A stretch of 60,985 nucleotides of DNA from Flavobacteriales bacterium (GTDB lineage Bacteria > Bacteroidota > Bacteroidia > Flavobacteriales_D > Crocinitomicaceae): the NCBI GenBank assembly GCA_013373595.1, contig JABXHO010000023.1, positions 1-60,985 of the forward strand, in the 5' to 3' direction. This document shows positions 1-60,985 of the stretch, in pieces. The translations under genes were made by a program, and so were the position numbers. Every line of letters starts with the position of its first letter. The first letter of the stretch is position 1. A model generated the notes under the pieces. The model saw nothing but the letters and a program-made list of their open reading frames with translations, made no database searches and was not told the origin of the DNA.

Positions 1-584
1 GCACCTGAGAATCCACCTAAGTGAAAAGCAAATGAACCAGAACTAGACTGTGGAGATGTTCCTTCAGCTTTTGTCATGATATATCCTGTATTCCAGCTCC
101 AGAACATTCCATTAGCTGTTGATAATGCACCTGTTTGAGCTCCACTTACATTACGAAGACTATCTACACCAAGCGTGTAAGAAATGTCTGTGTAATTTCC
201 TTCTGGAACATCTGGAATGGTGAACATTTCACCTTGACTTACATCTACGAGGTAGTAGCTTTCTGGCTCTACCCACCATGAACCGTCATCTTTTTTAAGT
301 TTGATGTTGGATACGTAGTATTTCATTGTTGTAAATGTTAACTCGTCTCCAGTTGTAGGGTGTGTATACGCCGTATTCAACGTGAAATCACTTCCTGCCC
401 ACATGTGATCCATGTGAACGGTAACGTCTTCCGTTTGTTCAACAGGAGCATAGGTACACGTTCCGTCGTCTTTCTTTGCTTCATCGCTGAAGTTTACTGC
501 TGTAGGATCTGTACATCCTTCTTTTTTACAAGCTGTTAGGGATACCAATCCCGCTGCTAAGCCAATTACAAATAATTTATTCAT
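1..584 (-). CDS. MbnP-like lipoprotein (partial, C-terminus outside window)
   Basis: The reading frame opens with ATG at 584 and runs off the left edge, so only about 194 residues are visible. The start is a lipoprotein signal peptide ending in LVSLTAC followed by KK. The body contains HMDHMWAGSDF, a block around KYYVSNIKL and W-rich FWSWNTGYIMTKAEG, a pattern typical of the MbnP family (partner of the di-haem protein MbnH; copper-binding in methanotrophs). Role here is inferred: a surface or periplasmic copper-binding lipoprotein. It is the last visible gene of a minus-strand run that includes other Cys-motif proteins, which fits metal handling. An MbnH-type peroxidase may lie just left of the window. 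Confidence 0.75.
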   Translation of the reverse strand, partial: MNKLFVIGLAAGLVSLTACKKEGCTDPTAVNFSDEAKKDDGTCTYAPVEQTEDVTVHMDHMWAGSDFTLNTAYTHPTTGDELTFTTMKYYVSNIKLKKDDGSWWVEPESYYLVDVSQGEMFTIPDVPEGNYTDISYTLGVDSLRNVSGAQTGALSTANGMFWSWNTGYIMTKAEGTSPQSSSGSFAFHLGGFSG

Positions 585-604
585 CTTTTTAAAATTTTGT
601 TTTG

Positions 605-1003
605 TTATTGAAGACAGGTTACTGTCATTTCTTTTGTTTCTGTGTTACCGTCGTGATCTTTTTTAGCAATCACGCGCACAATAACTTGTGTTGTTGTTGA
701 AACATTGTTTAACCAATGTTCATGAAAATTGTAAGCATCCGTTTCGGTGTCGTAGGACGATTCGAACAAAATATCGTTCGTTGCTTCATCGATGTAAACA
801 ATCGAATACCCTTTCATATTGCCATCTGAGGAGATGGTACCTTCGCTGTGCAAACTGTTGTACGAAGCGATGGTGTCTCCTGATGTAGGCTCTGTAAAAG
901 TGATCACGATATTCTCTGCCGGAGCTTGCTTACTTTCCTTATTGCATCCAAACACACCCACGAGTGGTGCCAATGCAAGAATGATGATCAATGTTCGTGT
1001 CAT
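605..1003 (-). CDS. small lipoprotein, metal-cluster neighbour
   Basis: A 132-residue protein with a lipoprotein signal (MTRTLIIILALAPLVGVFGC, Cys20 as lipidation site) followed by an acidic domain that reads like a single Ig/fibronectin-like beta sandwich (ITFTEPTSGDTIASYNSLH near the start and VRVIAKKDHDGNTETKEMTV near the end). Several His residues (for example FHEHW) could bind metal, but that is only suggestive. Its ATG overlaps the stop of the upstream gene by 4 bp, so the two are translationally coupled, and it sits 20 bp before the MbnP-like gene. The family resembles DUF4625-type lipoproteins; I cannot assign a function. Confidence 0.65.
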   Translation of the reverse strand: MTRTLIIILALAPLVGVFGCNKESKQAPAENIVITFTEPTSGDTIASYNSLHSEGTISSDGNMKGYSIVYIDEATNDILFESSYDTETDAYNFHEHWLNNVSTTTQVIVRVIAKKDHDGNTETKEMTVTCLQ

Positions 1004-1923
1004 TTTGATGTTTTTATGTAATAATTAACGCCAACGCGAATCATTCCTTTCTGATCGACATAGCCTTTGTTTAAGCTTTGACTTACAGGAACGTTCCCTT
1101 CGATGTTTACACCAATTTGTTTGATGATCATTCTTAGGTTGACCTGTGCACCGACAATATTTCCGCCGTTGAACGTATCTTCCGATAATTCTCCGTTTTT
1201 GCGGTCCTTCCAGTTGTGTGCAACACTTACGCCGAGCTGTGGGATAATTTGCACCTTCTCCTTCAGTTTCCATCGATAAAAGAATAGGCCCATGTAGCTG
1301 AATGCATTTCCAAAACGGTAGGTGTATTTATTCTCCGTTTTGTACGTGAAACTGCTTTCATTTTGAAGACCAAAATTATCCTTTTGAATCATGTAACTCA
1401 AGTTTAGGATTCCATCCCACGAGCCTGTTCCTGGAAGCATGTTTACCTCGTCGAAACCTAATTGAAAATAGGTTCCTGTGGGAATTTTCACGCCCAGTCC
1501 AACTGTGCCAATGTGTTTGAATGTTACGTCTTTCTTTTCGGTATTGTCTAAGTAAATGTAATTCCCCATGAGAATGACATCACCCAAACCTGAGATGTTT
1601 GTTCGAACATCTTCCATTTTTGAGTTATATACATACGGAACAAATCCAAGGACTTGAAATCGTTTGCTAACTCTCCAACGACCGAATAATTCTGTTGTTG
1701 TGAACTGCTGATGCGATACACCGAGATAACCATGGTCGTCTGGAGTAGGTGCGCTCTCAAACCATCGAATTCCTGATCGAATTCCCACGAAGTGGTTTTT
1801 GTTATTCGATAAAAGTCCGACAGTGAACGAGTTGGAAGCGCCACCACAAATATCGCATGCGTACACATTGTTCATTGTTAGGAGAAGTATTAATCCTCCA
1901 ATTAATTGTTTCATTAGTGTCAT
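1000..1923 (-). CDS. secreted CDICGG-motif outer-membrane transporter-like protein
   Basis: About 307 residues from ATG 1923; a second ATG at 1914 (MKQLIGGLILLL) is equally possible, while the longest frame would use TTG and adds nothing. A signal peptide ends at VYA, and the mature protein begins with CDICGG, a short Cys motif seen at the N-terminus of a group of Bacteroidota secreted proteins usually called transporters. The rest alternates aromatic strands (for example YTYRFGNAFSYMGLFFYRW) and ends in a strand with NYYIKTSK, as expected of an outer-membrane beta barrel. Coupling to the downstream lipoprotein and proximity to an MbnP-like gene suggest a metal-related role, by inference. Confidence 0.65.
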   Translation of the reverse strand: MTLMKQLIGGLILLLTMNNVYACDICGGASNSFTVGLLSNNKNHFVGIRSGIRWFESAPTPDDHGYLGVSHQQFTTTELFGRWRVSKRFQVLGFVPYVYNSKMEDVRTNISGLGDVILMGNYIYLDNTEKKDVTFKHIGTVGLGVKIPTGTYFQLGFDEVNMLPGTGSWDGILNLSYMIQKDNFGLQNESSFTYKTENKYTYRFGNAFSYMGLFFYRWKLKEKVQIIPQLGVSVAHNWKDRKNGELSEDTFNGGNIVGAQVNLRMIIKQIGVNIEGNVPVSQSLNKGYVDQKGMIRVGVNYYIKTSK

Positions 1924-2051
1924 GTTTGAGCCTACCAAAAGGTCTGCGCATGAACCTGAGCTAGATGTAATTCATCTCAGGTATAAACAAATGATAAATG
2001 TGTATCGAGTGATACGTAGATATGCCAAAAGAACGGTGTACGTTCTTCGTG

Positions 2052-2447
2052 CTACGCAATAGGGGGATGGAAGATAGATTCCGTCAACGGATTTGTGAAC
2101 ATTTCTAGGTAATGACAATGAACAGTAGCCGATTCTTCTACAATCAATTCAACCTCGAATGTTTCCGCTTCGAATACTTTGTCCGCGAATAATTGATATT
2201 CTACTTTTTTTGTAGTGTTCTTTTGTTCTTCTGGCTGATCGCCCTCGTCTTCTTGAAGAGATTTCATCAACTGACACTTTCCGTTACATTGAAGTTCCGG
2301 TTTTTCTTTGTTTTCACACAAGTTTTCAGCGATGTATTCTTGATTCAAGTAAAATTCAGCATAAATAAAGAGCTTTCCTCCCGCATGCATAACAAACAGT
2401 GCGGCGAAGAAAATAAGAATAGATCGTCTGAACTTCACAATCGACAT
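2052..2447 (-). CDS. small Cys/His-rich membrane-anchored or secreted protein
   Basis: 131 residues from ATG 2447. A longer start at 2465 is possible, but a -7 box (TATTTTTG, 2453-2460) overlaps those first codons and points to 2447. One hydrophobic segment (residues 8-24) is followed by Cys44, Cys54 and Cys58 (C-x9-C-x3-C with the GKC core) and a late HCH at 110-112. Small proteins with this CNGKC-like signature are common in Bacteroidota near metal-uptake genes; I infer metal binding in the periplasm. It is the likely first gene of the transcript leading to the MbnP-like gene. Confidence 0.6.
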   Translation of the reverse strand: MSIVKFRRSILIFFAALFVMHAGGKLFIYAEFYLNQEYIAENLCENKEKPELQCNGKCQLMKSLQEDEGDQPEEQKNTTKKVEYQLFADKVFEAETFEVELIVEESATVHCHYLEMFTNPLTESIFHPPIA

Positions 2448-2452
2448 GGTTA

Positions 2453-2460
2453 CAAAAATA
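2453..2460 (-). promoter_or_regulatory. -7 promoter box TATTTTTG
   Basis: On the minus strand TATTTTTG matches the Bacteroidota -7 consensus TAnnTTTG and lies 5 nt before ATG 2447, implying a nearly leaderless mRNA. No clear TTG at -33. Confidence 0.45.
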
Positions 2461-2534
2461 CGCATAACTTTCGATGATTACCGCTTCTTTTCTACATAAA
2501 TAAACACTTCATGCAGATATTTTTTCGTCAATTT

Positions 2535-2834
2535 TTAGCTTCTTTTACGAGAAAGAAGGTAGACAGCTACAATGGCAATGAGCGCGATAAAACCAATCAC
2601 CCAATGGATTAGATTGATGGTGAGGTAAGAAGATGTTTCTTCTCCAATGTGCCATGAATTTGAATCTTGAGCGTTTTCGAAATTATTCCAAACGGAATCT
2701 TTCCGTGTACGACTTTCTTCTTCAGAATAAAGGCTTGGTTGAATAGCTGCAGCGCATATGTTGAAAAATGAAAACACCGCCAATAATACAATCAGCGGTG
2801 TTTTCTTAAATGAGCGTTGTGATCTAATCATCAA
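2535..2834 (-). CDS. small membrane protein, unknown function
   Basis: 99 residues starting MMIRSQRSFKKT (the second Met is also possible). A signal or first membrane segment (about residues 13-29) is followed by a short polar loop with EEESRTRKDS, then a C-terminal membrane helix (about 74-94) ending in a positively charged LLSRKRS tail. This predicts a periplasmic loop between two helices, or a cleaved signal and a single anchor. It is not recognised. Its 5' coding part contains a perfect 11-bp inverted repeat (separate entry). It lies between the transaldolase-like gene and the metal cluster on the same strand. Confidence 0.5.
   Translation of the reverse strand: MMIRSQRSFKKTPLIVLLAVFSFFNICAAAIQPSLYSEEESRTRKDSVWNNFENAQDSNSWHIGEETSSYLTINLIHWVIGFIALIAIVAVYLLSRKRS
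2770..2805. repeat. perfect 11-bp inverted repeat inside the small membrane protein gene
   Basis: GAAAACACCGC (2770-2780) and GCGGTGTTTTC (2795-2805) are exact reverse complements with a 14-nt loop. They lie about 30 nt into the minus-strand gene, in the part coding for its first hydrophobic segment. The structure looks like a transcription terminator or attenuator, but it sits inside a reading frame. Confidence 0.7.
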
Positions 2835-2851
2835 CTAGTGAGGAAGATCTT

Positions 2852-3508
2852 CTATTTATTTCCTTTTTCGTAATCTGCTAAGAATTGTGCTAAACCACTA
2901 TCCGTTAAGGGATGATTCGCCAATGCTTTAATCGCTTTTAGTGGACAAGTGGCTACATCTGCTCCAAGTTCAGCACAATGAATGATGTGCATTGGGTGAC
3001 GAACAGAAGCGGCTAAAATTTCCGTTTCGAATGCGTAATTGTCGTAAATCGCACGAATTTGAGCGATCAAATCCAAGCCGTTTGATGAAATATCATCCAA
3101 GCGTCCTAGGAATGGAGAAATGAAAGTTGCTCCCGCTTTTGCCGCTAGTAAAGCCTGACCTGCAGAGAAAATCAATGTACAATTCGTTTTAATTCCTTTG
3201 GATGAAAAATGCTTAATTGCTTTAATTCCGTCCAAAACCATTGGAACTTTTACTACAATGTTTTCATGCAACGCGGCAAGGGCTTCTCCTTCACGCACAA
3301 TTCCTTCGAAATCCGTCGAGATAACTTCAGCACTCACAGGACCATCTACGATATTGCAGATTGCCATGTAGTGATCCAAAATGTTTTGCTCTCCCGTTAT
3401 TCCTTCCTTTGCCATCAAAGATGGGTTGGTTGTTACACCATCAAGTATTCCGAGGTCGTTTGCTTCTTTGATTTCCGCTAAATTCGCCGTGTCGATAAAA
3501 AATTTCAT
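2852..3508 (-). CDS. fsa: fructose-6-phosphate aldolase / small transaldolase
   Basis: 218 residues from ATG 3508 ([13 protein letters not shown]); a longer frame to 3556 only adds residues not seen in the family. The protein has the class I aldolase barrel signature of the small transaldolases: [14 protein letters not shown] near residue 28, the Schiff-base lysine in NIVVKVPM, and [20 protein letters not shown]. The length fits the 214-220-residue subfamily (TalC/FSA type), which acts either as transaldolase in the pentose phosphate pathway or as fructose-6-phosphate aldolase. Sequence reading alone does not separate the two. It has its own -7 box at 3523-3530. Confidence 0.93.
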
Positions 3509-3522
3509 ACTGGTTTTTTTTA

Positions 3523-3530
3523 CAAAGTTA
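3523..3530 (-). promoter_or_regulatory. -7 promoter box TAACTTTG
   Basis: TAACTTTG on the minus strand fits TAnnTTTG and lies 14 nt upstream of the aldolase ATG at 3508. No TTG at the expected -33 spacing. Confidence 0.4.
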
Positions 3531-3591
3531 AGGAAGAACCAATGCGATTTCTCCAATTATAGTGTCGATTTTTCCAATTGTTTTAAACAAT

Positions 3592-4827
3592 TTACCTGTC
3601 AGAAAATGCTGTTTTTCCGAGCTTCTTGTAAGAACTAAAAGCGAGAATAAAAGCAATGAGTGGCATCAACGCAATGAGGTAATACAACGGAAATCCAATC
3701 ATTCCGTATATCGCTGCAGCAATAACTGGAAATAACGCGGTGGCGAGTGAGTTAATGGATTCACTAACTCCAAGAATTTCTCCTTGCTTTTTCGGATTCG
3801 CGTGAATGGTAATCAATGCATTGAAAGTTGGGAAAGAAAGCGATAATCCCAGATTCAAAATGTAGTAAAGTCCCATAAATACGAAGATGTTTGAGGTCAT
3901 CGTAATGGCAACTAACCCAATAAAACTGAGTCCAAGTCCCAAAAGCAAGGTTTTAAACTCTCCCAATTTACGGATGAAAATACGCGACAAAAATGCTTGA
4001 TTAAAGGCGAGAAATGCTCCTGCAACTAATAGGAATAACCCCAATTCTCCTTCATCAAATTTGAAAAGATCGATGAGGAATAGAGAAATCGTTGCAATGT
4101 AAAAGGCCATCATCGAAGAGAAAAATGCCTTGAGTGTAAACAAGGATTTAACCACAGGAGAAGGCTCTAAATCACGAATTCTACGCACAATGAAAATGGT
4201 TTTCCAAAAAGGCTGACGGTTTCTTGGCGCACGCTTTTCCTCAGGATGCGACTCTTTCAACCACAGGATAATGGTAATTAAGGTAATAATGGAAATGATG
4301 ATCGATAAGATCACCGTTCCCAAGTAACCAATGGAGAAGGAAGCGGAAAATCCACCGAGGGCAGGCCCCACAATAAATCCTAATCCAGCGATTCCACCCA
4401 AATATCCAAAAATGTACGACTTTTCTTCGCGTGTTGTGATATCGGAAACGTAGGCATTTGTCGTTGAAACATTTCCTCCGGTGATTCCATCTAGAATACG
4501 AGACAAACCAATAATGAGCAAGGGGAGAGCCAGTCCAAAAACGGGGAAATTGGGGAGAAGAAGTGCTCCTCCAAAAATCACCCAACTCAGTAAGGTTCCA
4601 GCTTGCGACACCAGAAGGATCGGCTTTCGTCCTTTGGTATCCGATAAACTTCCTAAAAATGGAGCGCCTAAAAACTGAAAGGTGGAGTAGAGTGTTAATA
4701 ACAACCCGAACACCCATTTTGGAGCACCGTAATCTTTCACAATAAAGGGCAAGACAGGCATCAGAATACTAAATCCTAATACGTTTACGAAGGTTAAAAG
4801 GTATGCTGGGATTAATTTTTTTGACAT
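3592..4827 (-). CDS. MFS transporter, TetA/DHA1-like drug exporter
   Basis: 411 residues from ATG 4827 (MSKKLIPAYLLTFVNVLGF). Twelve hydrophobic segments are visible, with the MFS motif A between helices 2 and 3 (GSLSDTKGRKPILL) and the motif C-like GGIAGLGFIVGPALGG after helix 4, which marks the proton-antiporter DHA1 group that includes TetA. It is predicted to be an inner-membrane exporter of small hydrophobic compounds; the substrate cannot be read. The start is fixed by a TACCTTTG box ending 4 nt upstream, so the transcript is probably leaderless. Confidence 0.88.
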   Translation of the reverse strand: MSKKLIPAYLLTFVNVLGFSILMPVLPFIVKDYGAPKWVFGLLLTLYSTFQFLGAPFLGSLSDTKGRKPILLVSQAGTLLSWVIFGGALLLPNFPVFGLALPLLIIGLSRILDGITGGNVSTTNAYVSDITTREEKSYIFGYLGGIAGLGFIVGPALGGFSASFSIGYLGTVILSIIISIITLITIILWLKESHPEEKRAPRNRQPFWKTIFIVRRIRDLEPSPVVKSLFTLKAFFSSMMAFYIATISLFLIDLFKFDEGELGLFLLVAGAFLAFNQAFLSRIFIRKLGEFKTLLLGLGLSFIGLVAITMTSNIFVFMGLYYILNLGLSLSFPTFNALITIHANPKKQGEILGVSESINSLATALFPVIAAAIYGMIGFPLYYLIALMPLIAFILAFSSYKKLGKTAFSDR

Positions 4828-4831
4828 CGCA

Positions 4832-4839
4832 CAAAGGTA
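4832..4839 (-). promoter_or_regulatory. -7 promoter box TACCTTTG, 4 nt before ATG
   Basis: TACCTTTG on the minus strand followed by TGCG and ATG 4827. With the initiation spacing inferred from the SRP RNA gene, transcription would start on the A of the start codon. Confidence 0.55.
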
Positions 4840-5017
4840 CTTCAATTGTTGCCTTGATGACTGACTTAATCGATTAATTTTTTCTATTCAGTGATAGAAA
4901 TTGATGATTTATTAGGAAGGCGAAGTATTCAGAAAGTTTGAATGACCTCGTTCATAGATTCTTCCGTTTCTACGTTAAAACTTTTAACCAAAGCGACAGA
5001 TTAGATACTTTTCCTTT

Positions 5018-5677
5018 CTAATGTCCAATATTGTACGTGATTTTGAGTCCGTAGTTGTAATGATTAGACATTGGAATTACGTACTCTTTTATGTAATACT
5101 TAAATACAGGTTCAATGATGAAACTTGAATTCGGGACGTTAAATCCAATACTGATCATTGGAGCATAATTTAGTGTTGTGCCAGTTGGATTCTTCAGTTT
5201 TTCAATTTCTCCATTTCCATAATAGATGGTTCGCTCCGAATTATCCGCGAAAGAAGCGTTGAGTTCCATCCCTACAGTAAAAAATACGTTTGGCTTTATG
5301 TTGTATTGAAATAGCAGTGGCAGCTGCAATTCACTATACGTCATATCTGATTCCATTCTGGATTCAGTAGTTATTCCAGTTTGAGGATTGATGTCCGAAC
5401 TAAATATTAATCCTTCGTGCAGGTGATGATAATTCTTCAAACCGTAACCCAACCCTGTTCGTAACGATACTTTTTGCGTCAAACGAAATTCACCGTTAAA
5501 ACCAGCTGAGAAACCTAATTTTGAGCGTACGGTTTCCGTACCAACTTGACTTGTTGTGGTTAAACCATTCATCTCAGGCAAGACATAAGCCCCAAAATTG
5601 AACTTAGAATCATCTGTCGTTTCTTGAGAAAATGATAGTAATGGTAAGAAAAGTAAAGGGAGAAGAAGTTTATTCAT
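5018..5677 (-). CDS. outer-membrane beta-barrel protein
   Basis: 219 residues with a clear signal peptide (MNKLLLPLLFLPLLSFSQ) and then about eight amphipathic strands, for example VSLRTGLGYGLKNYHHL, YSELQLPLLFQYNIKPNVFF and a final YNYGLKITYNIGH. This is the small PorT/OmpW-like barrel layout frequent in Bacteroidota. No catalytic motif is seen. It stands alone between the MFS exporter and the large receptor gene, with about 170 bp of non-coding DNA on each side. The substrate is unknown. Confidence 0.75.
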   Translation of the reverse strand: MNKLLLPLLFLPLLSFSQETTDDSKFNFGAYVLPEMNGLTTTSQVGTETVRSKLGFSAGFNGEFRLTQKVSLRTGLGYGLKNYHHLHEGLIFSSDINPQTGITTESRMESDMTYSELQLPLLFQYNIKPNVFFTVGMELNASFADNSERTIYYGNGEIEKLKNPTGTTLNYAPMISIGFNVPNSSFIIEPVFKYYIKEYVIPMSNHYNYGLKITYNIGH

Positions 5678-5851
5678 TGGTAGGTTTACGTATTTGTGTG
5701 TTTTTCTAATGCCCTAACGGTTATCAATTCTTCTTTATTGTTGATACTTAAATATAGGAAAAGTACCTTTTCTTCAACGTTTTTACTACAAATCACTATT
5801 CATCACGACTAATATGTAATCTACATGAACAGCATCTTTGTATCCCAAGAT

Positions 5852-8227
5852 CTACAATCGATCATTTTGACCTGATGATGACTCTTTGATGGAAGGATCG
5901 GATTTTAAGCGACCAAACTTGAAGAAAAGTCCAAGGTTAAACATTGTAAATTGGTTTCTATTGATACTGCTTGTTTGGTAATTTCCAGTAACCCGATCGT
6001 TCTTGTTAACCGTTGGAATGATGTTATGAACTTCCGCGAAAATTTTCACATCGGGTTTCTTGAACTTTTTCGTTAAACGAACTCCCCAGCGTTGAGTAAC
6101 GTTTCCATTCATTTGGTCGTTTGCCCATTTATGTACCGAAAGCTGATTCATAATCTGGAAATCTTTGGGAAGATTGAAGGTTAAATAGGAATAGAATCCA
6201 AAATTGATATTGGAAAACGGATCGCGGTTGAACACATCGGTGAAATAATACGTGTTGTAGTCGATCCAAATTGAATTCCATCCGTTGACCCACTTCGAGC
6301 GAATGGGAGCGCTCAGACTCATACTGTAGGTTTCGTTGTAATCAGAATTCCATGGCGTGGAGGTTGTAACTAGCGTAGCAGTATCTCGAAAAGAAATTGT
6401 ACTGCGATCATCTAAATAGCGCGAATACGAGAAATTCATAGAGTAGGAGTAGAACAATTCCATTTCTGCTCCGAAAGTATGCGAATAAGATGGGCGAAGA
6501 AATGGGTTTCCAACCTGAACCGTTAAACTGTCAACAACGCGTACAAAAGGATCGAAATTATTGAATTGTGGACGGTCGATTCCTGTCTCATAATAAGCGG
6601 TTAATGAAACGTTTTCAGATACTTTGTACAGTATTCCGGCATTTGGAAATGGTAGAAAATAGCTTGAGTCCATGAACTGCTGGTCTAAGGTTTTACTGTA
6701 ACCATCTAGCAGGGTGTATTCGGCGCGCACGCCCACTTGAGCTCCCAAACTTTTCGTGAACATTTTGGAAATCTGCGCAAATCCTCCCACAATATGCTCC
6801 AGGTAATTGTATGAATTTTGTGATGAATTATCTTCTATCCAAACTCCGTTATCTCCTGTATACCGTCTAAATCGCTTTTGGTTCTGCAATATATTATAGG
6901 AAGCACCCAGTTCCAATTTAAACTCTGTGGTGTCAAAATGATGTTCGAAATTCATAGAGATCTCTCCAACGTTCGGGCGATCGAAACTTTCGGTTTTTAC
7001 ATCGTTTTGAGTTGTCCCTGACCCGAAATCGAAGACATTATTTGAAATTCCATTTCTATCACTGATCCGTTTAGTGAAATTCGCATTCACTTCGAAGTAG
7101 CTTCCTAGCGAGTCCAAGTCTTTCGTGAAGTTCACATATGCACTATTGTTGAGCCACTTGTAATCACTTGTACTTTCCTCATTTCGAAAGGTGCGCAAGG
7201 TATCTCCGTCGTAAAAAGCACTTTCTGTCGAGTAATTGTTTCCTCCTGTACTTCCATGACCATAAACGCCGAAGCTAAGTCGACTTGAATCTGAAATAGC
7301 GTAGCCCATTTTGAGCTTGTAATTTCGCCAAATATTGAAGCGATCACCTTCGTTTGTACTCGTGTTACGCAGATCGCTAACTGTTGAGTATCCTGATGAT
7401 TCACCGAATGAGTTTGTTGAGTAATAATTCACTCCACCATATCCACTCAAAGAAAATTTCTTTCGTTTAAAACTGATTCCAGCATTCGTCGATCCGTTTG
7501 GTTTCAGTTGCGTGTTTAATCCGCCTTGGACGCGAATATTTGCGTTGTAACCTTCCAGAGAAAAATTGGTCGTAAATACCTCAATTACACCATTTCCACT
7601 GCCTTGTGCCTTGTATTTGGCCGAGGGATTGGTTAGAATTTCAAAGCGATCCACTTGATTTGCAGGAATGGCTTTTAGTTCATCGTTCGACATGAGCGGT
7701 TGGCGATCAATAAGAATTAACGGAGCTCCACGCCCAATAATTTCAATCCTTTCGTCATCTGGAGAGCTCAATCGTGGCGAAGCTTTCAAAATATCGAACA
7801 GTGTATTCAACTCTTCCAAAGTGGTTCCCTTCACGTTAACTTTAATCCCATTGATCGTTCGTTCGAAAAAGGGTTCGCGGTAAACAACATCCACCCCGTC
7901 TAAGATTTGCACATTATTTAAATCAATAACGCCGAGTTCAACTACCGAATCTTTCACCGTAAAATTGATCAGTGTATCCGTGTAGCCAGGCACGTCCAGT
8001 TTCAGATAGAACTGTTCATTCTTTTTAGCAGGAAAAGAGATGTTCAACTCCATGCTATCCATGTAATTTCCCTGAACTAAACTAGAGTCGGGTAGCGAGT
8101 AAACAATGCCACGTCCAATTCCTGCAGGAATTTCCTCGGCTGTCACCGTTAAGTGAACGCGCGCCGTTTGGGCAAATAGGGTAGAAGTTAATGTTAAAAA
8201 GGCAAAGGTCAGAAAAGCGAGTTTCAT
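5852..8227 (-). CDS. TonB-dependent-receptor-like outer-membrane protein
   Basis: 791 residues with signal peptide ending SSTLFAQ-like (MKLAFLTFAFLTLTSTLFA). Residues about 20-120 form a carboxypeptidase-regulatory-like beta domain; about 125-220 resemble a TonB plug (GIKVNVKGTTLEELNTLFDI and VDRFEILTNPSAKYKAQGSG, the latter typical of the Bacteroidota barrel family OMP_b-brl_3); the rest is a large barrel rich in aromatic strands ending FNLGLFFKFGRL plus a short polar tail. No TonB box was identified and no partner SusD is present, so it may be a small-molecule or metal receptor or a structural barrel. About 1.1 kb of non-coding DNA separates it from the next gene. Confidence 0.85.
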   Translation of the reverse strand: MKLAFLTFAFLTLTSTLFAQTARVHLTVTAEEIPAGIGRGIVYSLPDSSLVQGNYMDSMELNISFPAKKNEQFYLKLDVPGYTDTLINFTVKDSVVELGVIDLNNVQILDGVDVVYREPFFERTINGIKVNVKGTTLEELNTLFDILKASPRLSSPDDERIEIIGRGAPLILIDRQPLMSNDELKAIPANQVDRFEILTNPSAKYKAQGSGNGVIEVFTTNFSLEGYNANIRVQGGLNTQLKPNGSTNAGISFKRKKFSLSGYGGVNYYSTNSFGESSGYSTVSDLRNTSTNEGDRFNIWRNYKLKMGYAISDSSRLSFGVYGHGSTGGNNYSTESAFYDGDTLRTFRNEESTSDYKWLNNSAYVNFTKDLDSLGSYFEVNANFTKRISDRNGISNNVFDFGSGTTQNDVKTESFDRPNVGEISMNFEHHFDTTEFKLELGASYNILQNQKRFRRYTGDNGVWIEDNSSQNSYNYLEHIVGGFAQISKMFTKSLGAQVGVRAEYTLLDGYSKTLDQQFMDSSYFLPFPNAGILYKVSENVSLTAYYETGIDRPQFNNFDPFVRVVDSLTVQVGNPFLRPSYSHTFGAEMELFYSYSMNFSYSRYLDDRSTISFRDTATLVTTSTPWNSDYNETYSMSLSAPIRSKWVNGWNSIWIDYNTYYFTDVFNRDPFSNINFGFYSYLTFNLPKDFQIMNQLSVHKWANDQMNGNVTQRWGVRLTKKFKKPDVKIFAEVHNIIPTVNKNDRVTGNYQTSSINRNQFTMFNLGLFFKFGRLKSDPSIKESSSGQNDRL

Positions 8228-8465
8228 TAATAGGTTGTTAAGGTTTTAAACTGCATAGCGATATTAGTGGTTTTAGTTACAAATCCTCGTGTATTGAAAG
8301 TGCTTTTACAATCTTTTTACATTTTTTTTCAAATGAGCGGAAAGATGTTATGGCTTTAAGCATATAATAGTTAGCAGCTAATTTTAAAACTCATATTGAA
8401 GATGAGTAAATAGAGGAGAAGCCGAAAAGAAAGCCATACGGTCAAAAAAAGGAAAGCTTGCATCC
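8228..8465. other. non-coding gap upstream of the TonB-like receptor gene
   Basis: No credible reading frame, RNA or terminator was recognised in this AT-rich stretch; it should hold the promoter of the receptor gene, but no TAnnTTTG box stands out. The repeat block begins at about 8466. Confidence 0.5.
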
Positions 8466-8595
8466 CACGCGAAGACGAGCGACTTTTTCGGGAGAAAACG
8501 AAGAGAGGATCTTGCTTATCAATTGAAGACTGAGACCGAACTGGGAAGGTGAAGAGTCGAGGGGAGCTACTTATATCGCACCGCTAAACACGGCT

Positions 8596-8618
8596 GTGCT
8601 GGATTTTCAATCCTGCAC
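8596..8618. repeat. hairpin repeat, copy 1
   Basis: GTGC-T-GGATT, loop TTC, AATCC-T-GCAC: a near-perfect palindrome with one T-T mismatch. Identical copies lie at 8866-8888 and 8977-8999. It is REP-like in form. Confidence 0.85.
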
Positions 8619-8865
8619 AATCTTCATAGTTCACATTGTTCTTGCTAAAACTAAAGTTGAACCTCAAACTTTAATCTTGCACCGCTACAACCAAACCATC
8701 AAAATTAAAAGCAAAAAAGAGAAGAGCGTGCACCACACGCGAAGACGAACGACTTTTTCGGGAGAAAAACAAAGAGAGGATCTTGCTTAGCAATTGAAGA
8801 CTGAGACCGAACAGGGAGGGTGATAAGTTGAGGGTAGCTACTCATATCGCACCGCTACAACTGCT

Positions 8866-8888
8866 GTGCTGGATTTTCAATCCTGCAC
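8866..8888. repeat. hairpin repeat, copy 2
   Basis: Identical to the element at 8596-8618 and exactly 270 bp from it, as expected if it was carried inside the duplicated unit. Confidence 0.85.
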
Positions 8889-8976
8889 AATTTCCATAGT
8901 TCATATTGTTTTGCTAAAACGAAAACTTACACCCATGCTTTGGTCTTGCCTCACTAAAATTTATGCTTAAACCGCT

Positions 8977-8999
8977 GTGCTGGATTTTCAATCCTGCAC
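8977..8999. repeat. hairpin repeat, copy 3
   Basis: Identical to the other two copies but only 111 bp from copy 2, so it arose by a separate or partial duplication. Confidence 0.85.
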
Positions 9000-9101
9000 T
9001 ATCTCCATAGTTTACATTGTTCTTACTAAAACTTAAGTTGAATCTCAAACTTTAATCTTGCCCCGCTACAACCAATTCATAAAAATAAAGGCAAAAAAAG
9101 A

Positions 9102-9199
9102 GGGGTAAGCTACTCATATCGCACCGCTACAACCTCCTACCCTTGCTACGTTCCCGTCCTGGGGGATTAAGAGGGAGCTGGTCGTATAAGACTTACCCC
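9102..9199 (-). ncRNA. ffs: signal recognition particle RNA, small bacterial type (4.5S)
   Basis: Read on the minus strand, the 98-nt RNA starts GGGGTAAG and ends CTTACCCC, closing a long hairpin. The apex has the hallmarks of SRP domain IV: CCAGGACGGGAACGTAGCAA, that is an ACG/CGT stem with a GGAA tetraloop and the AGG / AGCA internal loop that binds Ffh. A T-run (minus strand of 9093-9099) follows the closing stem and serves as terminator. A TAATTTTG box lies 4 nt before the first G. The RNA targets membrane and secreted proteins with Ffh and FtsY. Only the 3' half is copied in the neighbouring repeats; those copies lack domain IV. Confidence 0.92.
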
Positions 9200-9203
9200 G
9201 CCG

Positions 9204-9211
9204 CAAAATTA
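9204..9211 (-). promoter_or_regulatory. -7 promoter box of ffs (TAATTTTG)
   Basis: TAATTTTG on the minus strand is followed by CGGC and then the first G of the paired SRP RNA end at 9199. This gives a local estimate of the start site: the fifth nucleotide after the box. Confidence 0.6.
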
Positions 9212-9278
9212 GTACTTTAATCCAATTCAGGAAATTATTTCGTAGAGAATTCCAACAAAAAATTTAAACATAAAAAAA

Positions 9279-9310
9279 GAGCATCAACCAACGAACTGTG
9301 GAAGATGCCC
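9279..9310 (-). terminator. terminator of the ferredoxin gene
   Basis: On the minus strand GGGCATC pairs with GATGCTC (one G-T pair) around an 18-nt loop and is followed by TTTTTTT (9272-9278). It lies 25 bp after the ferredoxin stop. Confidence 0.75.
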
Positions 9311-9334
9311 TTTAATGGTATCTTTTTACTTGAA

Positions 9335-9682
9335 TTACAAGTGCATAAAGTCTTTCTTAGCGAGTAATTCGTCTTCGGATTCACGGTAATCTGGATCGTC
9401 TACACAACAGTCAACAGGACATACTGCCGCACATTGTGGCTCATCATGGAAACCAACGCACTCCGTACATTTGTCCGTAGCGATGTAGTAAATGTCCATG
9501 TCAACAGGCTCATGATTGTCATCTGCCATCAATTCTTTTCCGTCCAATGTGGTAATCATTCCTGTTAGCGATGTACCGTCAGAATATTTCCACTCCGCTC
9601 CTCCTTCGTAGATTGCCGTATTCGGGCATTCTGGCTCGCAAGCTCCACAGTTTATACACTCATCTGTGATAATTATTGCCAT
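9335..9682 (-). CDS. 4Fe-4S dicluster ferredoxin
   Basis: 115 residues from ATG 9682 ([20 protein letters not shown]). The two cluster motifs are [12 protein letters not shown] near residue 9 and, after a long insertion, [20 protein letters not shown] near residue 72; the latter is the extended C-x2-C-x8-C-x3-C type of the YfhL/Alvin ferredoxins. It is a cytosolic low-potential electron carrier. The first ATG of the longer frame (9718) is rejected because the family begins at MAIII or similar. It is transcribed divergently from an acyl-CoA reductase gene, with -7 boxes for both genes in the 208-bp interval; a functional link is possible but unproven. Confidence 0.92.
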
Positions 9683-9702
9683 GTGTCTCCAATTTTGTTC
9701 TG

Positions 9703-9710
9703 CAAATATA
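9703..9710 (-). promoter_or_regulatory. -7 promoter box TATATTTG for ferredoxin
   Basis: TATATTTG on the minus strand, 20 nt before ATG 9682. The short leader contains TTGGAGA, one of the few Shine-Dalgarno-like sites in the window. Confidence 0.45.
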
Positions 9711-9878
9711 CATAGCATAGATTACAATCTAAAGTGAATATTTTCTAAAATTCGGAGATACACTAAAATAGAATGGCTTTAGATTAGGAAACGATTTAGA
9801 ATTACGCCTGAAAGACTTGCTCATTCTTAAGAGATGAAAATATGATACTACTTCGTAGGAAAAATGATTGATTGAGAA

Positions 9879-9886
9879 TACTTTTG
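9879..9886 (+). promoter_or_regulatory. -7 promoter box TACTTTTG, 4 nt before GTG
   Basis: TACTTTTG followed by CGGT and the GTG start at 9891, giving a leaderless arrangement for the acyl-CoA reductase gene. Confidence 0.5.
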
Positions 9887-9890
9887 CGGT

Positions 9891-10934
9891 GTGAAACAGA
9901 AAGAAATAGTTAGCGGCTTTGTACAGTTGGGGAAACTGATGTGTGCTCTCGGGGAAAACGAGGACTGGAAGGATTTCAATATTGGTGTAACGGAATCAGA
10001 ATACGAACAACTTCAGGGAATCATTAATCGACAGGTTGCCTATAATGGTTGGTTCACAAAAGAAAATGTTCGAAAGTCATTGTTGAACCTCGGATTGCAG
10101 CTTACGGAGGAGAAGTTAACTGCATGGACGTCGAATTATGGTTTTTCAACAGATCCAAAACGAGTTGGGATCATCATGGCGGGGAATATACCGTTGGTTG
10201 GATTTCACGATTTCTTGTGTGTGTTGATCGCTGGGCATATTGCTGTTGCCAAACTCAGTTCAAACGATAAGACGCTACTTCCAGCGTTGGCACAACATCT
10301 TGTGGAATTCAGTCCTGGACTAAAAGATCGAATTGAGTTTAGCACGGGAAGGATAGGAAAGATCGATGCTGTGATTGCTACGGGAAGTAATAATTCGATC
10401 AAGTATTTCGAAGAGTATTTTGGAAAGTACCCGCACATTTTTAGAAAGAATAGAACGTCTGTTGCTGTTTTGGATGGAACGGAAGAACCCGAACACTTAC
10501 GCCGTCTCGGTGAAGATATTTTTGCCTATTTCGGACTCGGATGTCGCAATGTTTCGCACTTATTTGTTCCAGAATCGTTTGAGTTGAATCGTTTTTTTGA
10601 GGCAATTGTTGATCATGGAGAAATCATTCATAATAATAAGTACGGAAATAACTATGACTACCAACGAGCAGTTTACTTGATGAATCAAATCCCATTGTTG
10701 GATAATAATTTTGTCTTGCTTCGCGAATCGTCTGATTTGTTTTCGCCTCTCGCAATGCTGCACTTTGAGCGGTATTCAGATCTTAATGAGGTGAAAGAAC
10801 GATTGGAACGTGAAGCTGAAAATATTCAAGTGGTCGTAGGGAAAGAATTTGAAGCGTTTGGCTCTGCCCAGTGTCCTTCACTTTCAGATTACGCGGACGG
10901 TGTTGACGTAATGTCTTGGCTTGAAACGATATAA
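9891..10934 (+). CDS. acyl-CoA reductase, LuxC family
   Basis: 347 residues from GTG 9891. The protein has the aldehyde-dehydrogenase-like fold of the LuxC/acyl-CoA reductase family (PF05893): RVGIIMAGNIPLVGFHDFL for nucleotide binding near residue 91, ATGSNNSIKYF near 163, and FGLGCRNVSHLF with the likely catalytic Cys218. It should reduce a fatty acyl-CoA or acyl-thioester to an aldehyde with NAD(P)H in the cytosol. Bioluminescence partners (luxA, luxB, luxD, luxE) are absent, so in this lineage it probably serves another lipid or secondary pathway. It is divergent from a ferredoxin gene. Confidence 0.85.
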   Translation: MKQKEIVSGFVQLGKLMCALGENEDWKDFNIGVTESEYEQLQGIINRQVAYNGWFTKENVRKSLLNLGLQLTEEKLTAWTSNYGFSTDPKRVGIIMAGNIPLVGFHDFLCVLIAGHIAVAKLSSNDKTLLPALAQHLVEFSPGLKDRIEFSTGRIGKIDAVIATGSNNSIKYFEEYFGKYPHIFRKNRTSVAVLDGTEEPEHLRRLGEDIFAYFGLGCRNVSHLFVPESFELNRFFEAIVDHGEIIHNNKYGNNYDYQRAVYLMNQIPLLDNNFVLLRESSDLFSPLAMLHFERYSDLNEVKERLEREAENIQVVVGKEFEAFGSAQCPSLSDYADGVDVMSWLETI

Positions 10935-10977
10935 ATAGTCTTTTTTTTCTGTAAGAACAATTTCAATTTCGTATATT

Positions 10978-10985
10978 TAAGTTTG
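10978..10985 (+). promoter_or_regulatory. -7 promoter box TAAGTTTG
   Basis: TAAGTTTG lies 25 nt upstream of ATG 11011 of the PAS/SpoIIE gene. Confidence 0.4.
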
Positions 10986-11010
10986 TTCTAATAATTTTCT
11001 ACACTAGATT

Positions 11011-12960
11011 ATGAAAACGCTTTCAGAGCGATCGGTATTCGCTGATTACTTAATTAAGAACTCCATCGACTTCATTGGTGCTGCTGATGAGAACGGAGAT
11101 ATTATTGAGTATAACCCAGCTGCTTTGAGGGCATTTGGCTACACCTTGGATGAAATTAAGCGTGTTCCCGTGCGCGAGCTGTATGCCAACGAAGAAGATT
11201 ATATCAGGGTAACAACAGCGCTTGATAAATATGGGAAATTCGTTGGGGAAGTCCGAAACAAACGAAAGAATGGAGAAGAATTCATTTGTTTTTTGTCGGC
11301 AAACGTGCTCTGTGATGATGACGGGAATACCCTCGGCGTGATGGGCGTTTCTCACGATATCTCCTTGGAAAAGGAATTGGCCAGAAAGCTCGAAATTCAG
11401 AATGAGAAAAATGTTCAACTCTTGGAAGAATTCAGTGCGCTTTCGCGTATTGCGACGAATGTGACCAATGGAGTTGTCCTCACAGACCCAGAAGGTCGCA
11501 TAAAATGGTGCAACGAAAGCTTTCAACGTATTTCTGGATTTTCCACCGAGGAACTAATTGGTTACCGTCCGAGCGAAATTTTTCCAGTGCCTCACTTTTT
11601 TCGCGACGAGTTTGATGAATTGATCGAAAATGCTCCGCTGCTTGAAGATGCAGTGCAAATTCCACACTATCGAAAGAATGGAGAATTGTATTGGCTGCTA
11701 GTAGAATCGACGCCTGTGTACAACGACGAAGGAAAAATGGTCGAAATTATTGAGGTATGTACCGAAATTACGGCTCAAAAGAATGCTGAAATTGCCTTGG
11801 CAGAAAGCGAAGCGAATTTTAGACAGATGTCGGAAACAATCGAGGATGTCTTCTTTTTATACGGTGTACAGGATGAAGAATACGAGTACATCAGTCCAAA
11901 TTCAACCCAATTGATGGGAGCTTCACCAGACTTTTTCTATGAAGGGAATAACTATTCGCAACAATATATTCACGAAGAGGACCGTCATTTGGTCAGAAAA
12001 GGGAGAATGGAAATTGCGAACGGACATCCATACGATGCAGAATTCCGAATTTTGATAAATGACGAAGTGCGATGGTTGAAGGAACGTGTTTTTCCCATTC
12101 GAAATGAATTCGGAGAGGTGATAAAAGGTTCTGGAGTGGTGTCTGATATTACACGATTGAAACGTGACCGAGAACTGATTGATGCACAGAATAAAAACAT
12201 TGCGGAAAGTATCACTTACGCGCACCACATTCAGCGATCTACCTTGCAGGATGAACAGGATGTCTACAATATCTTCCCAGAATCTTTCCTGTTTTTCAAG
12301 CCGAAAGGTGAGTTGAGTGGAGATTTTTACCTGATGGAACATGTCGTTACGGACAAAAAGGAGCGACTTCCTGTATTTGTAGTAGCTGATTGTACAGGAC
12401 ATGGTGTTCCTGGGGCCATTTTGAGCATATTATGCATCAGTTTGATTCGTCAAACACTGACACACAAGCGCATCAATTCGCCTGCTGAAGCATTGGATGC
12501 AGTTCGAAATAATCTCGGTAAACTCTTTCAACCAGGAGAGACGAAGCGCGTGAAGGATGGAATGGACGTCGGTTTTTGTGTGGTTCATGAAGACTTAGGA
12601 CAAGTTCGCTTCTCGGGCGCTAAAATGAACGCGCATTTGCTCCGTGATGGTAGATGGATCGAGTTGAAAGGATCGAAGCAACACGTTGGTTACAGCGAAA
12701 CGCCGGAGCCATTCAATAATGTAATTTTCAATTACGAAAAAGGTGACTATTTGTACTTGTTTACCGACGGATATGTTGATCAGTTCGGAGGAGGGAAGAA
12801 TAAGAAGTACCTCAAAAAGAGATTGCTTCGTTTCTTAGCATCCATCGTCAGTGAACCCATTCAAGTTCAACGCGAATTGGTTGATTTAGAATTCCATTCT
12901 TGGAAAGGTGACGAAGAACAAACCGATGATATCTGCTTGTTTGGAGTGAAATTACCTTAA
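11011..12960 (+). CDS. PAS-domain sensor with SpoIIE-type PP2C phosphatase
   Basis: 649 residues without membrane segments. Three PAS/PAC units can be read: about 8-125 ([20 protein letters not shown]), 140-255 ([20 protein letters not shown]) and 265-385 ([20 protein letters not shown]). A short helical linker ([20 protein letters not shown]) joins a C-terminal PP2C/SpoIIE domain with GELSGDF and [16 protein letters not shown], whose Asp and Gly residues bind Mn/Mg. It should dephosphorylate a serine/threonine phosphoprotein, classically an anti-anti-sigma factor, in response to a small-molecule or redox signal. No STAS or HPK partner is encoded next to it. It ends in a stop shared with the convergent gene. 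Confidence 0.88.
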
Positions 12961-13832
12961 CTTACGAGTAGTTCATACGCCTTTTGAATCTGCACGAATC
13001 GTTCTTCTGCAATTTCTTGTTGCTCTTTACTGTGCGTAGCAAAACGATCGGGGTGATGTACTTTGGCCAAGCTACGATACGCTTTTTTGATTTCATCTGG
13101 TGATGCATTCACGGAAACACCCAGAATTTTCGCCGCTTTTTCTCGTCGGTATTCCCGTTGCGACTTCGTGGGTTGGCTTCGCTTGAATTGATCACGATAC
13201 GCGTCTTCATACTTCGAATACATCGCCATGATACTGTCAAAATCCTTCTTAGAAATATCCAATAAATCCGATAACTGAATAAGAAACTGCTTTTCCTTCG
13301 GATTAATACTTCCATCCACGGCACTCAATCCTGCTAGAAAATAAATCAATTGCGAACGCTGTGAAACAGAACGAAGGTGATGCTTAAGCCAAGGTGTTAT
13401 CGTTCCTAGTTTTACGGGATTCTGAAAGGAGCCACTTAACGCACGCATGAAGTCGGTATCCGATTCCGTAAAGTGTTGTTCAAAGTAGCGATGCAGGTAT
13501 CCCATCTTGTTCTTGAGGTCATCTTGATCTTTCCGAAGCATAAGTCCTCCTAATCGAATGTAGGCTTCCAGTAATGCATCTTCCGAGTACTTCTGCTTCG
13601 AATTAAAAATACCTGAGTTCCAGCTTTCCAAGGCTTTATTGTATTGATACTTTGAGTAAAGAATATACCCGATTCCACCACCAAAAAACATCAGGAAAAC
13701 ATGAAATCCTTGGTTTAGCAAAAGATCATCGTAGCCCACAACTTCATCAACTCCATATTTCGTAATAAAAGACAGGATAATGACTGCCAAGAATAGGCAC
13801 AAAAAGTAGAGGGATGTATTGGAGAATTTCAT
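12957..13832 (-). CDS. TerB-like and J-domain membrane protein (DjlA type)
   Basis: 291 residues. Two N-terminal membrane helices (about 7-25 and 44-62) are followed by a TerB-like helical domain (about 85-205, including [19 protein letters not shown]) and a C-terminal J domain with the diagnostic HPD in AKVHHPDRF. DjlA-type proteins recruit DnaK to the inner membrane. Here there are two hydrophobic segments instead of the single anchor of enterobacterial DjlA. The last codon overlaps the stop of the PAS/SpoIIE gene on the other strand, and the gene begins 1 bp after the GH92 stop, so it may be co-transcribed with it. Confidence 0.85.
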
Positions 13833-13833
13833 G

Positions 13834-16800
13834 CTACTTTAAAATCAATTCGTCCACAAACAACCAAGTATCGTTTCCGTTTCCAAGGTGCCATTCTGGA
13901 CATTTCCCTGAATTTTTTACAGTAATTCTGATCTTTTTGAATTTTTCCGAAGCATTCAATTTCGCTGTGCTTATGACTTTATGTGGTGCCATTTCCGACG
14001 CTGACTCTGCTGCGAACGATTCACTTCCAATTTGAGTGAAATTGACCCCATCCGTCGATCCTTCGTAAATGATTTCTTTGGGTAAGAAAATCCACGATTT
14101 CATATCCGACATACAACCGATGCCCACTTCAGATAGCGATCGGCCTCCACGAAAAGAAACTTCCACCACGATATCCTGAGCCCAGTATCCTTGCCAATCG
14201 CCCGTACGGAATTCGTTTCCTCCTGAAATACCATCAATCAATGCAAAATCGCCGCCTGCAGCATACTGATTGGAATATTCGGAGAAGAGTTTCAATGAAA
14301 TGGAATTGTCACGCTTCACAAAGTCGTTGCGTACATTCGTACTGAAATAGCCATCTTTCCATCCTCTCGCTTGAATGGTGGTGTTTTCCTTGATGGTGAA
14401 AGGCCCAGTGTATTTCGTTGCCGTTAAACTTCCATCGGGAATGGAACCGTCCAAAGTGTAGTAAATGTCTACTTCATCATCGAACAAAACGCCGAGCGAA
14501 ATTTCCATTTCATCGTCGAATACGCGTTTTTCTTGCTCAATGAAAGGAACAGGAACGAATTTTTCGGTCACCTTGGAAACGGTAGGAGCGTGCGGCAATG
14601 AATTACGCGCGTAATTTGGCTTGTTGTCCATCACAATCGTCAGTTCTCCACCGGCTAAGATTGCTTCGTGCGAAATATAGTTTTGCTCCAATTCTTTTCC
14701 GTTAAGCTGAATAGATGAAATGTATTTGTTGAATGGTGAGTTGTTTTTAGTTTGAATGGTAAAAGAATTGCCGTTTTCAAGGTGGATGGTTGCTTTTTCC
14801 ATTATTGGACGACCAATTTCATAATACGGATTTCCAGGAGCAATTTGATAGATTCCCATCGAGCTCAAAACGTACCACGATGACATTTGGCCACAGTCTT
14901 CATTTCCAGACAATCCATCGGGTTCTGTCGAATACATTTCTTTCATGATTCGATCAAGGTAGTGCTGAGTTTTGTCGGGAGAGTTTGTGTAGTTGTACAA
15001 ATACGCCATGTGATGCGATGGTTCATTTCCATGCGCGTATTGTCCGATCAATCCTGTGATGTCCACTTGGTGCCTTCCTGATAAGTTAGATTCAGTAGTG
15101 AACAAGCGATCCAACCACATTTCGAGTGAATCTTTTCCTCCAAGCAAATCGGTGAGAACTCCTACGGCATGCGGAGCATACAAGGAATATTGCCAACTGT
15201 TAGCTTCCGTATAGTTGAAATTGACCTCGGCTGGATCAAAAGGACTGAACCATTGTCCTGCACGACGCGCGCGCATGAATTTTGTAGAGGGATCAAACGC
15301 ATTGATGAAATTTAAGCTTCGCTTTTCGTAGCGTTTAATCAGTTGGTTATCTGGATTTTGTCCCAGTTTAGCGAATTGCGCAATACAGAAATCGTCGTAC
15401 GCGTATTCGAGTGCTTTGGAAACAGATTCAGGTTCACTTCCGAGATCAATAAATCCTCTTCGTCCAAAGCTTTCTTTTCCAAATTCATCAAAATTGGACG
15501 TAGCGACCATCATGTCCAAGAACTTCTGGTAATCAATTGTACGATCAGATGTTCTTCCCAATCCCTTCGCGTAGGCATCAGCAATAACGGAAACGCTGTG
15601 GTAACCGATCATGCATTCCGTTTCATTGGCAGCTAACTCCCAAACAGGCAAATCTCCTCCTTGATCAAACTGACGTTCGAAGGTGTTGAGGAAATCAAGT
15701 GTTCGGTCTTGCTGCACCAAAGTGAATAATGGATGTGTTGCTCGATAGGTATCCCAAAGTGAGAAAACGGTGTAGTTTTTTCCCTCGGAGTCGGATAGTT
15801 GATGAATTTCATTGTCTCTTCCGCGGTAGCGCCCGTCTACATCACTGAATAGGTTAGGGGCGAGGAATGAGTGGTAGAGCGCAGTGTAAAAGGTAATTAT
15901 CGTTTCGCGATCTTTCGAATAGAAGTCAACACGACCAAGTTCCTTGTCCCATTTCTGGGTAACCTCCGCTCGTAGTCGATTGAAGTTCCAGTCAGCAATT
16001 TCCTGCTCAACGTTCTTTTTCGCTCCAGCTTGATCAACTCCAGAAATTCCTACTTTCAGCAATACTTTGGAAGTTCCTTTCGGGAAAATCAGTAGGAGTT
16101 TGTGTTTTCCATCCTTTTTTACTTTTCGAACCTTTTGAAAAGGAATGTCTGTTTCTAAATGAAAGTAGAAATGTTGTTCTGTGGCCCACGCTTGAGAAGT
16201 ACGAAAACCTTGAATGGTGTTTTTATCAATGACATCAAAACCTGCATCAAGCACGCGATCACGATGATCCAAGTCGAATAGGATAAAGCGTTTTCCATCA
16301 GGATCGTTGAACGTGTATTCATGCATGCCGCTTCGTTCGCTCACGGTTAAGCGAACATCGATGTCTTCTTCAATCAATTTTACGTCGTAGTATCCAGGCT
16401 TCGCATTTTCTTGATCATGCGAGAATGAAGATCCGTAACCTTTTTCCGTCAAATAACCTGGTTCCAGTTTTGGACTACCAGATTGTGGCACAATCAGCAA
16501 ATCACAGTAATCGGGAACACCCGTGCCGCTCAAATGCGTATGACTAAACCCGTAAATAACCGAGTCAGAATAGTGATATCCCGAGCAGCCATCCCAACCT
16601 TCGTAACGCGTATCAGGGCTCAATTGAATCATTCCAAAAGGAGCGGTTGCACCCGGATAGGTGTGCCCATGTCCTCCCGTCCCAATGAAGGGATTAACAT
16701 ACAAAGACTTCGAGATTTGTCTCACCTGTGCGTCTCGATTGAAATGTTTCTTTCGAGCATCTTGCGCACGGCGTAATTCATCGATTTGTCCAAAAGAATG

Positions 16801-16842
16801 CAACACGAGGAAACACGAGAGAAGCGTCAGAAATTTGTTCAT
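13834..16842 (-). CDS. GH92 family glycosidase (alpha-mannosidase-like), secreted
   Basis: 1002 residues from ATG 16842 ([19 protein letters not shown], a signal peptide); a start at 16857 is possible. The GH92 signatures are [43 protein letters not shown] and [14 protein letters not shown], which include the calcium and acid residues of exo-alpha-mannosidases. After about residue 760 come a chitobiase C-terminal-like beta domain ([19 protein letters not shown]) and an F5/8C-like carbohydrate-binding domain at the end. It should trim alpha-linked mannose from glycoproteins or glycans in the periplasm or outside. No other glycan-degrading genes are near it, so it is not part of a visible utilisation locus. 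Confidence 0.92.
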
Positions 16843-17027
16843 AGTATGGGATTTCATAATCTGCTATTCAAAGGTGCGAAATCTTGAGCAAAATTCAGGA
16901 CGATTGTGCACAATAGTCAATTGGTTAGAAATCCAAGTTGGTGCAGAAATGCCCACCGTGTTAATCTTTGTTAGAAGATGAAAGTGTTTGAATTCATTTC
17001 GATATTTTGGCACTCGATTGACTGTTT

Positions 17028-18341
17028 ATGAAACGTACATACCAACCGTTCTATTTTGTATTTTCCCTGATTGTACTTTATTCGTGCGCCTCTCCGAAGG
17101 AGATGAAAATCGTTCAAAAGAATGCTGTAATAGCACTTCCTGATGATCTTACGGAGTTGTCTGGCGATGATTTTTCTCCGATAATGGAATCACTTGAATC
17201 TGCGAAAATAATTGGCGTAACAGAGTGTGTACATGAAATGGCCGAACCTTTCTACTTCAGAAATGCATTGATTAAACGTTTGGTTACGGAACAGAAAATA
17301 GGAGCCATTGCAATAGAGTCGGGTTTTTCTGAATCGCGTTTGTGCTACGATTTTATTCTCGGGAAGGATATTTCCTTGGATAGCGTGATGAACAATGGCT
17401 TTTCATGTATGTTTGAAACGATTGATGCCAACAGAGAGCTGTTGCTGTGGTTGAGAAACTACAATTCGAACAAGTCACCTGAAGAACAAGTACATTTTTA
17501 CGGTTTTGACGTTCCAGGATGTCCACCCAATCCATTTTTGGAGGATGCGTATGCGGGATTTGACTATGTATTTGATTACCTGAATGAGGTAAATCCCTTG
17601 ATGTCGAAACAGTTTCAGGAGAAGATTGATGTCTACAGAAAGTACTTAAAAATAGAACCAAATCCGACGGAAGAAACGGTCGACTATCAAGATCTTGATT
17701 CAGCAGGGTGGGAAAACCTTGAACATCTTCTGAAGGAATTGGAAACGGAATTTATCGCAAACAAGATGGAGTTTGTGCATGCATCATCCGAGTTAGATTA
17801 TCAATGGGCGTTTCGTTCGGTTTCGAATGCGCGGGCAAATGTGAATTTCTTGAGGTCGATTGGCAATTCAGATTATACGTATGATGTTCGCGACTGTGGG
17901 CAATTTGAAAATGTTCAATGGATTCAGAAAAAAGAAGGTAAGAAGCGGCTCTTGCTTTTTGCACACAGTGTCCACTTAATGAAGGAAATCCACAGTGATA
18001 ACCCAGCGGTTCTAGCACATCCAATGTGTGGTGAATATTTGGGTGAAGAATACGGCGATGATTACGTAGTAATCGGGAATTTCTATAGGAAACTTGATTG
18101 GTTGGACGGCGATCCACTTGAACTAGAGGAGGGAGCGTTGGGAGTTGATCTGTCGAAATTGGGAAGCAAGAATTACCTGATAAACGTAGATGATCTTAGT
18201 GAAGACTGGAAGAAAGAGTGGTTCATTCGAAACTTAAACTCTGGAGATGAATTATTGACTGATCTCGATAAATCGGTGGATATCATTTATTTCAACGACA
18301 CCCAAACAACGCTTTTTCGTTACGAAGAGGATGAAAAGTAG
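17028..18341 (+). CDS. erythromycin-esterase-like lipoprotein
   Basis: 437 residues with a lipoprotein signal (MKRTYQPFYFVFSLIVLYSC). The order of motifs follows the erythromycin esterase family (PF05139): GVTECVHEMAE for the Glu and His of the active site, IAIESGF, ETIDANRELLLWLRNYN, YGFDVPG, RDCGQFENVQWI and LLLFAHSVHLMKE. Classical Ere enzymes open macrolide lactone rings in the cytosol; a lipid-anchored form is likely to act on another ester or lactone in the envelope. The gene stands alone and ends 6 bp from the convergent ROK gene. Macrolide resistance should not be assumed. Confidence 0.8.
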   Translation: MKRTYQPFYFVFSLIVLYSCASPKEMKIVQKNAVIALPDDLTELSGDDFSPIMESLESAKIIGVTECVHEMAEPFYFRNALIKRLVTEQKIGAIAIESGFSESRLCYDFILGKDISLDSVMNNGFSCMFETIDANRELLLWLRNYNSNKSPEEQVHFYGFDVPGCPPNPFLEDAYAGFDYVFDYLNEVNPLMSKQFQEKIDVYRKYLKIEPNPTEETVDYQDLDSAGWENLEHLLKELETEFIANKMEFVHASSELDYQWAFRSVSNARANVNFLRSIGNSDYTYDVRDCGQFENVQWIQKKEGKKRLLLFAHSVHLMKEIHSDNPAVLAHPMCGEYLGEEYGDDYVVIGNFYRKLDWLDGDPLELEEGALGVDLSKLGSKNYLINVDDLSEDWKKEWFIRNLNSGDELLTDLDKSVDIIYFNDTQTTLFRYEEDEK

Positions 18342-18347
18342 AACAGG

Positions 18348-19304
18348 TTATTTGCTCCAAACCAAGGATGCAGAACCAAGAACAGCCGCATTTACATTGT
18401 GCAGGGAAGATATCCGAATTTCTACTTTGTTTTTGTAGATATTCAGCATGTTGGCTTCCATGTGCTCTTTTACTTTGGATGCAAATTTCTCTCCGCTTTG
18501 AGCAATTCCACCGAATAACACGAAGGCTTTCGGACTGGAAAAACAAGCGAAATTTGCCAATGATTTACCCAGAATTTCAGCAGTATAATCAATTATTTCT
18601 TGAGCAAACTGATCGCCTGCATCGGCATATTCAAATATTTCGCGTGCACTGGTCACATTCTTTTCGATAAGCACCGATGTCGCCTTTGAGACGGACTGCA
18701 ATTCCGCAATGGATCGAACAACTCCTGTGGCTGAAACATAGGTTTCCAAACAGCCTTTTCGTCCACAGCCGCACAAACGACCGTCTGGAATCACTTGAAT
18801 ATGCCCGTATTCACCTGCAAAACCATCATGACCGTAAATCAATTCACCATTTACAATGATTCCGCTGCCCAATCCAGTTCCTAAGGTTATGGTAACAAAG
18901 TGCTTCAAATCTTGTGCATTTCCAAAGACCATTTCCCCCAAAGCTGCTGCGTTGGCATCGTTTGTAACGGACACAGGAACACCAAAAGCATTTTCAAAGA
19001 TTTCTCCGAGCGGAATGATGCCTTTCCAAGGTAGATTTGGCGCAAATTCAATGGTAGATGAAAGGTTATTTCCGTTAGGAGCTCCAATTCCAATTGCACG
19101 AATACAATTCAGTAAATTCTTCTCTTCGAGATGATCATGAATGGATTTTGCCAATCCCTCAGGGGAAAGTACCGTACGCGTGTGAACAGAAGATTCATAG
19201 AGAATCTCACCTTGTTGTGAGCAGATGCCAAACACCGTATTTGTGCCACCAATGTCTATGCCTAGTGCGCATTCAGCATCATCCGTTTTGAGTTGAGAAT
19301 TGAT
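18348..19304 (-). CDS. ROK family sugar kinase, 5' end anomalous
   Basis: The body (IGIGAPNGNNLSSTIEFAPN, VTLGTGLGSGIIVNGELI and the Cys-rich zinc motif CGCGRKGCLETYVS) is a ROK glucokinase-like protein that phosphorylates a hexose in the cytosol. The essential N-terminal ATP-binding motif LGIDIGGTNTVFG is encoded in frame at about 19224-19265, but no ATG, GTG or TTG precedes it in frame within the intergenic DNA. GTG 19235 would delete the motif. Either ATC 19302-19304 (or another rare codon) is used, or a single base is missing between the tandem ATGs at 19277-19282 and 19265. The coordinate given assumes ATC. A TATTTTTG box lies at 19327-19334. Confidence 0.7.
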   Translation of the reverse strand: MNSQLKTDDAECALGIDIGGTNTVFGICSQQGEILYESSVHTRTVLSPEGLAKSIHDHLEEKNLLNCIRAIGIGAPNGNNLSSTIEFAPNLPWKGIIPLGEIFENAFGVPVSVTNDANAAALGEMVFGNAQDLKHFVTITLGTGLGSGIIVNGELIYGHDGFAGEYGHIQVIPDGRLCGCGRKGCLETYVSATGVVRSIAELQSVSKATSVLIEKNVTSAREIFEYADAGDQFAQEIIDYTAEILGKSLANFACFSSPKAFVLFGGIAQSGEKFASKVKEHMEANMLNIYKNKVEIRISSLHNVNAAVLGSASLVWSK

Positions 19305-19326
19305 AGTTCGGTGTTTTGGTGAAAAA

Positions 19327-19334
19327 CAAAAATA
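19327..19334 (-). promoter_or_regulatory. -7 promoter box TATTTTTG for the ROK gene
   Basis: TATTTTTG on the minus strand, between the YCF48-like gene stop and the ROK gene. With a start site about 5 nt downstream, the leader would be 18 nt to ATC 19304 or 40 nt to ATG 19282. Confidence 0.45.
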
Positions 19335-19351
19335 GCAAATTGTCTCTCTTA

Positions 19352-20386
19352 CTATTCGATTAGCTCGAATAAAAAGACCTTTCCTGCTTTGGAAGTGGCT
19401 ACCAAATGCGTTTCATTGGCGCCAAGTGAAAAGAAAGTTCCGTCTGCAAATGGCGTCCAGTTGATGCCTCCGTCCTCTGAAAAATCAATTCCATTTCTTC
19501 CGCAGGCATAGAAAACACCATTTTTTTCGAAGACACATGCGCGGTAGCCACGAGGAGGATTGTCGGGTTTCAACCAACTAATGCCACCATCATCGGTGTA
19601 AAAGCACGTATTCAAGCGTAATTCTGGACTGGTGTAGTCACCGCCAACGATCATTCCTACGGAATCATTCGCAAAATGAATGGAAAATGCACCCGAACCT
19701 TCGCCTGGATAATAGGGAAGAACAACGTCTGTCCACGTTTTTCCATTGTCCGTACTTTTGAAATACCGACTTTGTGATCCTCCCGAAACAAAAATATAGG
19801 TGCTATCATTTAAGATTTGAACGTTCGTTCCGCTGGCGGCAAATCCCGCTTCGTCTTTTATCGCCTCAATTTTCCCTTCACACGCTTCCCAATTCACGCC
19901 TCCGTCGTTGGTGTGAAACAAGCTAAAGTGTCCATCCACTGGATCTCCCATCATAAATCCACGTTGACCGAGAAAATCCATTCCATCAAGGAAAATCCCC
20001 TTCCATATTTCAGGGTGAATAATGTTCGTTTCTCCGCTATTGCTGATTCTTACGAGTTTTCCCGTCTCACCACTTTGAATGCCTAGAATATGGTTCCCTG
20101 AGCGCTCTACATCACGCATTTCTGTAAAATTATCAAGGCCAAACAGCAATTGAACGCTTTCCTTTTCTGTATTGAAATAATAAAGTGCACCGTTCGAGTG
20201 TCCTGCGAAAATTCGCTGTCCTTCCACGAGTAGTCCACGCGCATAAATGTCTGCGTTACCACATTGCAACGGAATAACTTTCTGGTTTTTGCGGAGGTAC
20301 TTTTTGCTTCGGAATTGTGCCGAAACGGAAAGAGAAACTCCTAAAAACAGAAGACTAAGAACGATACCTCTTTGTAAACTTTTCAA
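19352..20386 (-). CDS. secreted YCF48/BNR-repeat beta-propeller protein
   Basis: About 344 residues if started at TTG 20386, which gives a clean signal peptide (MKSLQRGIVLSLLFLG, cut after SVSA); the only ATG (20428) adds a polar stretch before it. The body has repeated blades with Asp-box-like cores, such as TNDGGVNW, STDNGKTWTD, TDDGGISWLKP and SEDGGINWTPF, typical of YCF48/BNR-like propellers annotated as oxidoreductases in Bacteroidota. No catalytic residues are evident. The gene overlaps the end of the upstream acyltransferase by about 32 bp, so it is probably expressed as part of the rarA-acyltransferase operon. Confidence 0.75.
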   Translation of the reverse strand: MKSLQRGIVLSLLFLGVSLSVSAQFRSKKYLRKNQKVIPLQCGNADIYARGLLVEGQRIFAGHSNGALYYFNTEKESVQLLFGLDNFTEMRDVERSGNHILGIQSGETGKLVRISNSGETNIIHPEIWKGIFLDGMDFLGQRGFMMGDPVDGHFSLFHTNDGGVNWEACEGKIEAIKDEAGFAASGTNVQILNDSTYIFVSGGSQSRYFKSTDNGKTWTDVVLPYYPGEGSGAFSIHFANDSVGMIVGGDYTSPELRLNTCFYTDDGGISWLKPDNPPRGYRACVFEKNGVFYACGRNGIDFSEDGGINWTPFADGTFFSLGANETHLVATSKAGKVFLFELIE

Positions 20387-21281
20387 TTTGTGAGCGTTTA
20401 AGTTGATCCAAATCTTGCGGGACTTCACGTTTCCATCGTTTGTGCGACCACAACCAAAATTGAGGTTTGTCGAGAATCTGCTTTTCCAAGAGATGAACGT
20501 GCTTTTCCGTTATTTCTCCCCAAGATAGACTTTTTGCGTCTTCAGTAATGATTTCAAGCTCCATTTCGTAGTAGCCACGCTTGATTCGATGTGTTGTGAA
20601 GAAAACAACGGCATAGTCCAATTCATTTGCCATCATTTCAGCTCCAAAAAGTACGGCTGTTTGCTGATTGAGAAAATCTGTCCAATAACTTTTGCGCGCA
20701 TCACCTGGCGATTGGTCTGAAAGTACCAAAACCGATTTGGGTAAATCCGTAGGCTGTGCCAATGCTTCGCGATAATTCCCCGCATGAATCACATTCATTC
20801 CAAATCGTGAACGTCGTTCATTTACTTTTTTATCCCAAAATTTTGAACTCAGTGGCATTCCAATTCCGTACGCTTCAAATGGAAACAGAAAGGCTTGAGA
20901 AGTAATCAACCATTCCCAGTTGTTGTAATGTCCAGAGACGAGTAGAACATTTCTGTTTTTTTTAGCAAGTTCCTCCATGATTTCGGGATTTCTCACTTTG
21001 AAACGTCGCTGAAGCGAAGCCTTAGAAATAGTTAGGTTCTTTATTCCTTCAGCCAACAAATTGGTGAAATGGCGGTAATACTTTCGTTTGATCTTATCCC
21101 GTTCTTTCTTCGAAAGGTTCGGGAAACTGCGCTCTAAATTTCCATCAATTACCTTACTGCGATACGGAACAATGGTGATAATGAGCAAGTAGAAGAAATC
21201 CGTAAATAAATACAAGATAGGCAAGGGGAGAAGTGATATGGGAATCACCAAAACATAATATGCAAATGCAGCTAAAATCAT
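20355..21281 (-). CDS. lipid A-type acyltransferase, LpxL/HtrB family
   Basis: 308 residues with an N-terminal membrane segment (about 4-24) and the family motifs: the active-site block SGHYNNWEW (HxxxxE/D-like, near residue 117), GIGMPLSSKFWDKKVNERR and VLSDQSPGD. It transfers an acyl chain to a lipid A precursor or to an ornithine/serine lipid at the inner membrane. Bacteroidota often carry several such genes, so the exact acceptor is uncertain. The ATG overlaps the rarA stop by 4 bp, and the 3' end overlaps the next gene. Confidence 0.87.
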   Translation of the reverse strand: MILAAFAYYVLVIPISLLPLPILYLFTDFFYLLIITIVPYRSKVIDGNLERSFPNLSKKERDKIKRKYYRHFTNLLAEGIKNLTISKASLQRRFKVRNPEIMEELAKKNRNVLLVSGHYNNWEWLITSQAFLFPFEAYGIGMPLSSKFWDKKVNERRSRFGMNVIHAGNYREALAQPTDLPKSVLVLSDQSPGDARKSYWTDFLNQQTAVLFGAEMMANELDYAVVFFTTHRIKRGYYEMELEIITEDAKSLSWGEITEKHVHLLEKQILDKPQFWLWSHKRWKREVPQDLDQLKRSQIEKFTKRYRS

Positions 21282-22561
21282 CGTTTGTATTTATTTCCCC
21301 ACAAGCGGTTGATGTTTTCCTCTACGTCCTTTTCTCTTGGATTACTTCCTGCACCAAAAAATGGCGTTCCGCTTAATTCTTCTGGCATGAATTCTTGATT
21401 CACGAAGTTGCCAGGATAATCGTGCGAGTATTTGTAGCCTTGACCGTAGCCCAATTCTTTCATCAACTTTGTGGGTGCATTTCTCAGTGGAAGCGGCACA
21501 CCTAAATTCCCTGTTTGCTTCACAACTTGCTGCGCACGATTGATTGCCATGTACGCTCCATTTCCTTTCGGAGAGTTCGCAAGATAGATGGTGCATTGTG
21601 CCAAGATAATCCGGCTTTCTGGCCAACCAACTGATTGAACGGCTTGAAAGCAGTTATTCGCCATCAACAAAGCATTTGGGTTGGCTAGTCCGATGTCTTC
21701 CGATGCAGAAATAATCAATCTTCGCGCAATGAATTTCGGATCTTCACCTCCTTCTACCATACGTGCAAGCCAGTAAACTGCCGCATTGGGGTCGCTTCCT
21801 CGAATTGATTTAATGAAGGCAGAAATAATATCGTAGTGTTGCTCACCGTCTTTGTCGTACGAAGCTACGCTTTGCTGGGCCGTTGCTTTCACAAGTGCAT
21901 TATCGATGACAATATCCTGTTGTTCTTTGAAGGTTCCAATGATGATTTCAAAAACGTTCAAGAGTTTTCGAGCATCTCCTCCCGAAATAGCCAACAACGC
22001 TTCGATTTCTTTCAATTCAATGTTCTTTGACTTCAAGAGTTCATCTTGTTCAATCGCAGCATGTAAAATCGAGGTGAGCGACTCTTTTGTATGACCTTTC
22101 AAGGTGTAGACTTGACAACGCGAAAGCAAAGCTGATATGACTTCGAAAGAGGGGTTTTCAGTCGTGGCTCCAATTAATGTGACAATTCCTTTTTCGACAG
22201 CTCCCAAGAGTGAATCTTGCTGCGCTTTGGAGAAACGATGGATTTCATCAATGAATAAAATGGTACCTGATTGCTGAAACATGCCCGCCGACTCTACTTT
22301 TTGAATTACTTCGCGTACATCTTTCACTCCAGATGAAATGGCAGATAGCGTGTGAAACGGTCGATTTAAGTGTCCCGCAATCAAATAAGCCAATGTTGTT
22401 TTTCCAACACCGGGAGGTCCCCAAAAGATCATGGATGGAATCAATCCAGAATCGAGCGCTCGACGAAGTGAGGCACCTTCCTTCAAAAGGTGGTCTTGTC
22501 CTTTGTACTCGTCGAGTGTTTTGGGACGCATGCGTTCGGCTAATGGCGCTTGAATTTTCAT
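21278..22561 (-). CDS. rarA: replication-associated recombination protein RarA (MgsA)
   Basis: 427 residues from ATG 22561 ([20 protein letters not shown]). The AAA+ clamp-loader-like ATPase shows Walker [12 protein letters not shown], Walker B FIDEIHRF, sensor 1 [12 protein letters not shown] and the RarA C-terminal tetramer domain with [20 protein letters not shown]. It acts at stalled replication forks in the cytosol. A longer frame to 22582 is rejected because the family begins at this point. A TATTTTTG box lies 18 nt upstream (22580-22587). Confidence 0.95.
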
Positions 22562-22579
22562 GAATGGATGAATTGAGAG

Positions 22580-22587
22580 CAAAAATA
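22580..22587 (-). promoter_or_regulatory. -7 promoter box TATTTTTG for rarA
   Basis: TATTTTTG on the minus strand, 18 nt before ATG 22561; likely drives rarA, the acyltransferase and the YCF48-like gene. Confidence 0.45.
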
Positions 22588-22672
22588 AGCATTACAGAAT
22601 GATTGAATAATTGAAAAATTCAAAATTGAAGAGCGAACTAACAAGAAGCGCTTGTTTCAATCTTTTAATCCT

Positions 22673-23251
22673 CTAATTATCCGAAGGATTTCGAGGGAAA
22701 TTCGCCATGACTTGGAATTTACCGCCTAATTTCGACATTAAATCTTTCCATAAATCATCGTTCCCATCGTCTAGAATCATTGTGTCGGGCAATTTTTTGA
22801 GTACAATCCACGATTTTTCATCCAATTCACTTTCTAGCTGCCCTTCATCCCAACCTGAATAGCCAATGAAGAAGCGAAAATACTTGGCATTCTCTTTATC
22901 TTCAAGTAGGAGTTTTTTTACGAAGTCAAAGGTTCCTCCGATGTGTAAATCACCTGCAATTCGCTGGGAATTTGGGATACGATCACCGAGAGAATGGATA
23001 AAGAAAAGATTGCTCTTATCTACAGGACCTCCAACGCTAATGCGGACATCAACATCGGGGAAATCGGGGATTAATTCGTGAATATCAATTTCAAGAAAAT
23101 TATTGAGAACAAAACCGAAGCTGCCATTGGGTGAATAATCACACAGGTAAACTACGGAGCGCGTGAAAAACGCATCATTCAGAAACGGCTCAGAAATGAG
23201 TACTCTGCCTGGCTTTGGCTGGTTGTTATTTGCAAAGTCAAAATCAATCAC
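22673..23251 (-). CDS. YqgE/AlgH family protein
   Basis: 192 residues if begun at GTG 23251 (MIDFDFANNNQPKPGRVLIS); the longer TTG start at 23266 adds an unlikely hydrophobic YFFI. The family features are PGRVLISEPFLNDAFFTRSV, GSFGFVLNN (usually GxxGxxLN), VSVGGPVD-like ISVGGPVDKSNLFFIH and YSGWDEGQLESEL. The molecular role of YqgE is not settled; it is a conserved cytosolic protein sometimes linked to transcription or membrane stress. It is followed by a gap of about 110 bp before rarA and preceded by the lptD stop. Confidence 0.88.
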   Translation of the reverse strand: MIDFDFANNNQPKPGRVLISEPFLNDAFFTRSVVYLCDYSPNGSFGFVLNNFLEIDIHELIPDFPDVDVRISVGGPVDKSNLFFIHSLGDRIPNSQRIAGDLHIGGTFDFVKKLLLEDKENAKYFRFFIGYSGWDEGQLESELDEKSWIVLKKLPDTMILDDGNDDLWKDLMSKLGGKFQVMANFPRNPSDN

Positions 23252-23346
23252 GATGAAAAAATACAAATTTTAGATCATTCATGAACGATGCAACCAAATA
23301 TTGAATCATTCTAAATTTGAATCGCTTTTTAGAATCGAACCAAATC

Positions 23347-25890
23347 CTACAGGAATGAAGGTGGTTTTCGAATGTCGATTTTCGCATCGCTGAACATCAT
23401 AGACGTTGATCGAATGCTGAACAAGAAGCTTTGGTTTCCTCCAATGGGCGTCCAGTGGAAGGCGAGCGCCCAACAGTGCATGTCTCTCGTCAAGGTAAAG
23501 CGCGAGTTGGTGATTTTCCCAGTTGCTAAATCTAAATTGGTCGTAGTTGCCAATTTCCATCGCTTCGTAAAGCTGACATCTCCCGTAACCATCAAGGTTT
23601 GAATTTTGTTGACACGATCGGGTGAAAATTCAGAAATGTTCTGATTCACGTTGATATTGTAGACGTGCGAAAGTGTCACTTTCCATGGAATATCAAAGTT
23701 GATTGCATGTTCGGGATGAAGCGCAAAATACGCGTAATCGGCCGTCCAGTTATCTTCCATTCGACTCTGCGTTTCTTCGATTATTTCGCGACTTTCTTGA
23801 GAGGTGAGTGTGATGGTTGTGGTTAAGTTTGTATTCAAGAAACGACCAAGTTTTCCGTTCGAGTTCACGGCAAAATCCTTCAGGGTTGCGCCTGTTTGTT
23901 CATTCCATCCGTAGGCACTGAACGAAGAGGTAGAAACAAAGTTGAGCCATTTAATTGGACTAATCCGAAGGTTTAGGGAGATATTTGAAAGGTTGTTGGT
24001 GTCTTTGAGGAAGTCGTAATTTCCTGAAATCGAGAATCCATCAATCAAGCGTGTACGTTTGAAACCGTCCACTGTGTCTTTATCACTTTTACGCTTGAGC
24101 TCAAGTGTATTATTGAAATTAAAGGTGATAAGTTGTTGGTCGCGCGTATTTCCTACAGTATACAAACTGCGTTCAAAAGGTGAATAAATGACGGTGTCTT
24201 TCTCTGTTCCTGTTCCGTATACCAAGGTTTTATTAGCATTTAAATTCGGAATGTATCGATAAGAAACAGAAGGCGTGAGGACATGTCGAACGAGTGGCTT
24301 GTTCTTTCCAACAAAACGATAGTAGGAGTAAAGAACCGTTGTTGCCTGAGCGTTGAGTGATAAATAATCGGCTGTTCCAAATCTGGGAAGTTCATCGATA
24401 ATGAGCGAATCGTTTGTAGCGTCGTACCATTGATTGATTTGTTGGAAGTTCATTTTGTTTACATAATTCAAAGATGGCGTCAATTTCAAGGCGCTTTTGA
24501 ACAAACTAGCCGTGGTTTGCATCGTAGCTGTATGCTGGAAACCGTTCATGAACTCGTCGTTAATCGCACTAAAATTTCGATCTGGAAGCAAGGAATCAGC
24601 AAAAAGCGCTCGATTTTGACCTTCGAAGTTGTAGGTCATACCAAAACGCGAGAAAATTTGCTTCCAACCATCCGATCCATTCACTAATTTTTTGAGCGGA
24701 TAAAATCGGGTAACGTTTACATTCACAATTGGACTGGTCAACGAAATATTTTCCGAAATCGAGTTCTGACGCATGTTCGCTTTCATTCCAGCAGAAAGAA
24801 TCGGAATATTCGGAAATTTTCGGGTGATGTTGATGTCGGAAGACAAGGTGTTGTTGAAGTATTGTTCGTTCAAAGGGTCCAAGCTGTTCTGGGTATTGTT
24901 GTCAGAAATAAAGTTGACATTTGCTGCAAATCCCCAATATGGACTTGATTTGGCGTCCTTGTTATGCGTCCACCCAAAAGTGACCTTGTTTTGATTAACG
25001 TCCGTTGGAAATCCCGACTTAAATTGCTGGAATCCAGCGTTAACTGATCCCCGATATCCGTATCGTTTTGCGTAGTCTGTTTTGTTTCGGAGTCCCCAAC
25101 TTCCTCGGCTATAGAGCGTTCCGTAAAAGGTTGTTTGAAGTCGATCGTTGATCGGAATGTAATAACCCAAATCTTGCAATCCGAAACCAAATTCGGAAAT
25201 AGGAGCAAATTGAGGGAAAATCAATCCTTTGGATTTCTCTTCGGCTTGGGGAATCACACTAAAGGGAAGTCCTAAGGGCGTGGGAACACCAGCAATCCAT
25301 AAATTCATTGGTCCCGTTACAATGCGTTTGTTGGGAATCAATACGGCTTTAGAAAGCTGAAAATGGTAATGTGGCTCTTCTAAATCACAGGTGGTAAATC
25401 GTCCTTTTTTGAAGTGGATTTCTTCGTTGGCGTGACGTTTAGCCGTTTCCATGTACAAGTTCATTTCGTCCTGCACAATCGCTACTTCTTCAATGTATCC
25501 TTTTTCCGTGTCGAAATTGTAGCGAATGGAACTGGCTTTGATTTCATCACTTCCATCCGAAAATAACGGATACTCAACTTTATTAGAGTCTTTGTCGTAA
25601 GCGTAGCTTGCTAATACTTCATTCGTTTCGAGATCAATCAAAATGTAACCAGCGGTCATTTTTACTTCGCCGTTGTCCACTTTTGCATCACCGTAAAGGT
25701 GTACCTGTTTCTTCCTTAGGTCGCTGTAGATGGAGTCTCGGGCGCTGTAATAAATCGGAGCGTCTAAGTCGGATTTATCAACCGTCATAGTGTCCCGTGC
25801 CGTTGAATCTTGCGCGTAACTAACAGCATCTACGCACATTATTAACAATGCGCAGAGTATAAATAGATGTATGGAACGCTTTTTGAACAA
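23347..25890 (-). CDS. lptD: LptD-like LPS assembly outer-membrane protein
   Basis: 847 residues from TTG 25890 with signal peptide (MFKKRSIHLFILCALLIMCV). An N-terminal OstA/LptA-like beta-jellyroll (about 45-190, KKQVHLYGDAKVDNGEVKMT) precedes a very large barrel with LQDLGYYIPINDRLQTTFYG and GSWGLRNKTDYAKRYGYRGS, the pattern of Bacteroidota LptD. It inserts LPS into the outer leaflet with LptE. There is no in-frame ATG before the signal peptide, so TTG is the only reasonable start. Divergent from an amidase gene, with a TAGTTTTG box at 25931-25938 on this strand. Confidence 0.85.
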   Translation of the reverse strand: MFKKRSIHLFILCALLIMCVDAVSYAQDSTARDTMTVDKSDLDAPIYYSARDSIYSDLRKKQVHLYGDAKVDNGEVKMTAGYILIDLETNEVLASYAYDKDSNKVEYPLFSDGSDEIKASSIRYNFDTEKGYIEEVAIVQDEMNLYMETAKRHANEEIHFKKGRFTTCDLEEPHYHFQLSKAVLIPNKRIVTGPMNLWIAGVPTPLGLPFSVIPQAEEKSKGLIFPQFAPISEFGFGLQDLGYYIPINDRLQTTFYGTLYSRGSWGLRNKTDYAKRYGYRGSVNAGFQQFKSGFPTDVNQNKVTFGWTHNKDAKSSPYWGFAANVNFISDNNTQNSLDPLNEQYFNNTLSSDINITRKFPNIPILSAGMKANMRQNSISENISLTSPIVNVNVTRFYPLKKLVNGSDGWKQIFSRFGMTYNFEGQNRALFADSLLPDRNFSAINDEFMNGFQHTATMQTTASLFKSALKLTPSLNYVNKMNFQQINQWYDATNDSLIIDELPRFGTADYLSLNAQATTVLYSYYRFVGKNKPLVRHVLTPSVSYRYIPNLNANKTLVYGTGTEKDTVIYSPFERSLYTVGNTRDQQLITFNFNNTLELKRKSDKDTVDGFKRTRLIDGFSISGNYDFLKDTNNLSNISLNLRISPIKWLNFVSTSSFSAYGWNEQTGATLKDFAVNSNGKLGRFLNTNLTTTITLTSQESREIIEETQSRMEDNWTADYAYFALHPEHAINFDIPWKVTLSHVYNINVNQNISEFSPDRVNKIQTLMVTGDVSFTKRWKLATTTNLDLATGKITNSRFTLTRDMHCWALAFHWTPIGGNQSFLFSIRSTSMMFSDAKIDIRKPPSFL

Positions 25891-25930
25891 TGAATGCTCG
25901 TTACTTTGTTAGTAGATTGCTTTAACGGCG

Positions 25931-25938
25931 CAAAACTA
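25931..25938 (-). promoter_or_regulatory. -7 promoter box TAGTTTTG for lptD
   Basis: TAGTTTTG on the minus strand, about 40 nt before the TTG start, in the 64-bp interval between lptD and the divergent amidase gene. Confidence 0.4.
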
Positions 25939-25954
25939 TTAAAATTACATTGAA

Positions 25955-27112
25955 ATGATGGAAAATAGAAAGCATAGTCGTCGCCTGCTTGTGTTTTTAA
26001 CATTGATTACCATTTTTACAGCACAATTAGGCTTCGCTCAAGATGATGAGGCTTCCTTTGCTTCGCTGAAAACAGTGGTGATTGATGCGGGGCACGGAGG
26101 GAAAGATCCTGGATGTCATGGTGGTCATGCACAAGAGAAGCATGTTTGCCTGTCGATGGCGTTGATGCTGGGGGAGCAAATCAAAAAGAATTATCCGCAC
26201 ATCAATGTGGTTTACACACGAGAAACGGACGTTTTTGTTGAACTCGATGAACGTGCAAAAATTGCCAACCGAAATGATGCAGACTTATTTATATGTATTC
26301 ATGCCAATGCAGCAAGTCCAGCAGCATACGGAACGGAAACGTATGTTTTGGGATTGCACCGCACAGAATCACAGCAGGCCGTAGCAGCTAGAGAGAACGC
26401 AACCATTCATCTTGAAGATGATGGCGGAAAGAAATACGAAGATTTTCAAATGACGCCTGATGCGATTATCGCGCGACAAATTCAGTTGAGCGTGTTCCTG
26501 GATCAATCGATCAGTTTTGCAGATAAACTTCAACTTGAATTTAAAAACTTAGGACGATACGACCGCGGAGTGAAACAAGCAGGATTCTTGGTGTTGTACA
26601 AAACGACCATGCCGAGTGTGCTTATCGAAACAGGATTCTTAACCAATCCAAAGGAAGAAAAATTCTTGTCCGATTCTACCACTCAACGACAAATGGCAAA
26701 CGCCATGTTCACAGCATTCAAAAAATACAAGAATGAGTTGGAGGGAGTCGAAGGACAGGTGGATGCCAATATTGAAGTGGAAGACATGCCGAAAGCGGAG
26801 GAAGTTGAAAATCCAATTCCAATTGTTTCACCAGATGATAAAAAAGATGTTGTGGTCTTCCGCGTACAGGTCGAAACAGCTACAGAGCCAATTTCATTGA
26901 CAGACAAGAAGTTCAAAGGGTATACCGTGTATGAATACATTCATGGTGGACTGTATAAGTACACAATGGGGAATTTCGAGAACGATGTTGAAGGAGCGAC
27001 AGAGTTTCAGCGAAAACTGCGTGAACAAGGTTATTCACATGCATTTGTTGTTGCGTTTCTCAATGGAGAGCGGATTAATTTGCAAAAAGCTGTTAACTTA
27101 GCAGAAAAATAA
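25955..27112 (+). CDS. N-acetylmuramoyl-L-alanine amidase (AmiC type)
   Basis: 385 residues with a signal peptide (ends LGFAQ). The amidase_3 zinc enzyme is clear: VVIDAGHGGKDPGCHG (first zinc His), VVYTRETDVFVELDERAKIAN (with the zinc Glu region), FICIHANAA (second His) and VLIETGFLTNPKEEKFL (catalytic Glu). A spacer of about 40 acidic residues leads to a C-terminal SPOR-like domain (about 300-385, VVVFRVQVETATEPIS). It cleaves peptidoglycan cross-link stems in the periplasm during cell division. It is 4 bp upstream of the MlaD-like gene. Confidence 0.92.
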   Translation: MMENRKHSRRLLVFLTLITIFTAQLGFAQDDEASFASLKTVVIDAGHGGKDPGCHGGHAQEKHVCLSMALMLGEQIKKNYPHINVVYTRETDVFVELDERAKIANRNDADLFICIHANAASPAAYGTETYVLGLHRTESQQAVAARENATIHLEDDGGKKYEDFQMTPDAIIARQIQLSVFLDQSISFADKLQLEFKNLGRYDRGVKQAGFLVLYKTTMPSVLIETGFLTNPKEEKFLSDSTTQRQMANAMFTAFKKYKNELEGVEGQVDANIEVEDMPKAEEVENPIPIVSPDDKKDVVVFRVQVETATEPISLTDKKFKGYTVYEYIHGGLYKYTMGNFENDVEGATEFQRKLREQGYSHAFVVAFLNGERINLQKAVNLAEK

Positions 27113-27116
27113 ATCC

Positions 27117-28154
27117 ATGAAGTATTCTAAGGAAATCATTACTGGAATTACCACTGTAGTGGCCATCGGCTTGTTGGTTGTGGGAATTAATTTTTTGAAA
27201 GGAGGAAGCTTCTTTGGAGGTGATGATATCTATTATGCGTATTTCCCAACTTCTGGAGGTGTAACTCCAGCAACGTCGGTGTACGTGAATCAAGTGGAAA
27301 TTGGAAAGGTGTTGGAAGTGGAATATGTTGGAGGTGATGATTCACTGAAAATGGTTCGCATGAAATTCAATATCCAAAAGGAAGGATTTCAAATTCCGAA
27401 AGGATCAAAATTGGAAGCTGGAGGAATCGATTTGTTTTCAAAAGGAATCATCGTCCACGTAAATCAAGATATTTCAAAAGGATACTATGAGCCGGGAAGT
27501 AAAATTCAAGGTGAAGTTTCAGTTGATATTGTGTCGCAGGTGCAAGCTTATGCCGATCCAATTACACAGCAATTGCAAGTAATGATGGGGTCTGTCGACA
27601 GAATGGTAAACGGAGTTAAGGCCTTTTGGGATGAAACGGCAACTTCTGAAATCGAAGAGAGTATGCGTCAAGTGAAAATTGCCATTAAGAAATTTGGTGA
27701 TGCTGCTACGCAGATTCAAGATTTGATCGGAGATGAGCGTGTGAAAATTTCACGCATCATGAGTAATGTGCAGTCAATTACGGAAACCTTGAAGGAAAGT
27801 GATGATCAAGTGAAACACATTCTCGGTAACGTGAAAGAAGTAACCGACGAAATGGTAACGCTCGATTTCAAAAGTGTAATGGAAGACGCTCAAAAGACGC
27901 TTCAATCGGTAAACGAAGTACTGGACGCTGCAACAAACGGAAACGGAACATTATCAAAATTGGTCAACGACGAAGCATTGTACAACGAACTTGTTGAAAC
28001 AAATGCCGACCTTCAAAATCTACTGAAAGACTTACAACTTCATCCTGAACGCTATATTCACTTCTCAGTAATTGGCGGAAAAACCAAAGGTGCGAACTTC
28101 ACACCCGAGGAAGAGAAGGAGTTGAAGAAAATAGTAGACGAGAGAACGAACTGA
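27117..28154 (+). CDS. MlaD family (MCE domain) lipid transport protein
   Basis: 345 residues. An N-terminal membrane helix (about 8-26) is followed by the MCE domain (about 37-115, YYAYFPTSGGVTPATSVYVN and LEAGGIDLFSKGIIVHVN), then a long helical coiled-coil region with DRMVNGVKAFWDETATSEI. Such proteins form periplasmic hexamers that bind phospholipids and work with an MlaE/MlaF ABC transporter; neither is adjacent here. The pairing with an amidase and the divergent lptD makes an envelope-maintenance neighbourhood. Confidence 0.88.
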   Translation: MKYSKEIITGITTVVAIGLLVVGINFLKGGSFFGGDDIYYAYFPTSGGVTPATSVYVNQVEIGKVLEVEYVGGDDSLKMVRMKFNIQKEGFQIPKGSKLEAGGIDLFSKGIIVHVNQDISKGYYEPGSKIQGEVSVDIVSQVQAYADPITQQLQVMMGSVDRMVNGVKAFWDETATSEIEESMRQVKIAIKKFGDAATQIQDLIGDERVKISRIMSNVQSITETLKESDDQVKHILGNVKEVTDEMVTLDFKSVMEDAQKTLQSVNEVLDAATNGNGTLSKLVNDEALYNELVETNADLQNLLKDLQLHPERYIHFSVIGGKTKGANFTPEEEKELKKIVDERTN

Positions 28155-28171
28155 AACTAATTTATTAATTC

Positions 28172-29506
28172 ATGGTATCTATTGCAGCATTTGCGATAAT
28201 TTCATTGGCAGGATTTGGATTCTTTGCCTGGAATATGTTGAAAATAAGGTCGAACATCCTCATGGGACGCGATGTTGACCGATCAGACAACAAATCTGAA
28301 CGTTTGAAAACGATGTTGTTGGTCGCGTTTGGACAAAAGAAAATGTTCTCGCGTCCAATTCCAGCATTTTTGCACTTCGCGATTTACGCAGCATTCATCA
28401 TCACGCAAATCGAATTGATCGAGATCGTTGTAGATGGATTATCGGGAGAACACCGTATTTTCAGAGAAGCACTCGGAGGATTTTACACCTTCATGATTAG
28501 TTTCATTGAAATCTTATCGCTACTCGCATTGATCGCAACAATTGCTTTCCTTTCTAGAAGAAATTTATTGAAGATCCCTCGTTTCAACATGAAAGAAATG
28601 AAGGGGTGGCCGAAAATTGACGGTAACATGATTCTTTTCATGGAACTTATCTTGGTTTGCTGCATTTTCACAATGAATGGAGCGGATGAAGTGGCCTACA
28701 ATCGTGGTTATATGCACGACGGTGTTCTACATCAAGGATCTTACGGTTTTGCTATCAGTAGCTTTATCGGGCCTTTATTGTTTGATGGTTTGAACGACGC
28801 AACCTTGCACACACTTGAGAGAATCGGGTGGTGGGGACACATCGCAATGGTATTCGCATTCTTAAACTACCTTCCATATTCGAAGCACTTGCACATTTTG
28901 TTTGCATTCCCAAATACCTACTACTCTAACTTGGAGGCGAAAGGACGTTTGACGAACATGGAATCGGTGACGAACGAAGTAAAGTTGATGATGGACCCAA
29001 CAGCAGATCCGTTTGCAGTACCTGCAGAAGGAGCGGCAGAGCCACAGAGATTTGGAGCAAAAGACGCAACCGATTTAACATGGAAAAATCTTTTGGATAG
29101 CTATTCGTGTACAGAATGTGGACGTTGTACGTCATCTTGTCCAGCCAATATCACTGGGAAGTTGCTTTCTCCACGTAAAATTATGATGGATACGCGTGAT
29201 CGTATTGAAGAAATTGGAAACAATGTGCGTAAGCACGGAAAAGATCACGATGATGGAAAGAGCCTCTTGGGTGATTACATCACGGAAGAAGAAATTTGGG
29301 CTTGTACTTCATGTAACGCATGTGTGCAGGAATGTCCGGTAAACATCGATCCATTGTCAATTATTGTTGATTTACGTCGCTATTTAGTGATGGAGGAATC
29401 GAAAGTTCCGTCTGAATTGACAGGAATGTTGACAAATATTGAGAATAACGGTGCACCGTGGCAATTTAGTCCAACTGACCGATTGAATTGGAAAGACGAA
29501 GCATAA
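28172..29506 (+). CDS. membrane 4Fe-4S oxidoreductase, HdrC/GlpC-like
   Basis: 444 residues with about five membrane helices in the first 250 (for example YAAFIITQIELIEIV and ILVCCIFTMNG) then a cytosolic ferredoxin domain with two 4Fe-4S motifs, CTECGRCTSSCPA (near 312) and CTSCNACVQECPV (near 380). The layout is that of a membrane-bound electron-transfer subunit such as DsrM/HdrE plus HdrC fused. With the CCG protein two genes on (HdrB-like), it probably shuttles electrons between a quinone pool and an unknown acceptor. Electron donor and acceptor cannot be read. Confidence 0.85.
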   Translation: MVSIAAFAIISLAGFGFFAWNMLKIRSNILMGRDVDRSDNKSERLKTMLLVAFGQKKMFSRPIPAFLHFAIYAAFIITQIELIEIVVDGLSGEHRIFREALGGFYTFMISFIEILSLLALIATIAFLSRRNLLKIPRFNMKEMKGWPKIDGNMILFMELILVCCIFTMNGADEVAYNRGYMHDGVLHQGSYGFAISSFIGPLLFDGLNDATLHTLERIGWWGHIAMVFAFLNYLPYSKHLHILFAFPNTYYSNLEAKGRLTNMESVTNEVKLMMDPTADPFAVPAEGAAEPQRFGAKDATDLTWKNLLDSYSCTECGRCTSSCPANITGKLLSPRKIMMDTRDRIEEIGNNVRKHGKDHDDGKSLLGDYITEEEIWACTSCNACVQECPVNIDPLSIIVDLRRYLVMEESKVPSELTGMLTNIENNGAPWQFSPTDRLNWKDEA

Positions 29507-29935
29507 ATGGAGGAGAAGGAAAGTAAGCTGATCGAAACGAAGGTAGATGGAGAAACTGTCTCTCCAATCCTTCCGGAGAATATCAAGAATTATTTGATTG
29601 ATATCGATGGAACGATAACGGAAGATGTTCCCAATGAGGAGCCTGAGCGAATGGCAACTTGTGAGCCGTTCCCAGATGCCTTAAAAACATTGAACGAATG
29701 GTACGATCACGGTCATATCATTACGTTTTTTACATCCCGTTTGGAAGAACACCGAGAAGTGACTGAGGCGTGGTTAAAAAAGCACGGTTTCAAGTATCAC
29801 GGAATGGTCATGGGAAAGCCAAGAGGAGGGAATTACCATTGGATCGACAATCACATGGTGAGAGCGACGCGTTACGATGGGAAGTTCACTCACCTCGTTG
29901 AAAAAGAAGTGAATATTCAAGTATTTGAAGAATAA
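29507..29935 (+). CDS. HAD-like small phosphatase-type protein
   Basis: 142 residues that begin directly at the stop of the previous gene (no gap). The HAD motifs are YLIDIDGTITEDV (motif I, both Asp), FFTSRLEEHREV (motif II Ser/Thr) and MVMGKPRGGNYHWIDN (motif III Lys and Asp). Homologues in Bacteroidota databases are sometimes labelled phosphoheptose isomerase, but the SIS fold is not present; the residues fit a small HAD phosphatase. Its conserved place inside an Fe-S operon suggests a role in the same pathway, perhaps on a phosphorylated or damaged metabolite, but that is inference. Confidence 0.75.
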   Translation: MEEKESKLIETKVDGETVSPILPENIKNYLIDIDGTITEDVPNEEPERMATCEPFPDALKTLNEWYDHGHIITFFTSRLEEHREVTEAWLKKHGFKYHGMVMGKPRGGNYHWIDNHMVRATRYDGKFTHLVEKEVNIQVFEE

Positions 29936-29938
29936 ATT

Positions 29939-30727
29939 ATGAGTTTGCACGTACCAACAATGGCCGAAAAAATGGCGGCAGGAGAATCACCAGAGATTTT
30001 ATTCTGGGTGGGATGTTCTGGAAGTTTTGATGATCGAGCGAAGAAGATCACAAAAGCACTTGTGAAAATTTTGAATGAGTGCAAAGTGGATTTTGCCGTA
30101 CTTGGAACAGAAGAAAACTGTACAGGTGATCCAGCAAAGCGAGCAGGAAACGAGTTTACGTTCCAAATGCAAGCAATGATGAACATTCAAGTGTTGGATG
30201 GTTACGAAGTAAAAAAGATCGTAACGGGATGTCCGCACTGCTTCAATACGTTGAAAAATGAATACCCTGAATTGGGAGGTAACTACGAAGTAATTCACCA
30301 TACACAATTGATCCAAGAGTTAATCAACCAAGGGAAATTGGCGTTGAAAGGTGGAGGAACATTCAAAGGAAAGAAGATTACGTTCCACGATCCATGTTAC
30401 TTAGGACGTGCGAATGATGTATACGACGCACCGCGCGAATTGATCGAGAAGCTTGATGCTGAAATGGTGGAGATGAAACGTTGCAAAACAAAAGGTCTTT
30501 GCTGTGGAGCTGGAGGAGCTCAAATGTTTAAGGAAGCAGAAAAAGGAAACAAGGAAATCAACGTAGAACGTACAGAAGATGCCTTGGAAACAAATGCGAA
30601 TATCATCGCAACAGGTTGTCCTTTCTGTAATACCATGATGACGGACGGCGTGAAAAACTTCAATAAAGAAAATGAGATTGAAGTATTAGACGTAGCAGAG
30701 TTAATCGCGAATGCAGCAGATTTATAG
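29939..30727 (+). CDS. (Fe-S)-binding CCG-domain protein, HdrB/GlpC-like
   Basis: 262 residues with two Cys-rich CCG domains: the first around GCSGSFDDR, ATGCPHC-like TGCPHCFNTLKNEYP and the second around HDPCYLGRANDVYDAPRELI, LCCGAGGAQMF and ATGCPFCNTMM. The paired cysteines bind noncubane Fe-S clusters in HdrB-type disulfide reductases and in lactate utilisation proteins. It is likely the cytosolic partner of the upstream membrane subunit. The gene is only 3 bp after the HAD-like gene and the next one starts 1 bp past its stop, so the four form one operon. Confidence 0.88.
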   Translation: MSLHVPTMAEKMAAGESPEILFWVGCSGSFDDRAKKITKALVKILNECKVDFAVLGTEENCTGDPAKRAGNEFTFQMQAMMNIQVLDGYEVKKIVTGCPHCFNTLKNEYPELGGNYEVIHHTQLIQELINQGKLALKGGGTFKGKKITFHDPCYLGRANDVYDAPRELIEKLDAEMVEMKRCKTKGLCCGAGGAQMFKEAEKGNKEINVERTEDALETNANIIATGCPFCNTMMTDGVKNFNKENEIEVLDVAELIANAADL

Positions 30728-30728
30728 T

Positions 30729-31175
30729 ATGAGTTGGAACAATCTTTCCCCATCTTCCAAAGTTTGGATTTACAAAGCCAATCGCGAATTGACTGCCTCG
30801 GAGCAGGATTTCATCCGTAAGGAATTAGATGTATTTATTCCTCAGTGGGCAGCACATGGCAATAGTTTGTTCGGTGGAGCAGAGGTAGTGGAAAATTGGT
30901 TTGTCGTGTTAGCAGTGGATGAATCGCAAACGATGGCTTCTGGCTGTTCAATCGATACTTCTGTCCAATTCATGAAAGCTTTGGGGAAAGAATTGAATGT
31001 GGATTTCTTTGATCGTATGAACGTATTGATTTCAGATGCTGGAGAGAAGAAACAAGTACACTTTTCTGAAATTGGCAATCATCCTGAAGCGAAAATTTAC
31101 AATCCACTGGTTTCAACCCTTGGAGAATTCACATCAAACTGGTTGGTTCCCGTGAGTGAAAGTCAATTTGCGTAA
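30729..31175 (+). CDS. conserved Bacteroidota protein of unknown function
   Basis: 148 residues from ATG 30729 (MSWNNLSPSSKVWIYKANRE); a longer start at 30711 overlaps the previous gene and is not needed. No membrane segment or known catalytic motif is visible; conserved-looking features are SSKVWIY, FFGGAEV-like SLFGGAEVVENWFVVLAVDE and the SGCSIDTSVQFMKALG block with one Cys. Homologues in databases often carry the label ABC transporter ATPase, but there is no Walker A, Q loop or LSGGQ, so that label is wrong. Conserved operon position suggests a partner of the Fe-S proteins. Confidence 0.7.
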   Translation: MSWNNLSPSSKVWIYKANRELTASEQDFIRKELDVFIPQWAAHGNSLFGGAEVVENWFVVLAVDESQTMASGCSIDTSVQFMKALGKELNVDFFDRMNVLISDAGEKKQVHFSEIGNHPEAKIYNPLVSTLGEFTSNWLVPVSESQFA

Positions 31176-31260
31176 TTTCATCATTTGATTTTTTGACGGA
31201 CTCCGCAAGTATTGATTAATCCCGATGAGCATTGAGGCTCTCCAAGTGCGTAGGTAATTT

Positions 31261-32268
31261 TCAATCCTTCAATCGTTTCTCTTTCTTCTTTTCCTTTAAC
31301 CGAATTCCACCAACCAATTTCCATTGATAATAGATTTGATTGTAGCGCATTTCACGGAATCGGATCGATTTAATGTCGAAATCACTCACAATCCAGAAGA
31401 AATAATCTGGTTTCGAATATCCAGCAATTAATCGAAGGTCGATGCGTGGAGCTAAACCAAGAACACCTCGCGTAGTAGTTCCAAACGAATAGGTCTTCGC
31501 TTGTACTACGGCTCCAAGTCCTCCGAAGACAGAAAATTGCCAATTGTTGATCCGTCCAACGTATGCATATCCGGGCACAACTCCCAAATCCAAAGCGTTG
31601 ATGCTTTGTGCGAATGACTTGGATTGAGTGGTATCAATGAGTTCTTCTGGAGTTATTGCGTCCCATTTGTTGTTGATGCCAAATTGATTGAGAGTTCCTT
31701 TCACATAAATGGTGCCTTCTGGTTTCGTGTAATGTCCAACTTTTCCGAAAACAGCTGCCATTTTGAAATGATCATTGCGGAAATACCATCCATTAATCGA
31801 TAAGCTATGAGCGATGGTATTTGGACGAAATAAATGAGGACGTAAATCATTCAATGTGTCGTTCCAGTTTTTCGCATTCACGATAACAAAACCTTCGTTA
31901 TAGCGCCATTCAGCATCCCAAAAGGTTTTCTTTAAACTGAAGCTCGTTCCAATATTGAACAATTGAGATTTCCCAAATCGACTGTCGGGACGTAAGTTTC
32001 CTGGGATACCAAAACCTATTCGCAAACCGAACCATTTGTACTTGATCCCAAGCCCCATGGTAAGTTGAAGGTTGTGCTTGAATTTCAACTTCTTAACCCC
32101 TTCGTTATAATTGTCTTTGATAGAAAAAGGCGCAGAGTTGAATCCCAAATCACTAAACAATACAACACGTTCCTTGTACAATTGGTAAGGAATGGTATCG
32201 TTTGTCTCTTGGGAGTAGGATGATCCAATGGAAATCATCAGAAATAAGAAAACAATCCGCATTTTCAT
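31261..32268 (-). CDS. DUF4421 outer-membrane protein
   Basis: 335 residues from ATG 32268 with signal peptide (MKMRIVFLFLMISIGSSYSQ). The body consists of amphipathic strands with conserved FNSAPFSIKDN-like segments, GLGIKYKWFGLRIGFGIPG and the final YNQIYYQWKLVGGIRLK, as in the DUF4421 family of Bacteroidota barrels (function unknown). The start is fixed by TATTTTTG at 32273-32280, 4 nt upstream. It is the only minus-strand gene in this region; the stop lies 85 bp from the Fe-S operon. Confidence 0.78.
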   Translation of the reverse strand: MKMRIVFLFLMISIGSSYSQETNDTIPYQLYKERVVLFSDLGFNSAPFSIKDNYNEGVKKLKFKHNLQLTMGLGIKYKWFGLRIGFGIPGNLRPDSRFGKSQLFNIGTSFSLKKTFWDAEWRYNEGFVIVNAKNWNDTLNDLRPHLFRPNTIAHSLSINGWYFRNDHFKMAAVFGKVGHYTKPEGTIYVKGTLNQFGINNKWDAITPEELIDTTQSKSFAQSINALDLGVVPGYAYVGRINNWQFSVFGGLGAVVQAKTYSFGTTTRGVLGLAPRIDLRLIAGYSKPDYFFWIVSDFDIKSIRFREMRYNQIYYQWKLVGGIRLKEKKKEKRLKD

Positions 32269-32272
32269 CACG

Positions 32273-32280
32273 CAAAAATA
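32273..32280 (-). promoter_or_regulatory. -7 promoter box TATTTTTG, 4 nt before ATG
   Basis: TATTTTTG then CGTG then ATG 32268 on the minus strand; the predicted start site is the A of the start codon. Confidence 0.5.
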
Positions 32281-32412
32281 AGGAGAACTGCTCAATTAGT
32301 AAGAATTGCATTCTTTCAAGTTGTATTCAGTTTTTTCTCTTCTAAATGGATAAGATGAATTTTGAAAAGGCTGTTACTTTCTTGCCAGCGGGTTAATAAG
32401 TTCACGTTCGAA

Positions 32413-32442
32413 TTGTTAAACAAGAAAAAGAACTTATTTTTG
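32413..32442 (+). promoter_or_regulatory. full Bacteroidota promoter (TTG-N19-TATTTTTG)
   Basis: TTG at 32413-32415 and TATTTTTG at 32435-32442 with a 19-nt spacer match the -33/-7 consensus. It lies 17 nt upstream of the methyltransferase ATG at 32460. Confidence 0.65.
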
Positions 32443-32459
32443 TCGAATAGTCAAAACAC

Positions 32460-33230
32460 ATGAAGAAGCTCTATAAATTCCTACTGAACAAACTTCCACG
32501 ACCTCTTTTAATTCGTTTGAGTTATCCATTCAAGAAGGTTGCACCACTTTTGTACAAAGGTGATAACGTGGAATGTCCAGTTTGTGAGCGTTCTTTCAGA
32601 AAGTTTCTGTCTTACGGTTCGGATGTAGCGCACAGAGAGAATGTGTTGTGTCCATACGATTTAACCTTGGAGCGACACCGATTAATGTGGTTGTACCTCA
32701 AAAATCACTCTGATTTCTTTACGAAAGAAAACTTGAAAGTACTTCACATTGCGCCCGAGCAGTGTTTTCATAAGACCTTCAAGAATCAAAAAAACTTGGA
32801 TTATTTGACAGGAGATTTGGTTTCTCCAATCGCTGACATGCACTTCGACTTGCACGATATTCCGTTAGAAGATAATCAGTTCGAAGTTATTTTCTGTAAT
32901 CATGTGATGGAACATGTACAGGACGCGATTCAATGTATGAGTGAATTGTACCGTGTAATGAAACCAGGTGGCTGGGGAATTATGCAAGTACCACAAGATT
33001 TGAATAGGGCAGAGACTTACGAAGATTGGTCAATCACAAGCCCTGAAGAACGAGAAAAACACTTTTGGCAAAAAGATCACGTGCGCTTATTCGGTAGAGA
33101 TTATCCAGATTGGCTCCGAAAAGCTGGTTTTACCGTAACGGAATTCGATAAAGACGCTCACTATGCCAAAGAACTTCAAGAGCGTTATCGTCTTGGTGAA
33201 AATGAGATGCTATATATAGTATCGAAGTAA
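32460..33230 (+). CDS. class I SAM-dependent methyltransferase
   Basis: 256 residues. An N-terminal part with a zinc-like CPVCERSF and a further Cys in LCPYD (about residues 40-66) precedes a methyltransferase_11 fold: LKVLHIAPEQ (motif I variant, the usual glycines are replaced), DLHDIPLEDNQFEVIFCNHV (motif post-I/II) and MKPGGWGIMQVP (motif III). The order suggests a cytosolic methyltransferase for a sugar, lipid or cofactor. The acceptor is unknown. It has its own promoter and its stop lies in a small terminator hairpin. Confidence 0.8.
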   Translation: MKKLYKFLLNKLPRPLLIRLSYPFKKVAPLLYKGDNVECPVCERSFRKFLSYGSDVAHRENVLCPYDLTLERHRLMWLYLKNHSDFFTKENLKVLHIAPEQCFHKTFKNQKNLDYLTGDLVSPIADMHFDLHDIPLEDNQFEVIFCNHVMEHVQDAIQCMSELYRVMKPGGWGIMQVPQDLNRAETYEDWSITSPEEREKHFWQKDHVRLFGRDYPDWLRKAGFTVTEFDKDAHYAKELQERYRLGENEMLYIVSK

Positions 33231-33243
33231 TTCGATTTTTTTT
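33221..33243 (+). terminator. short terminator overlapping the methyltransferase stop
   Basis: ATCGAA (33221-33226), loop GTAA containing part of the stop codon, TTCGAT (33231-33236), then a T-run to 33243. The stem is only 6 bp and AT-rich, so efficiency may be modest. Confidence 0.55.
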
Positions 33244-33580
33244 ATTGGTTCAAATAGGGCAGGCTTCGAGGGCATCAGTCCAATACCTTCGTGACGAATA
33301 AGTCGAGGCCTGAGGCGCTTGTAATCCGCTTTCTCATGGACAAAACTGGCTATTCGGGCATGCATCCGAATATCAGTAAATACTGCTTTTACTCAATGGA
33401 AAGGTTTAAATATTCGACGGGAAGTCCATTTTGATAATTGTTAATTTTCAGTTATTTTATATGTACGCATACTAAATTTAATTTTTTGGCGTTTTTATTG
33501 TAACGAAGTCAGAGTGGCTGAGTTATAGTACAAAGCCTGCAAGCTTTTAAACCAAACTAGAACAATTAAAACCAGAACTA
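33244..33580 (+). other. 350-bp non-coding stretch with inverted repeats upstream of the sigma factor
   Basis: No gene seen. Two structured parts: CAGGCTTCGA (33260-33269) pairs with TCGAGGCCTG (33303-33312) apart from one G-T, and TATTCGG (33351-33357) pairs with CCGAATA (33366-33372) across an 8-nt loop. The rest becomes AT-rich and should contain the sigma-factor promoter, though no TAnnTTTG box lies near the ATG. Possible leader RNA, small RNA or operator; strand is assumed. Confidence 0.4.
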
Positions 33581-34147
33581 ATGGCAGTGAATCCCATTTA
33601 CCACCAGACCAAATCTACGCTACTGCAAGAGCGTGATTGGATCTCGGAAGCGAAGAAGGATCCGGAGAAATTCGGTCCACTGTACACGAAGTATCATGAG
33701 CAGATATTTCGGTACGTCTATCAACGGATGGACGATCAAGAGCAAGCCTTTGATGTAACATCACAAGTGTTTATCAAAGCGTTAAGCAACTTGCACAAGT
33801 ATGAATTTAGAGGTGTTCCTTTCTCCTCTTGGTTGTACCGTATTGCTAAAAGCGAACTTTACCAGAGCTTTCGCGACCGTAAAGCAAGACGGACAGTCAA
33901 TGTAGATACAGTACACCTGGCAGATATTACCGAAGAATTCGATGATGACGAACTCCTAGCGGACAAAAGCAAACTACTTAAATGTTTGTCTCAACTCCGC
34001 GAAAATGATCTTCAGCTAATTGAACTCAGGTATTTTGAAAAACGCCCCTACAAGGAAATTGGTGAAATTCTCGATGTAACAGAGAACAATGCCAAAGTAA
34101 AAACCTTCAGAGCGTTGGAACGACTGAAAAAACAATTTTTGAAATAA
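33581..34147 (+). CDS. RNA polymerase sigma factor, ECF type
   Basis: 188 residues. Region 2 spans about 28-98 (EQIFRYVYQRMDDQEQAFDV, then FSSWLYRIAKSELYQSFRDR) and region 4 about 133-183 (LQLIELRYFEKRPYKEIGEI with the helix-turn-helix LDVTENNAKVKTFRALERL). The short length and the missing regions 1 and 3 mark an ECF sigma factor. It is 7 bp upstream of a single-pass membrane protein that probably controls it, and a PorG-like barrel gene follows. It may direct envelope or T9SS genes, as SigP does in Porphyromonas; that link is inference. Confidence 0.93.
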   Translation: MAVNPIYHQTKSTLLQERDWISEAKKDPEKFGPLYTKYHEQIFRYVYQRMDDQEQAFDVTSQVFIKALSNLHKYEFRGVPFSSWLYRIAKSELYQSFRDRKARRTVNVDTVHLADITEEFDDDELLADKSKLLKCLSQLRENDLQLIELRYFEKRPYKEIGEILDVTENNAKVKTFRALERLKKQFLK

Positions 34148-34154
34148 TAGTAAA

Positions 34155-35018
34155 ATGGAAAGAACTAAAACCACTTTGGACCGTGAACCGATGACTTCCG
34201 AGACGATCCGACAGAGGCAAAATTTCGATTACGTATTGAAACAAGCAGCTGCTGCGAAAGTCCCAATATGGAAGTCCATCTGGTTCTACGGACCAGTTGG
34301 AATCGCAATGGTAACCTTGGTCGTATCGGCCGTCAGAATGAACCCTAAAAATGAATTGGATGATAATAAAACTACTTTAGCTCAAAATAATGTAACAGGT
34401 TGGACAGGATCAACACAATTAGGTGAACTGGCAACTATTGAAAGTAAGTCTGATATCGAGGATATTGAGAACATCGAGAAAGAGTATACGGCAGAAAAGT
34501 CGTTCGAAGGCTCTATTCCAAACGAAATTCAACGACCAGCAAAAAATGAGAAACCAGCAGTTGTTGAAGATAATACTGTAACGCTCGAGGAGAATACTGA
34601 ATTGAAACCAGAAGTATTAACCGAAGAAAAAAATGTTGCCGATGAAAATCGGATCGAATCGAACAAAACAGTAGAAAAGAAGATTGCAGCACCGGTTGTT
34701 GAAACAAAGAGAGAAACAGTCAAGACAATGCCAAATGTCGCGGGAGTTTTCAATGGGAGAGTGTCACTCTATGATATGTGTTCTACAGGAATTTCGTGCA
34801 ATAATGGCTACCAAGTAGTTTCTTATGACATCCAATACGATAACGGTAGAGGAACAACAGTGGATCGTGTTTCAGGAGGTGCAATTCCTGAATATATCTG
34901 TAATAGTCTAAGACGTTACAATCTCGGAAGTCCAGTGTTTATCACACGAATCGTGGCAATGAATGAAAAAGGACAAACAAAACAGTTACTTTCTATGCAA
35001 ATTGAGCCAACCTTCTAA
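34155..35018 (+). CDS. single-pass membrane protein, probable anti-sigma/sensor with GldM-like end
   Basis: 287 residues. Residues 1-40 are cytosolic (RQRQNFDYVLKQAAAAKVP), 42-61 form one membrane helix (FYGPVGIAMVTLVVSAV), then comes an acidic periplasmic linker (about 70-190, rich in E, K and N) and a C-terminal domain (about 196-287: NGRVSLYDMCSTG, VSYDIQYDNGRGTTV, NSLRRYNLGSPVFITRIVAM and LLSMQIEPTF). The pattern of that last domain resembles the C-terminal domain of the gliding/T9SS protein GldM (PorM). Position after an ECF sigma gene suggests an anti-sigma factor whose periplasmic end senses the T9SS or the outer membrane. No zinc-binding anti-sigma motif is present. Confidence 0.6.
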   Translation: MERTKTTLDREPMTSETIRQRQNFDYVLKQAAAAKVPIWKSIWFYGPVGIAMVTLVVSAVRMNPKNELDDNKTTLAQNNVTGWTGSTQLGELATIESKSDIEDIENIEKEYTAEKSFEGSIPNEIQRPAKNEKPAVVEDNTVTLEENTELKPEVLTEEKNVADENRIESNKTVEKKIAAPVVETKRETVKTMPNVAGVFNGRVSLYDMCSTGISCNNGYQVVSYDIQYDNGRGTTVDRVSGGAIPEYICNSLRRYNLGSPVFITRIVAMNEKGQTKQLLSMQIEPTF

Positions 35019-35164
35019 ATTTGAATCCGTTTAATAAGTATATGAACGTATATCTTCGTTAACAGGTTCGTTTTAATAAAATGTCTTACCTATGTTTGGT
35101 AAAAACTTGAAACATTCCTATTTTCGTACTATATATACTAGAATAATCGTATTAAACCCAAACG

Positions 35165-36106
35165 ATGAAATTATTAACAAGCCTGGTACTACTCTTGTCT
35201 ACTGCATTAACGTATGCCCAGCACACCAATTTCAACTCCCAGCGTAATTGGTCCTTGAACAAAAAGGAAATTATGTTCGGTGGTGGAGCAACGCAGTTTC
35301 TTGGAGACTTAGGAGGGCGAGATCAAATAGGTAAGGATTACAGTTTGGCAGATTTAGATTTGCCTTCAACTAGTTGGAATGGAATGGTAGCATACCGTTA
35401 CCGCTTTCATCCATACTGGGCAACAACTAGCGTTCTTAATGTTGGAATGATTCGCGGAAACGATGCACTCACAAACGAAATCATTCGTGAATCGAGAAAT
35501 TTGCATTTCCGATCTATCATCGTGGAGTTCGAGCAACGTATCGAATGTATCATTTTGGCAAATGAAAAATTTGGTGCTCGATACAGAATCCCAGGAATGA
35601 AAGGATTCAAAAATCACAACGAACAAGTGTATTTGTTTACAGGAGTTGGAGTTAGTTACTTTAACCCAAAAGCAATGTACAACGGTTCATGGACGGCACT
35701 TCGCCCGTTGAGAACGGAAGGTCAAGGTTTGGCCGAAGGTCCAGATGAATACCTTCCTGTTACGCCAACGATTCCTTTTGGTATCGGTTTGCGTATGGGA
35801 ATTGGACGTATGTGGCGTATCGGAATTGAGGCAACATATGTGAAAACATTCTCTGATTATATTGATGATGTAAGTGGAACGTACTACGATCCAAACGCAT
35901 TGGCTTCTCAAGTGAGTCCAACAGCAGCATATTTGTCGAATCCAGCAGTAGAAAATGCTACATGGTTTGCTGCAGGTCAGCAACGTGGAGACAGGCAAAA
36001 AGATGCTTATTTCTACTTAAACTTGGTATTCGCACGAAACATTACATACAAAGATTACGCAAAAGCAAGAAGAGCTCCACGTTGGAAAGGACGTTACAAG
36101 TTCTAA
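35165..36106 (+). CDS. PorG/DUF6089-like outer-membrane barrel
   Basis: 313 residues with signal peptide (MKLLTSLVLLLSTALTYA). The mature part starts with the family-type segment EIMFGGGATQFLGDLGG and AYRYRFHPYWATT, then several long amphipathic strands and a basic end (RRAPRWKGRYKF). The pattern fits the DUF6089/PorG-like barrels; PorG in Porphyromonas ties the outer membrane to the T9SS PorK-PorN ring. Function here is inferred. It lies 146 bp after the sigma/anti-sigma pair and ends in a strong terminator, so it may be the third gene of that unit or a separate one. Confidence 0.65.
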   Translation: MKLLTSLVLLLSTALTYAQHTNFNSQRNWSLNKKEIMFGGGATQFLGDLGGRDQIGKDYSLADLDLPSTSWNGMVAYRYRFHPYWATTSVLNVGMIRGNDALTNEIIRESRNLHFRSIIVEFEQRIECIILANEKFGARYRIPGMKGFKNHNEQVYLFTGVGVSYFNPKAMYNGSWTALRPLRTEGQGLAEGPDEYLPVTPTIPFGIGLRMGIGRMWRIGIEATYVKTFSDYIDDVSGTYYDPNALASQVSPTAAYLSNPAVENATWFAAGQQRGDRQKDAYFYLNLVFARNITYKDYAKARRAPRWKGRYKF

Positions 36107-36134
36107 TTGTTGATATGTTTTGGAATTTATTAAT

Positions 36135-36168
36135 GGGGCGACTTCGGTTGCCCCATTTTCGTTTTTTA
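36135..36168 (+). terminator. strong terminator with TTCG tetraloop
   Basis: GGGGCGAC (36135-36142), loop TTCG, GTTGCCCC (36147-36154) with one G-T pair, then a T-rich tail ATTTTCGTTTTTT. It separates the PorG-like gene from pyrD. Confidence 0.9.
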
Positions 36169-36174
36169 CCTTTG
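36167..36174 (+). promoter_or_regulatory. -7 promoter box TACCTTTG for pyrD
   Basis: TACCTTTG begins inside the T-tail of the preceding terminator and lies 16 nt before ATG 36191. Confidence 0.5.
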
Positions 36175-36190
36175 CCAAAATCCCTTAGGT

Positions 36191-37222
36191 ATGTTCAAAC
36201 TTATTCGATCCTTTCTCTTTTTATTTGACCCAGAAAAAGTGCACTATGCAACCATGAAAATGATTCGCATTACACTGAAATTACCGGGTATGAAATCACT
36301 CTGGCGAAAGCTCTACAGAGTAGATAACCCCGCATTGAAGCGTGAATTATTCGGGTTGACATTCGATAATCCTGTTGGGTTGGCAGCAGGTTTCGATAAG
36401 AATGCGAGTATGTACAACGATTTGGCGTATTGTGGATTCGGTTTTATTGAAATCGGAACGGTTACACCAGTTGGACAAGATGGAAATCCAAAACCCCGTT
36501 TGTTTCGCCTAAAGGAAGATAGTGCCATTATCAACCGAATGGGATTCAACAATGCTGGTGTCGATGCAGCAGTAGAGCAGCTGAAACAGCGAAAGACAGA
36601 TTTAATCATCGGAGGAAATATCGGAAAAAATAAAGTCACTCCAAATGAAGAAGCGACAAGTGATTATGTCAAATCTTTCGAAAAACTCTTTCCATACGTG
36701 GATTACTTTGTCGTGAATGTTTCTTCACCGAACACACCGAATTTACGCTCTCTTCAAGAGAAAGAACCACTTACAGAGTTGCTCAGAACACTTCAGAATC
36801 TCAACGATAAAAAAGAAAAGCGAAAGCCTATTTTGCTGAAAATTGCTCCAGATTTGACGAATGAGCAGTTGGATGACATTATCGAAATTGTGGATGACGT
36901 GAAACTCGATGGTGTGATTGCAACCAACACAACCATTAGTCGCGAAGGTTTGAAAACAAGCACAGATCGCGTGGAGGAAATTGGAGCAGGTGGTTTGTCT
37001 GGGAAGCCAGTAAAAAATCGATCAACAGAAGTGATTCGTTATCTCGCAACAAAATCGAATAAATCATTCCCGATTATCGGAGTCGGAGGGATTCATTCTG
37101 CCGAAGATGCACTCGAAAAACTAGATGCAGGAGCAGATCTTCTTCAAGTTTATACAGGATTTATTTACGAAGGACCGCGACTACTAAAACAAATCAATCA
37201 GGCGATTCTTGCACGCGGGTAA
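36191..37222 (+). CDS. pyrD: dihydroorotate dehydrogenase (quinone), class 2
   Basis: 343 residues. The N-terminal helices (residues 1-40, [20 protein letters not shown]) dock on the membrane, as in class 2 enzymes. The barrel follows with [44 protein letters not shown], the catalytic-Ser region [25 protein letters not shown] and [19 protein letters not shown]. It oxidises dihydroorotate to orotate with quinone in pyrimidine synthesis. The start codon is preceded by a short AGGT. The gene is followed by HMG-CoA lyase after 26 bp. Confidence 0.96.
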
Positions 37223-37248
37223 TTCGCGAATAAAGACTATTTTTAACT

Positions 37249-38100
37249 ATGGAAAATGTGAAACTGATTGAATGTCCACGCGACGCAATGCAAGGACTTC
37301 ATGATTTTATACCAACGGAAGATAAAATTAGGTACATCAATACCTTGTTAACGTGTGGATTCGATACGATTGACTTTGGAAGTTTTGTTTCCCCAAAAGC
37401 GATTCCTCAAATGCGCGATACTGCTCAAGTATTGGAAGGGTTGAATCAGTCGGAAAGTAAACTACTCGCAATTGTAGCGAATGAACGTGGAGCAAATGAT
37501 GCTTCAGCCTTCGATCGGATTGATTATTTGGGGTATCCATTTTCGGTTTCAGAAGAGTTTCAGAAACGAAACACAAACGCAACCATAGATGAATCATTCG
37601 AGCGAGTGGAGCGCATCCAAGAAATTGCAACGAAGAGCAATAAGGAATTGGTTCTCTATCTTTCGATGGGATTTGGAAATCCTTACGGAGAAGAATGGCA
37701 TCCTGACATCGTTACGGCGTGGTGCGAGAAGCTCTACACAAAGTTAGATGTTAAAATCCAGGCACTTTCCGACACGATTGGAGCGGGAACCCCTGAAATC
37801 GTTTCTTCATTGTTTGAAACACTCATCCCAAGCTTGACGGATGTTTCATTCGGAGCGCATCTCCACACAATTCCTGAAAATGCGAAGCATTTAATTGCAG
37901 CTGCCTATCAGGGTGGTTGTCGAAGATTTGACGGAGCGATCAAAGGATTTGGAGGTTGCCCGATGGCTAAAGACGACTTAACAGGGAACATGCCTACCGA
38001 GCGCATGTTGGAATGGTTCCAAGAAAACGCCATCGAAACTGGAGTAAATGAAGAGCGTTTCAACGAATCGATGACGGAAGCGCTGAAAGTATTTCCGTAA
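37249..38100 (+). CDS. hydroxymethylglutaryl-CoA lyase
   Basis: 283 residues. The TIM-barrel of the HMGL/DRE group is recognisable by ECPRDAMQG at the start (catalytic Arg and Asp), SFVSPKAIPQMRDTAQVL, LSDTIGAGTPEIV and the signature GFGGCPMAKDDLTGNMPTE, containing the active-site Cys. It splits HMG-CoA into acetoacetate and acetyl-CoA in leucine breakdown. The first residues ENVKLIECPRD are short compared with human HMGCL because there is no transit peptide. Distance to pyrD (26 bp) permits co-transcription without metabolic link. Confidence 0.92.
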   Translation: MENVKLIECPRDAMQGLHDFIPTEDKIRYINTLLTCGFDTIDFGSFVSPKAIPQMRDTAQVLEGLNQSESKLLAIVANERGANDASAFDRIDYLGYPFSVSEEFQKRNTNATIDESFERVERIQEIATKSNKELVLYLSMGFGNPYGEEWHPDIVTAWCEKLYTKLDVKIQALSDTIGAGTPEIVSSLFETLIPSLTDVSFGAHLHTIPENAKHLIAAAYQGGCRRFDGAIKGFGGCPMAKDDLTGNMPTERMLEWFQENAIETGVNEERFNESMTEALKVFP

Positions 38101-38170
38101 CTTTCCGTTATTGTTGAATTATAGGTGTGAAATTCATCCTGTAAAGAAATTGAACCGCATATCGTACGAC

Positions 38171-38836
38171 ATGAAGAAATCAATAAAATATAGTTTTCCT
38201 TTAATGCTTCTAATCGGCATTTTCGTATTTGTTGGATGCGCGAGTGAAGAGGAAGAGAAACCCAAAAAGCCTGCAGAAGAGATTTATTTTGAGGGAGTAG
38301 CAACAAAATTTGAAGGGGAGAAGTTCAAAAATACGATCGAAGAAGATTTATTGAAAGAGTTGGGCGTGTGTGAGTTTGGATCAAGCGATTCTACTTATTA
38401 CGCTACTTGTTCTCCTGAGAATTTCAAAATTTCAGCCTACAAGAATGAAGGAAGTTTGAAAGATGCCTTTATTTTGGAAATGAAAGCGGGAATTTTTCCA
38501 AAAAATGCGGAAGCTCCACTGCCTCCTGTTCGTCACGTGATTGTTTTCGAAAGAGAAGGTGGAGAGTTAGTGAAAGTAGGAGGGTTCCGTGGAAATTTAA
38601 TTGGAATGCGCCCAAATAAAGCGTCTGGAGCGAAAGATCTGTTGATGGCTTTGTACGATACGGATGATGAAACACTTTTTCACTGTGTATTCAAGTGGAA
38701 CGGAGCGAAATACGAGTTTCACTCAATCGAGCGCATGGACTACGGAGATGGTTTTAGAACGATAAAGGGCGAAAACAAATTGGAGACCACTCAACAGATT
38801 TACCAACAGCTTCGCGATAAATCCCTCATTTTCTAG
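38171..38836 (+). CDS. lipoprotein of unknown function
   Basis: 221 residues from ATG 38171 (MKKSIKYSFPLMLLIGIFVF); a longer frame from 38111 has no signal value. The lipobox is FVGC (Cys about 19-22), followed by an acidic, Lys-rich spacer (ASEEEEKPKKPAEEIYFEG). The body is mixed alpha/beta with a central Cys pair region (LGVCEFGSSDSTYYATCSPE) and no known catalytic motif. It is coupled to the next small lipoprotein, which starts at the stop codon. I cannot assign a role. Confidence 0.65.
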   Translation: MKKSIKYSFPLMLLIGIFVFVGCASEEEEKPKKPAEEIYFEGVATKFEGEKFKNTIEEDLLKELGVCEFGSSDSTYYATCSPENFKISAYKNEGSLKDAFILEMKAGIFPKNAEAPLPPVRHVIVFEREGGELVKVGGFRGNLIGMRPNKASGAKDLLMALYDTDDETLFHCVFKWNGAKYEFHSIERMDYGDGFRTIKGENKLETTQQIYQQLRDKSLIF

Positions 38837-39264
38837 TGAAACGATTTGCTTTTCTTTTGTTGGTACTCACAAGCTGCACGGCGGGTGTGGAGTTGAAGGA
38901 AGTCGAATATGACTACCTCATGAATGATGGGAACAGCAAGGTGTGGATGATCGATCAAATGATTGTGAAAAATAGTAACATTGCTTCTCCATTCGATTCC
39001 GAAAAAGAACTACTTATTTTCTATCAGTCGGGTAGATTTCAATACATTCCTGTAAAACAATTGGGACATCAAAATGGGAAAGTGGGGAACTATGTGCTCT
39101 TTTCCAAAGAGAAAGAATTAAAACTCTATTTCAAAAAGAAATTGTGGCATTTCGCAATGACAGAAATAAGCGAGGACGCAATTACCCTGGTTCCAGTTGA
39201 AAACTCAGATGAACAGTTCACGCTCAAACTCATTCCACTAAAGGAATTGTTTCAAGTCAATTAA
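38836..39264 (+). CDS. small lipoprotein of unknown function
   Basis: 142 residues from GTG 38836, whose first G is the last base of the preceding TAG stop, so translation is coupled. The signal MKRFAFLLLVLTSC ends in a lipobox Cys. The rest is a compact beta-rich domain (KVWMIDQMIVKNS, LLIFYQSGRFQYIPVKQLG, KKKLWHFAMTEISED). It resembles small Bacteroidota lipocalin-like or DUF-type proteins, but no family is certain. Confidence 0.6.
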   Translation: MKRFAFLLLVLTSCTAGVELKEVEYDYLMNDGNSKVWMIDQMIVKNSNIASPFDSEKELLIFYQSGRFQYIPVKQLGHQNGKVGNYVLFSKEKELKLYFKKKLWHFAMTEISEDAITLVPVENSDEQFTLKLIPLKELFQVN

Positions 39265-39325
39265 CAGTGTGTTAATTAACAATCCATTAACGGGTTAAAA
39301 CAACAAATGCATCTACTTTGTTGGT

Positions 39326-40525
39326 ATGCGCGTACTCACAGTTTTATTTTTATTGACTCTCTTTAAATCTACAGCTCAGGACACTCTTACTTCATATTAT
39401 CCTTCAGGTGCACTGCGTTCCATTGAATATCGGGGAGAATCTTTACGCACCAGAAGAGATCTGGAACTCCCGACCCGAATTGTGTACAACGAAGATTCCT
39501 CTGTCTATTGTAAATTGTTTGTGGGTGGGATAAGAAATAATCGCGTAATACTAAAGAAACGTATTTGGTATGAGGACGATGTCCCTGTTTTCGGTGAAAG
39601 CAGTCATTGCCACAATTATTTTTTTGAAGAGGGTAAGCTGATTCGAAAAACAACTAGAAATGCGGATACCTACGTTCAGTCAAGTTGTGATGAAAAATTT
39701 GAACCACGCTCATACAGTGTGGAAGAAGGTACCTTCCAAGATTACATTCTTCATAATGGCACGATTTCTTACTACACTGCGAATAATAAATTGACCTCTA
39801 AGATTCACGTTCGTAACGGTTACAGACAGAGTGATGCCGTGGTTTATTTCAAAGACTCTACCTTTTTTTGGCAACTAAGAGATATGCCGAATCGGGTGGA
39901 TTTGAACGAGAATAATCACATTGAAAAGTCTGAAGCTTCTTGCGTCATACGCTTAGAGATAAAAAAACGGGTCACGGATTTTACAGGAATTCAACACTTT
40001 GTCAATTTGCGATCGATCAAATATCTCGGAACTTCCGTGGATGTTTCTAAGTATGCTTCATTTTCACAATTAATTGCCAAACTGAAAACAATTAAAAGTC
40101 CAAGGCGTAATAATCGATTGAGACGGTATTATGAAGAGGTGCCGCCGTTTGATCCTAATCCTTGCCGATGTACAGGAAGTGATGTGAAACCGATGGCTTA
40201 TCCAGCGGAAATTCATGAGTTTGTGGAAGTGGAGGCAAGCTTCGTCGGTGGACAAAAAGCTCTTCAAGTGTGGTTAGATACGAACATCGTTCTTCCTGAG
40301 AGTTCAATCTGGAAAGTGGAGAATCAAGGAAGGGTCTATGTTGAGTTTGTGGTAGAAAAAGACGGTTCAATAACGAATGTCAGAATCATTAAGTCGCTCT
40401 CTAGAGAAATAGACATACAAGCGAAACGACTCGTTAAGAAAATGCCGCCATGGATTCCAGCCGAACAAGACGGTATCATTGTACGAAGTCGAGTTCGTAT
40501 GCCAATTGAATACTTACCTAAGTAG
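39326..40525 (+). CDS. TonB-C-domain protein with MORN-, EF-hand- and LRR-like parts
   Basis: 399 residues with a short signal peptide (MRVLTVLFLLTLFKSTA). The first half carries MORN-type lines (LTSYYPSGALRSIEYRGES, and again around TISYYTANNKLTSKIHV), then an EF-hand-like loop (DLNENNHIEKSE near residue 192), a leucine-rich stretch (VTDFTGIQHFVNLRSIKYLG) and finally a TonB C-terminal-like domain (about 310-399: FVGGQKALQVWLDTNIVLP, VYVEFVVEKDGSITNVRIIK). There is no ExbB/ExbD nearby and no N-terminal cytosolic anchor like normal TonB. It probably lies in the periplasm. Confidence 0.65.
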   Translation: MRVLTVLFLLTLFKSTAQDTLTSYYPSGALRSIEYRGESLRTRRDLELPTRIVYNEDSSVYCKLFVGGIRNNRVILKKRIWYEDDVPVFGESSHCHNYFFEEGKLIRKTTRNADTYVQSSCDEKFEPRSYSVEEGTFQDYILHNGTISYYTANNKLTSKIHVRNGYRQSDAVVYFKDSTFFWQLRDMPNRVDLNENNHIEKSEASCVIRLEIKKRVTDFTGIQHFVNLRSIKYLGTSVDVSKYASFSQLIAKLKTIKSPRRNNRLRRYYEEVPPFDPNPCRCTGSDVKPMAYPAEIHEFVEVEASFVGGQKALQVWLDTNIVLPESSIWKVENQGRVYVEFVVEKDGSITNVRIIKSLSREIDIQAKRLVKKMPPWIPAEQDGIIVRSRVRMPIEYLPK

Positions 40526-40544
40526 GTAAAGAATCAAATAAAGA

Positions 40545-41345
40545 CTACATTTTTACGAAAGGGCGAACAGCAATGCCTTGATTCGTTCTAACCTTTACAA
40601 GGTACGATCCGCTTGTTAACGACGAAACGTCCATTTGATTTTCGCTCGAAGAAGTCAAAACAGAACCATCTAATGATACTACTTCAATCAATTCAATCGA
40701 AGCGTCAGTCTTGATATTCAGTTGATTCGAAACAGGGTTGGGATAAACAGACAATGAAATATCATTCAGTTCGTTAATTCCCACTGGATCTTCCACTTCT
40801 ACGCGAATGTTGTCTACGTAAAGCGCAAAACCGTCGTCCGTTGTGTTCACGAATGCCACGTAAATCGTTTGATTTTGATAGCCCGAACTACTTAAATCTG
40901 CCGAACGAGAGTACCAAGTAGCATATTCTTGCTGAACAGAACCTATTACATCGGTAAAGCTTGATAGCTGCGTGTCTGTTGTCGAAACCAATACTTGATA
41001 ATCGTCTGGGTAAGAAGGATCGTGAGAACGAGCATCCCAATAAATGAAATTTCCGTAGGCTCCTAAAGCGAGTGGTGGAGTAATCAACCAACGATCGGCA
41101 GTTCCAACAGGCTCAAAATAAGAAGTTGATCCCATCACAGTATCCGAAGAATCGAGTGGGTCTGTCATCAATGTCCAAGCTTCTGTAAACTCTGCTGTAG
41201 CCGCATTGGGTGTTAATCCATCGTTATCTACGATTGTATAAGAAGCAGGAAGTCCGCTTTCAAAATCTTCATCTAAAATGATAGTTTGAGCACTTGCTCC
41301 AAACGATAGAACGGCAAATGCGCCGAGGATTAGTCCATTTTTCAT
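40545..41345 (-). CDS. secreted choice-of-anchor protein with T9SS type A sorting domain
   Basis: 266 residues from ATG 41345 (MKNGLILGAFAVLSFGASAQ); the long upstream frame is not coding. The mature part begins with a cleaved-adhesin-like beta jellyroll (LDEDFESGLPASYTIVDNDG, typical of choice-of-anchor J domains) and ends in the T9SS CTD (about 185-266, SLSVYPNPVSNQLNIKTDAS and the closing VRPFVKM). It is exported through the T9SS and attached to the cell surface; ligand unknown. The start is preceded by a degenerate TACTTTTA box. Confidence 0.85.
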   Translation of the reverse strand: MKNGLILGAFAVLSFGASAQTIILDEDFESGLPASYTIVDNDGLTPNAATAEFTEAWTLMTDPLDSSDTVMGSTSYFEPVGTADRWLITPPLALGAYGNFIYWDARSHDPSYPDDYQVLVSTTDTQLSSFTDVIGSVQQEYATWYSRSADLSSSGYQNQTIYVAFVNTTDDGFALYVDNIRVEVEDPVGINELNDISLSVYPNPVSNQLNIKTDASIELIEVVSLDGSVLTSSSENQMDVSSLTSGSYLVKVRTNQGIAVRPFVKM

Positions 41346-41493
41346 GCTGTAAAAGTAGTGTTTTGTCCCTAAAATCGAATGTGAAATTCGGATTGTGCGT
41401 TGATTTTTATCAAACATTAGCAATCTATTCCCATTTCGTTCGAATTCCTTTTCTTCTTGAACGAAGCAGAAGTGAGTTCGGTTGGAAAAAGAA

Positions 41494-41516
41494 AAGGATG
41501 GCATTTAACCATCCTT
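41494..41516 (-). terminator. terminator of the band-7 gene
   Basis: On the minus strand AAGGATGG and CCATCCTT pair across a 7-nt loop and are followed by the T-rich TTCTTTTTCC. It lies 23 bp after the band-7 gene stop. Confidence 0.75.
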
Positions 41517-41539
41517 TCCTGTGGGTTTAGTGTACGGGG

Positions 41540-42328
41540 TTATTGTTTCCCGTCATCGTCGTTTACAATAAATGGTGTTTTTCCGTCGGTGATGATCACT
41601 TTTGTATTGGGTGATTTCGACAATTCATTCAATACTTCCAGACTTTTCCATTCGATGGTATGCTGATTCAAGCCATCCGCAAGAATTTTCTGTGCATCGG
41701 CCGTTCCTTGCGCTTCAATGATTTTACGCTGTGCTTCTTGGCGCTCTTTCTGCAAAATAAATTCCATGCGCTGCGACTCTTGCTCGGCTTCTAATTTGTC
41801 TTCAATGGCAGCATACAATCCTGGAGGAAGACTGATGCTCTTCATCAAAACGGCTTCGATGGTGAATCCGCGGTCTCCGATAAGACTTGTCATTTTGTTG
41901 AGAATTTCTTTCTCAATTTCTCCGCGTTTCCCAGAATGCATGTCTTTGGCATAGAATTGAGCACAAATATCCGCTGAAGCCGATCGGAAAACACTTAGAA
42001 TAACTACTTCCTCATAGTTCGTTCCGATTTCTTCAATGATTTGGGGAACATCTGCCGATTCAATGTGGTAGAGGATCGATATTTCGGCCTTTACATTTAA
42101 TCCTTCTTTGGACGGCAAATTCAATTTTACTTCTTTGTTCACAGTGCGAACCGGTACTTTTATGAGTTGGGCATAAGGTCCAATCGGAACTTGCCCGGAC
42201 GTATAAATTTTCTTGTCCAGAACGCCTCGTTTTACTTTTACTCCGACTTCGCCTGGGTTAATTGTTGCGCAGCTCGTAAGGAATAATGCAGCAGCTGCAA
42301 CTGCTATAATTGAAAATCGTGATTTCAT
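41540..42328 (-). CDS. SPFH/band-7 (prohibitin-like) lipoprotein
   Basis: 262 residues from ATG 42328 (MKSRFSIIAVAAAALFLTSC, lipobox ending at Cys20). The band-7 domain covers about 25-190 (VGVKVKRGVLDKKI, VKAEISILYHIESADVPQII) and a helical flotillin-like tail of about 45 residues (MEFILQKERQEAQRKIIEAQ). SPFH proteins form large membrane rings that affect proteases or membrane domains. Most prohibitin homologues carry a transmembrane anchor; here the lipobox suggests a lipid anchor on the periplasmic side. Confidence 0.85.
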   Translation of the reverse strand: MKSRFSIIAVAAAALFLTSCATINPGEVGVKVKRGVLDKKIYTSGQVPIGPYAQLIKVPVRTVNKEVKLNLPSKEGLNVKAEISILYHIESADVPQIIEEIGTNYEEVVILSVFRSASADICAQFYAKDMHSGKRGEIEKEILNKMTSLIGDRGFTIEAVLMKSISLPPGLYAAIEDKLEAEQESQRMEFILQKERQEAQRKIIEAQGTADAQKILADGLNQHTIEWKSLEVLNELSKSPNTKVIITDGKTPFIVNDDDGKQ

Positions 42329-42381
42329 GATATCGTTTTTGTTAGTGACTAAAATGTTATTCTGTTTGTTTAGAGTGAACA

Positions 42382-42687
42382 CTAACATTCGGGAGGAGGT
42401 GAGTCCGTTTTTAGGGCAACGGATTTCACAATAAATTGATACTTGAAATTTTCGAACTGTCTTTCTGGTGTTAAGGATTTGGATAAGGACGAATAGACCG
42501 AAGTGAAATCCACTTCGCGATGAACAAGCTCTTCTAAAATCTGATTGGGCTGAACATTTTCTTCGATATTCGTTTGGGCGGAATCGGAAAGGCTGCTTAG
42601 TTTGAGCTGAGTCACGACAAAACTCACAAATATCGATAGGAAGGCAATCGATAAATAAGTATAAAATTTCGATGTCGTTCGACTCAT
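42382..42687 (-). CDS. small single-pass membrane protein
   Basis: 101 residues from ATG 42687 (MSRTTSKFYTYLSIAFLSIF). One N-terminal helix (about 10-30) is followed by a short polar domain (ILEELVHREVDFTSVYSSLS and KYQFIVKSVALKTDS) ending PPPEC. It is not recognised. It lies 53 bp upstream of the band-7 gene on the same strand, so a common transcript is likely. Confidence 0.5.
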   Translation of the reverse strand: MSRTTSKFYTYLSIAFLSIFVSFVVTQLKLSSLSDSAQTNIEENVQPNQILEELVHREVDFTSVYSSLSKSLTPERQFENFKYQFIVKSVALKTDSPPPEC

Positions 42688-42783
42688 GCTTTGGGAATTC
42701 GTTAACAACTAATTAACAAATTCCATTCCAAACTCTTTGTTTGGGCATTTGTTCGCGGCTATCACCCGATTTTAAGCGGATTG

Positions 42784-43248
42784 CTATTCCGCTAGGGTGA
42801 TCAAAATATCCTTAAATTCTTGATAGAATGAATCGAAAGCGATTAATTTTTCTTTGAGAAAAGCTTTAATCTCAGGCCAATCTTCCTTGTTGAAAAAGTT
42901 CAGGTCGGTTCGTTCCCAGTAGATGCGTGATACATTTCTTCCTGCAAAAACACGATCAAACTCCTCCCAAATACCAGAAGATCCCATGGCGTCTTCGAAA
43001 ACAACGCGTAGTTCCGTCATTTGTTCCCAAAGAATCGCACGCACACCATCATCTTTCGGTTGAATATCCAATGAAAAACGTGTGAACTTACCCGTAGACT
43101 CCATTCTCAAGTACAAATCTTTTACTTGAAGTGGATAATTGATCCAGTTGATTCGGCGGCCATCAGAAGAGCGAACATTACGCATTTCTTTCTGAAATCC
43201 CGTCCAAAACTCACTATTTCGTTCTTTTAACTCTTCTTTTGATAACAT
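42784..43248 (-). CDS. DUF4268 protein
   Basis: 154 residues from ATG 43248 (MLSKEELKERNSEFWTGFQK); the longer frame to 43284 adds residues outside the domain. The whole protein is one DUF4268-like domain (RRINWINYPLQVKDLYLRME, RFSLDIQPKDDGVRAILWEQ), a fold sometimes found in nuclease-associated proteins. No catalytic motif is clear. It is cytosolic, alone on its strand and separated by 47 bp from the divergent rhodanese gene (43347) counting to its own leader. Confidence 0.75.
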   Translation of the reverse strand: MLSKEELKERNSEFWTGFQKEMRNVRSSDGRRINWINYPLQVKDLYLRMESTGKFTRFSLDIQPKDDGVRAILWEQMTELRVVFEDAMGSSGIWEEFDRVFAGRNVSRIYWERTDLNFFNKEDWPEIKAFLKEKLIAFDSFYQEFKDILITLAE

Positions 43249-43346
43249 TACTGCAAATGTGGTGAGTTTTTCCTCTTTTTGCAACTCGTGTTACATTGCT
43301 TTCACCGCAAATAAATTACTTTCGAACTATTAAAAACGAAAAGACT

Positions 43347-43748
43347 ATGCGTACATTATTATTTATAGGAGTCTTGATGTTGGCTTCGTGTTCTGAATCT
43401 CAAGTGAAAGAATCGGGGTCATCTACAAATGAGACAACAGAGCAGCAATCAGGTTACCAAGTGGTAGGTGCCGATAAATTCAAGGAGATTTTATCAGAGG
43501 ATGTTCAATTGGTAGATGTTCGAACGGCGCAAGAATACAGTGCTGGAACCATTGAAGGAGCAGTCAATATTGATGTGCTTTCAAGTGATTTTGCTCAGAA
43601 AATAGGTGAACTCGATAAATCGAAAAAGACATTAATTTTCTGTCGTTCTGGTTCTCGAAGCGCACGCGCAGGAGGGATGATGGAAGATATGGGCTTCGAA
43701 AACATTGTTGATCTTTCAGGAGGTTACATGGGGTGGCCGTACAAATAA
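43347..43748 (+). CDS. rhodanese-like lipoprotein
   Basis: 133 residues from ATG 43347 (MRTLLFIGVLMLASCSES, lipobox Cys15). The mature protein is a single rhodanese domain: VQLVDVRTAQEYSAGTIEGA and the active-site loop FCRSGSRSARA, with the sulfur-carrying Cys. The protein is likely on the periplasmic face and handles sulfane sulfur or disulfide stress. The loop has six residues, as in sulfurtransferases. It ends 32 bp before a terminator. Confidence 0.9.
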   Translation: MRTLLFIGVLMLASCSESQVKESGSSTNETTEQQSGYQVVGADKFKEILSEDVQLVDVRTAQEYSAGTIEGAVNIDVLSSDFAQKIGELDKSKKTLIFCRSGSRSARAGGMMEDMGFENIVDLSGGYMGWPYK

Positions 43749-43779
43749 AGAAATCGTTTATTCTAAGTGAATAGGAAAA

Positions 43780-43814
43780 GGGGGTGAGCCAAAATGGGTT
43801 CACTCCCTTTTTTT
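43780..43814 (+). terminator. terminator of the rhodanese gene
   Basis: GGGGGTGAGCC (43780-43790) pairs with GGTTCACTCCC (43797-43807) with G-T pairs, followed by TTTTTTT (43808-43814). Confidence 0.8.
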
Positions 43815-43861
43815 GTAAATTTAAAACGATACGTACGCATCCATTTGAACTCATTTCATTC

Positions 43862-44218
43862 ATGAAAATGTTTTTGTTTATCTGTTCCTTTCTCCTTGGC
43901 AACCATCTTTTAGCTTCGGATGACTCTCTGATGATTATCGATTCAAACATGACACTAGAGGAGATTGACGCTCGTTATATACGGGATACATCATTTCGCT
44001 TAGAGTGGAGTTTACCAAAAAAAGTCGCCAAAAAGGAATCTGACGAGTGGATGAGGGGACCTGTTTCAGGAGGAGGTCATGGCGTTGGAAGTAACTACGA
44101 TAGCGTACATAATATCAATCCGAAAGTAGGGGCGGTTATCTCGATTGGTTTCCTGAGTATTGTAGTGTATATCATTTTTCGTGTGAGAAGAAGCCTGAAA
44201 AAAGAGAAACGAAACTGA
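43862..44218 (+). CDS. small secreted/membrane protein, unknown function
   Basis: 118 residues from ATG 43862 (MKMFLFICSFLLGNHLLAS). A signal segment is followed by a polar part with GPVSGGGHGVGSNYDS (Gly-rich loop), then a membrane helix (about 88-108, VGAVISIGFLSIVVYIIF) and a strongly basic end RVRRSLKKEKRN in the cytosol. It is not recognised. It lies 64 bp upstream of a secreted protein of unknown function. Confidence 0.5.
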   Translation: MKMFLFICSFLLGNHLLASDDSLMIIDSNMTLEEIDARYIRDTSFRLEWSLPKKVAKKESDEWMRGPVSGGGHGVGSNYDSVHNINPKVGAVISIGFLSIVVYIIFRVRRSLKKEKRN

Positions 44219-44273
44219 TTTTTTTATTCATTCTAAAAACGGCATGATTTTTGTTAAGTTTCTGTTAACAAAT

Positions 44274-45317
44274 ATGATCAACATGAACCACTATTATTTT
44301 CTATTTCTTGTTCTTTTTCCAAGTCTCACATGGGCTCAAACAAATGAATTGGCTCAACAGGAGGTATGCGTAAACTTCGACATGTCGCTGGTCGATTATG
44401 AAGTGTACAATGGCAACCTATTGGCAGTTACCAAACATCGGGGGGACTACTTTATCCATTATACGGCTCCAAACGGTGAGAAACTTTCTCAGGAATTCGA
44501 TATCTATTTTCCAACTGATTTAGAGATGAATGCTCGAGGAGAACTATTCCTTGTCGGTCTGGATAGCGCGTATCAAATACAGGTTAGTGAGTCTGTAGAA
44601 ACGGTGAATACGCTGCCTGCTGAAAGCTATGAAGCAAGTAAGCGTTTTGAAACGGTCGATTTTCCCGATTCAGAGGTAAAGGTATTCGGATACAACGTAA
44701 TCTTTTATGATAAATCAAAGCCAAGACTATCTGATGAAAATGTATTCGGTCATTTTTCTGTTCTGGATGATATGCCGAACGTAAAAATTATGGATTACGC
44801 AAGTACAAATAGACGTTACGATCAACTCGATCAGCCCTTAATGGATCGAAGATTGCTGGTTAATGGTGGTCCTAATTTTGGATACATTTCGAACACTCGT
44901 TACCATTCGAGGGCTGAATTGAATCAATCCACTCCTGGAAGAGTAAGAATGATCCAAGAATCCTTTGTATTTGACGTTTTTAGAAATGCCAATTGTTTGT
45001 GGTTGGTGAACTCGAAAACAGAAGAACTGAGTGTCTATTCTTCTCGAGGACTTCATCTTTTAACAAATTCAATTCCTTCATTTCCTGATGACAGTAAAGT
45101 GGTTCATGATCCCGTAAGTGGTGTTCCGTATTTTCTTCAGAATGATAAAGGGGCGTGGATTCAAATGATAGAATTGAATCAAGATGGAAGTACCCAATCA
45201 GTGCTGAGTATGAGAAAAGGCTTGTCAAAAAGTGACTTAAAAGTTCGAGGTGGTTATCTCTACTTCCGAGATTCAAAAGGTAAAGGAGAGACGATTAAGC
45301 GTATAAAGTTGGATTAG
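44274..45317 (+). CDS. secreted protein, unknown, beta-propeller-like
   Basis: About 347 residues from ATG 44274; ATG 44283 (MNHYYFLFLVLFPSLTWA) gives the tidier signal peptide. The mature protein shows repeating short beta strands (VYNGNLLAVTKHRGDYFIHY, DLEMNARGELFLVGLDSAYQ, LWLVNSKTEELSVYSSRGLH, LKVRGGYLYFRDSKGKG), suggesting a beta propeller like NHL/SMP proteins. No catalytic motif is seen. It is not recognised as a named family. Confidence 0.55.
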   Translation: MINMNHYYFLFLVLFPSLTWAQTNELAQQEVCVNFDMSLVDYEVYNGNLLAVTKHRGDYFIHYTAPNGEKLSQEFDIYFPTDLEMNARGELFLVGLDSAYQIQVSESVETVNTLPAESYEASKRFETVDFPDSEVKVFGYNVIFYDKSKPRLSDENVFGHFSVLDDMPNVKIMDYASTNRRYDQLDQPLMDRRLLVNGGPNFGYISNTRYHSRAELNQSTPGRVRMIQESFVFDVFRNANCLWLVNSKTEELSVYSSRGLHLLTNSIPSFPDDSKVVHDPVSGVPYFLQNDKGAWIQMIELNQDGSTQSVLSMRKGLSKSDLKVRGGYLYFRDSKGKGETIKRIKLD

Positions 45318-45351
45318 CCGCTGAATATAATCGCATTCTAATTATTCACCC

Positions 45352-45359
45352 TATCTTTG
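45352..45359 (+). promoter_or_regulatory. -7 promoter box TATCTTTG, 3 nt before ATG
   Basis: TATCTTTG followed by GGC and ATG 45363 of the helicase gene; a further leaderless arrangement. Confidence 0.5.
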
Positions 45360-45362
45360 GGC

Positions 45363-46649
45363 ATGACATTTAAAGAACTAGATCTACTGCCAGAAATATT
45401 ACGTGCAGTAGAAGAGGTGGGGTATGAGAGCCCAACACCTATCCAACAACGAGCAATTCCAGAGGCAATTAAAGGAAAAGATGTCCTCGGATGCGCTCAA
45501 ACAGGAACAGGTAAAACGGCAGCGTTTTCCATTCCTATCCTTCAATTGATACATAAAACGAGAGTTCAAAAAGGAAAACATCCCATTCGATCATTGATTT
45601 TGACACCAACGCGTGAGTTGGCTGCTCAAATCGGAGATAATATCAAAGCATATAACAAATACCTTCCATCGGAATACGCAGTTATTTTTGGTGGAGTGAA
45701 CCAAAATCCGCAGGTGCGACGCCTAAAAGCGGGAGTAGATATTCTCGTGGCGACACCCGGACGATTGTTAGACCTGATGGACCAAGGTCACATCTCGCTC
45801 AAAAACATCGACTTTTTTGTGCTTGATGAGGCAGATCGTATGCTCGACATGGGATTTATTCATGATATTAATCGAATTTTGCCAAAGCTTCCAGAGAAGA
45901 AACAAACAATGTTTTTCTCGGCAACGATGCCGCCAGCAATTGTAAAACTGACGAAAAAGCTTTTACATAATCCTGTTAGTATTTCTGTGGATGTGGTTTC
46001 TTCCGCAGCTACTACAGTAAAGCAAGAGGCGTATCATGTCTTGAAGCCGGACAAGAAGAAGTTATTGCTTCACTTGTTGAAAAATCCAGAGATTGATCAA
46101 GCCTTAATATTTTCGCGTACAAAAAGAGGAGCAGATCGCTTGTCGCGCATTCTTGCAAAAGCAAATATTTCATCAGGTGCCATTCATGGAGACAAGTCTC
46201 AAGGTCAACGCGAGCGTGCATTGAAAGGATTCAAAGATGGTAAACTTCGCATTTTGGTAGCAACCGATATTGCGGCGAGAGGAATTGACATTGATTCACT
46301 TTCGTATGTGTTCAACTACGATATTCCAAACGAGCCGGAAACGTACGTGCACCGAATCGGAAGAACGGGGAGAGCAGGAACAGACGGAACATCCATTTCG
46401 TTTTGTGACATCGATGAACGTCCTTACGTGAAAAGCATTGAAAAGCTTACAGGAACAAAAATCAATTTTATTCCCGATCATCCTTTTGAAATAACAGAGG
46501 AAGGAATCAAAGCGTACAAAGAGATGCAGGAATCATATGCCAAGCAGAATGAAATCCAAATGCAGAAACGACGGGAAGCGAAAAAACGTCGTCGTGAGCA
46601 AGGAAATGCTGGCGGAGGATCAAAAAACGGTGGAAAAAGAAGAAGATAA
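45363..46649 (+). CDS. DEAD-box RNA helicase, RhlE-like
   Basis: 428 residues from ATG 45363 ([20 protein letters not shown]). All helicase motifs are present: Q motif [14 protein letters not shown], Walker [48 protein letters not shown] and [11 protein letters not shown] basic tail ([18 protein letters not shown]) helps RNA binding. Such enzymes unwind RNA during ribosome assembly and decay, often in the cold. The position of the -7 box excludes the TTG two codons upstream. Confidence 0.95.
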
Positions 46650-46666
46650 ACGAAACAAAATTAAAA

Positions 46667-46700
46667 GCCCTGCTCAATAGTTGAGCAGGGCGTTTTTTTT
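46667..46700. terminator. bidirectional terminator
   Basis: GCCCTGCTCAA (46667-46677), loop TAG, TTGAGCAGGGC (46681-46691) with 8 T after it. A-rich sequence before the stem lets it also serve the convergent T9SS gene on the minus strand. Confidence 0.93.
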
Positions 46701-46725
46701 GCGCTAAATTTTAATTCAAATAGAA

Positions 46726-48573
46726 TTATTGCTTGGTAAAGCGTTTCGTGCTCAGCACATTTCCGTCTTTCACCATTTTCACGAGATAATACCCGTTTTC
46801 TAGGTTCGATACATCAATGGAAGTGTGTGTATGTTGTTCAATCAATTTACCTCCAATTGAATAGATGTGTAATTCATCAAAATCTAGATTCGTTTCCACG
46901 TTCAATACGTTCGTGGCTGGATTTGGATAAAGCGTGATTTCTTCTGAAGTGATGTCTTGCTCTCCAGTCGATTTTCGGATGTATGGATCATCAAAACAAG
47001 CAGGTTGATAGTAGCTAGCTGTCGATGTTGTCCCGTTTAGATAGTGAACTGTCGCCGTTACGTAATAATTACCCGAAGTGCAATAAGGAACGGTATACGG
47101 TGCTGTGTTGTCTGTGAAAACAGGGCCAAATGGATGATTGTTCACTGTGTTAAATTCGACGTAATCAATTGCATTGTAACATGTGCTATTCGGGTTTATT
47201 TGGAACTCTGAAAGCCATTTTCCAGAACCACAACCATCAAAACAAGGTGGCTGCAACGCTGTGATGTACATATCACATATTGGAGCTGGATCACATACTT
47301 GAGGATAAATGTCGTATCGTCTTGATTCTTGCCAAGGCGTACAAGCATCCCACACACCGCGCTTCACGTAGTAATGTCTATTCGGGTCAAGTGTGTGATT
47401 AAAAGTGAATGGACCTTGTTGGTACTGATAGTTGTTTGCATTCGATTGCTGTCCCCAGTAAATGGATTCGATTTGTACCTCAGGATTTGTGGTTCCCGGG
47501 AAGTACTCGCTCAATATAAACATGTGATGTGGATTTTTCCCCATTTGATCCGCTCCTGTAACCGTTAATTTTGGCTCTAGGTTCTCATTACAATTGATCT
47601 CGAAAGTAAAGCTTGGATCGAATTGGTCAGCCGTCATTTCTACATTAAACTTTCTGAGTTCAGTCCAGTTTTGGCAATCTCCCCACACACCTCGCTTGAG
47701 GTAGTAATTCTTACCTTGATCCAATGGAACAGAAAAGGTGTACCATCCTTGTGCATCAACGTTGTATCCCCACCATGCGATTTCGTCGTGAACAGCATCT
47801 CCAGCATCGCTCTGGTTGTTCGGATCGTTTGGATTGTTTTCAATCAAAAAGAACATGTCATACAAGTTTGGATCAAGTGGCGTTGTTGGTTTTACTTTTA
47901 CCAATCCTGTTAAACAGTCGATCTTATAATTGTACGCTAGATCAAATTGATACGGTGTGCTTGTAAGCGAAATATTATCGAGATCGATGATTCCGTCACA
48001 CGAAATGCTTGTGTTATACTGTTGACTGGTTCCAAATTCAAGTATGTTTAATTGTCCGTCTAAATTATCTGGAATACAGAAAGTAACAGAGTAATTGTTA
48101 AAGTTGTACACTAAAGGAATGTCGGGTGTTTCAGTCAATTCCTGAGCGTTTGCTGGAGCAGATGGATCCCATGAGCATCCCATGTAATTTTTGAGTTTTA
48201 CGTTGAGAAGAATTCCTGGGTTTCCTGGATTTTGATAAATGCTACGCGCATCAAAGTTAACGGTGTATCTTCCTGCCGGTAATGGTCCAACATCTTGTGC
48301 GATGGATTCAAACTTAACGTACGGATTGCTTTGATACGCGATGTATTCTCCTTCCAATTCGACATAGTTGTCGCCATTGTTTTGTTTAACTTCTGGATTG
48401 TTGAGCGCACTGGAAAAGGCGTAATTGTAAGAACATCCTTTCATCCAAGGACTAGCAACTCCAGCATTTTCCACGATGCCTAAGGAACCACTGAATCCTC
48501 CGTTTACCACTTGCGCATTTAGCGAACTAGCCATCAGAAAGGAGGCCAGCGTGTAGAATAATTTGTTTTTCAT
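46726..48573 (-). CDS. secreted multi-domain protein with T9SS type A sorting domain
   Basis: 615 residues with signal peptide (MKNKLFYTLASFLMASSLNA). Residues about 20-205 form a DUF642/CBM4-like beta domain (VNGGFSGSLGIVENAG at the start). Two homologous units of about 105 residues follow (about 208-310 and 320-420), each ending in YYxKRGVWxxCxxWxExR, with conserved Cys. A region with CTSGNYYVTATVHYLNGTTS comes next, then the T9SS CTD (about 540-615, TLYPNPATNVLNVETNLDFD). It is exported and surface-attached or released; ligand unknown. It ends at a bidirectional terminator. Confidence 0.87.
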   Translation of the reverse strand: MKNKLFYTLASFLMASSLNAQVVNGGFSGSLGIVENAGVASPWMKGCSYNYAFSSALNNPEVKQNNGDNYVELEGEYIAYQSNPYVKFESIAQDVGPLPAGRYTVNFDARSIYQNPGNPGILLNVKLKNYMGCSWDPSAPANAQELTETPDIPLVYNFNNYSVTFCIPDNLDGQLNILEFGTSQQYNTSISCDGIIDLDNISLTSTPYQFDLAYNYKIDCLTGLVKVKPTTPLDPNLYDMFFLIENNPNDPNNQSDAGDAVHDEIAWWGYNVDAQGWYTFSVPLDQGKNYYLKRGVWGDCQNWTELRKFNVEMTADQFDPSFTFEINCNENLEPKLTVTGADQMGKNPHHMFILSEYFPGTTNPEVQIESIYWGQQSNANNYQYQQGPFTFNHTLDPNRHYYVKRGVWDACTPWQESRRYDIYPQVCDPAPICDMYITALQPPCFDGCGSGKWLSEFQINPNSTCYNAIDYVEFNTVNNHPFGPVFTDNTAPYTVPYCTSGNYYVTATVHYLNGTTSTASYYQPACFDDPYIRKSTGEQDITSEEITLYPNPATNVLNVETNLDFDELHIYSIGGKLIEQHTHTSIDVSNLENGYYLVKMVKDGNVLSTKRFTKQ

Positions 48574-48757
48574 ACGATTTGATTATTAAATAAATGTTTA
48601 GGCAGATGTTTGTTATTTCTGCGTTCACTCCTTAGTTCCATTTCAAGAGAAAAACCTAACCGAGAATTGTATTTTTTTCGCAATTGTCCAGAACTAGATC
48701 AAATCGATATGATTACTTTTAAATGATCATATTATCGTAGATAAATACCACAAACCG

Positions 48758-50152
48758 ATGTCTATTAAGTTCAAAGAATTACCTGGTCCAAAAGGTGTTC
48801 CGTTTTTAGGAAGCCTTTTTGATGTTGATTACCCGAACCTGCACAATCAATTTCAAGAATATGCGGATGAATTCGGAGAGGTGTACCGCATGCGGATTGG
48901 AATTCTCGATTTGGCAGTGGTTGGACATCCTAAGATTATTCAATACATCTTGAAAGAACGCCCCGATGGGTTTATTCGGATGAAAAAGCTAGATAAAGTG
49001 CTCCGTGCCGAGGGAGTACATGGAGCATTCAATGCGGAAGGGGAAGATTGGAGAACGCATCGTAAATTGGTAGCGAAAGGATTGGACATCAAGCATCAAC
49101 AAGCCTTTTTTGATCGAATGCTTATTTCGGTAGATCGACTCTACAAAAAGTGGAAACGTGCCGCAGAATCGGGGGAAGTGTTCAATATTCAAGATGATTT
49201 TATGCGTTTCACAACGGATATTACGACTTCGTTGGCGTTTGGAATTGAGATGAATAGTCTCGAAGAGAAAGGTGGATCTGTGCAAGAGCACATGGATAAA
49301 ATTTTCCCGATGCTGTTTAAACGTATCAATGATCCGATTCAATGGCACAAGTTGTATCGAAATAAGACAGATCGCGAATTCGATAAGTCCTTGAAAGTAC
49401 TTGATGAATTGATTGACCAGTGGATTGCAGACGGACGAAAACGCTTGGAAGAACAGCCCGAACTCAAGGAGAACCCTTCAAATTTTTTAGAAGCGGTATT
49501 GGTAGAATCAGAGAATGGCGGTGGATTCTCAAATGACGAGGTGAAAGGAAACCTTATGACCGTTCTTCTTGCAGGGGAAGATACTACGGCACATACCTTG
49601 ACGTGGGCCATCTATCTGCTCACGAAGCATGCGGACTATCAACAGAAGATTCAAGCAGAAGTGGATAAATTACTTCAAAATGAGGCGAAAATAAGCGATT
49701 TCAATTCGCTCGCAAATTATAAGTTCATTGAAGGCGTAGCTTATGAAACAATGCGTTTAAAACCAGTAGCGCCTGTCATGCTGTTTGAGCCACTATCGGA
49801 TGTAGTCGTGGAGGGGTACGAATTCAAAAAGGGTTCGCGTATTTTAATGCACTGGCGACATGCCGCAACGAAGGACGAGAATTTTTCTGAGGGAAAACGT
49901 TTTTACCCAGAGCGTTGGCTCAAAGAGTCAAAATGTCCTGTTCACAATATGGATGCGTACATTCCATTCGGAGGAGGACCTCGATTCTGTCCAGGGCGGA
50001 ATTTGGCTATGCTGGAAATGAAACTCGTACTTTCGATGTTGTTCAAAAATTTCGAGGTGGAAATGGTCACGCCACACGAGGATATTAAAGAAATTATGGC
50101 GTTTGTGATGAAATCGAGTGATTTTAACGTGCGTCTCAAGAACAGAGGCTAG
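48758..50152 (+). CDS. cytochrome P450 (soluble)
   Basis: 464 residues without an N-terminal membrane anchor. The proline-rich hinge LPGPKGVPFLGSLF is followed by the I-helix oxygen-activation motif AGEDTTAHTL, the ExxR pair in YETMR, a meander YPERWL and the haem-binding loop FGGGPRFCPGRNLAML with the Cys ligand near residue 410. It inserts oxygen into a lipid or other hydrophobic substrate using external electron carriers; no ferredoxin or reductase gene is adjacent. It is first in a run with a FemAB-like gene 28 bp downstream. Confidence 0.95.
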   Translation: MSIKFKELPGPKGVPFLGSLFDVDYPNLHNQFQEYADEFGEVYRMRIGILDLAVVGHPKIIQYILKERPDGFIRMKKLDKVLRAEGVHGAFNAEGEDWRTHRKLVAKGLDIKHQQAFFDRMLISVDRLYKKWKRAAESGEVFNIQDDFMRFTTDITTSLAFGIEMNSLEEKGGSVQEHMDKIFPMLFKRINDPIQWHKLYRNKTDREFDKSLKVLDELIDQWIADGRKRLEEQPELKENPSNFLEAVLVESENGGGFSNDEVKGNLMTVLLAGEDTTAHTLTWAIYLLTKHADYQQKIQAEVDKLLQNEAKISDFNSLANYKFIEGVAYETMRLKPVAPVMLFEPLSDVVVEGYEFKKGSRILMHWRHAATKDENFSEGKRFYPERWLKESKCPVHNMDAYIPFGGGPRFCPGRNLAMLEMKLVLSMLFKNFEVEMVTPHEDIKEIMAFVMKSSDFNVRLKNRG

Positions 50153-50179
50153 TACAATTGCTTACTTTTAGACGCGAAA

Positions 50180-51367
50180 ATGCTTAAAGAGAAATCAATG
50201 ACTCATGTAGTTGGGAAACGGAAATTTATTGATTCCGTTGATGAAATTCCTCAAGATGACTGGAATAGAGTGGTGGATGGTCGAAATATTTACCTCTCAC
50301 TGGAATACCTTACAGCACTTGAGGATGCACTCAAAGATAAAATGGGTTTTCGCTACGCGATTTCGTATTCTGAGGATGATGAACCTCTAGTTGTGGCCGC
50401 TTACCAATTGGTAGAGTTTGTGGATAAACGACGGCAGTATTCGCAGGATTTATGCTCGCTTTCCTATCATATTCACAAGAAAATTGCAGATGTATTTACC
50501 ATTAATGTACTTGTCTGTGGGAATGTCTTCAGTGATGGCGAAAATGGGTTTCTATCTCGCTTGATCTCACCCGAGGAAGCTGTGCGTGAAGTCGCAACAA
50601 TGACGGATTCGTTGAAAAAACAGCCCTCCATCAAAGAAAAAGCATCGATCACTTTGTTCAAGGAATTTTGGCCTGAGTCGACAAAACACAGTGATATCTT
50701 GAAAGAGTTTAGCTATCGCGATTTCATGATCGATGTCAACATGGTGTTGAAGTTTCACGATAGTTGGAAGAACATGGACGATTATCTTTCAAGCATGAAG
50801 ACCAAGTTTCGTACCCGTGCGAAAAGCGTTTATTCCAAGTCGAAATCACTCGAAATTAAGGATTTTTCTGTCGAAGATATTGAGCAAAATGCGGAACGAA
50901 TTGAATGGCTTTTTGGAAATGTATTGGAAAAATCAGACTTCAGTTTTGGTCGACTTAGTGCAGAAGCTTTTGTCAATTTGAAGCGCAATTTGGGCAACCG
51001 TTTTTTGTTTCGAGGCGCATGGCTCAACGATGTATTGGTGGGCTTTAGTACGGCACTAATCAATGGTGATATACTCGAAGCAAACTTTGTTGGGTTGGAT
51101 TATGATCTAAACAAAGAATATGCTGTTTATCAGATGTTTTTGTGTGATTATGTGGAGCAAGGCTTGAAGTTGAAAATGGTAGAGTTACATCTGGGGCGAA
51201 CAGCTGAACTGATGAAAAGTCAGGTGGGGGCATTACCCCAAAACATGAAGCTGTACGCGAAGCACAGAAAAAGTGTTCCCAACCTATTGCTCAAGCCCAT
51301 TATTCAGTCAATATCTCCAAGTGAATTCGAACTACGGATTCCGTTCAAAGAAAATTTTAAAAGCTAA
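50180..51367 (+). CDS. GNAT/FemAB-like acyltransferase
   Basis: 395 residues (ATG 50180 or 50198). The fold order is that of the FemAB/peptidoglycan-biosynthesis-like GNAT family: DEIPQDDWNRVV, YLSLEYLTALEDALKD, MKTKFRTRAKSVYSKSK and GVLVGFSTALI-like DVLVGFSTALINGD, with YAVYQMFLCDYVEQGLKLK in the second half. Typical members transfer amino acids or acyl groups to peptidoglycan or small molecules. Substrate unknown. Its stop overlaps the ATG of the next gene, so it is translationally coupled with it. Confidence 0.7.
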   Translation: MLKEKSMTHVVGKRKFIDSVDEIPQDDWNRVVDGRNIYLSLEYLTALEDALKDKMGFRYAISYSEDDEPLVVAAYQLVEFVDKRRQYSQDLCSLSYHIHKKIADVFTINVLVCGNVFSDGENGFLSRLISPEEAVREVATMTDSLKKQPSIKEKASITLFKEFWPESTKHSDILKEFSYRDFMIDVNMVLKFHDSWKNMDDYLSSMKTKFRTRAKSVYSKSKSLEIKDFSVEDIEQNAERIEWLFGNVLEKSDFSFGRLSAEAFVNLKRNLGNRFLFRGAWLNDVLVGFSTALINGDILEANFVGLDYDLNKEYAVYQMFLCDYVEQGLKLKMVELHLGRTAELMKSQVGALPQNMKLYAKHRKSVPNLLLKPIIQSISPSEFELRIPFKENFKS

Positions 51368-52401
51368 TGGATTCATTAACGCAAATTGTGCTCGGTGCAG
51401 CAGTAGGTGAGGCAGTTCTCGGAAAAAAGATTGGAACGCGTGCTATGCTGTGGGGAGCAATTGCGGGTACAATTCCCGATTTGGATGTTTTACTTCGACT
51501 GGTAACCGATGAAATTACAGCAACGGAAATGCACCGCGGGTTTTCGCATTCGTTGGTGTTCAGTATTCTTTTTGCCCCCATTCTGGCATGGATTGCACAC
51601 GGCATCCACAAGAAAAAGCGTCCTGAAGCAACGTTTAGGGATTGGACTTTGCTCTTTTTTCTAGCACTTGTAACGCATCCTTTACTGGATATGCATACAA
51701 CATGGGGAACACAGTTCTTCTGGCCGTTTGAAGTGAAGATTACGTATAATAACATCTTCGTGGTCGATCCGTTGTACACGATTCCTTTCCTTGTTTGTCT
51801 GCTGATTGCGATGTTCTACAAACGAACCAATCCCAAACGCCGATTTTTTAATAATCTCGGACTTATCATTAGTACTTCGTATATGGCGTTAACCTTTGTT
51901 TTTAAAGGAATCGGATATCACGCAGTGGATGAAAGCCTAGCGAAACAAGGAATTGACTTTGTAGAGATTGAAACCCTGCCAACTCCACTGAACACGATTT
52001 TATGGGATGCACACATCGAAACGGAAAATGGCTATCGATTTGGCCATTATTCACTACTCGACGACGATAAACCCATTGTTTTTTCGAAAGAGTTTCCTAA
52101 AAATCATCACTTGATCGATTCCATTCGAGACAATGAAAAGATTCAACAGATCCTGCGCATCGCCAATGGATGGTACTCCATAGAAAAGAAAGAGGATCAT
52201 TTAATCTTCAACGATTTGCGTTTCGGACAATTCGGGATGAATCCGAATACAGCACGAATCATGTGGCAGTATGAAATTTCTGAAGGTCCGAATGGAGAAG
52301 TGGTAGTGAAACGAATGCGCCCTGAAATTGGTAATGTGGGAGAAGCATTCAACCAAATGTGGAGAAGATTGAAAGGCGATAAATCGGTAGAGCAGGAATG
52401 A
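51367..52401 (+). CDS. membrane-bound metal-dependent hydrolase, YdjM/DUF457 family
   Basis: 344 residues with several membrane segments in the first 190 residues (GAIAGTIPDLDVLLRLV, SLVFSILFAPILAWIA). The family metal-binding motifs are TQIVLGAAVGEA at the start, MHRGFSHS (His pair) and HPLLDMHTTWGTQFF (HxxxD). A soluble part of about 150 residues follows. Enzyme activity is predicted, but the biological substrate of YdjM-type proteins is not known. It starts inside the stop of the GNAT gene and overlaps the following reading frame by 4 bp (ATGA). Confidence 0.87.
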   Translation: MDSLTQIVLGAAVGEAVLGKKIGTRAMLWGAIAGTIPDLDVLLRLVTDEITATEMHRGFSHSLVFSILFAPILAWIAHGIHKKKRPEATFRDWTLLFFLALVTHPLLDMHTTWGTQFFWPFEVKITYNNIFVVDPLYTIPFLVCLLIAMFYKRTNPKRRFFNNLGLIISTSYMALTFVFKGIGYHAVDESLAKQGIDFVEIETLPTPLNTILWDAHIETENGYRFGHYSLLDDDKPIVFSKEFPKNHHLIDSIRDNEKIQQILRIANGWYSIEKKEDHLIFNDLRFGQFGMNPNTARIMWQYEISEGPNGEVVVKRMRPEIGNVGEAFNQMWRRLKGDKSVEQE

Positions 52402-52880
52402 GTAATTTTATTCGAGTAACGCTGATTGTACTAACCACATTTTTCGGGTTGTTTGTATCAGTCTTCTTAATGATTTTTCAAGTTCAGTATTTCTAGTCTA
52501 GAGAAACGCTTGAAGGATATTTTGATATTTTGGGGATGACCTATGTGATTCTGGCTCTAACATTGATTATCACAAATGTTCCAAGTATTGTCTGCAATGT
52601 GAAGATTATACGGTACAAAAAACAGACACGTTCAATTGACATTATTGACGATACGCTTTCTTCTAGAGAAATCAACGCGCGTCAAGGTCTTCCTTCGAAA
52701 TTATTACGGAATTTTAATGTCGTATTCTATGGAAGTTTTCTTTTGAATTATGTTATTTCAACGATACAGGTTGCTCTCTCATACCAAGGTGATTACTTGG
52801 TTGCTGTATTCGCTATAATCACCGTTATTAGCGGGATCGTGATGTTTATTGATGCGATTGTAATCCGTAATCGGTTTTGA
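52398..52880 (+). pseudogene. four-helix membrane protein gene interrupted by an in-frame TAG
   Basis: A single reading frame of 161 codons starts at ATG 52398 in a 4-bp ATGA overlap with the YdjM-like gene and would run to 52880, but codon 33 is TAG (52494-52496). Before the stop comes one membrane helix (IVLTTFFGLFVSVFLMIF); after it SRETLEGYFDILG and three more helices (YVILALTLIITNVPSIV, FYGSFLLNYVISTI, VFAIITVISGIVMFIDAIVI). The frame stays open for 128 codons after the stop, with normal composition, as in a recent nonsense mutation, a read-through case or a sequencing error. The downstream half could also start at ATG 52536. Function unknown. Confidence 0.7.
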
Positions 52881-52960
52881 TTGATTAAAGTCTTCAAAAA
52901 ATTCCCACTTTTCAATCGATCAATCATTCCTTCCTTCAACTTTTTAATTCCTCACCCAAC

Positions 52961-52992
52961 AAAAAAAGCCTCAATCCGAAACGAATTGAGGC
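52961..52992 (-). terminator. terminator of trxB
   Basis: On the minus strand GCCTCAAT and ATTGAGGC form the stem (inner pairs CG/CG after one mismatch) and are followed by TTTTTTT (complement of 52961-52967). It lies 25 bp after the trxB stop. Confidence 0.88.
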
Positions 52993-53016
52993 TTTAAGCT
53001 GAAGACTAAGTCTTTC

Positions 53017-53967
53017 TTAGTGTCCTTGTGCTGCTAGGTAACGCTCTGCATCCAAAGCAGCCATACATCCAGTTCCTGCAGCGGTAATCGCTTGGCGATA
53101 TGTTTTATCTGCAGCATCACCAGCAACAAATACACCTGGAACATTCGTTTTCGACGTTCCTGGCTCCTCGTACTTGATGTATCCTGTTTCATCCAAGTTG
53201 ATGTAATCCTTGAAAACATCTGTGTTTGGCTTATGACCAATTGCTACGAAGAATCCAGTACATGGAATGTCGTGTTCTTCCTTCGTTACATTGTTGATTA
53301 CACGTGCTCCTGTTACACCTTGATCATCTCCCAAAACTTCAACAGTTTCGGTGTTGTAAAGGATTTCAATGTTTTCGGTATTCTTCACACGGTCCGCCAT
53401 AATCTTCGACGCTCTGAATTCATCTCTACGTACCAACATCGTCACTTTTGTGCAAAGCTTCGAAAGGTAATGCGCTTCTTCACATGCCGAATCTCCTGCT
53501 CCTACAATAACAGTTTCCTGTCCGCGGTAGAAGAATCCATCACATACGGCACAAGCAGAAACTCCACCTCCCATTTTGAGGTATTTTTGCTCACTTTCTA
53601 AACCTAAGTAACGTGCAGACGCTCCCGTTGAAATGATTACCGTTCTTGCGTGAATTTCTTTTCCGTCATCCGCCCAAGCTTTGTGTATATCTCCTGAAAA
53701 ATCAACTTTTGATACAAACCCAAAACGTACATCCGTATCAAATCGTTTTGCTTGTGCTTCGAGTTGCATCATCATTTCTGGACCTGTAATTCCGTCCGGG
53801 TATCCTGGGAAGTTTTCCACTTCGTTTGTTGTTGTTAATTGACCTCCAGGTTGCATCCCTTGATACATAACAGGATTCATGTCTGCACGAGCTGCGTAAA
53901 TCGCTGCGGTGTATCCTGCTGGCCCTGAGCCAATAATCAAACAGTCTATTTTTTCTATTTCACTCAT
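53017..53967 (-). CDS. trxB: thioredoxin-disulfide reductase
   Basis: 316 residues. The FAD site GSGPAGYTAAIYAARADM, the redox-active CAVC (Cys139 and Cys142), the NADPH site GAGDSACEEAHYLSKL and the closing GVFVAGDAADKTYRQAITAA mark the low-molecular-weight TrxB. It reduces thioredoxin with NADPH in the cytosol. Length agrees with the family (about 310-320). A TATTTTTG box lies 35 nt upstream (54003-54010). It shares a 200-bp divergent region with the helicase gene. Confidence 0.97.
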   Translation of the reverse strand: MSEIEKIDCLIIGSGPAGYTAAIYAARADMNPVMYQGMQPGGQLTTTNEVENFPGYPDGITGPEMMMQLEAQAKRFDTDVRFGFVSKVDFSGDIHKAWADDGKEIHARTVIISTGASARYLGLESEQKYLKMGGGVSACAVCDGFFYRGQETVIVGAGDSACEEAHYLSKLCTKVTMLVRRDEFRASKIMADRVKNTENIEILYNTETVEVLGDDQGVTGARVINNVTKEEHDIPCTGFFVAIGHKPNTDVFKDYINLDETGYIKYEEPGTSKTNVPGVFVAGDAADKTYRQAITAAGTGCMAALDAERYLAAQGH

Positions 53968-54002
53968 ATTTTTAATCTGTGTTTTCTTTTTTGTCGTAAT
54001 GA

Positions 54003-54010
54003 CAAAAATA
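54003..54010 (-). promoter_or_regulatory. -7 promoter box TATTTTTG for trxB
   Basis: TATTTTTG on the minus strand, 35 nt before ATG 53967, in the divergent region with the helicase gene. Confidence 0.45.
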
Positions 54011-54114
54011 ATATTTCACGGTAGATTTACGTTGTAACCTAAGTTGCATTTTACAATGCTAGGAATTCAAGCATCATGCTTTTGGTCGAAGTCGAGTATA
54101 AGTGCCGTATTATT

Positions 54115-54144
54115 TTGTATTTGACGAAAAAGACACTAGCTTTG
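54115..54144 (+). promoter_or_regulatory. full Bacteroidota promoter (TTG-N19-TAGCTTTG)
   Basis: TTG at 54115-54117, a 19-nt spacer and TAGCTTTG at 54137-54144 match the -33/-7 consensus. Predicted start site near 54149, giving a leader of about 20 nt to ATG 54170. Confidence 0.65.
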
Positions 54145-54169
54145 TAGCCCTTAATTTCTTTATAGAATT

Positions 54170-55681
54170 ATGATCGATACCGAATTGTACCAGGCTAAAA
54201 CCCTGTACCCTTTTCAAGAACAAACCGTTCAATCCATTCTCAAGGAGCTTGCCGATAATGGGAAAGACTTTAACCTGCTTTTTCAATTACCTACGGGTGG
54301 TGGAAAAACAGTAATTTTCTCTGAAACAGCCCGTCGTTACATCGAGACGGTCAAGGAAAAGGTGCTGATCCTTACACACAGAATCGAGTTGTCGGTTCAA
54401 ACATCAAAGCAGCTTTCTGCAATTGGGGTTAGAAACAAGGTGATTAGCAGTGAGGTAAAGGAAATTCCTGATGAGGATGAATACAATTGCTTCATTGCGA
54501 TGGTGGAAACCTTGAACAACCGTTTGAATGATGACGAAAACTTCATCAAAGGAATTGGATTGGTCATTGTTGATGAGGCACACTACAATAGTTTCCGCAA
54601 AATCTTCCAGTTCTATGGAAATGCGAACATTTTAGGAGTAACAGCAACACCATTAAGTAGTAACAAAGCACTTCCATTAAATGACAACTACCATAAGTTG
54701 TTGGTGGGAGAGAGCATTGCTTCGCTTATTGAATCAGGGTATTTGTCAAATGCGGAATCGTATACCTACGATGTCAATCTTCACGGATTGAAAATTGGAT
54801 CGAATGGTGACTTTACGGTAAGTAGTTCGGATGTTGTTTACGGTAACTACTTCATGCAGGAAAAACTGTTATTCGCCTATGAAGAGGTGGCTGTAGGAAC
54901 CAAAACGCTGATCTTTAACTCTGGAATTGATACATCGATTCGCGTAGAAGAAACCTTCAAGAAAAGAGGATACAAAATTCGTCACCTGGATTCTACATTC
55001 AGTGATAAAGACCGTAAAGATGTATTGTCTTGGTTCAAAACTACGCCTGATGCGATTTTGACGTCGGTTGGGATTTTGACCACTGGATTTGATGAGCCAA
55101 CGGTAGAAACGATTATTTTGAACCGTGCGACACGCTCATTGACCTTGTATCATCAAATGATTGGTCGTGGATCACGTCGTTTACCGAAAAAGGATAAGTT
55201 TAAAGTAATTGATCTTGGTAACAATGTCCGCCGATTTGGATTGTGGCAAGATTACCTAAATTGGCAAGATGCCTTCCGTTTCCCAGATCGTTTCCTCGAA
55301 GCTCGATTAACAGAAGCAGAGGATTTGGAATTCGAAGTGGAATTTGAATTTGGTCGTGGTGTTGATGAAGTGATCGATACGAAGCCCTTGGAAGAATTCT
55401 CTATCAAAGATTATTACTACGAGTGCGTAGATAATGGTCGAAAAGGGAAGGAGGCCGTTGATGCTTCGCTCGAGAACCACTTCGAAGTCATTCGGGATGC
55501 AGCCGAAGATTATTTCCACGGTTTGGAAATTATGGGAATGTTGTCGGATCACATCGAGTACCGTTTGAAGCATTACACGAAGTGTATCACGAAAAGTACT
55601 CCGAATTATCTCAAGTACATTACAGAGACATATGAGCGACAACTGCGTCAAAAATTACGCGCGGTGCTAGACGATGAATAG
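54170..55681 (+). CDS. DEAD/DEAH-box helicase, SSL2-like
   Basis: 503 residues. Superfamily 2 motifs are in order: FQEQTVQSIL, Walker A LPTGGGKTVIF, LTHRIELSVQ, IVDEAHYNSF (DEAH), GVTATPLS (SAT-like TAT), VGILTTGFDEPTVETIILN and QMIGRGSRRLPKKDK (motif VI). The C-terminal 140 residues have no recognised fold. It is the COG1061 type, related to RadD-like and XPB-like helicases; role in repair or RNA handling is possible. No restriction-modification partner is near it, so a defence role is not indicated. Confidence 0.9.
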   Translation: MIDTELYQAKTLYPFQEQTVQSILKELADNGKDFNLLFQLPTGGGKTVIFSETARRYIETVKEKVLILTHRIELSVQTSKQLSAIGVRNKVISSEVKEIPDEDEYNCFIAMVETLNNRLNDDENFIKGIGLVIVDEAHYNSFRKIFQFYGNANILGVTATPLSSNKALPLNDNYHKLLVGESIASLIESGYLSNAESYTYDVNLHGLKIGSNGDFTVSSSDVVYGNYFMQEKLLFAYEEVAVGTKTLIFNSGIDTSIRVEETFKKRGYKIRHLDSTFSDKDRKDVLSWFKTTPDAILTSVGILTTGFDEPTVETIILNRATRSLTLYHQMIGRGSRRLPKKDKFKVIDLGNNVRRFGLWQDYLNWQDAFRFPDRFLEARLTEAEDLEFEVEFEFGRGVDEVIDTKPLEEFSIKDYYYECVDNGRKGKEAVDASLENHFEVIRDAAEDYFHGLEIMGMLSDHIEYRLKHYTKCITKSTPNYLKYITETYERQLRQKLRAVLDDE

Positions 55682-55798
55682 TACTGTCTAAGTTGCTAGT
55701 TAATTGAACTTTAAAGTTTTCTTATTCTTGGCGTGACATTTTTTATGGAATGTTGAACGACCTTGCATCTTATCTGTACAGATGTAAAAGCCAACGCC

Positions 55799-56710
55799 AT
55801 GAAAAATATCCAAATCACAGAACCGTGTTCCGAAAACTGGAACAAAATGACGCCAACTGAGAAAGGAGCGTTTTGTCAGAAATGTGCGTTGGAAGTTAAT
55901 GACTTCACGAATAAATCAGGAGACGAAATCCGCGATATTCTAGCACTGAATCTCGGAAGTCGCGTCTGTGGAAGAATCGAACCCAAACAACTGGATCAGC
56001 TTAACCGAGATTTTCAAACTTGGCAATTCAACTCAAAACAATCGTTTAATCGCGCTTGGATCTTTTCGTTGTTTGTTGTTTTTGGAATGACACTTTTTAG
56101 TTGTGAAGATGAAAAAGCTCCGGCAGTACAGGCGGTTCAGCAAAAGGATCAGTCCTTTTTTACCAATTTACCAGATGAAATTGAACTCTCAGAGCAAGGA
56201 GAGAAGCAGGTGGTTGAGCCTCCCGTAACAGGGCAGTTACACGTAGAAATACCGATAGTAGATGATACAGATACCTTGGAGGATGTCAGCGAATTGGAAG
56301 ATACATTGGTGGTAGATACCTCTGTTGTTGTAGATGATGCCTTCCTAGAACCTGAGTTTGATGAAAGAGAATACATGATGACCCTAGGAGGTTTTTCGGT
56401 TTCCACCGCCTATGAGGAATATTTAACGGAAGTGACTGATATTGAAGCGGAAGAAGTGATGTCTACATTGGTTTATCCAAACCCCGCATCGAATCAAACA
56501 ACGTTAAAAGTAGAGATGCCAACCGAGAGCGATGGCGAGATTCAGCTATTTGCAATGAGTGGACAATATATTCGAACCATTCATGCAGGACTTCTGCCAA
56601 AAGGGGAAACTGAATTTCCAATGGATTTAACTGGACTTGATTCGGGAAATTACCTCGTCATTATCATACAAAACGGTGAAAAAGAAACGATTCAGTTTTC
56701 AAAAATGTAA
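55799..56710 (+). CDS. Cys4-head, internal lipobox, T9SS-tail protein, copy 1
   Basis: 303 residues from ATG 55799 (MKNIQITEPCSENWNKMTPT). The first 80 residues carry Cys10, Cys26, Cys29 and Cys57 (EPCSENW, GAFCQKCALEV, SRVCGRI), a likely zinc or iron site, before a hydrophobic segment (about 86-101, AWIFSLFVVFGMTLF) ending in the lipobox-like FSC at Cys102. A disordered acidic region follows, then a T9SS type A CTD (about 222-303, TLVYPNPASNQTTLKVEMP and the end IQFSKM). The head of this type is frequent in Bacteroidota proteins. The arrangement, a cytosolic head plus internal signal plus T9SS tail, is odd. A paralogue follows 10 bp later. Confidence 0.8.
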   Translation: MKNIQITEPCSENWNKMTPTEKGAFCQKCALEVNDFTNKSGDEIRDILALNLGSRVCGRIEPKQLDQLNRDFQTWQFNSKQSFNRAWIFSLFVVFGMTLFSCEDEKAPAVQAVQQKDQSFFTNLPDEIELSEQGEKQVVEPPVTGQLHVEIPIVDDTDTLEDVSELEDTLVVDTSVVVDDAFLEPEFDEREYMMTLGGFSVSTAYEEYLTEVTDIEAEEVMSTLVYPNPASNQTTLKVEMPTESDGEIQLFAMSGQYIRTIHAGLLPKGETEFPMDLTGLDSGNYLVIIIQNGEKETIQFSKM

Positions 56711-56720
56711 TGCCTACCAA

Positions 56721-57638
56721 ATGAAGAATATCAGTATCCCAGAACCGTGCTCCGAAAACTGGAACGAAATGACGCCAACCGAAAAGGGAGCGTTTTGCCA
56801 GAAGTGTGCCCTAGAAGTTATTGACTTCACGAACAAATCCGCCGATGAAATCAGAAGCATTCTGGTACAAAATATTGGTAATCATGCGTGCATGCGGATT
56901 AAAAATACGCAGCTCGAAGAGCTCAATGATGATTTTGCGTCGTGGAAGATCAAGAATCCACAGTCGTTTCAGCGAGCATGGGTATTTACTTTGATCGTTG
57001 TTTTTGGTATGACTCTATTCAGTTGTGAAGAAGAGGAAGAGCCAATTATTGAAAATTATCAAAAAGTGGGGCAAACCATTTTGGAAGAGGAAGCATCAGA
57101 AGAAATCACTACAATTGATAGCACAGCGAACACTACTGATATAGCAGTAGAAAAGAAATCAACGCCAACCACGATTCAAGTAGACGATTCGGTTGAGTAC
57201 ACAGTTGTTGGTGAAACGATTTTGGAGGAATGTGTGGTGAAAGATGAAATGGTTGTGACAGGAGTTATGGTGGCGAGAGATGTAGAGCATACTGCTGGTG
57301 TTCCGATGATTTCAAGAGAATATGACAATTATCTTATTGATGTAGCGAATGACTCCGATACTTATTCGTTCCAAGAGAAGAAAGTAATTACTGGGCTCGT
57401 TTACCCGAATCCTGCTGTGAATCAAACGACATTAAAAGTTGAACTGCCGAAAAGGGGGAAGGGACAAATAGAACTGTTCGCCTTAAACGGTCAGAAAATT
57501 TCGACCATCTATGAAGGAAGGATGAAAAAAGGGGAGTCTGAATACTCAATCGATTTATCTGGCTTGGAAACTGGGGTGTATTTGATCAATGTCATTTCTG
57601 GAGACATGAAAGAAACCATCAAGTTCTCAAAGATTTAA
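56721..57638 (+). CDS. Cys4-head, internal lipobox, T9SS-tail protein, copy 2
   Basis: 305 residues from ATG 56721; the frame extends upstream to 56637 but the paralogue starts at the same residue (MKNISIPEPCSENWNEMTPT). All features of copy 1 are kept, including Cys10, Cys26, Cys29, Cys57, the segment ending FSC at 102, and the CTD with LVYPNPAVNQTTLKVELP. The middle acidic linker differs in length and sequence, so it is the fastest-changing part. This is a tandem duplication. The last codon overlaps the convergent lipoprotein gene by 4 bp. Confidence 0.8.
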   Translation: MKNISIPEPCSENWNEMTPTEKGAFCQKCALEVIDFTNKSADEIRSILVQNIGNHACMRIKNTQLEELNDDFASWKIKNPQSFQRAWVFTLIVVFGMTLFSCEEEEEPIIENYQKVGQTILEEEASEEITTIDSTANTTDIAVEKKSTPTTIQVDDSVEYTVVGETILEECVVKDEMVVTGVMVARDVEHTAGVPMISREYDNYLIDVANDSDTYSFQEKKVITGLVYPNPAVNQTTLKVELPKRGKGQIELFALNGQKISTIYEGRMKKGESEYSIDLSGLETGVYLINVISGDMKETIKFSKI

Positions 57639-58261
57639 TAGTTAATATTGATCTCAACAGTATCGAATGGCGGTGTGATTACCCAAACAGGTCCACTTGT
57701 ACCTCCGCCTTGCTCCCAATAATAGCCAGAATATTCAACGTTTCCGTCATTGATACAATAAAAGGTCGTATCAACAGCTCCATAGTAATATTGGTATCCA
57801 GCAGGGCAGCATTCAGCACAATCTACTTTGCCTTCCTGGCGTATGTACTCCAAAACATCTGAAGCCTGAGGGCTATTGTTGACAATATGAAATTTCACCC
57901 AAGCCTTTGCTGTGGTTGAGAAATCATAAACATTATCTTCCTCAATCGTTAAATCTGCAAAAGGGATCGTTTCGTATATTTCAAAATAATTGTCCTTAGT
58001 AATCTGAATGTAGTAGGTTTCTATTTTATCACGAGGAAAGGTAAAGCTATACTCTCCATTTGCATTCAATGTTCCTGAATCGATTTGATCAATAGTTAGT
58101 TCTCCAACTTTAGTAGCATACAATTTTACGGTAGCTCCAGAAAGTGCTGTGCCAAAGGTCGAGTCAGTAATTGTACCTTTCAAGGTGAAATCTGCTTTCC
58201 CTTTTTTGCAAGAATTGAGCAAAAACAGTCCTAAGAAGGCAAAAAGAAGCGTTTTTTTCAT
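57635..58261 (-). CDS. lipoprotein with carboxypeptidase-regulatory-like domain
   Basis: 208 residues from ATG 58261 (MKKTLLFAFLGLFLLNSCKK, lipobox Cys18). The body begins with a CarboxypepD_reg-like beta domain (FTLKGTITDSTFGTALSGAT, then ANGEYSFTFPRDKIETYYIQ), and the second half has a Cys-rich loop (VDCAECCPAGYQYYYGAVDT) of unknown use. It is anchored in the outer or inner membrane. Its stop is shared with the T9SS paralogue on the other strand. No transporter genes are adjacent. Confidence 0.65.
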   Translation of the reverse strand: MKKTLLFAFLGLFLLNSCKKGKADFTLKGTITDSTFGTALSGATVKLYATKVGELTIDQIDSGTLNANGEYSFTFPRDKIETYYIQITKDNYFEIYETIPFADLTIEEDNVYDFSTTAKAWVKFHIVNNSPQASDVLEYIRQEGKVDCAECCPAGYQYYYGAVDTTFYCINDGNVEYSGYYWEQGGGTSGPVWVITPPFDTVEININY

Positions 58262-58527
58262 CGAACTAATATAAAACATTTCAACAATATCGTTGGGTAT
58301 GCTTGGAATTTATACGGCGTTTGAGTTCAACTTAAAAAATCGCTAAAACGATACAATTAAGGGGTTCAGAGAGTGATTTGAGTCAATTTTATATGAATCC
58401 TGACTACATTCAACTGATCTTAAGTACAATGTGTTGATAGTTTTTTTTATAACTTTTTATGATTTCTGATTTTGTGATTTTAGATTTTATATATCTTAGC
58501 CCTCGTAACTTTTAAACACAATTTATT

Positions 58528-58860
58528 ATGACAGACGGAACACAAAAGAAAAATGGCTTGGCGTTAGCGTCAATGATCCTTGGTATTATTTCAATTGTTC
58601 TTGGTTTTTTTGGATTACTCGGTATTATTGTAGGTATCGTAGCAGTAATTTTGGCAGTAGTTGCTAAGAATCAAATCAAAGCAGACCCTAGCATGGCTGG
58701 GTCAGCAGGACAAGCCAAAGGAGGTTTGATTATGGGGATTATTGGAGCGGTTGTAGGTCTCGTAATGATCCTTCTTACGATATGGCTCTTCACTGCTGCT
58801 GCTAATAGCTTCGAAGATGCTGCAAGACAATACGAGATTGAGTTGAATGAATTGAACTAA
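58528..58860 (+). CDS. DUF4190 small membrane protein
   Basis: 110 residues: a short polar start, then two membrane spans (about 11-45, LASMILGIISIVLGFFGLLG and on) separated by a Lys-rich turn (AKNQIKADPSMAGSAGQAKG), then a third span (about 70-95, IMGIIGAVVGLVMILLTIWL) and a short acidic tail. The pattern of repeated small helices and GxG motifs is DUF4190. Function unknown. A strong terminator follows 24 bp after the stop. Confidence 0.75.
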   Translation: MTDGTQKKNGLALASMILGIISIVLGFFGLLGIIVGIVAVILAVVAKNQIKADPSMAGSAGQAKGGLIMGIIGAVVGLVMILLTIWLFTAAANSFEDAARQYEIELNELN

Positions 58861-58883
58861 TTCGTTTACCGAAAGAAAATATG

Positions 58884-58922
58884 CTCTCATTATGACATAG
58901 CTCGTAATGAGAGTTTTTTTTT
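58884..58922 (+). terminator. terminator of the DUF4190 gene
   Basis: CTCTCATTA (58884-58892) and TAATGAGAG (58905-58913) are exact complements with a 12-nt loop, followed by nine T (58914-58922). Confidence 0.9.
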
Positions 58923-58987
58923 AGATAATAAATTCCTCAGTTTCACATACTTTATTGTATTTTGGTGCTGACCTAAACACAAAGAAT

Positions 58988-59530
58988 ATGAATCAGTTAG
59001 TAGATGATTTTCAGTTGTCGGAAGATGAATCGATTGTAAAAAAGAAGCGACCAACCTTCTTGTTGGTATTGTTCATCTTGACATGTGCTGCCACTGGATT
59101 TGGTTTAATCATGGGGCTCATTAACCTCACAGGTTTTAATGATGTTGAATCGCAATTACGAAACGCTAGTGCTGGTTCAAACCCTTTTTCAGATGAAGTA
59201 TTAGGCTCTATGGATATTGAAGGGATGCAGAGCGCACAAGATTTTTCGACTATCTTGAGTATTGTTGCGAACATCCTTTGCTTCGTTGGAGCACTCATCA
59301 TGTTTAAAATGAGAAAAATTGGATTTCTTCCTTATGTGTTGGGGCAATGTGTTGCGATTTACGGAACCTATGTGGGGCTAGGAATTTTGGATAAAATGGC
59401 TGTAATTATGCCAGTAAAAGCAGCTGCAGATATCATGCAGATAACAGGAGTGGTTACAATGGTGGTTATGATCATCTTTGCAATCGCCTTTATTATTATG
59501 TACGGAGTAAACCTTAAACACTTAAAGTAA
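58988..59530 (+). CDS. small multi-helix membrane protein
   Basis: 180 residues from ATG 58988 (MNQLVDDFQLSEDESIVKKK). Four membrane spans are visible: FLLVLFILTCAATGFGLIM (about 22-42), FSTILSIVANILCFVGALIM, FLPYVLGQCVAIYGTYVGLG and VVTMVVMIIFAIAFIIMYGV. The short acidic N-terminus is cytosolic. It is not recognised as a named family. It is followed after 1 bp by the DUF4190/CCC-like gene, so they are in one operon. Confidence 0.6.
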   Translation: MNQLVDDFQLSEDESIVKKKRPTFLLVLFILTCAATGFGLIMGLINLTGFNDVESQLRNASAGSNPFSDEVLGSMDIEGMQSAQDFSTILSIVANILCFVGALIMFKMRKIGFLPYVLGQCVAIYGTYVGLGILDKMAVIMPVKAAADIMQITGVVTMVVMIIFAIAFIIMYGVNLKHLK

Positions 59531-59531
59531 A

Positions 59532-59900
59532 ATGAGCGAATCAGACGATCTACTAGACCCAGGAGTAACGCAATCAGCCCCAACAGGTGGGTATGCGCCT
59601 CAAAAAGTTATACCTAACGCGAATACAGTACTTGTACTGGGAATCATTTCCATTGTTGGATGTATCCTTTACGCAATCCCCGGATTAGTATGTGGTGTCA
59701 TCGCGTTAGTGATGTATAAAAAAGTGAAAGCTACGTATCTTTCAGATAAGCCAGCATACGAAGCATCATTCAAGAACGCAAAAGCAGGATATGTGTGTGC
59801 AATCATCGGGACAATTTTGTCTGGATTGTTCTTCTTGTACGTGATTTTCGTACTCATCATTTTCGCAACTGCAGCATCAGGAGGATTCGGAAGATTTTGA
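59532..59900 (+). CDS. CCC-motif/DUF4190-like membrane protein (CCC motif absent)
   Basis: 122 residues. A Pro/Gly-rich start (TGGYAPQKVIPN) leads to two double-helix hairpins (VLVLGIISIVGCILYAIPG and AGYVCAIIGTILSGLFFLYV) around a Lys-rich loop (YKKVKATYLSDKPAYEASFK). The plan is that of Bacteroidota CCC-motif membrane proteins, but the usual Cys triplet in the first helix is reduced to a single Cys (VGC). Its stop overlaps the TTG start of the DUF2752 gene. Confidence 0.68.
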   Translation: MSESDDLLDPGVTQSAPTGGYAPQKVIPNANTVLVLGIISIVGCILYAIPGLVCGVIALVMYKKVKATYLSDKPAYEASFKNAKAGYVCAIIGTILSGLFFLYVIFVLIIFATAASGGFGRF

Positions 59901-60175
59901 TTGAATGCTCTTGGAAATCGGAATTTGGCGTTGATTGCTTAACATGTGGCTTTCAACGCTCTTTTTTATCTTTGATAAAGGGAGATGTCATGGAGAGTTT
60001 TTATCAATTCCCCGCAACAATCCCTTTTCTTTTTTGTGTCATCTTCTTAGGTATCCACCTTGTTTTTAAAGTAAATAATGGACACCGCTGGATTGTGGGT
60101 TCATTCGGACTAACAGCCCTCCTCATAGTTGTCAACTATTCCTTCAAGCTTTACACTGGAGCAGCTTTTCATTAA
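59897..60175 (+). CDS. DUF2752 membrane protein
   Basis: 92 residues if it begins at TTG 59897, which overlaps the TGA of the preceding gene (TTGA). The motif DCLTCGFQRSFLSLIKGD is the DUF2752 core (CxxCGxxR), followed by two membrane spans (PFLFCVIFLGIHLVF and WIVGSFGLTALLIVVNYSF). The longer frame from 59795 has no helix before this core. Adjacent DUF4190 and DUF2752 proteins are common companions in Bacteroidota; their joint function is unknown. Confidence 0.7.
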   Translation: MIECSWKSEFGVDCLTCGFQRSFLSLIKGDVMESFYQFPATIPFLFCVIFLGIHLVFKVNNGHRWIVGSFGLTALLIVVNYSFKLYTGAAFH

Positions 60176-60180
60176 GAATT

Positions 60181-60350
60181 CGATTACTGATTACCCGATT
60201 GACCGAATACCGATTAATCGGTCATCTCAAAGCTCAGCAATCGGAAAATCAGAACATCCAAAATCGAAGCGATCAGAAAATCGAATAGTGCACCAATCAG
60301 ACGATCGAATAATACGAAATCCACGTATCCAACAATCTGTCAATCCAACA
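60181..60350. repeat. short degenerate ATCGA-rich tandem pattern
   Basis: Between the DUF2752 and ettA genes, many short variants of (A)ATCGA/CGATT and CCGATT follow one another, including a 14-bp palindrome ACCGATTAATCGGT at 60209-60222. It looks like low-complexity intergenic expansion; no gene is seen. Confidence 0.55.
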
Positions 60351-60358
60351 AATTCTAC

Positions 60359-60366
60359 TAACTTTG
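60359..60366 (+). promoter_or_regulatory. -7 promoter box TAACTTTG for ettA
   Basis: TAACTTTG lies 20 nt before ATG 60387. Confidence 0.45.
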
Positions 60367-60386
60367 AAAGAAACAGATTAAGCATT

Positions 60387-60985
60387 ATGTCAGACGATAA
60401 AAAGATCATATTTTCTATGGTGGGGGTATCGAAAAATACCCCTCAAGGAAAGCAAATCATTAAAAATATTTACCTCTCGTTTTATTACGGAGCGAAAATC
60501 GGAATCATCGGATTAAATGGTTCTGGTAAATCAACAGTGATGAAAATCATTGCTGGTTTAGATAAATCCTATCAGGGAGATGTTGTTTTTTCTGATGGAT
60601 ATTCAGTAGGTTACCTTCCTCAGGAACCTGAATTGGACGAGTCGAAAACAGTAAAGGAAATTGTGCTTGAAGGAGTACAAGAAACAGTAGATGTTTTGAA
60701 AGAGTTCGAGGAAATCAACAATTCATTCATGGATGAAGAAGTGATGAATGATCCAGATAAAATGGAGAAATTGATTGCTCGACAGGGAGAAGTACAAGAT
60801 AAAATTGATGCCCTTGATGCCTGGGAGTTGGATGCAAAGCTCGATCGCGCAATGGATGCACTAAGATGTCCTCCAGATGATCAAAAGATTGAAACTTTAT
60901 CGGGTGGAGAGCGCCGTCGTGTGGCACTTTGCCGTTTATTGTTGAAGAATCCAGACGTTTTATTACTCGATGAGCCAACCAACCA
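60387..60985 (+). CDS. ettA: energy-dependent translational throttle protein EttA (partial)
   Basis: The first about 199 residues of an ABC-F ATPase; the window ends within it. Walker A GLNGSGKSTVMKIIAG, Q-loop GYLPQEPELD, an insertion of about 90 residues with the arm region (DAWELDAKLDRAMDALRCPP), signature LSGGERRRVALCRLLL and the Walker B with DEPTNH are present. The start MSDDKKIIFSMVGVSKNTPQ fits EttA, which lines the ribosome E site and throttles translation by energy charge. Confidence 0.93.
   Translation, partial: MSDDKKIIFSMVGVSKNTPQGKQIIKNIYLSFYYGAKIGIIGLNGSGKSTVMKIIAGLDKSYQGDVVFSDGYSVGYLPQEPELDESKTVKEIVLEGVQETVDVLKEFEEINNSFMDEEVMNDPDKMEKLIARQGEVQDKIDALDAWELDAKLDRAMDALRCPPDDQKIETLSGGERRRVALCRLLLKNPDVLLLDEPTN

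Follow-up and report, generated by a model that had tools for sequence, protein, structure and literature searches.

How Bacteroidota set the number of their type IX secretion (T9SS) and gliding motors is an open question; the locus described here suggests that a cell may gauge the state of its own secretion motors. The window, i.e. the whole stretch of DNA that was analysed, is a contig of 60,985 bases from a genome of 4.69 Mb belonging to Crocinitomicaceae, a family within Flavobacteriales. Three successive open reading frames (ORFs) in it are a sigma gene (33581–34147), a gene for a 287-residue protein (34155–35018) and a barrel gene (35165–36106), confirming an earlier note on this DNA that had observed a sigma gene, a single-pass protein and a PorG-like barrel in succession. 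The nearest copies among named contigs come from metagenome genomes labelled Fluviicola, Crocinitomicaceae, Flavobacteriales or Bacteroidetes.

The first gene (33581–34147, plus strand) encodes an ECF sigma factor of 188 aa; Pfam places regions 2 and 4 (Sigma70_r2 and Sigma70_r4, both above cut-off) at residues 34–101 and 131–182, with little in between. The gap to the membrane-protein gene is 7 bases. At a threshold of 1e-25 the sigma factor had no match in 15 listed genomes of the order's other families, and four genomes of family f9 gave a distant match. A paralogous ECF sigma factor, 48% identical, is encoded on contig C174 of the same genome (L252; 5190–5759, minus strand). It is followed by a 74-residue one-helix protein (4984–5208, minus strand) whose tail resembles that of the window's membrane protein and which, from its sequence, is perhaps a minimal anti-sigma factor; a PorP/SprF-like gene and a large TPR-like gene, labels that come from reading the ORFs, lie nearby. 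With regard to the surroundings in the window, a DUF4421 protein (Pfam, 1.3e-15) is encoded at 31261–32295 on the minus strand. Downstream, 36191–38100 holds a dihydroorotate dehydrogenase gene (Pfam) and an HMG-CoA-lyase-like gene (label by reading), a pair found 3' of the cluster in many of the relatives read, also where the anti-sigma-like protein and the barrel have been lost. Two small genes at 38111–39264, the first lipoprotein-like by eye and without a Pfam match, appear to follow the two enzyme genes again in a number of relatives (such as L049, L103, L235 and L238), and 39326–40525 encodes a protein with a TonB_C end (above cut-off) and weak MORN_2-like matches (Pfam).

To understand what the locus may do, the C-terminal part of the second protein is the natural starting point. 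Residues 187–287 (34713–35015, plus strand) are homologous to domain 4 of GldM/PorM (PF12080) by profile and adopt the same fold, at an identity to PorM of only about 14–15%. The window sequence alone scored 17.0 bits against PF12080, below the gathering score of 24.6, and the 287-aa protein as a lone query against Pfam, NCBIfam and the PDB returned no result. The resemblance to the last GldM/PorM domain, which the earlier note had proposed from pattern reading, is hence borne out by profile and by fold, and the structure and profile comparison suggested there as a check found domain 4 rather than an unrelated fold; we regard this assignment as almost certain. The protein is no full GldM/PorM: it has 287 aa, contains domain 4 only and lacks domains 1–3, and separate full GldM genes lie on contigs C101 and C5 of the genome (NCBIfam). 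Two copies of GldM are common among genomes of the genus, and in several of these both copies lie within one cluster. A pair of cysteines is co-conserved in domain 4 of this family (both present in 20, neither in 15 and a single one in 1 of 36 sequences) and is absent, as judged by eye, from 16 aligned GldM copies. The note had also named the last GldM domain as the contact to the outer-membrane ring of the motor; this can be refined, as the accessible text of PMC5790014 reports that PorM D4 alone suffices for binding PorN, a component of the ring, in two-hybrid tests. Moreover, the tip of PorM is predicted, with weak confidence, to sit in the cleft between PorN copies mostly via domain 4 (PMC12635249, available parts).

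The remainder of the membrane protein (34155–35018, plus strand) has the layout of an anti-sigma factor, being coupled to a sigma gene and having a cytosolic N-terminus and one helix, a topology taken from the sequence and a low-confidence model. Its cytosolic tail, residues 1–43 (34155–34283, plus strand), is the predicted sigma-binding element: in an alignment of 20 proteins of several architectures R10, F24 and F44 are invariant and I18, P37, K40 and W43 nearly so. The tail is kept alone in L238, L240 and L251, lineages without domain 4, and in L240 even without the helix. Since it is both well conserved and able to survive alone, it looks like a sigma-holding element. The transmembrane helix was placed from the sequence at residues ~44–62 (34284–34340, plus strand) and appears at residues 46–61 in a single-sequence fold model, which is of little use overall (pLDDT 47.9). 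It leads into a periplasmic linker, residues 63–186 (34341–34712, plus strand), which is rich in E, K, P and T and shows hardly any conservation among homologues; together with a pLDDT below 50 over residues 55–202 in the same model, this suggests that the linker is probably disordered. A phylum-wide search with the tail gave matches in 39 of 395 genomes; apart from those in the window's own genome and G054, the matches listed were confined to positions 17–78 and lay mostly in ORFs of at least 900 aa, one of which (L050) is a histidine kinase. Because the matches listed mainly cover the helix part, the search at its given sensitivity offers no indication that the system exists beyond near relatives.

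Next we consider how the parts are combined among relatives, for which the stretches around the locus were read in 69 genomes. The fused form (tail, helix, linker and domain 4 in one protein) occurs in 32 of them. All 32 have the sigma gene and 31 the PorG-like barrel, the remaining locus being cut by a contig end, and the order sigma, fused protein, barrel recurs; the pairing that the note wished to see surveyed across neighbourhoods is therefore conserved. Thirteen genomes have a split form instead, in which a long protein (~540–616 aa) with the same tail and helix is accompanied by a separate domain-4 gene, whose product mostly comprises ~125–150 aa with a signal-like start by eye (277–291 aa in two). 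As relatives make both parts separately, the window's fused protein joins two proteins. The barrel is also present in 5 of the 13 split-form genomes. In 5 of the 69 the long protein, intact or broken, was seen and the stretch read contained no domain-4 gene, although for three of these (G040, G061 and G088) that stretch was short; the named contigs L102 and L100, matching G040 and G088, do show a domain-4 gene and a barrel. One further genome has the domain only. Domain 4 is absent from the stretch read in 18 genomes, 7 with only a short tail-like protein and 11 in which no such protein was found, which indicates that domain 4 is not essential to the work of the sigma factor. In one split-form locus (G098; L037:3990–4847) a GldK-like (FGE-sulfatase) protein is encoded between the long protein and the domain-4 gene; it matches the NCBIfam GldK model at 6.2e-27 with 94.9 of 350 bits. 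The profile of the long proteins had a best E value of 0.21 against the PDB, and no Pfam family was common to two of their members.

Upstream of the sigma gene the alignment of relatives reveals a predicted ECF-type promoter, TTGTAAC-N17-GTTATA (33498–33527, plus strand), common to the sigma upstream regions in otherwise much less conserved DNA. Of 70 distinct upstream regions, 21 match its core, TGTAAC-N16-18-GTTATA, perfectly and 23 with a single mismatch, i.e. 44 of 70 at no more than one mismatch compared with 0.5% of shuffles. Two of the 70 regions belong to other sigma genes (L252 and L261), leaving 68 loci of the window's sigma, and some rows use a start codon possibly too far upstream. 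A second conserved block, TATGTACGCATACTAAA (33460–33476, plus strand), lies upstream of the promoter; it occurs once in the window, is partly palindromic and is conserved like the promoter, and from its sequence it may be the site of a second regulator. That the motif belongs to the C174 paralogue was considered and rejected, since the paralogue's own upstream region lacks the element (three mismatches at best); the paralogue might nevertheless use the sites.

The promoter also bears on whether the membrane protein acts on the sigma factor at all, because it could be a T9SS accessory or assembly protein that is merely co-transcribed with the sigma gene. Pfam and NCBIfam detect no known anti-sigma domain in the tail or in the long-form proteins, as would be expected of such a protein. 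Against this, the tail is conserved across all architectures and kept alone where domain 4 is lost, and the sigma promoter core tends to be kept together with the membrane protein: it is found with at most one mismatch in 40 of the 52 loci that have either domain 4 or a long protein, be it complete, truncated or broken, but in only 4 of the 16 without. We therefore consider an accessory role very improbable, and judge the membrane protein from its sequence features to be very probably an anti-sigma factor.

To determine which genes the sigma factor might serve, we looked at where its element occurs. The pattern TTGTAACN{16,18}GTTATA has three matches in the 4.69 Mb genome and the control pattern two. 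One of the three exact sites is that at the sigma gene and the other two both lie at T9SS core genes: the site on C101 precedes gldK of a porP-gldK-gldL-gldM-gldN-gldN-like cluster, and that on C129 lies between a PorU-like and a PorP/SprF-like gene, the latter being followed by a gldJ/K-like lipoprotein gene (GldM was assigned by NCBIfam, while the names gldK, gldL, gldN, gldJ, porP and porU are readings of the ORFs). A relaxed motif was not enriched in this genome (10 matches versus 15 for the control), and downstream of its matches only the two T9SS sites were informative. The stretch surrounding the bona fide porG showed no site with one mismatch or fewer.

Among 54 genomes of the family (G000–G053) we counted 95 exact sites, 35 of them before gldK, 8 before the window's sigma gene, 7 before PorP_b, 2 before a gldJ-like gene, 2 before other ECF sigma genes and 41 elsewhere, with PorP-like and GldK-like genes assigned by phmmer against the ORFs of the window's genome and with a contig-end site of G031 placed among the others though equal to the gldK site of G019. 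The motif itself is hardly enriched, as its reversed control has 76 matches; chance can explain the 41 sites elsewhere, and it is the placement of the sites, not their number, that constitutes the signal. The sites in relatives are inherited and do not represent independent trials, and 7 of 128 promoter matches (three in G117, two each in G091 and G120) stand outside the counts. Within the genus an exact site precedes gldK in 27 of 34 genomes, four more (G001, G003, G011 and G029) have one mismatch (ATGTAAC), G031 carries the G019 site at the end of a contig, and in G013 and G024 the contig begins inside the gldK cluster. For 28 regions upstream of gldK that were picked by position, some of them precisely for lacking the exact form, a perfect core was seen in 14, a single mismatch in 7 and two mismatches in 7, always 54–78 nt before the gene; the corresponding frequencies in shuffles were 0%, 0.7% and 5.4%. 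Outside the genus gldK was located in 42 family genomes, of which 8 have the exact site and 22 of the other 34 were examined; the 12 left out are G035, G040, G054, G058, G060 and G070–G076, and the exact-site search did not extend to G054–G077.

Presence of the gldK site and of a close sigma copy do not coincide everywhere. The gldK upstream region of 12 genomes without a close copy has two mismatches in 2, three in 7, four in 2 and five in 1, and the two-mismatch, ECF-like elements suggest that another sigma factor may serve gldK there. The gldK site is present in G034 and G056, where the best match to the sigma factor is 43% and 40%; the exception is partly eased for G034, whose sigma factor has more in common with the window's (73 identical of 173 aligned residues) than with the C174 paralogue (54 of 169). 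The site is also kept in G002 and G008, and with one mismatch in G003, which are less complete assemblies without a close sigma copy. The two f3 genomes read (G091 and G102) have TGAAAC in the gldK element and TGTAAC in the sigma factor's own promoter. As a separate observation, TTGTAAC-N18-GTTATA stands 39–119 nt before a gene (MRQLKITK...) in L132, L204, L205 and L207, three of these four genomes lying outside the family; from its sequence this gene may encode the primary sigma factor. Taken together, the placement of the element makes it likely that T9SS core genes, namely the gldK-L-M-N cluster and the PorP/gldJ-like pair, belong to the predicted regulon of the sigma factor.

This regulon also has to be set against the idea that domain 4 is a disused part of GldM that has acquired another ligand, so that a true sigma/anti-sigma pair would make no contact with the T9SS and the T9SS regulon would have a separate history. 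The low identity to PorM would fit, and so would G043, G023 and G051, which have dropped the domain and kept both the sigma gene and the gldK site. Yet the neighbours and predicted targets are themselves relatives of T9SS components (the PorG-like barrel, the GldK-like protein in one genome, the gldK cluster and the PorP/gldJ-like pair), and we find this idea improbable.

The third gene (35165–36106, plus strand) encodes a PorG-like outer-membrane barrel of 313 aa. The note had called it PorG-like, which holds in so far as it is a homologous barrel; it is a paralogue rather than PorG itself, an identification that was rejected because the protein scores 59.9 bits against NF052316 (NCBIfam PorG; cut-off 130), lacks the tail cysteine and coexists with a bona fide PorG on C168 (168.5 bits). 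A PorG match above the cut-off was found in 55 of 60 genomes. Cysteine is absent from the last 60 residues in 33 of 33 distinct near members of the PorG-like family and present there in 11 of 11 bona fide PorG proteins read. In F. johnsoniae this tail cysteine bonds GldK, according to the available parts of PMC12635249, so the known link to the track is not available to the PorG-like barrel. Before the barrel gene lies a near-housekeeping-type element, TTTG-N20-TAnnTTCG (35095–35126, plus strand), which is partly conserved in the alignment; with one match in the window and 0.37 expected by chance it is weak alone, and from the sequence the barrel gene may be transcribed from a separate promoter.

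In FecI/FecR/FecA surface signalling, an ECF sigma factor, a one-helix anti-sigma factor with a periplasmic C-terminal domain and an outer-membrane barrel are encoded in one cluster. By analogy, the barrel could be a receptor, domain 4 no more than the periplasmic contact between barrel and anti-sigma factor, the signal a cue from outside or from the envelope rather than the state of the secretion motor, and the T9SS genes the output. The adjacency of the barrel in 31 of 32 fused loci speaks for such an arrangement, as do its missing bond to the track and the cysteine pair that sets many domain-4 copies apart from GldM. It sits poorly with the 7 loci read from families f3, f10 and f11, where stretches of 4.5–9.5 kb around the long protein or the domain-4 gene showed no barrel, with the possible separate promoter of the barrel gene and with the finding that Pfam detects no signalling or plug domain in the barrel. 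Surface signalling of this kind appears unlikely to us.

The explanation that we prefer, and to which we lean with moderate confidence, is a T9SS-docked anti-sigma factor that controls T9SS core genes together with its own operon. The tail would hold the sigma factor, and the domain-4 arm would span the periplasm and dock, like the tip of a motor arm, on the ring or track of the T9SS (GldN-GldK) or on a complex with the PorG-like barrel; anchored in the inner membrane, the linker of ~125 residues could let domain 4 reach a PorN-type ring. Whether the sigma factor is released would depend on how the arm is docked (too few rings, free sites, or stalled machines), in the simplest case because docking or its absence alters the hold of the tail on the sigma factor, and the freed sigma factor would transcribe its own operon and the T9SS core genes. 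The direction could be either way, with activation by shortage or by working machines. The earlier reading as a T9SS-sensing system gains from domain 4 and the conserved pairing, and is strengthened by the promoter element at the sigma gene, gldK-L-M-N and the PorP/gldJ-like pair; direct sensing of the secretion machine is a step for which we would claim only slightly better than even prospects. More tentative, and on balance doubtful, is the thought that the anti-sigma factor is a dummy motor arm whose domain 4 competes with the GldM arm on the GldK-GldN track, with the PorG-like barrel as a track-decoupled reporter. Such an arm might count free or unpowered track and free the sigma factor to build more, or stop when machines suffice; if so, the secretion machine would set its own copy number via a borrowed motor piece. 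Sensor and output are tied by sequence, with a motor domain on the anti-sigma side and motor/ring genes on the promoter side, which makes the predicted feedback loop directly testable.

Among known systems, several come close to parts of the locus. Domain 4 shares profile, fold and periplasmic location with that of GldM/PorM; the window's copy is carried by a short one-helix protein beside a sigma gene and has an added cysteine pair. The barrel is homologous to PorG but falls below the 130-bit cut-off, has no tail cysteine and coexists with a bona fide PorG. The FecI/FecR/FecA layout recurs here with a GldM-type periplasmic domain, a PorG-type barrel in which no plug was found, and a predicted T9SS regulon. 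No anti-sigma factor with a GldM-like domain was found in full-text literature searches, which covered a minority of the subscription papers. For SigP of Porphyromonas gingivalis, control of T9SS genes by an ECF sigma factor is established (PMC4800418); SigP drives such genes, among them the porP-porK-porL-porM-porN operon, as well as the gene that encodes it (PMC4800418, PMC7712824). Compared by description, an ECF sigma factor driving T9SS genes and its own gene is common to both systems. SigP, however, is under two-component control (PorX/PorY) and bound by PorX, the accessible parts of these two papers describe no anti-sigma factor for it, and the motif reported for it, C(T)AAA(G/C/T)A(T)A(C)T(A/G)A, is not the same as the element of the window; the activator of the sensor kinase PorY was still to be determined according to the 2020 paper (PMC7712824). 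For Flavobacterium psychrophilum ECF control of T9SS genes has been proposed together with the sigma/anti-sigma pair THC0290_1774/1773, and the SM6 promoters there carry an ECF-type CGT box before the PorG homologue, GldN, PorU and the sigma/anti-sigma pair (PMC9723704); the anti-sigma factor THC0290_1773 is set beside the window's protein by its published description only. ECF control of T9SS genes was thus already known in P. gingivalis or proposed in F. psychrophilum, and what is new here is the nature of the putative sensor.
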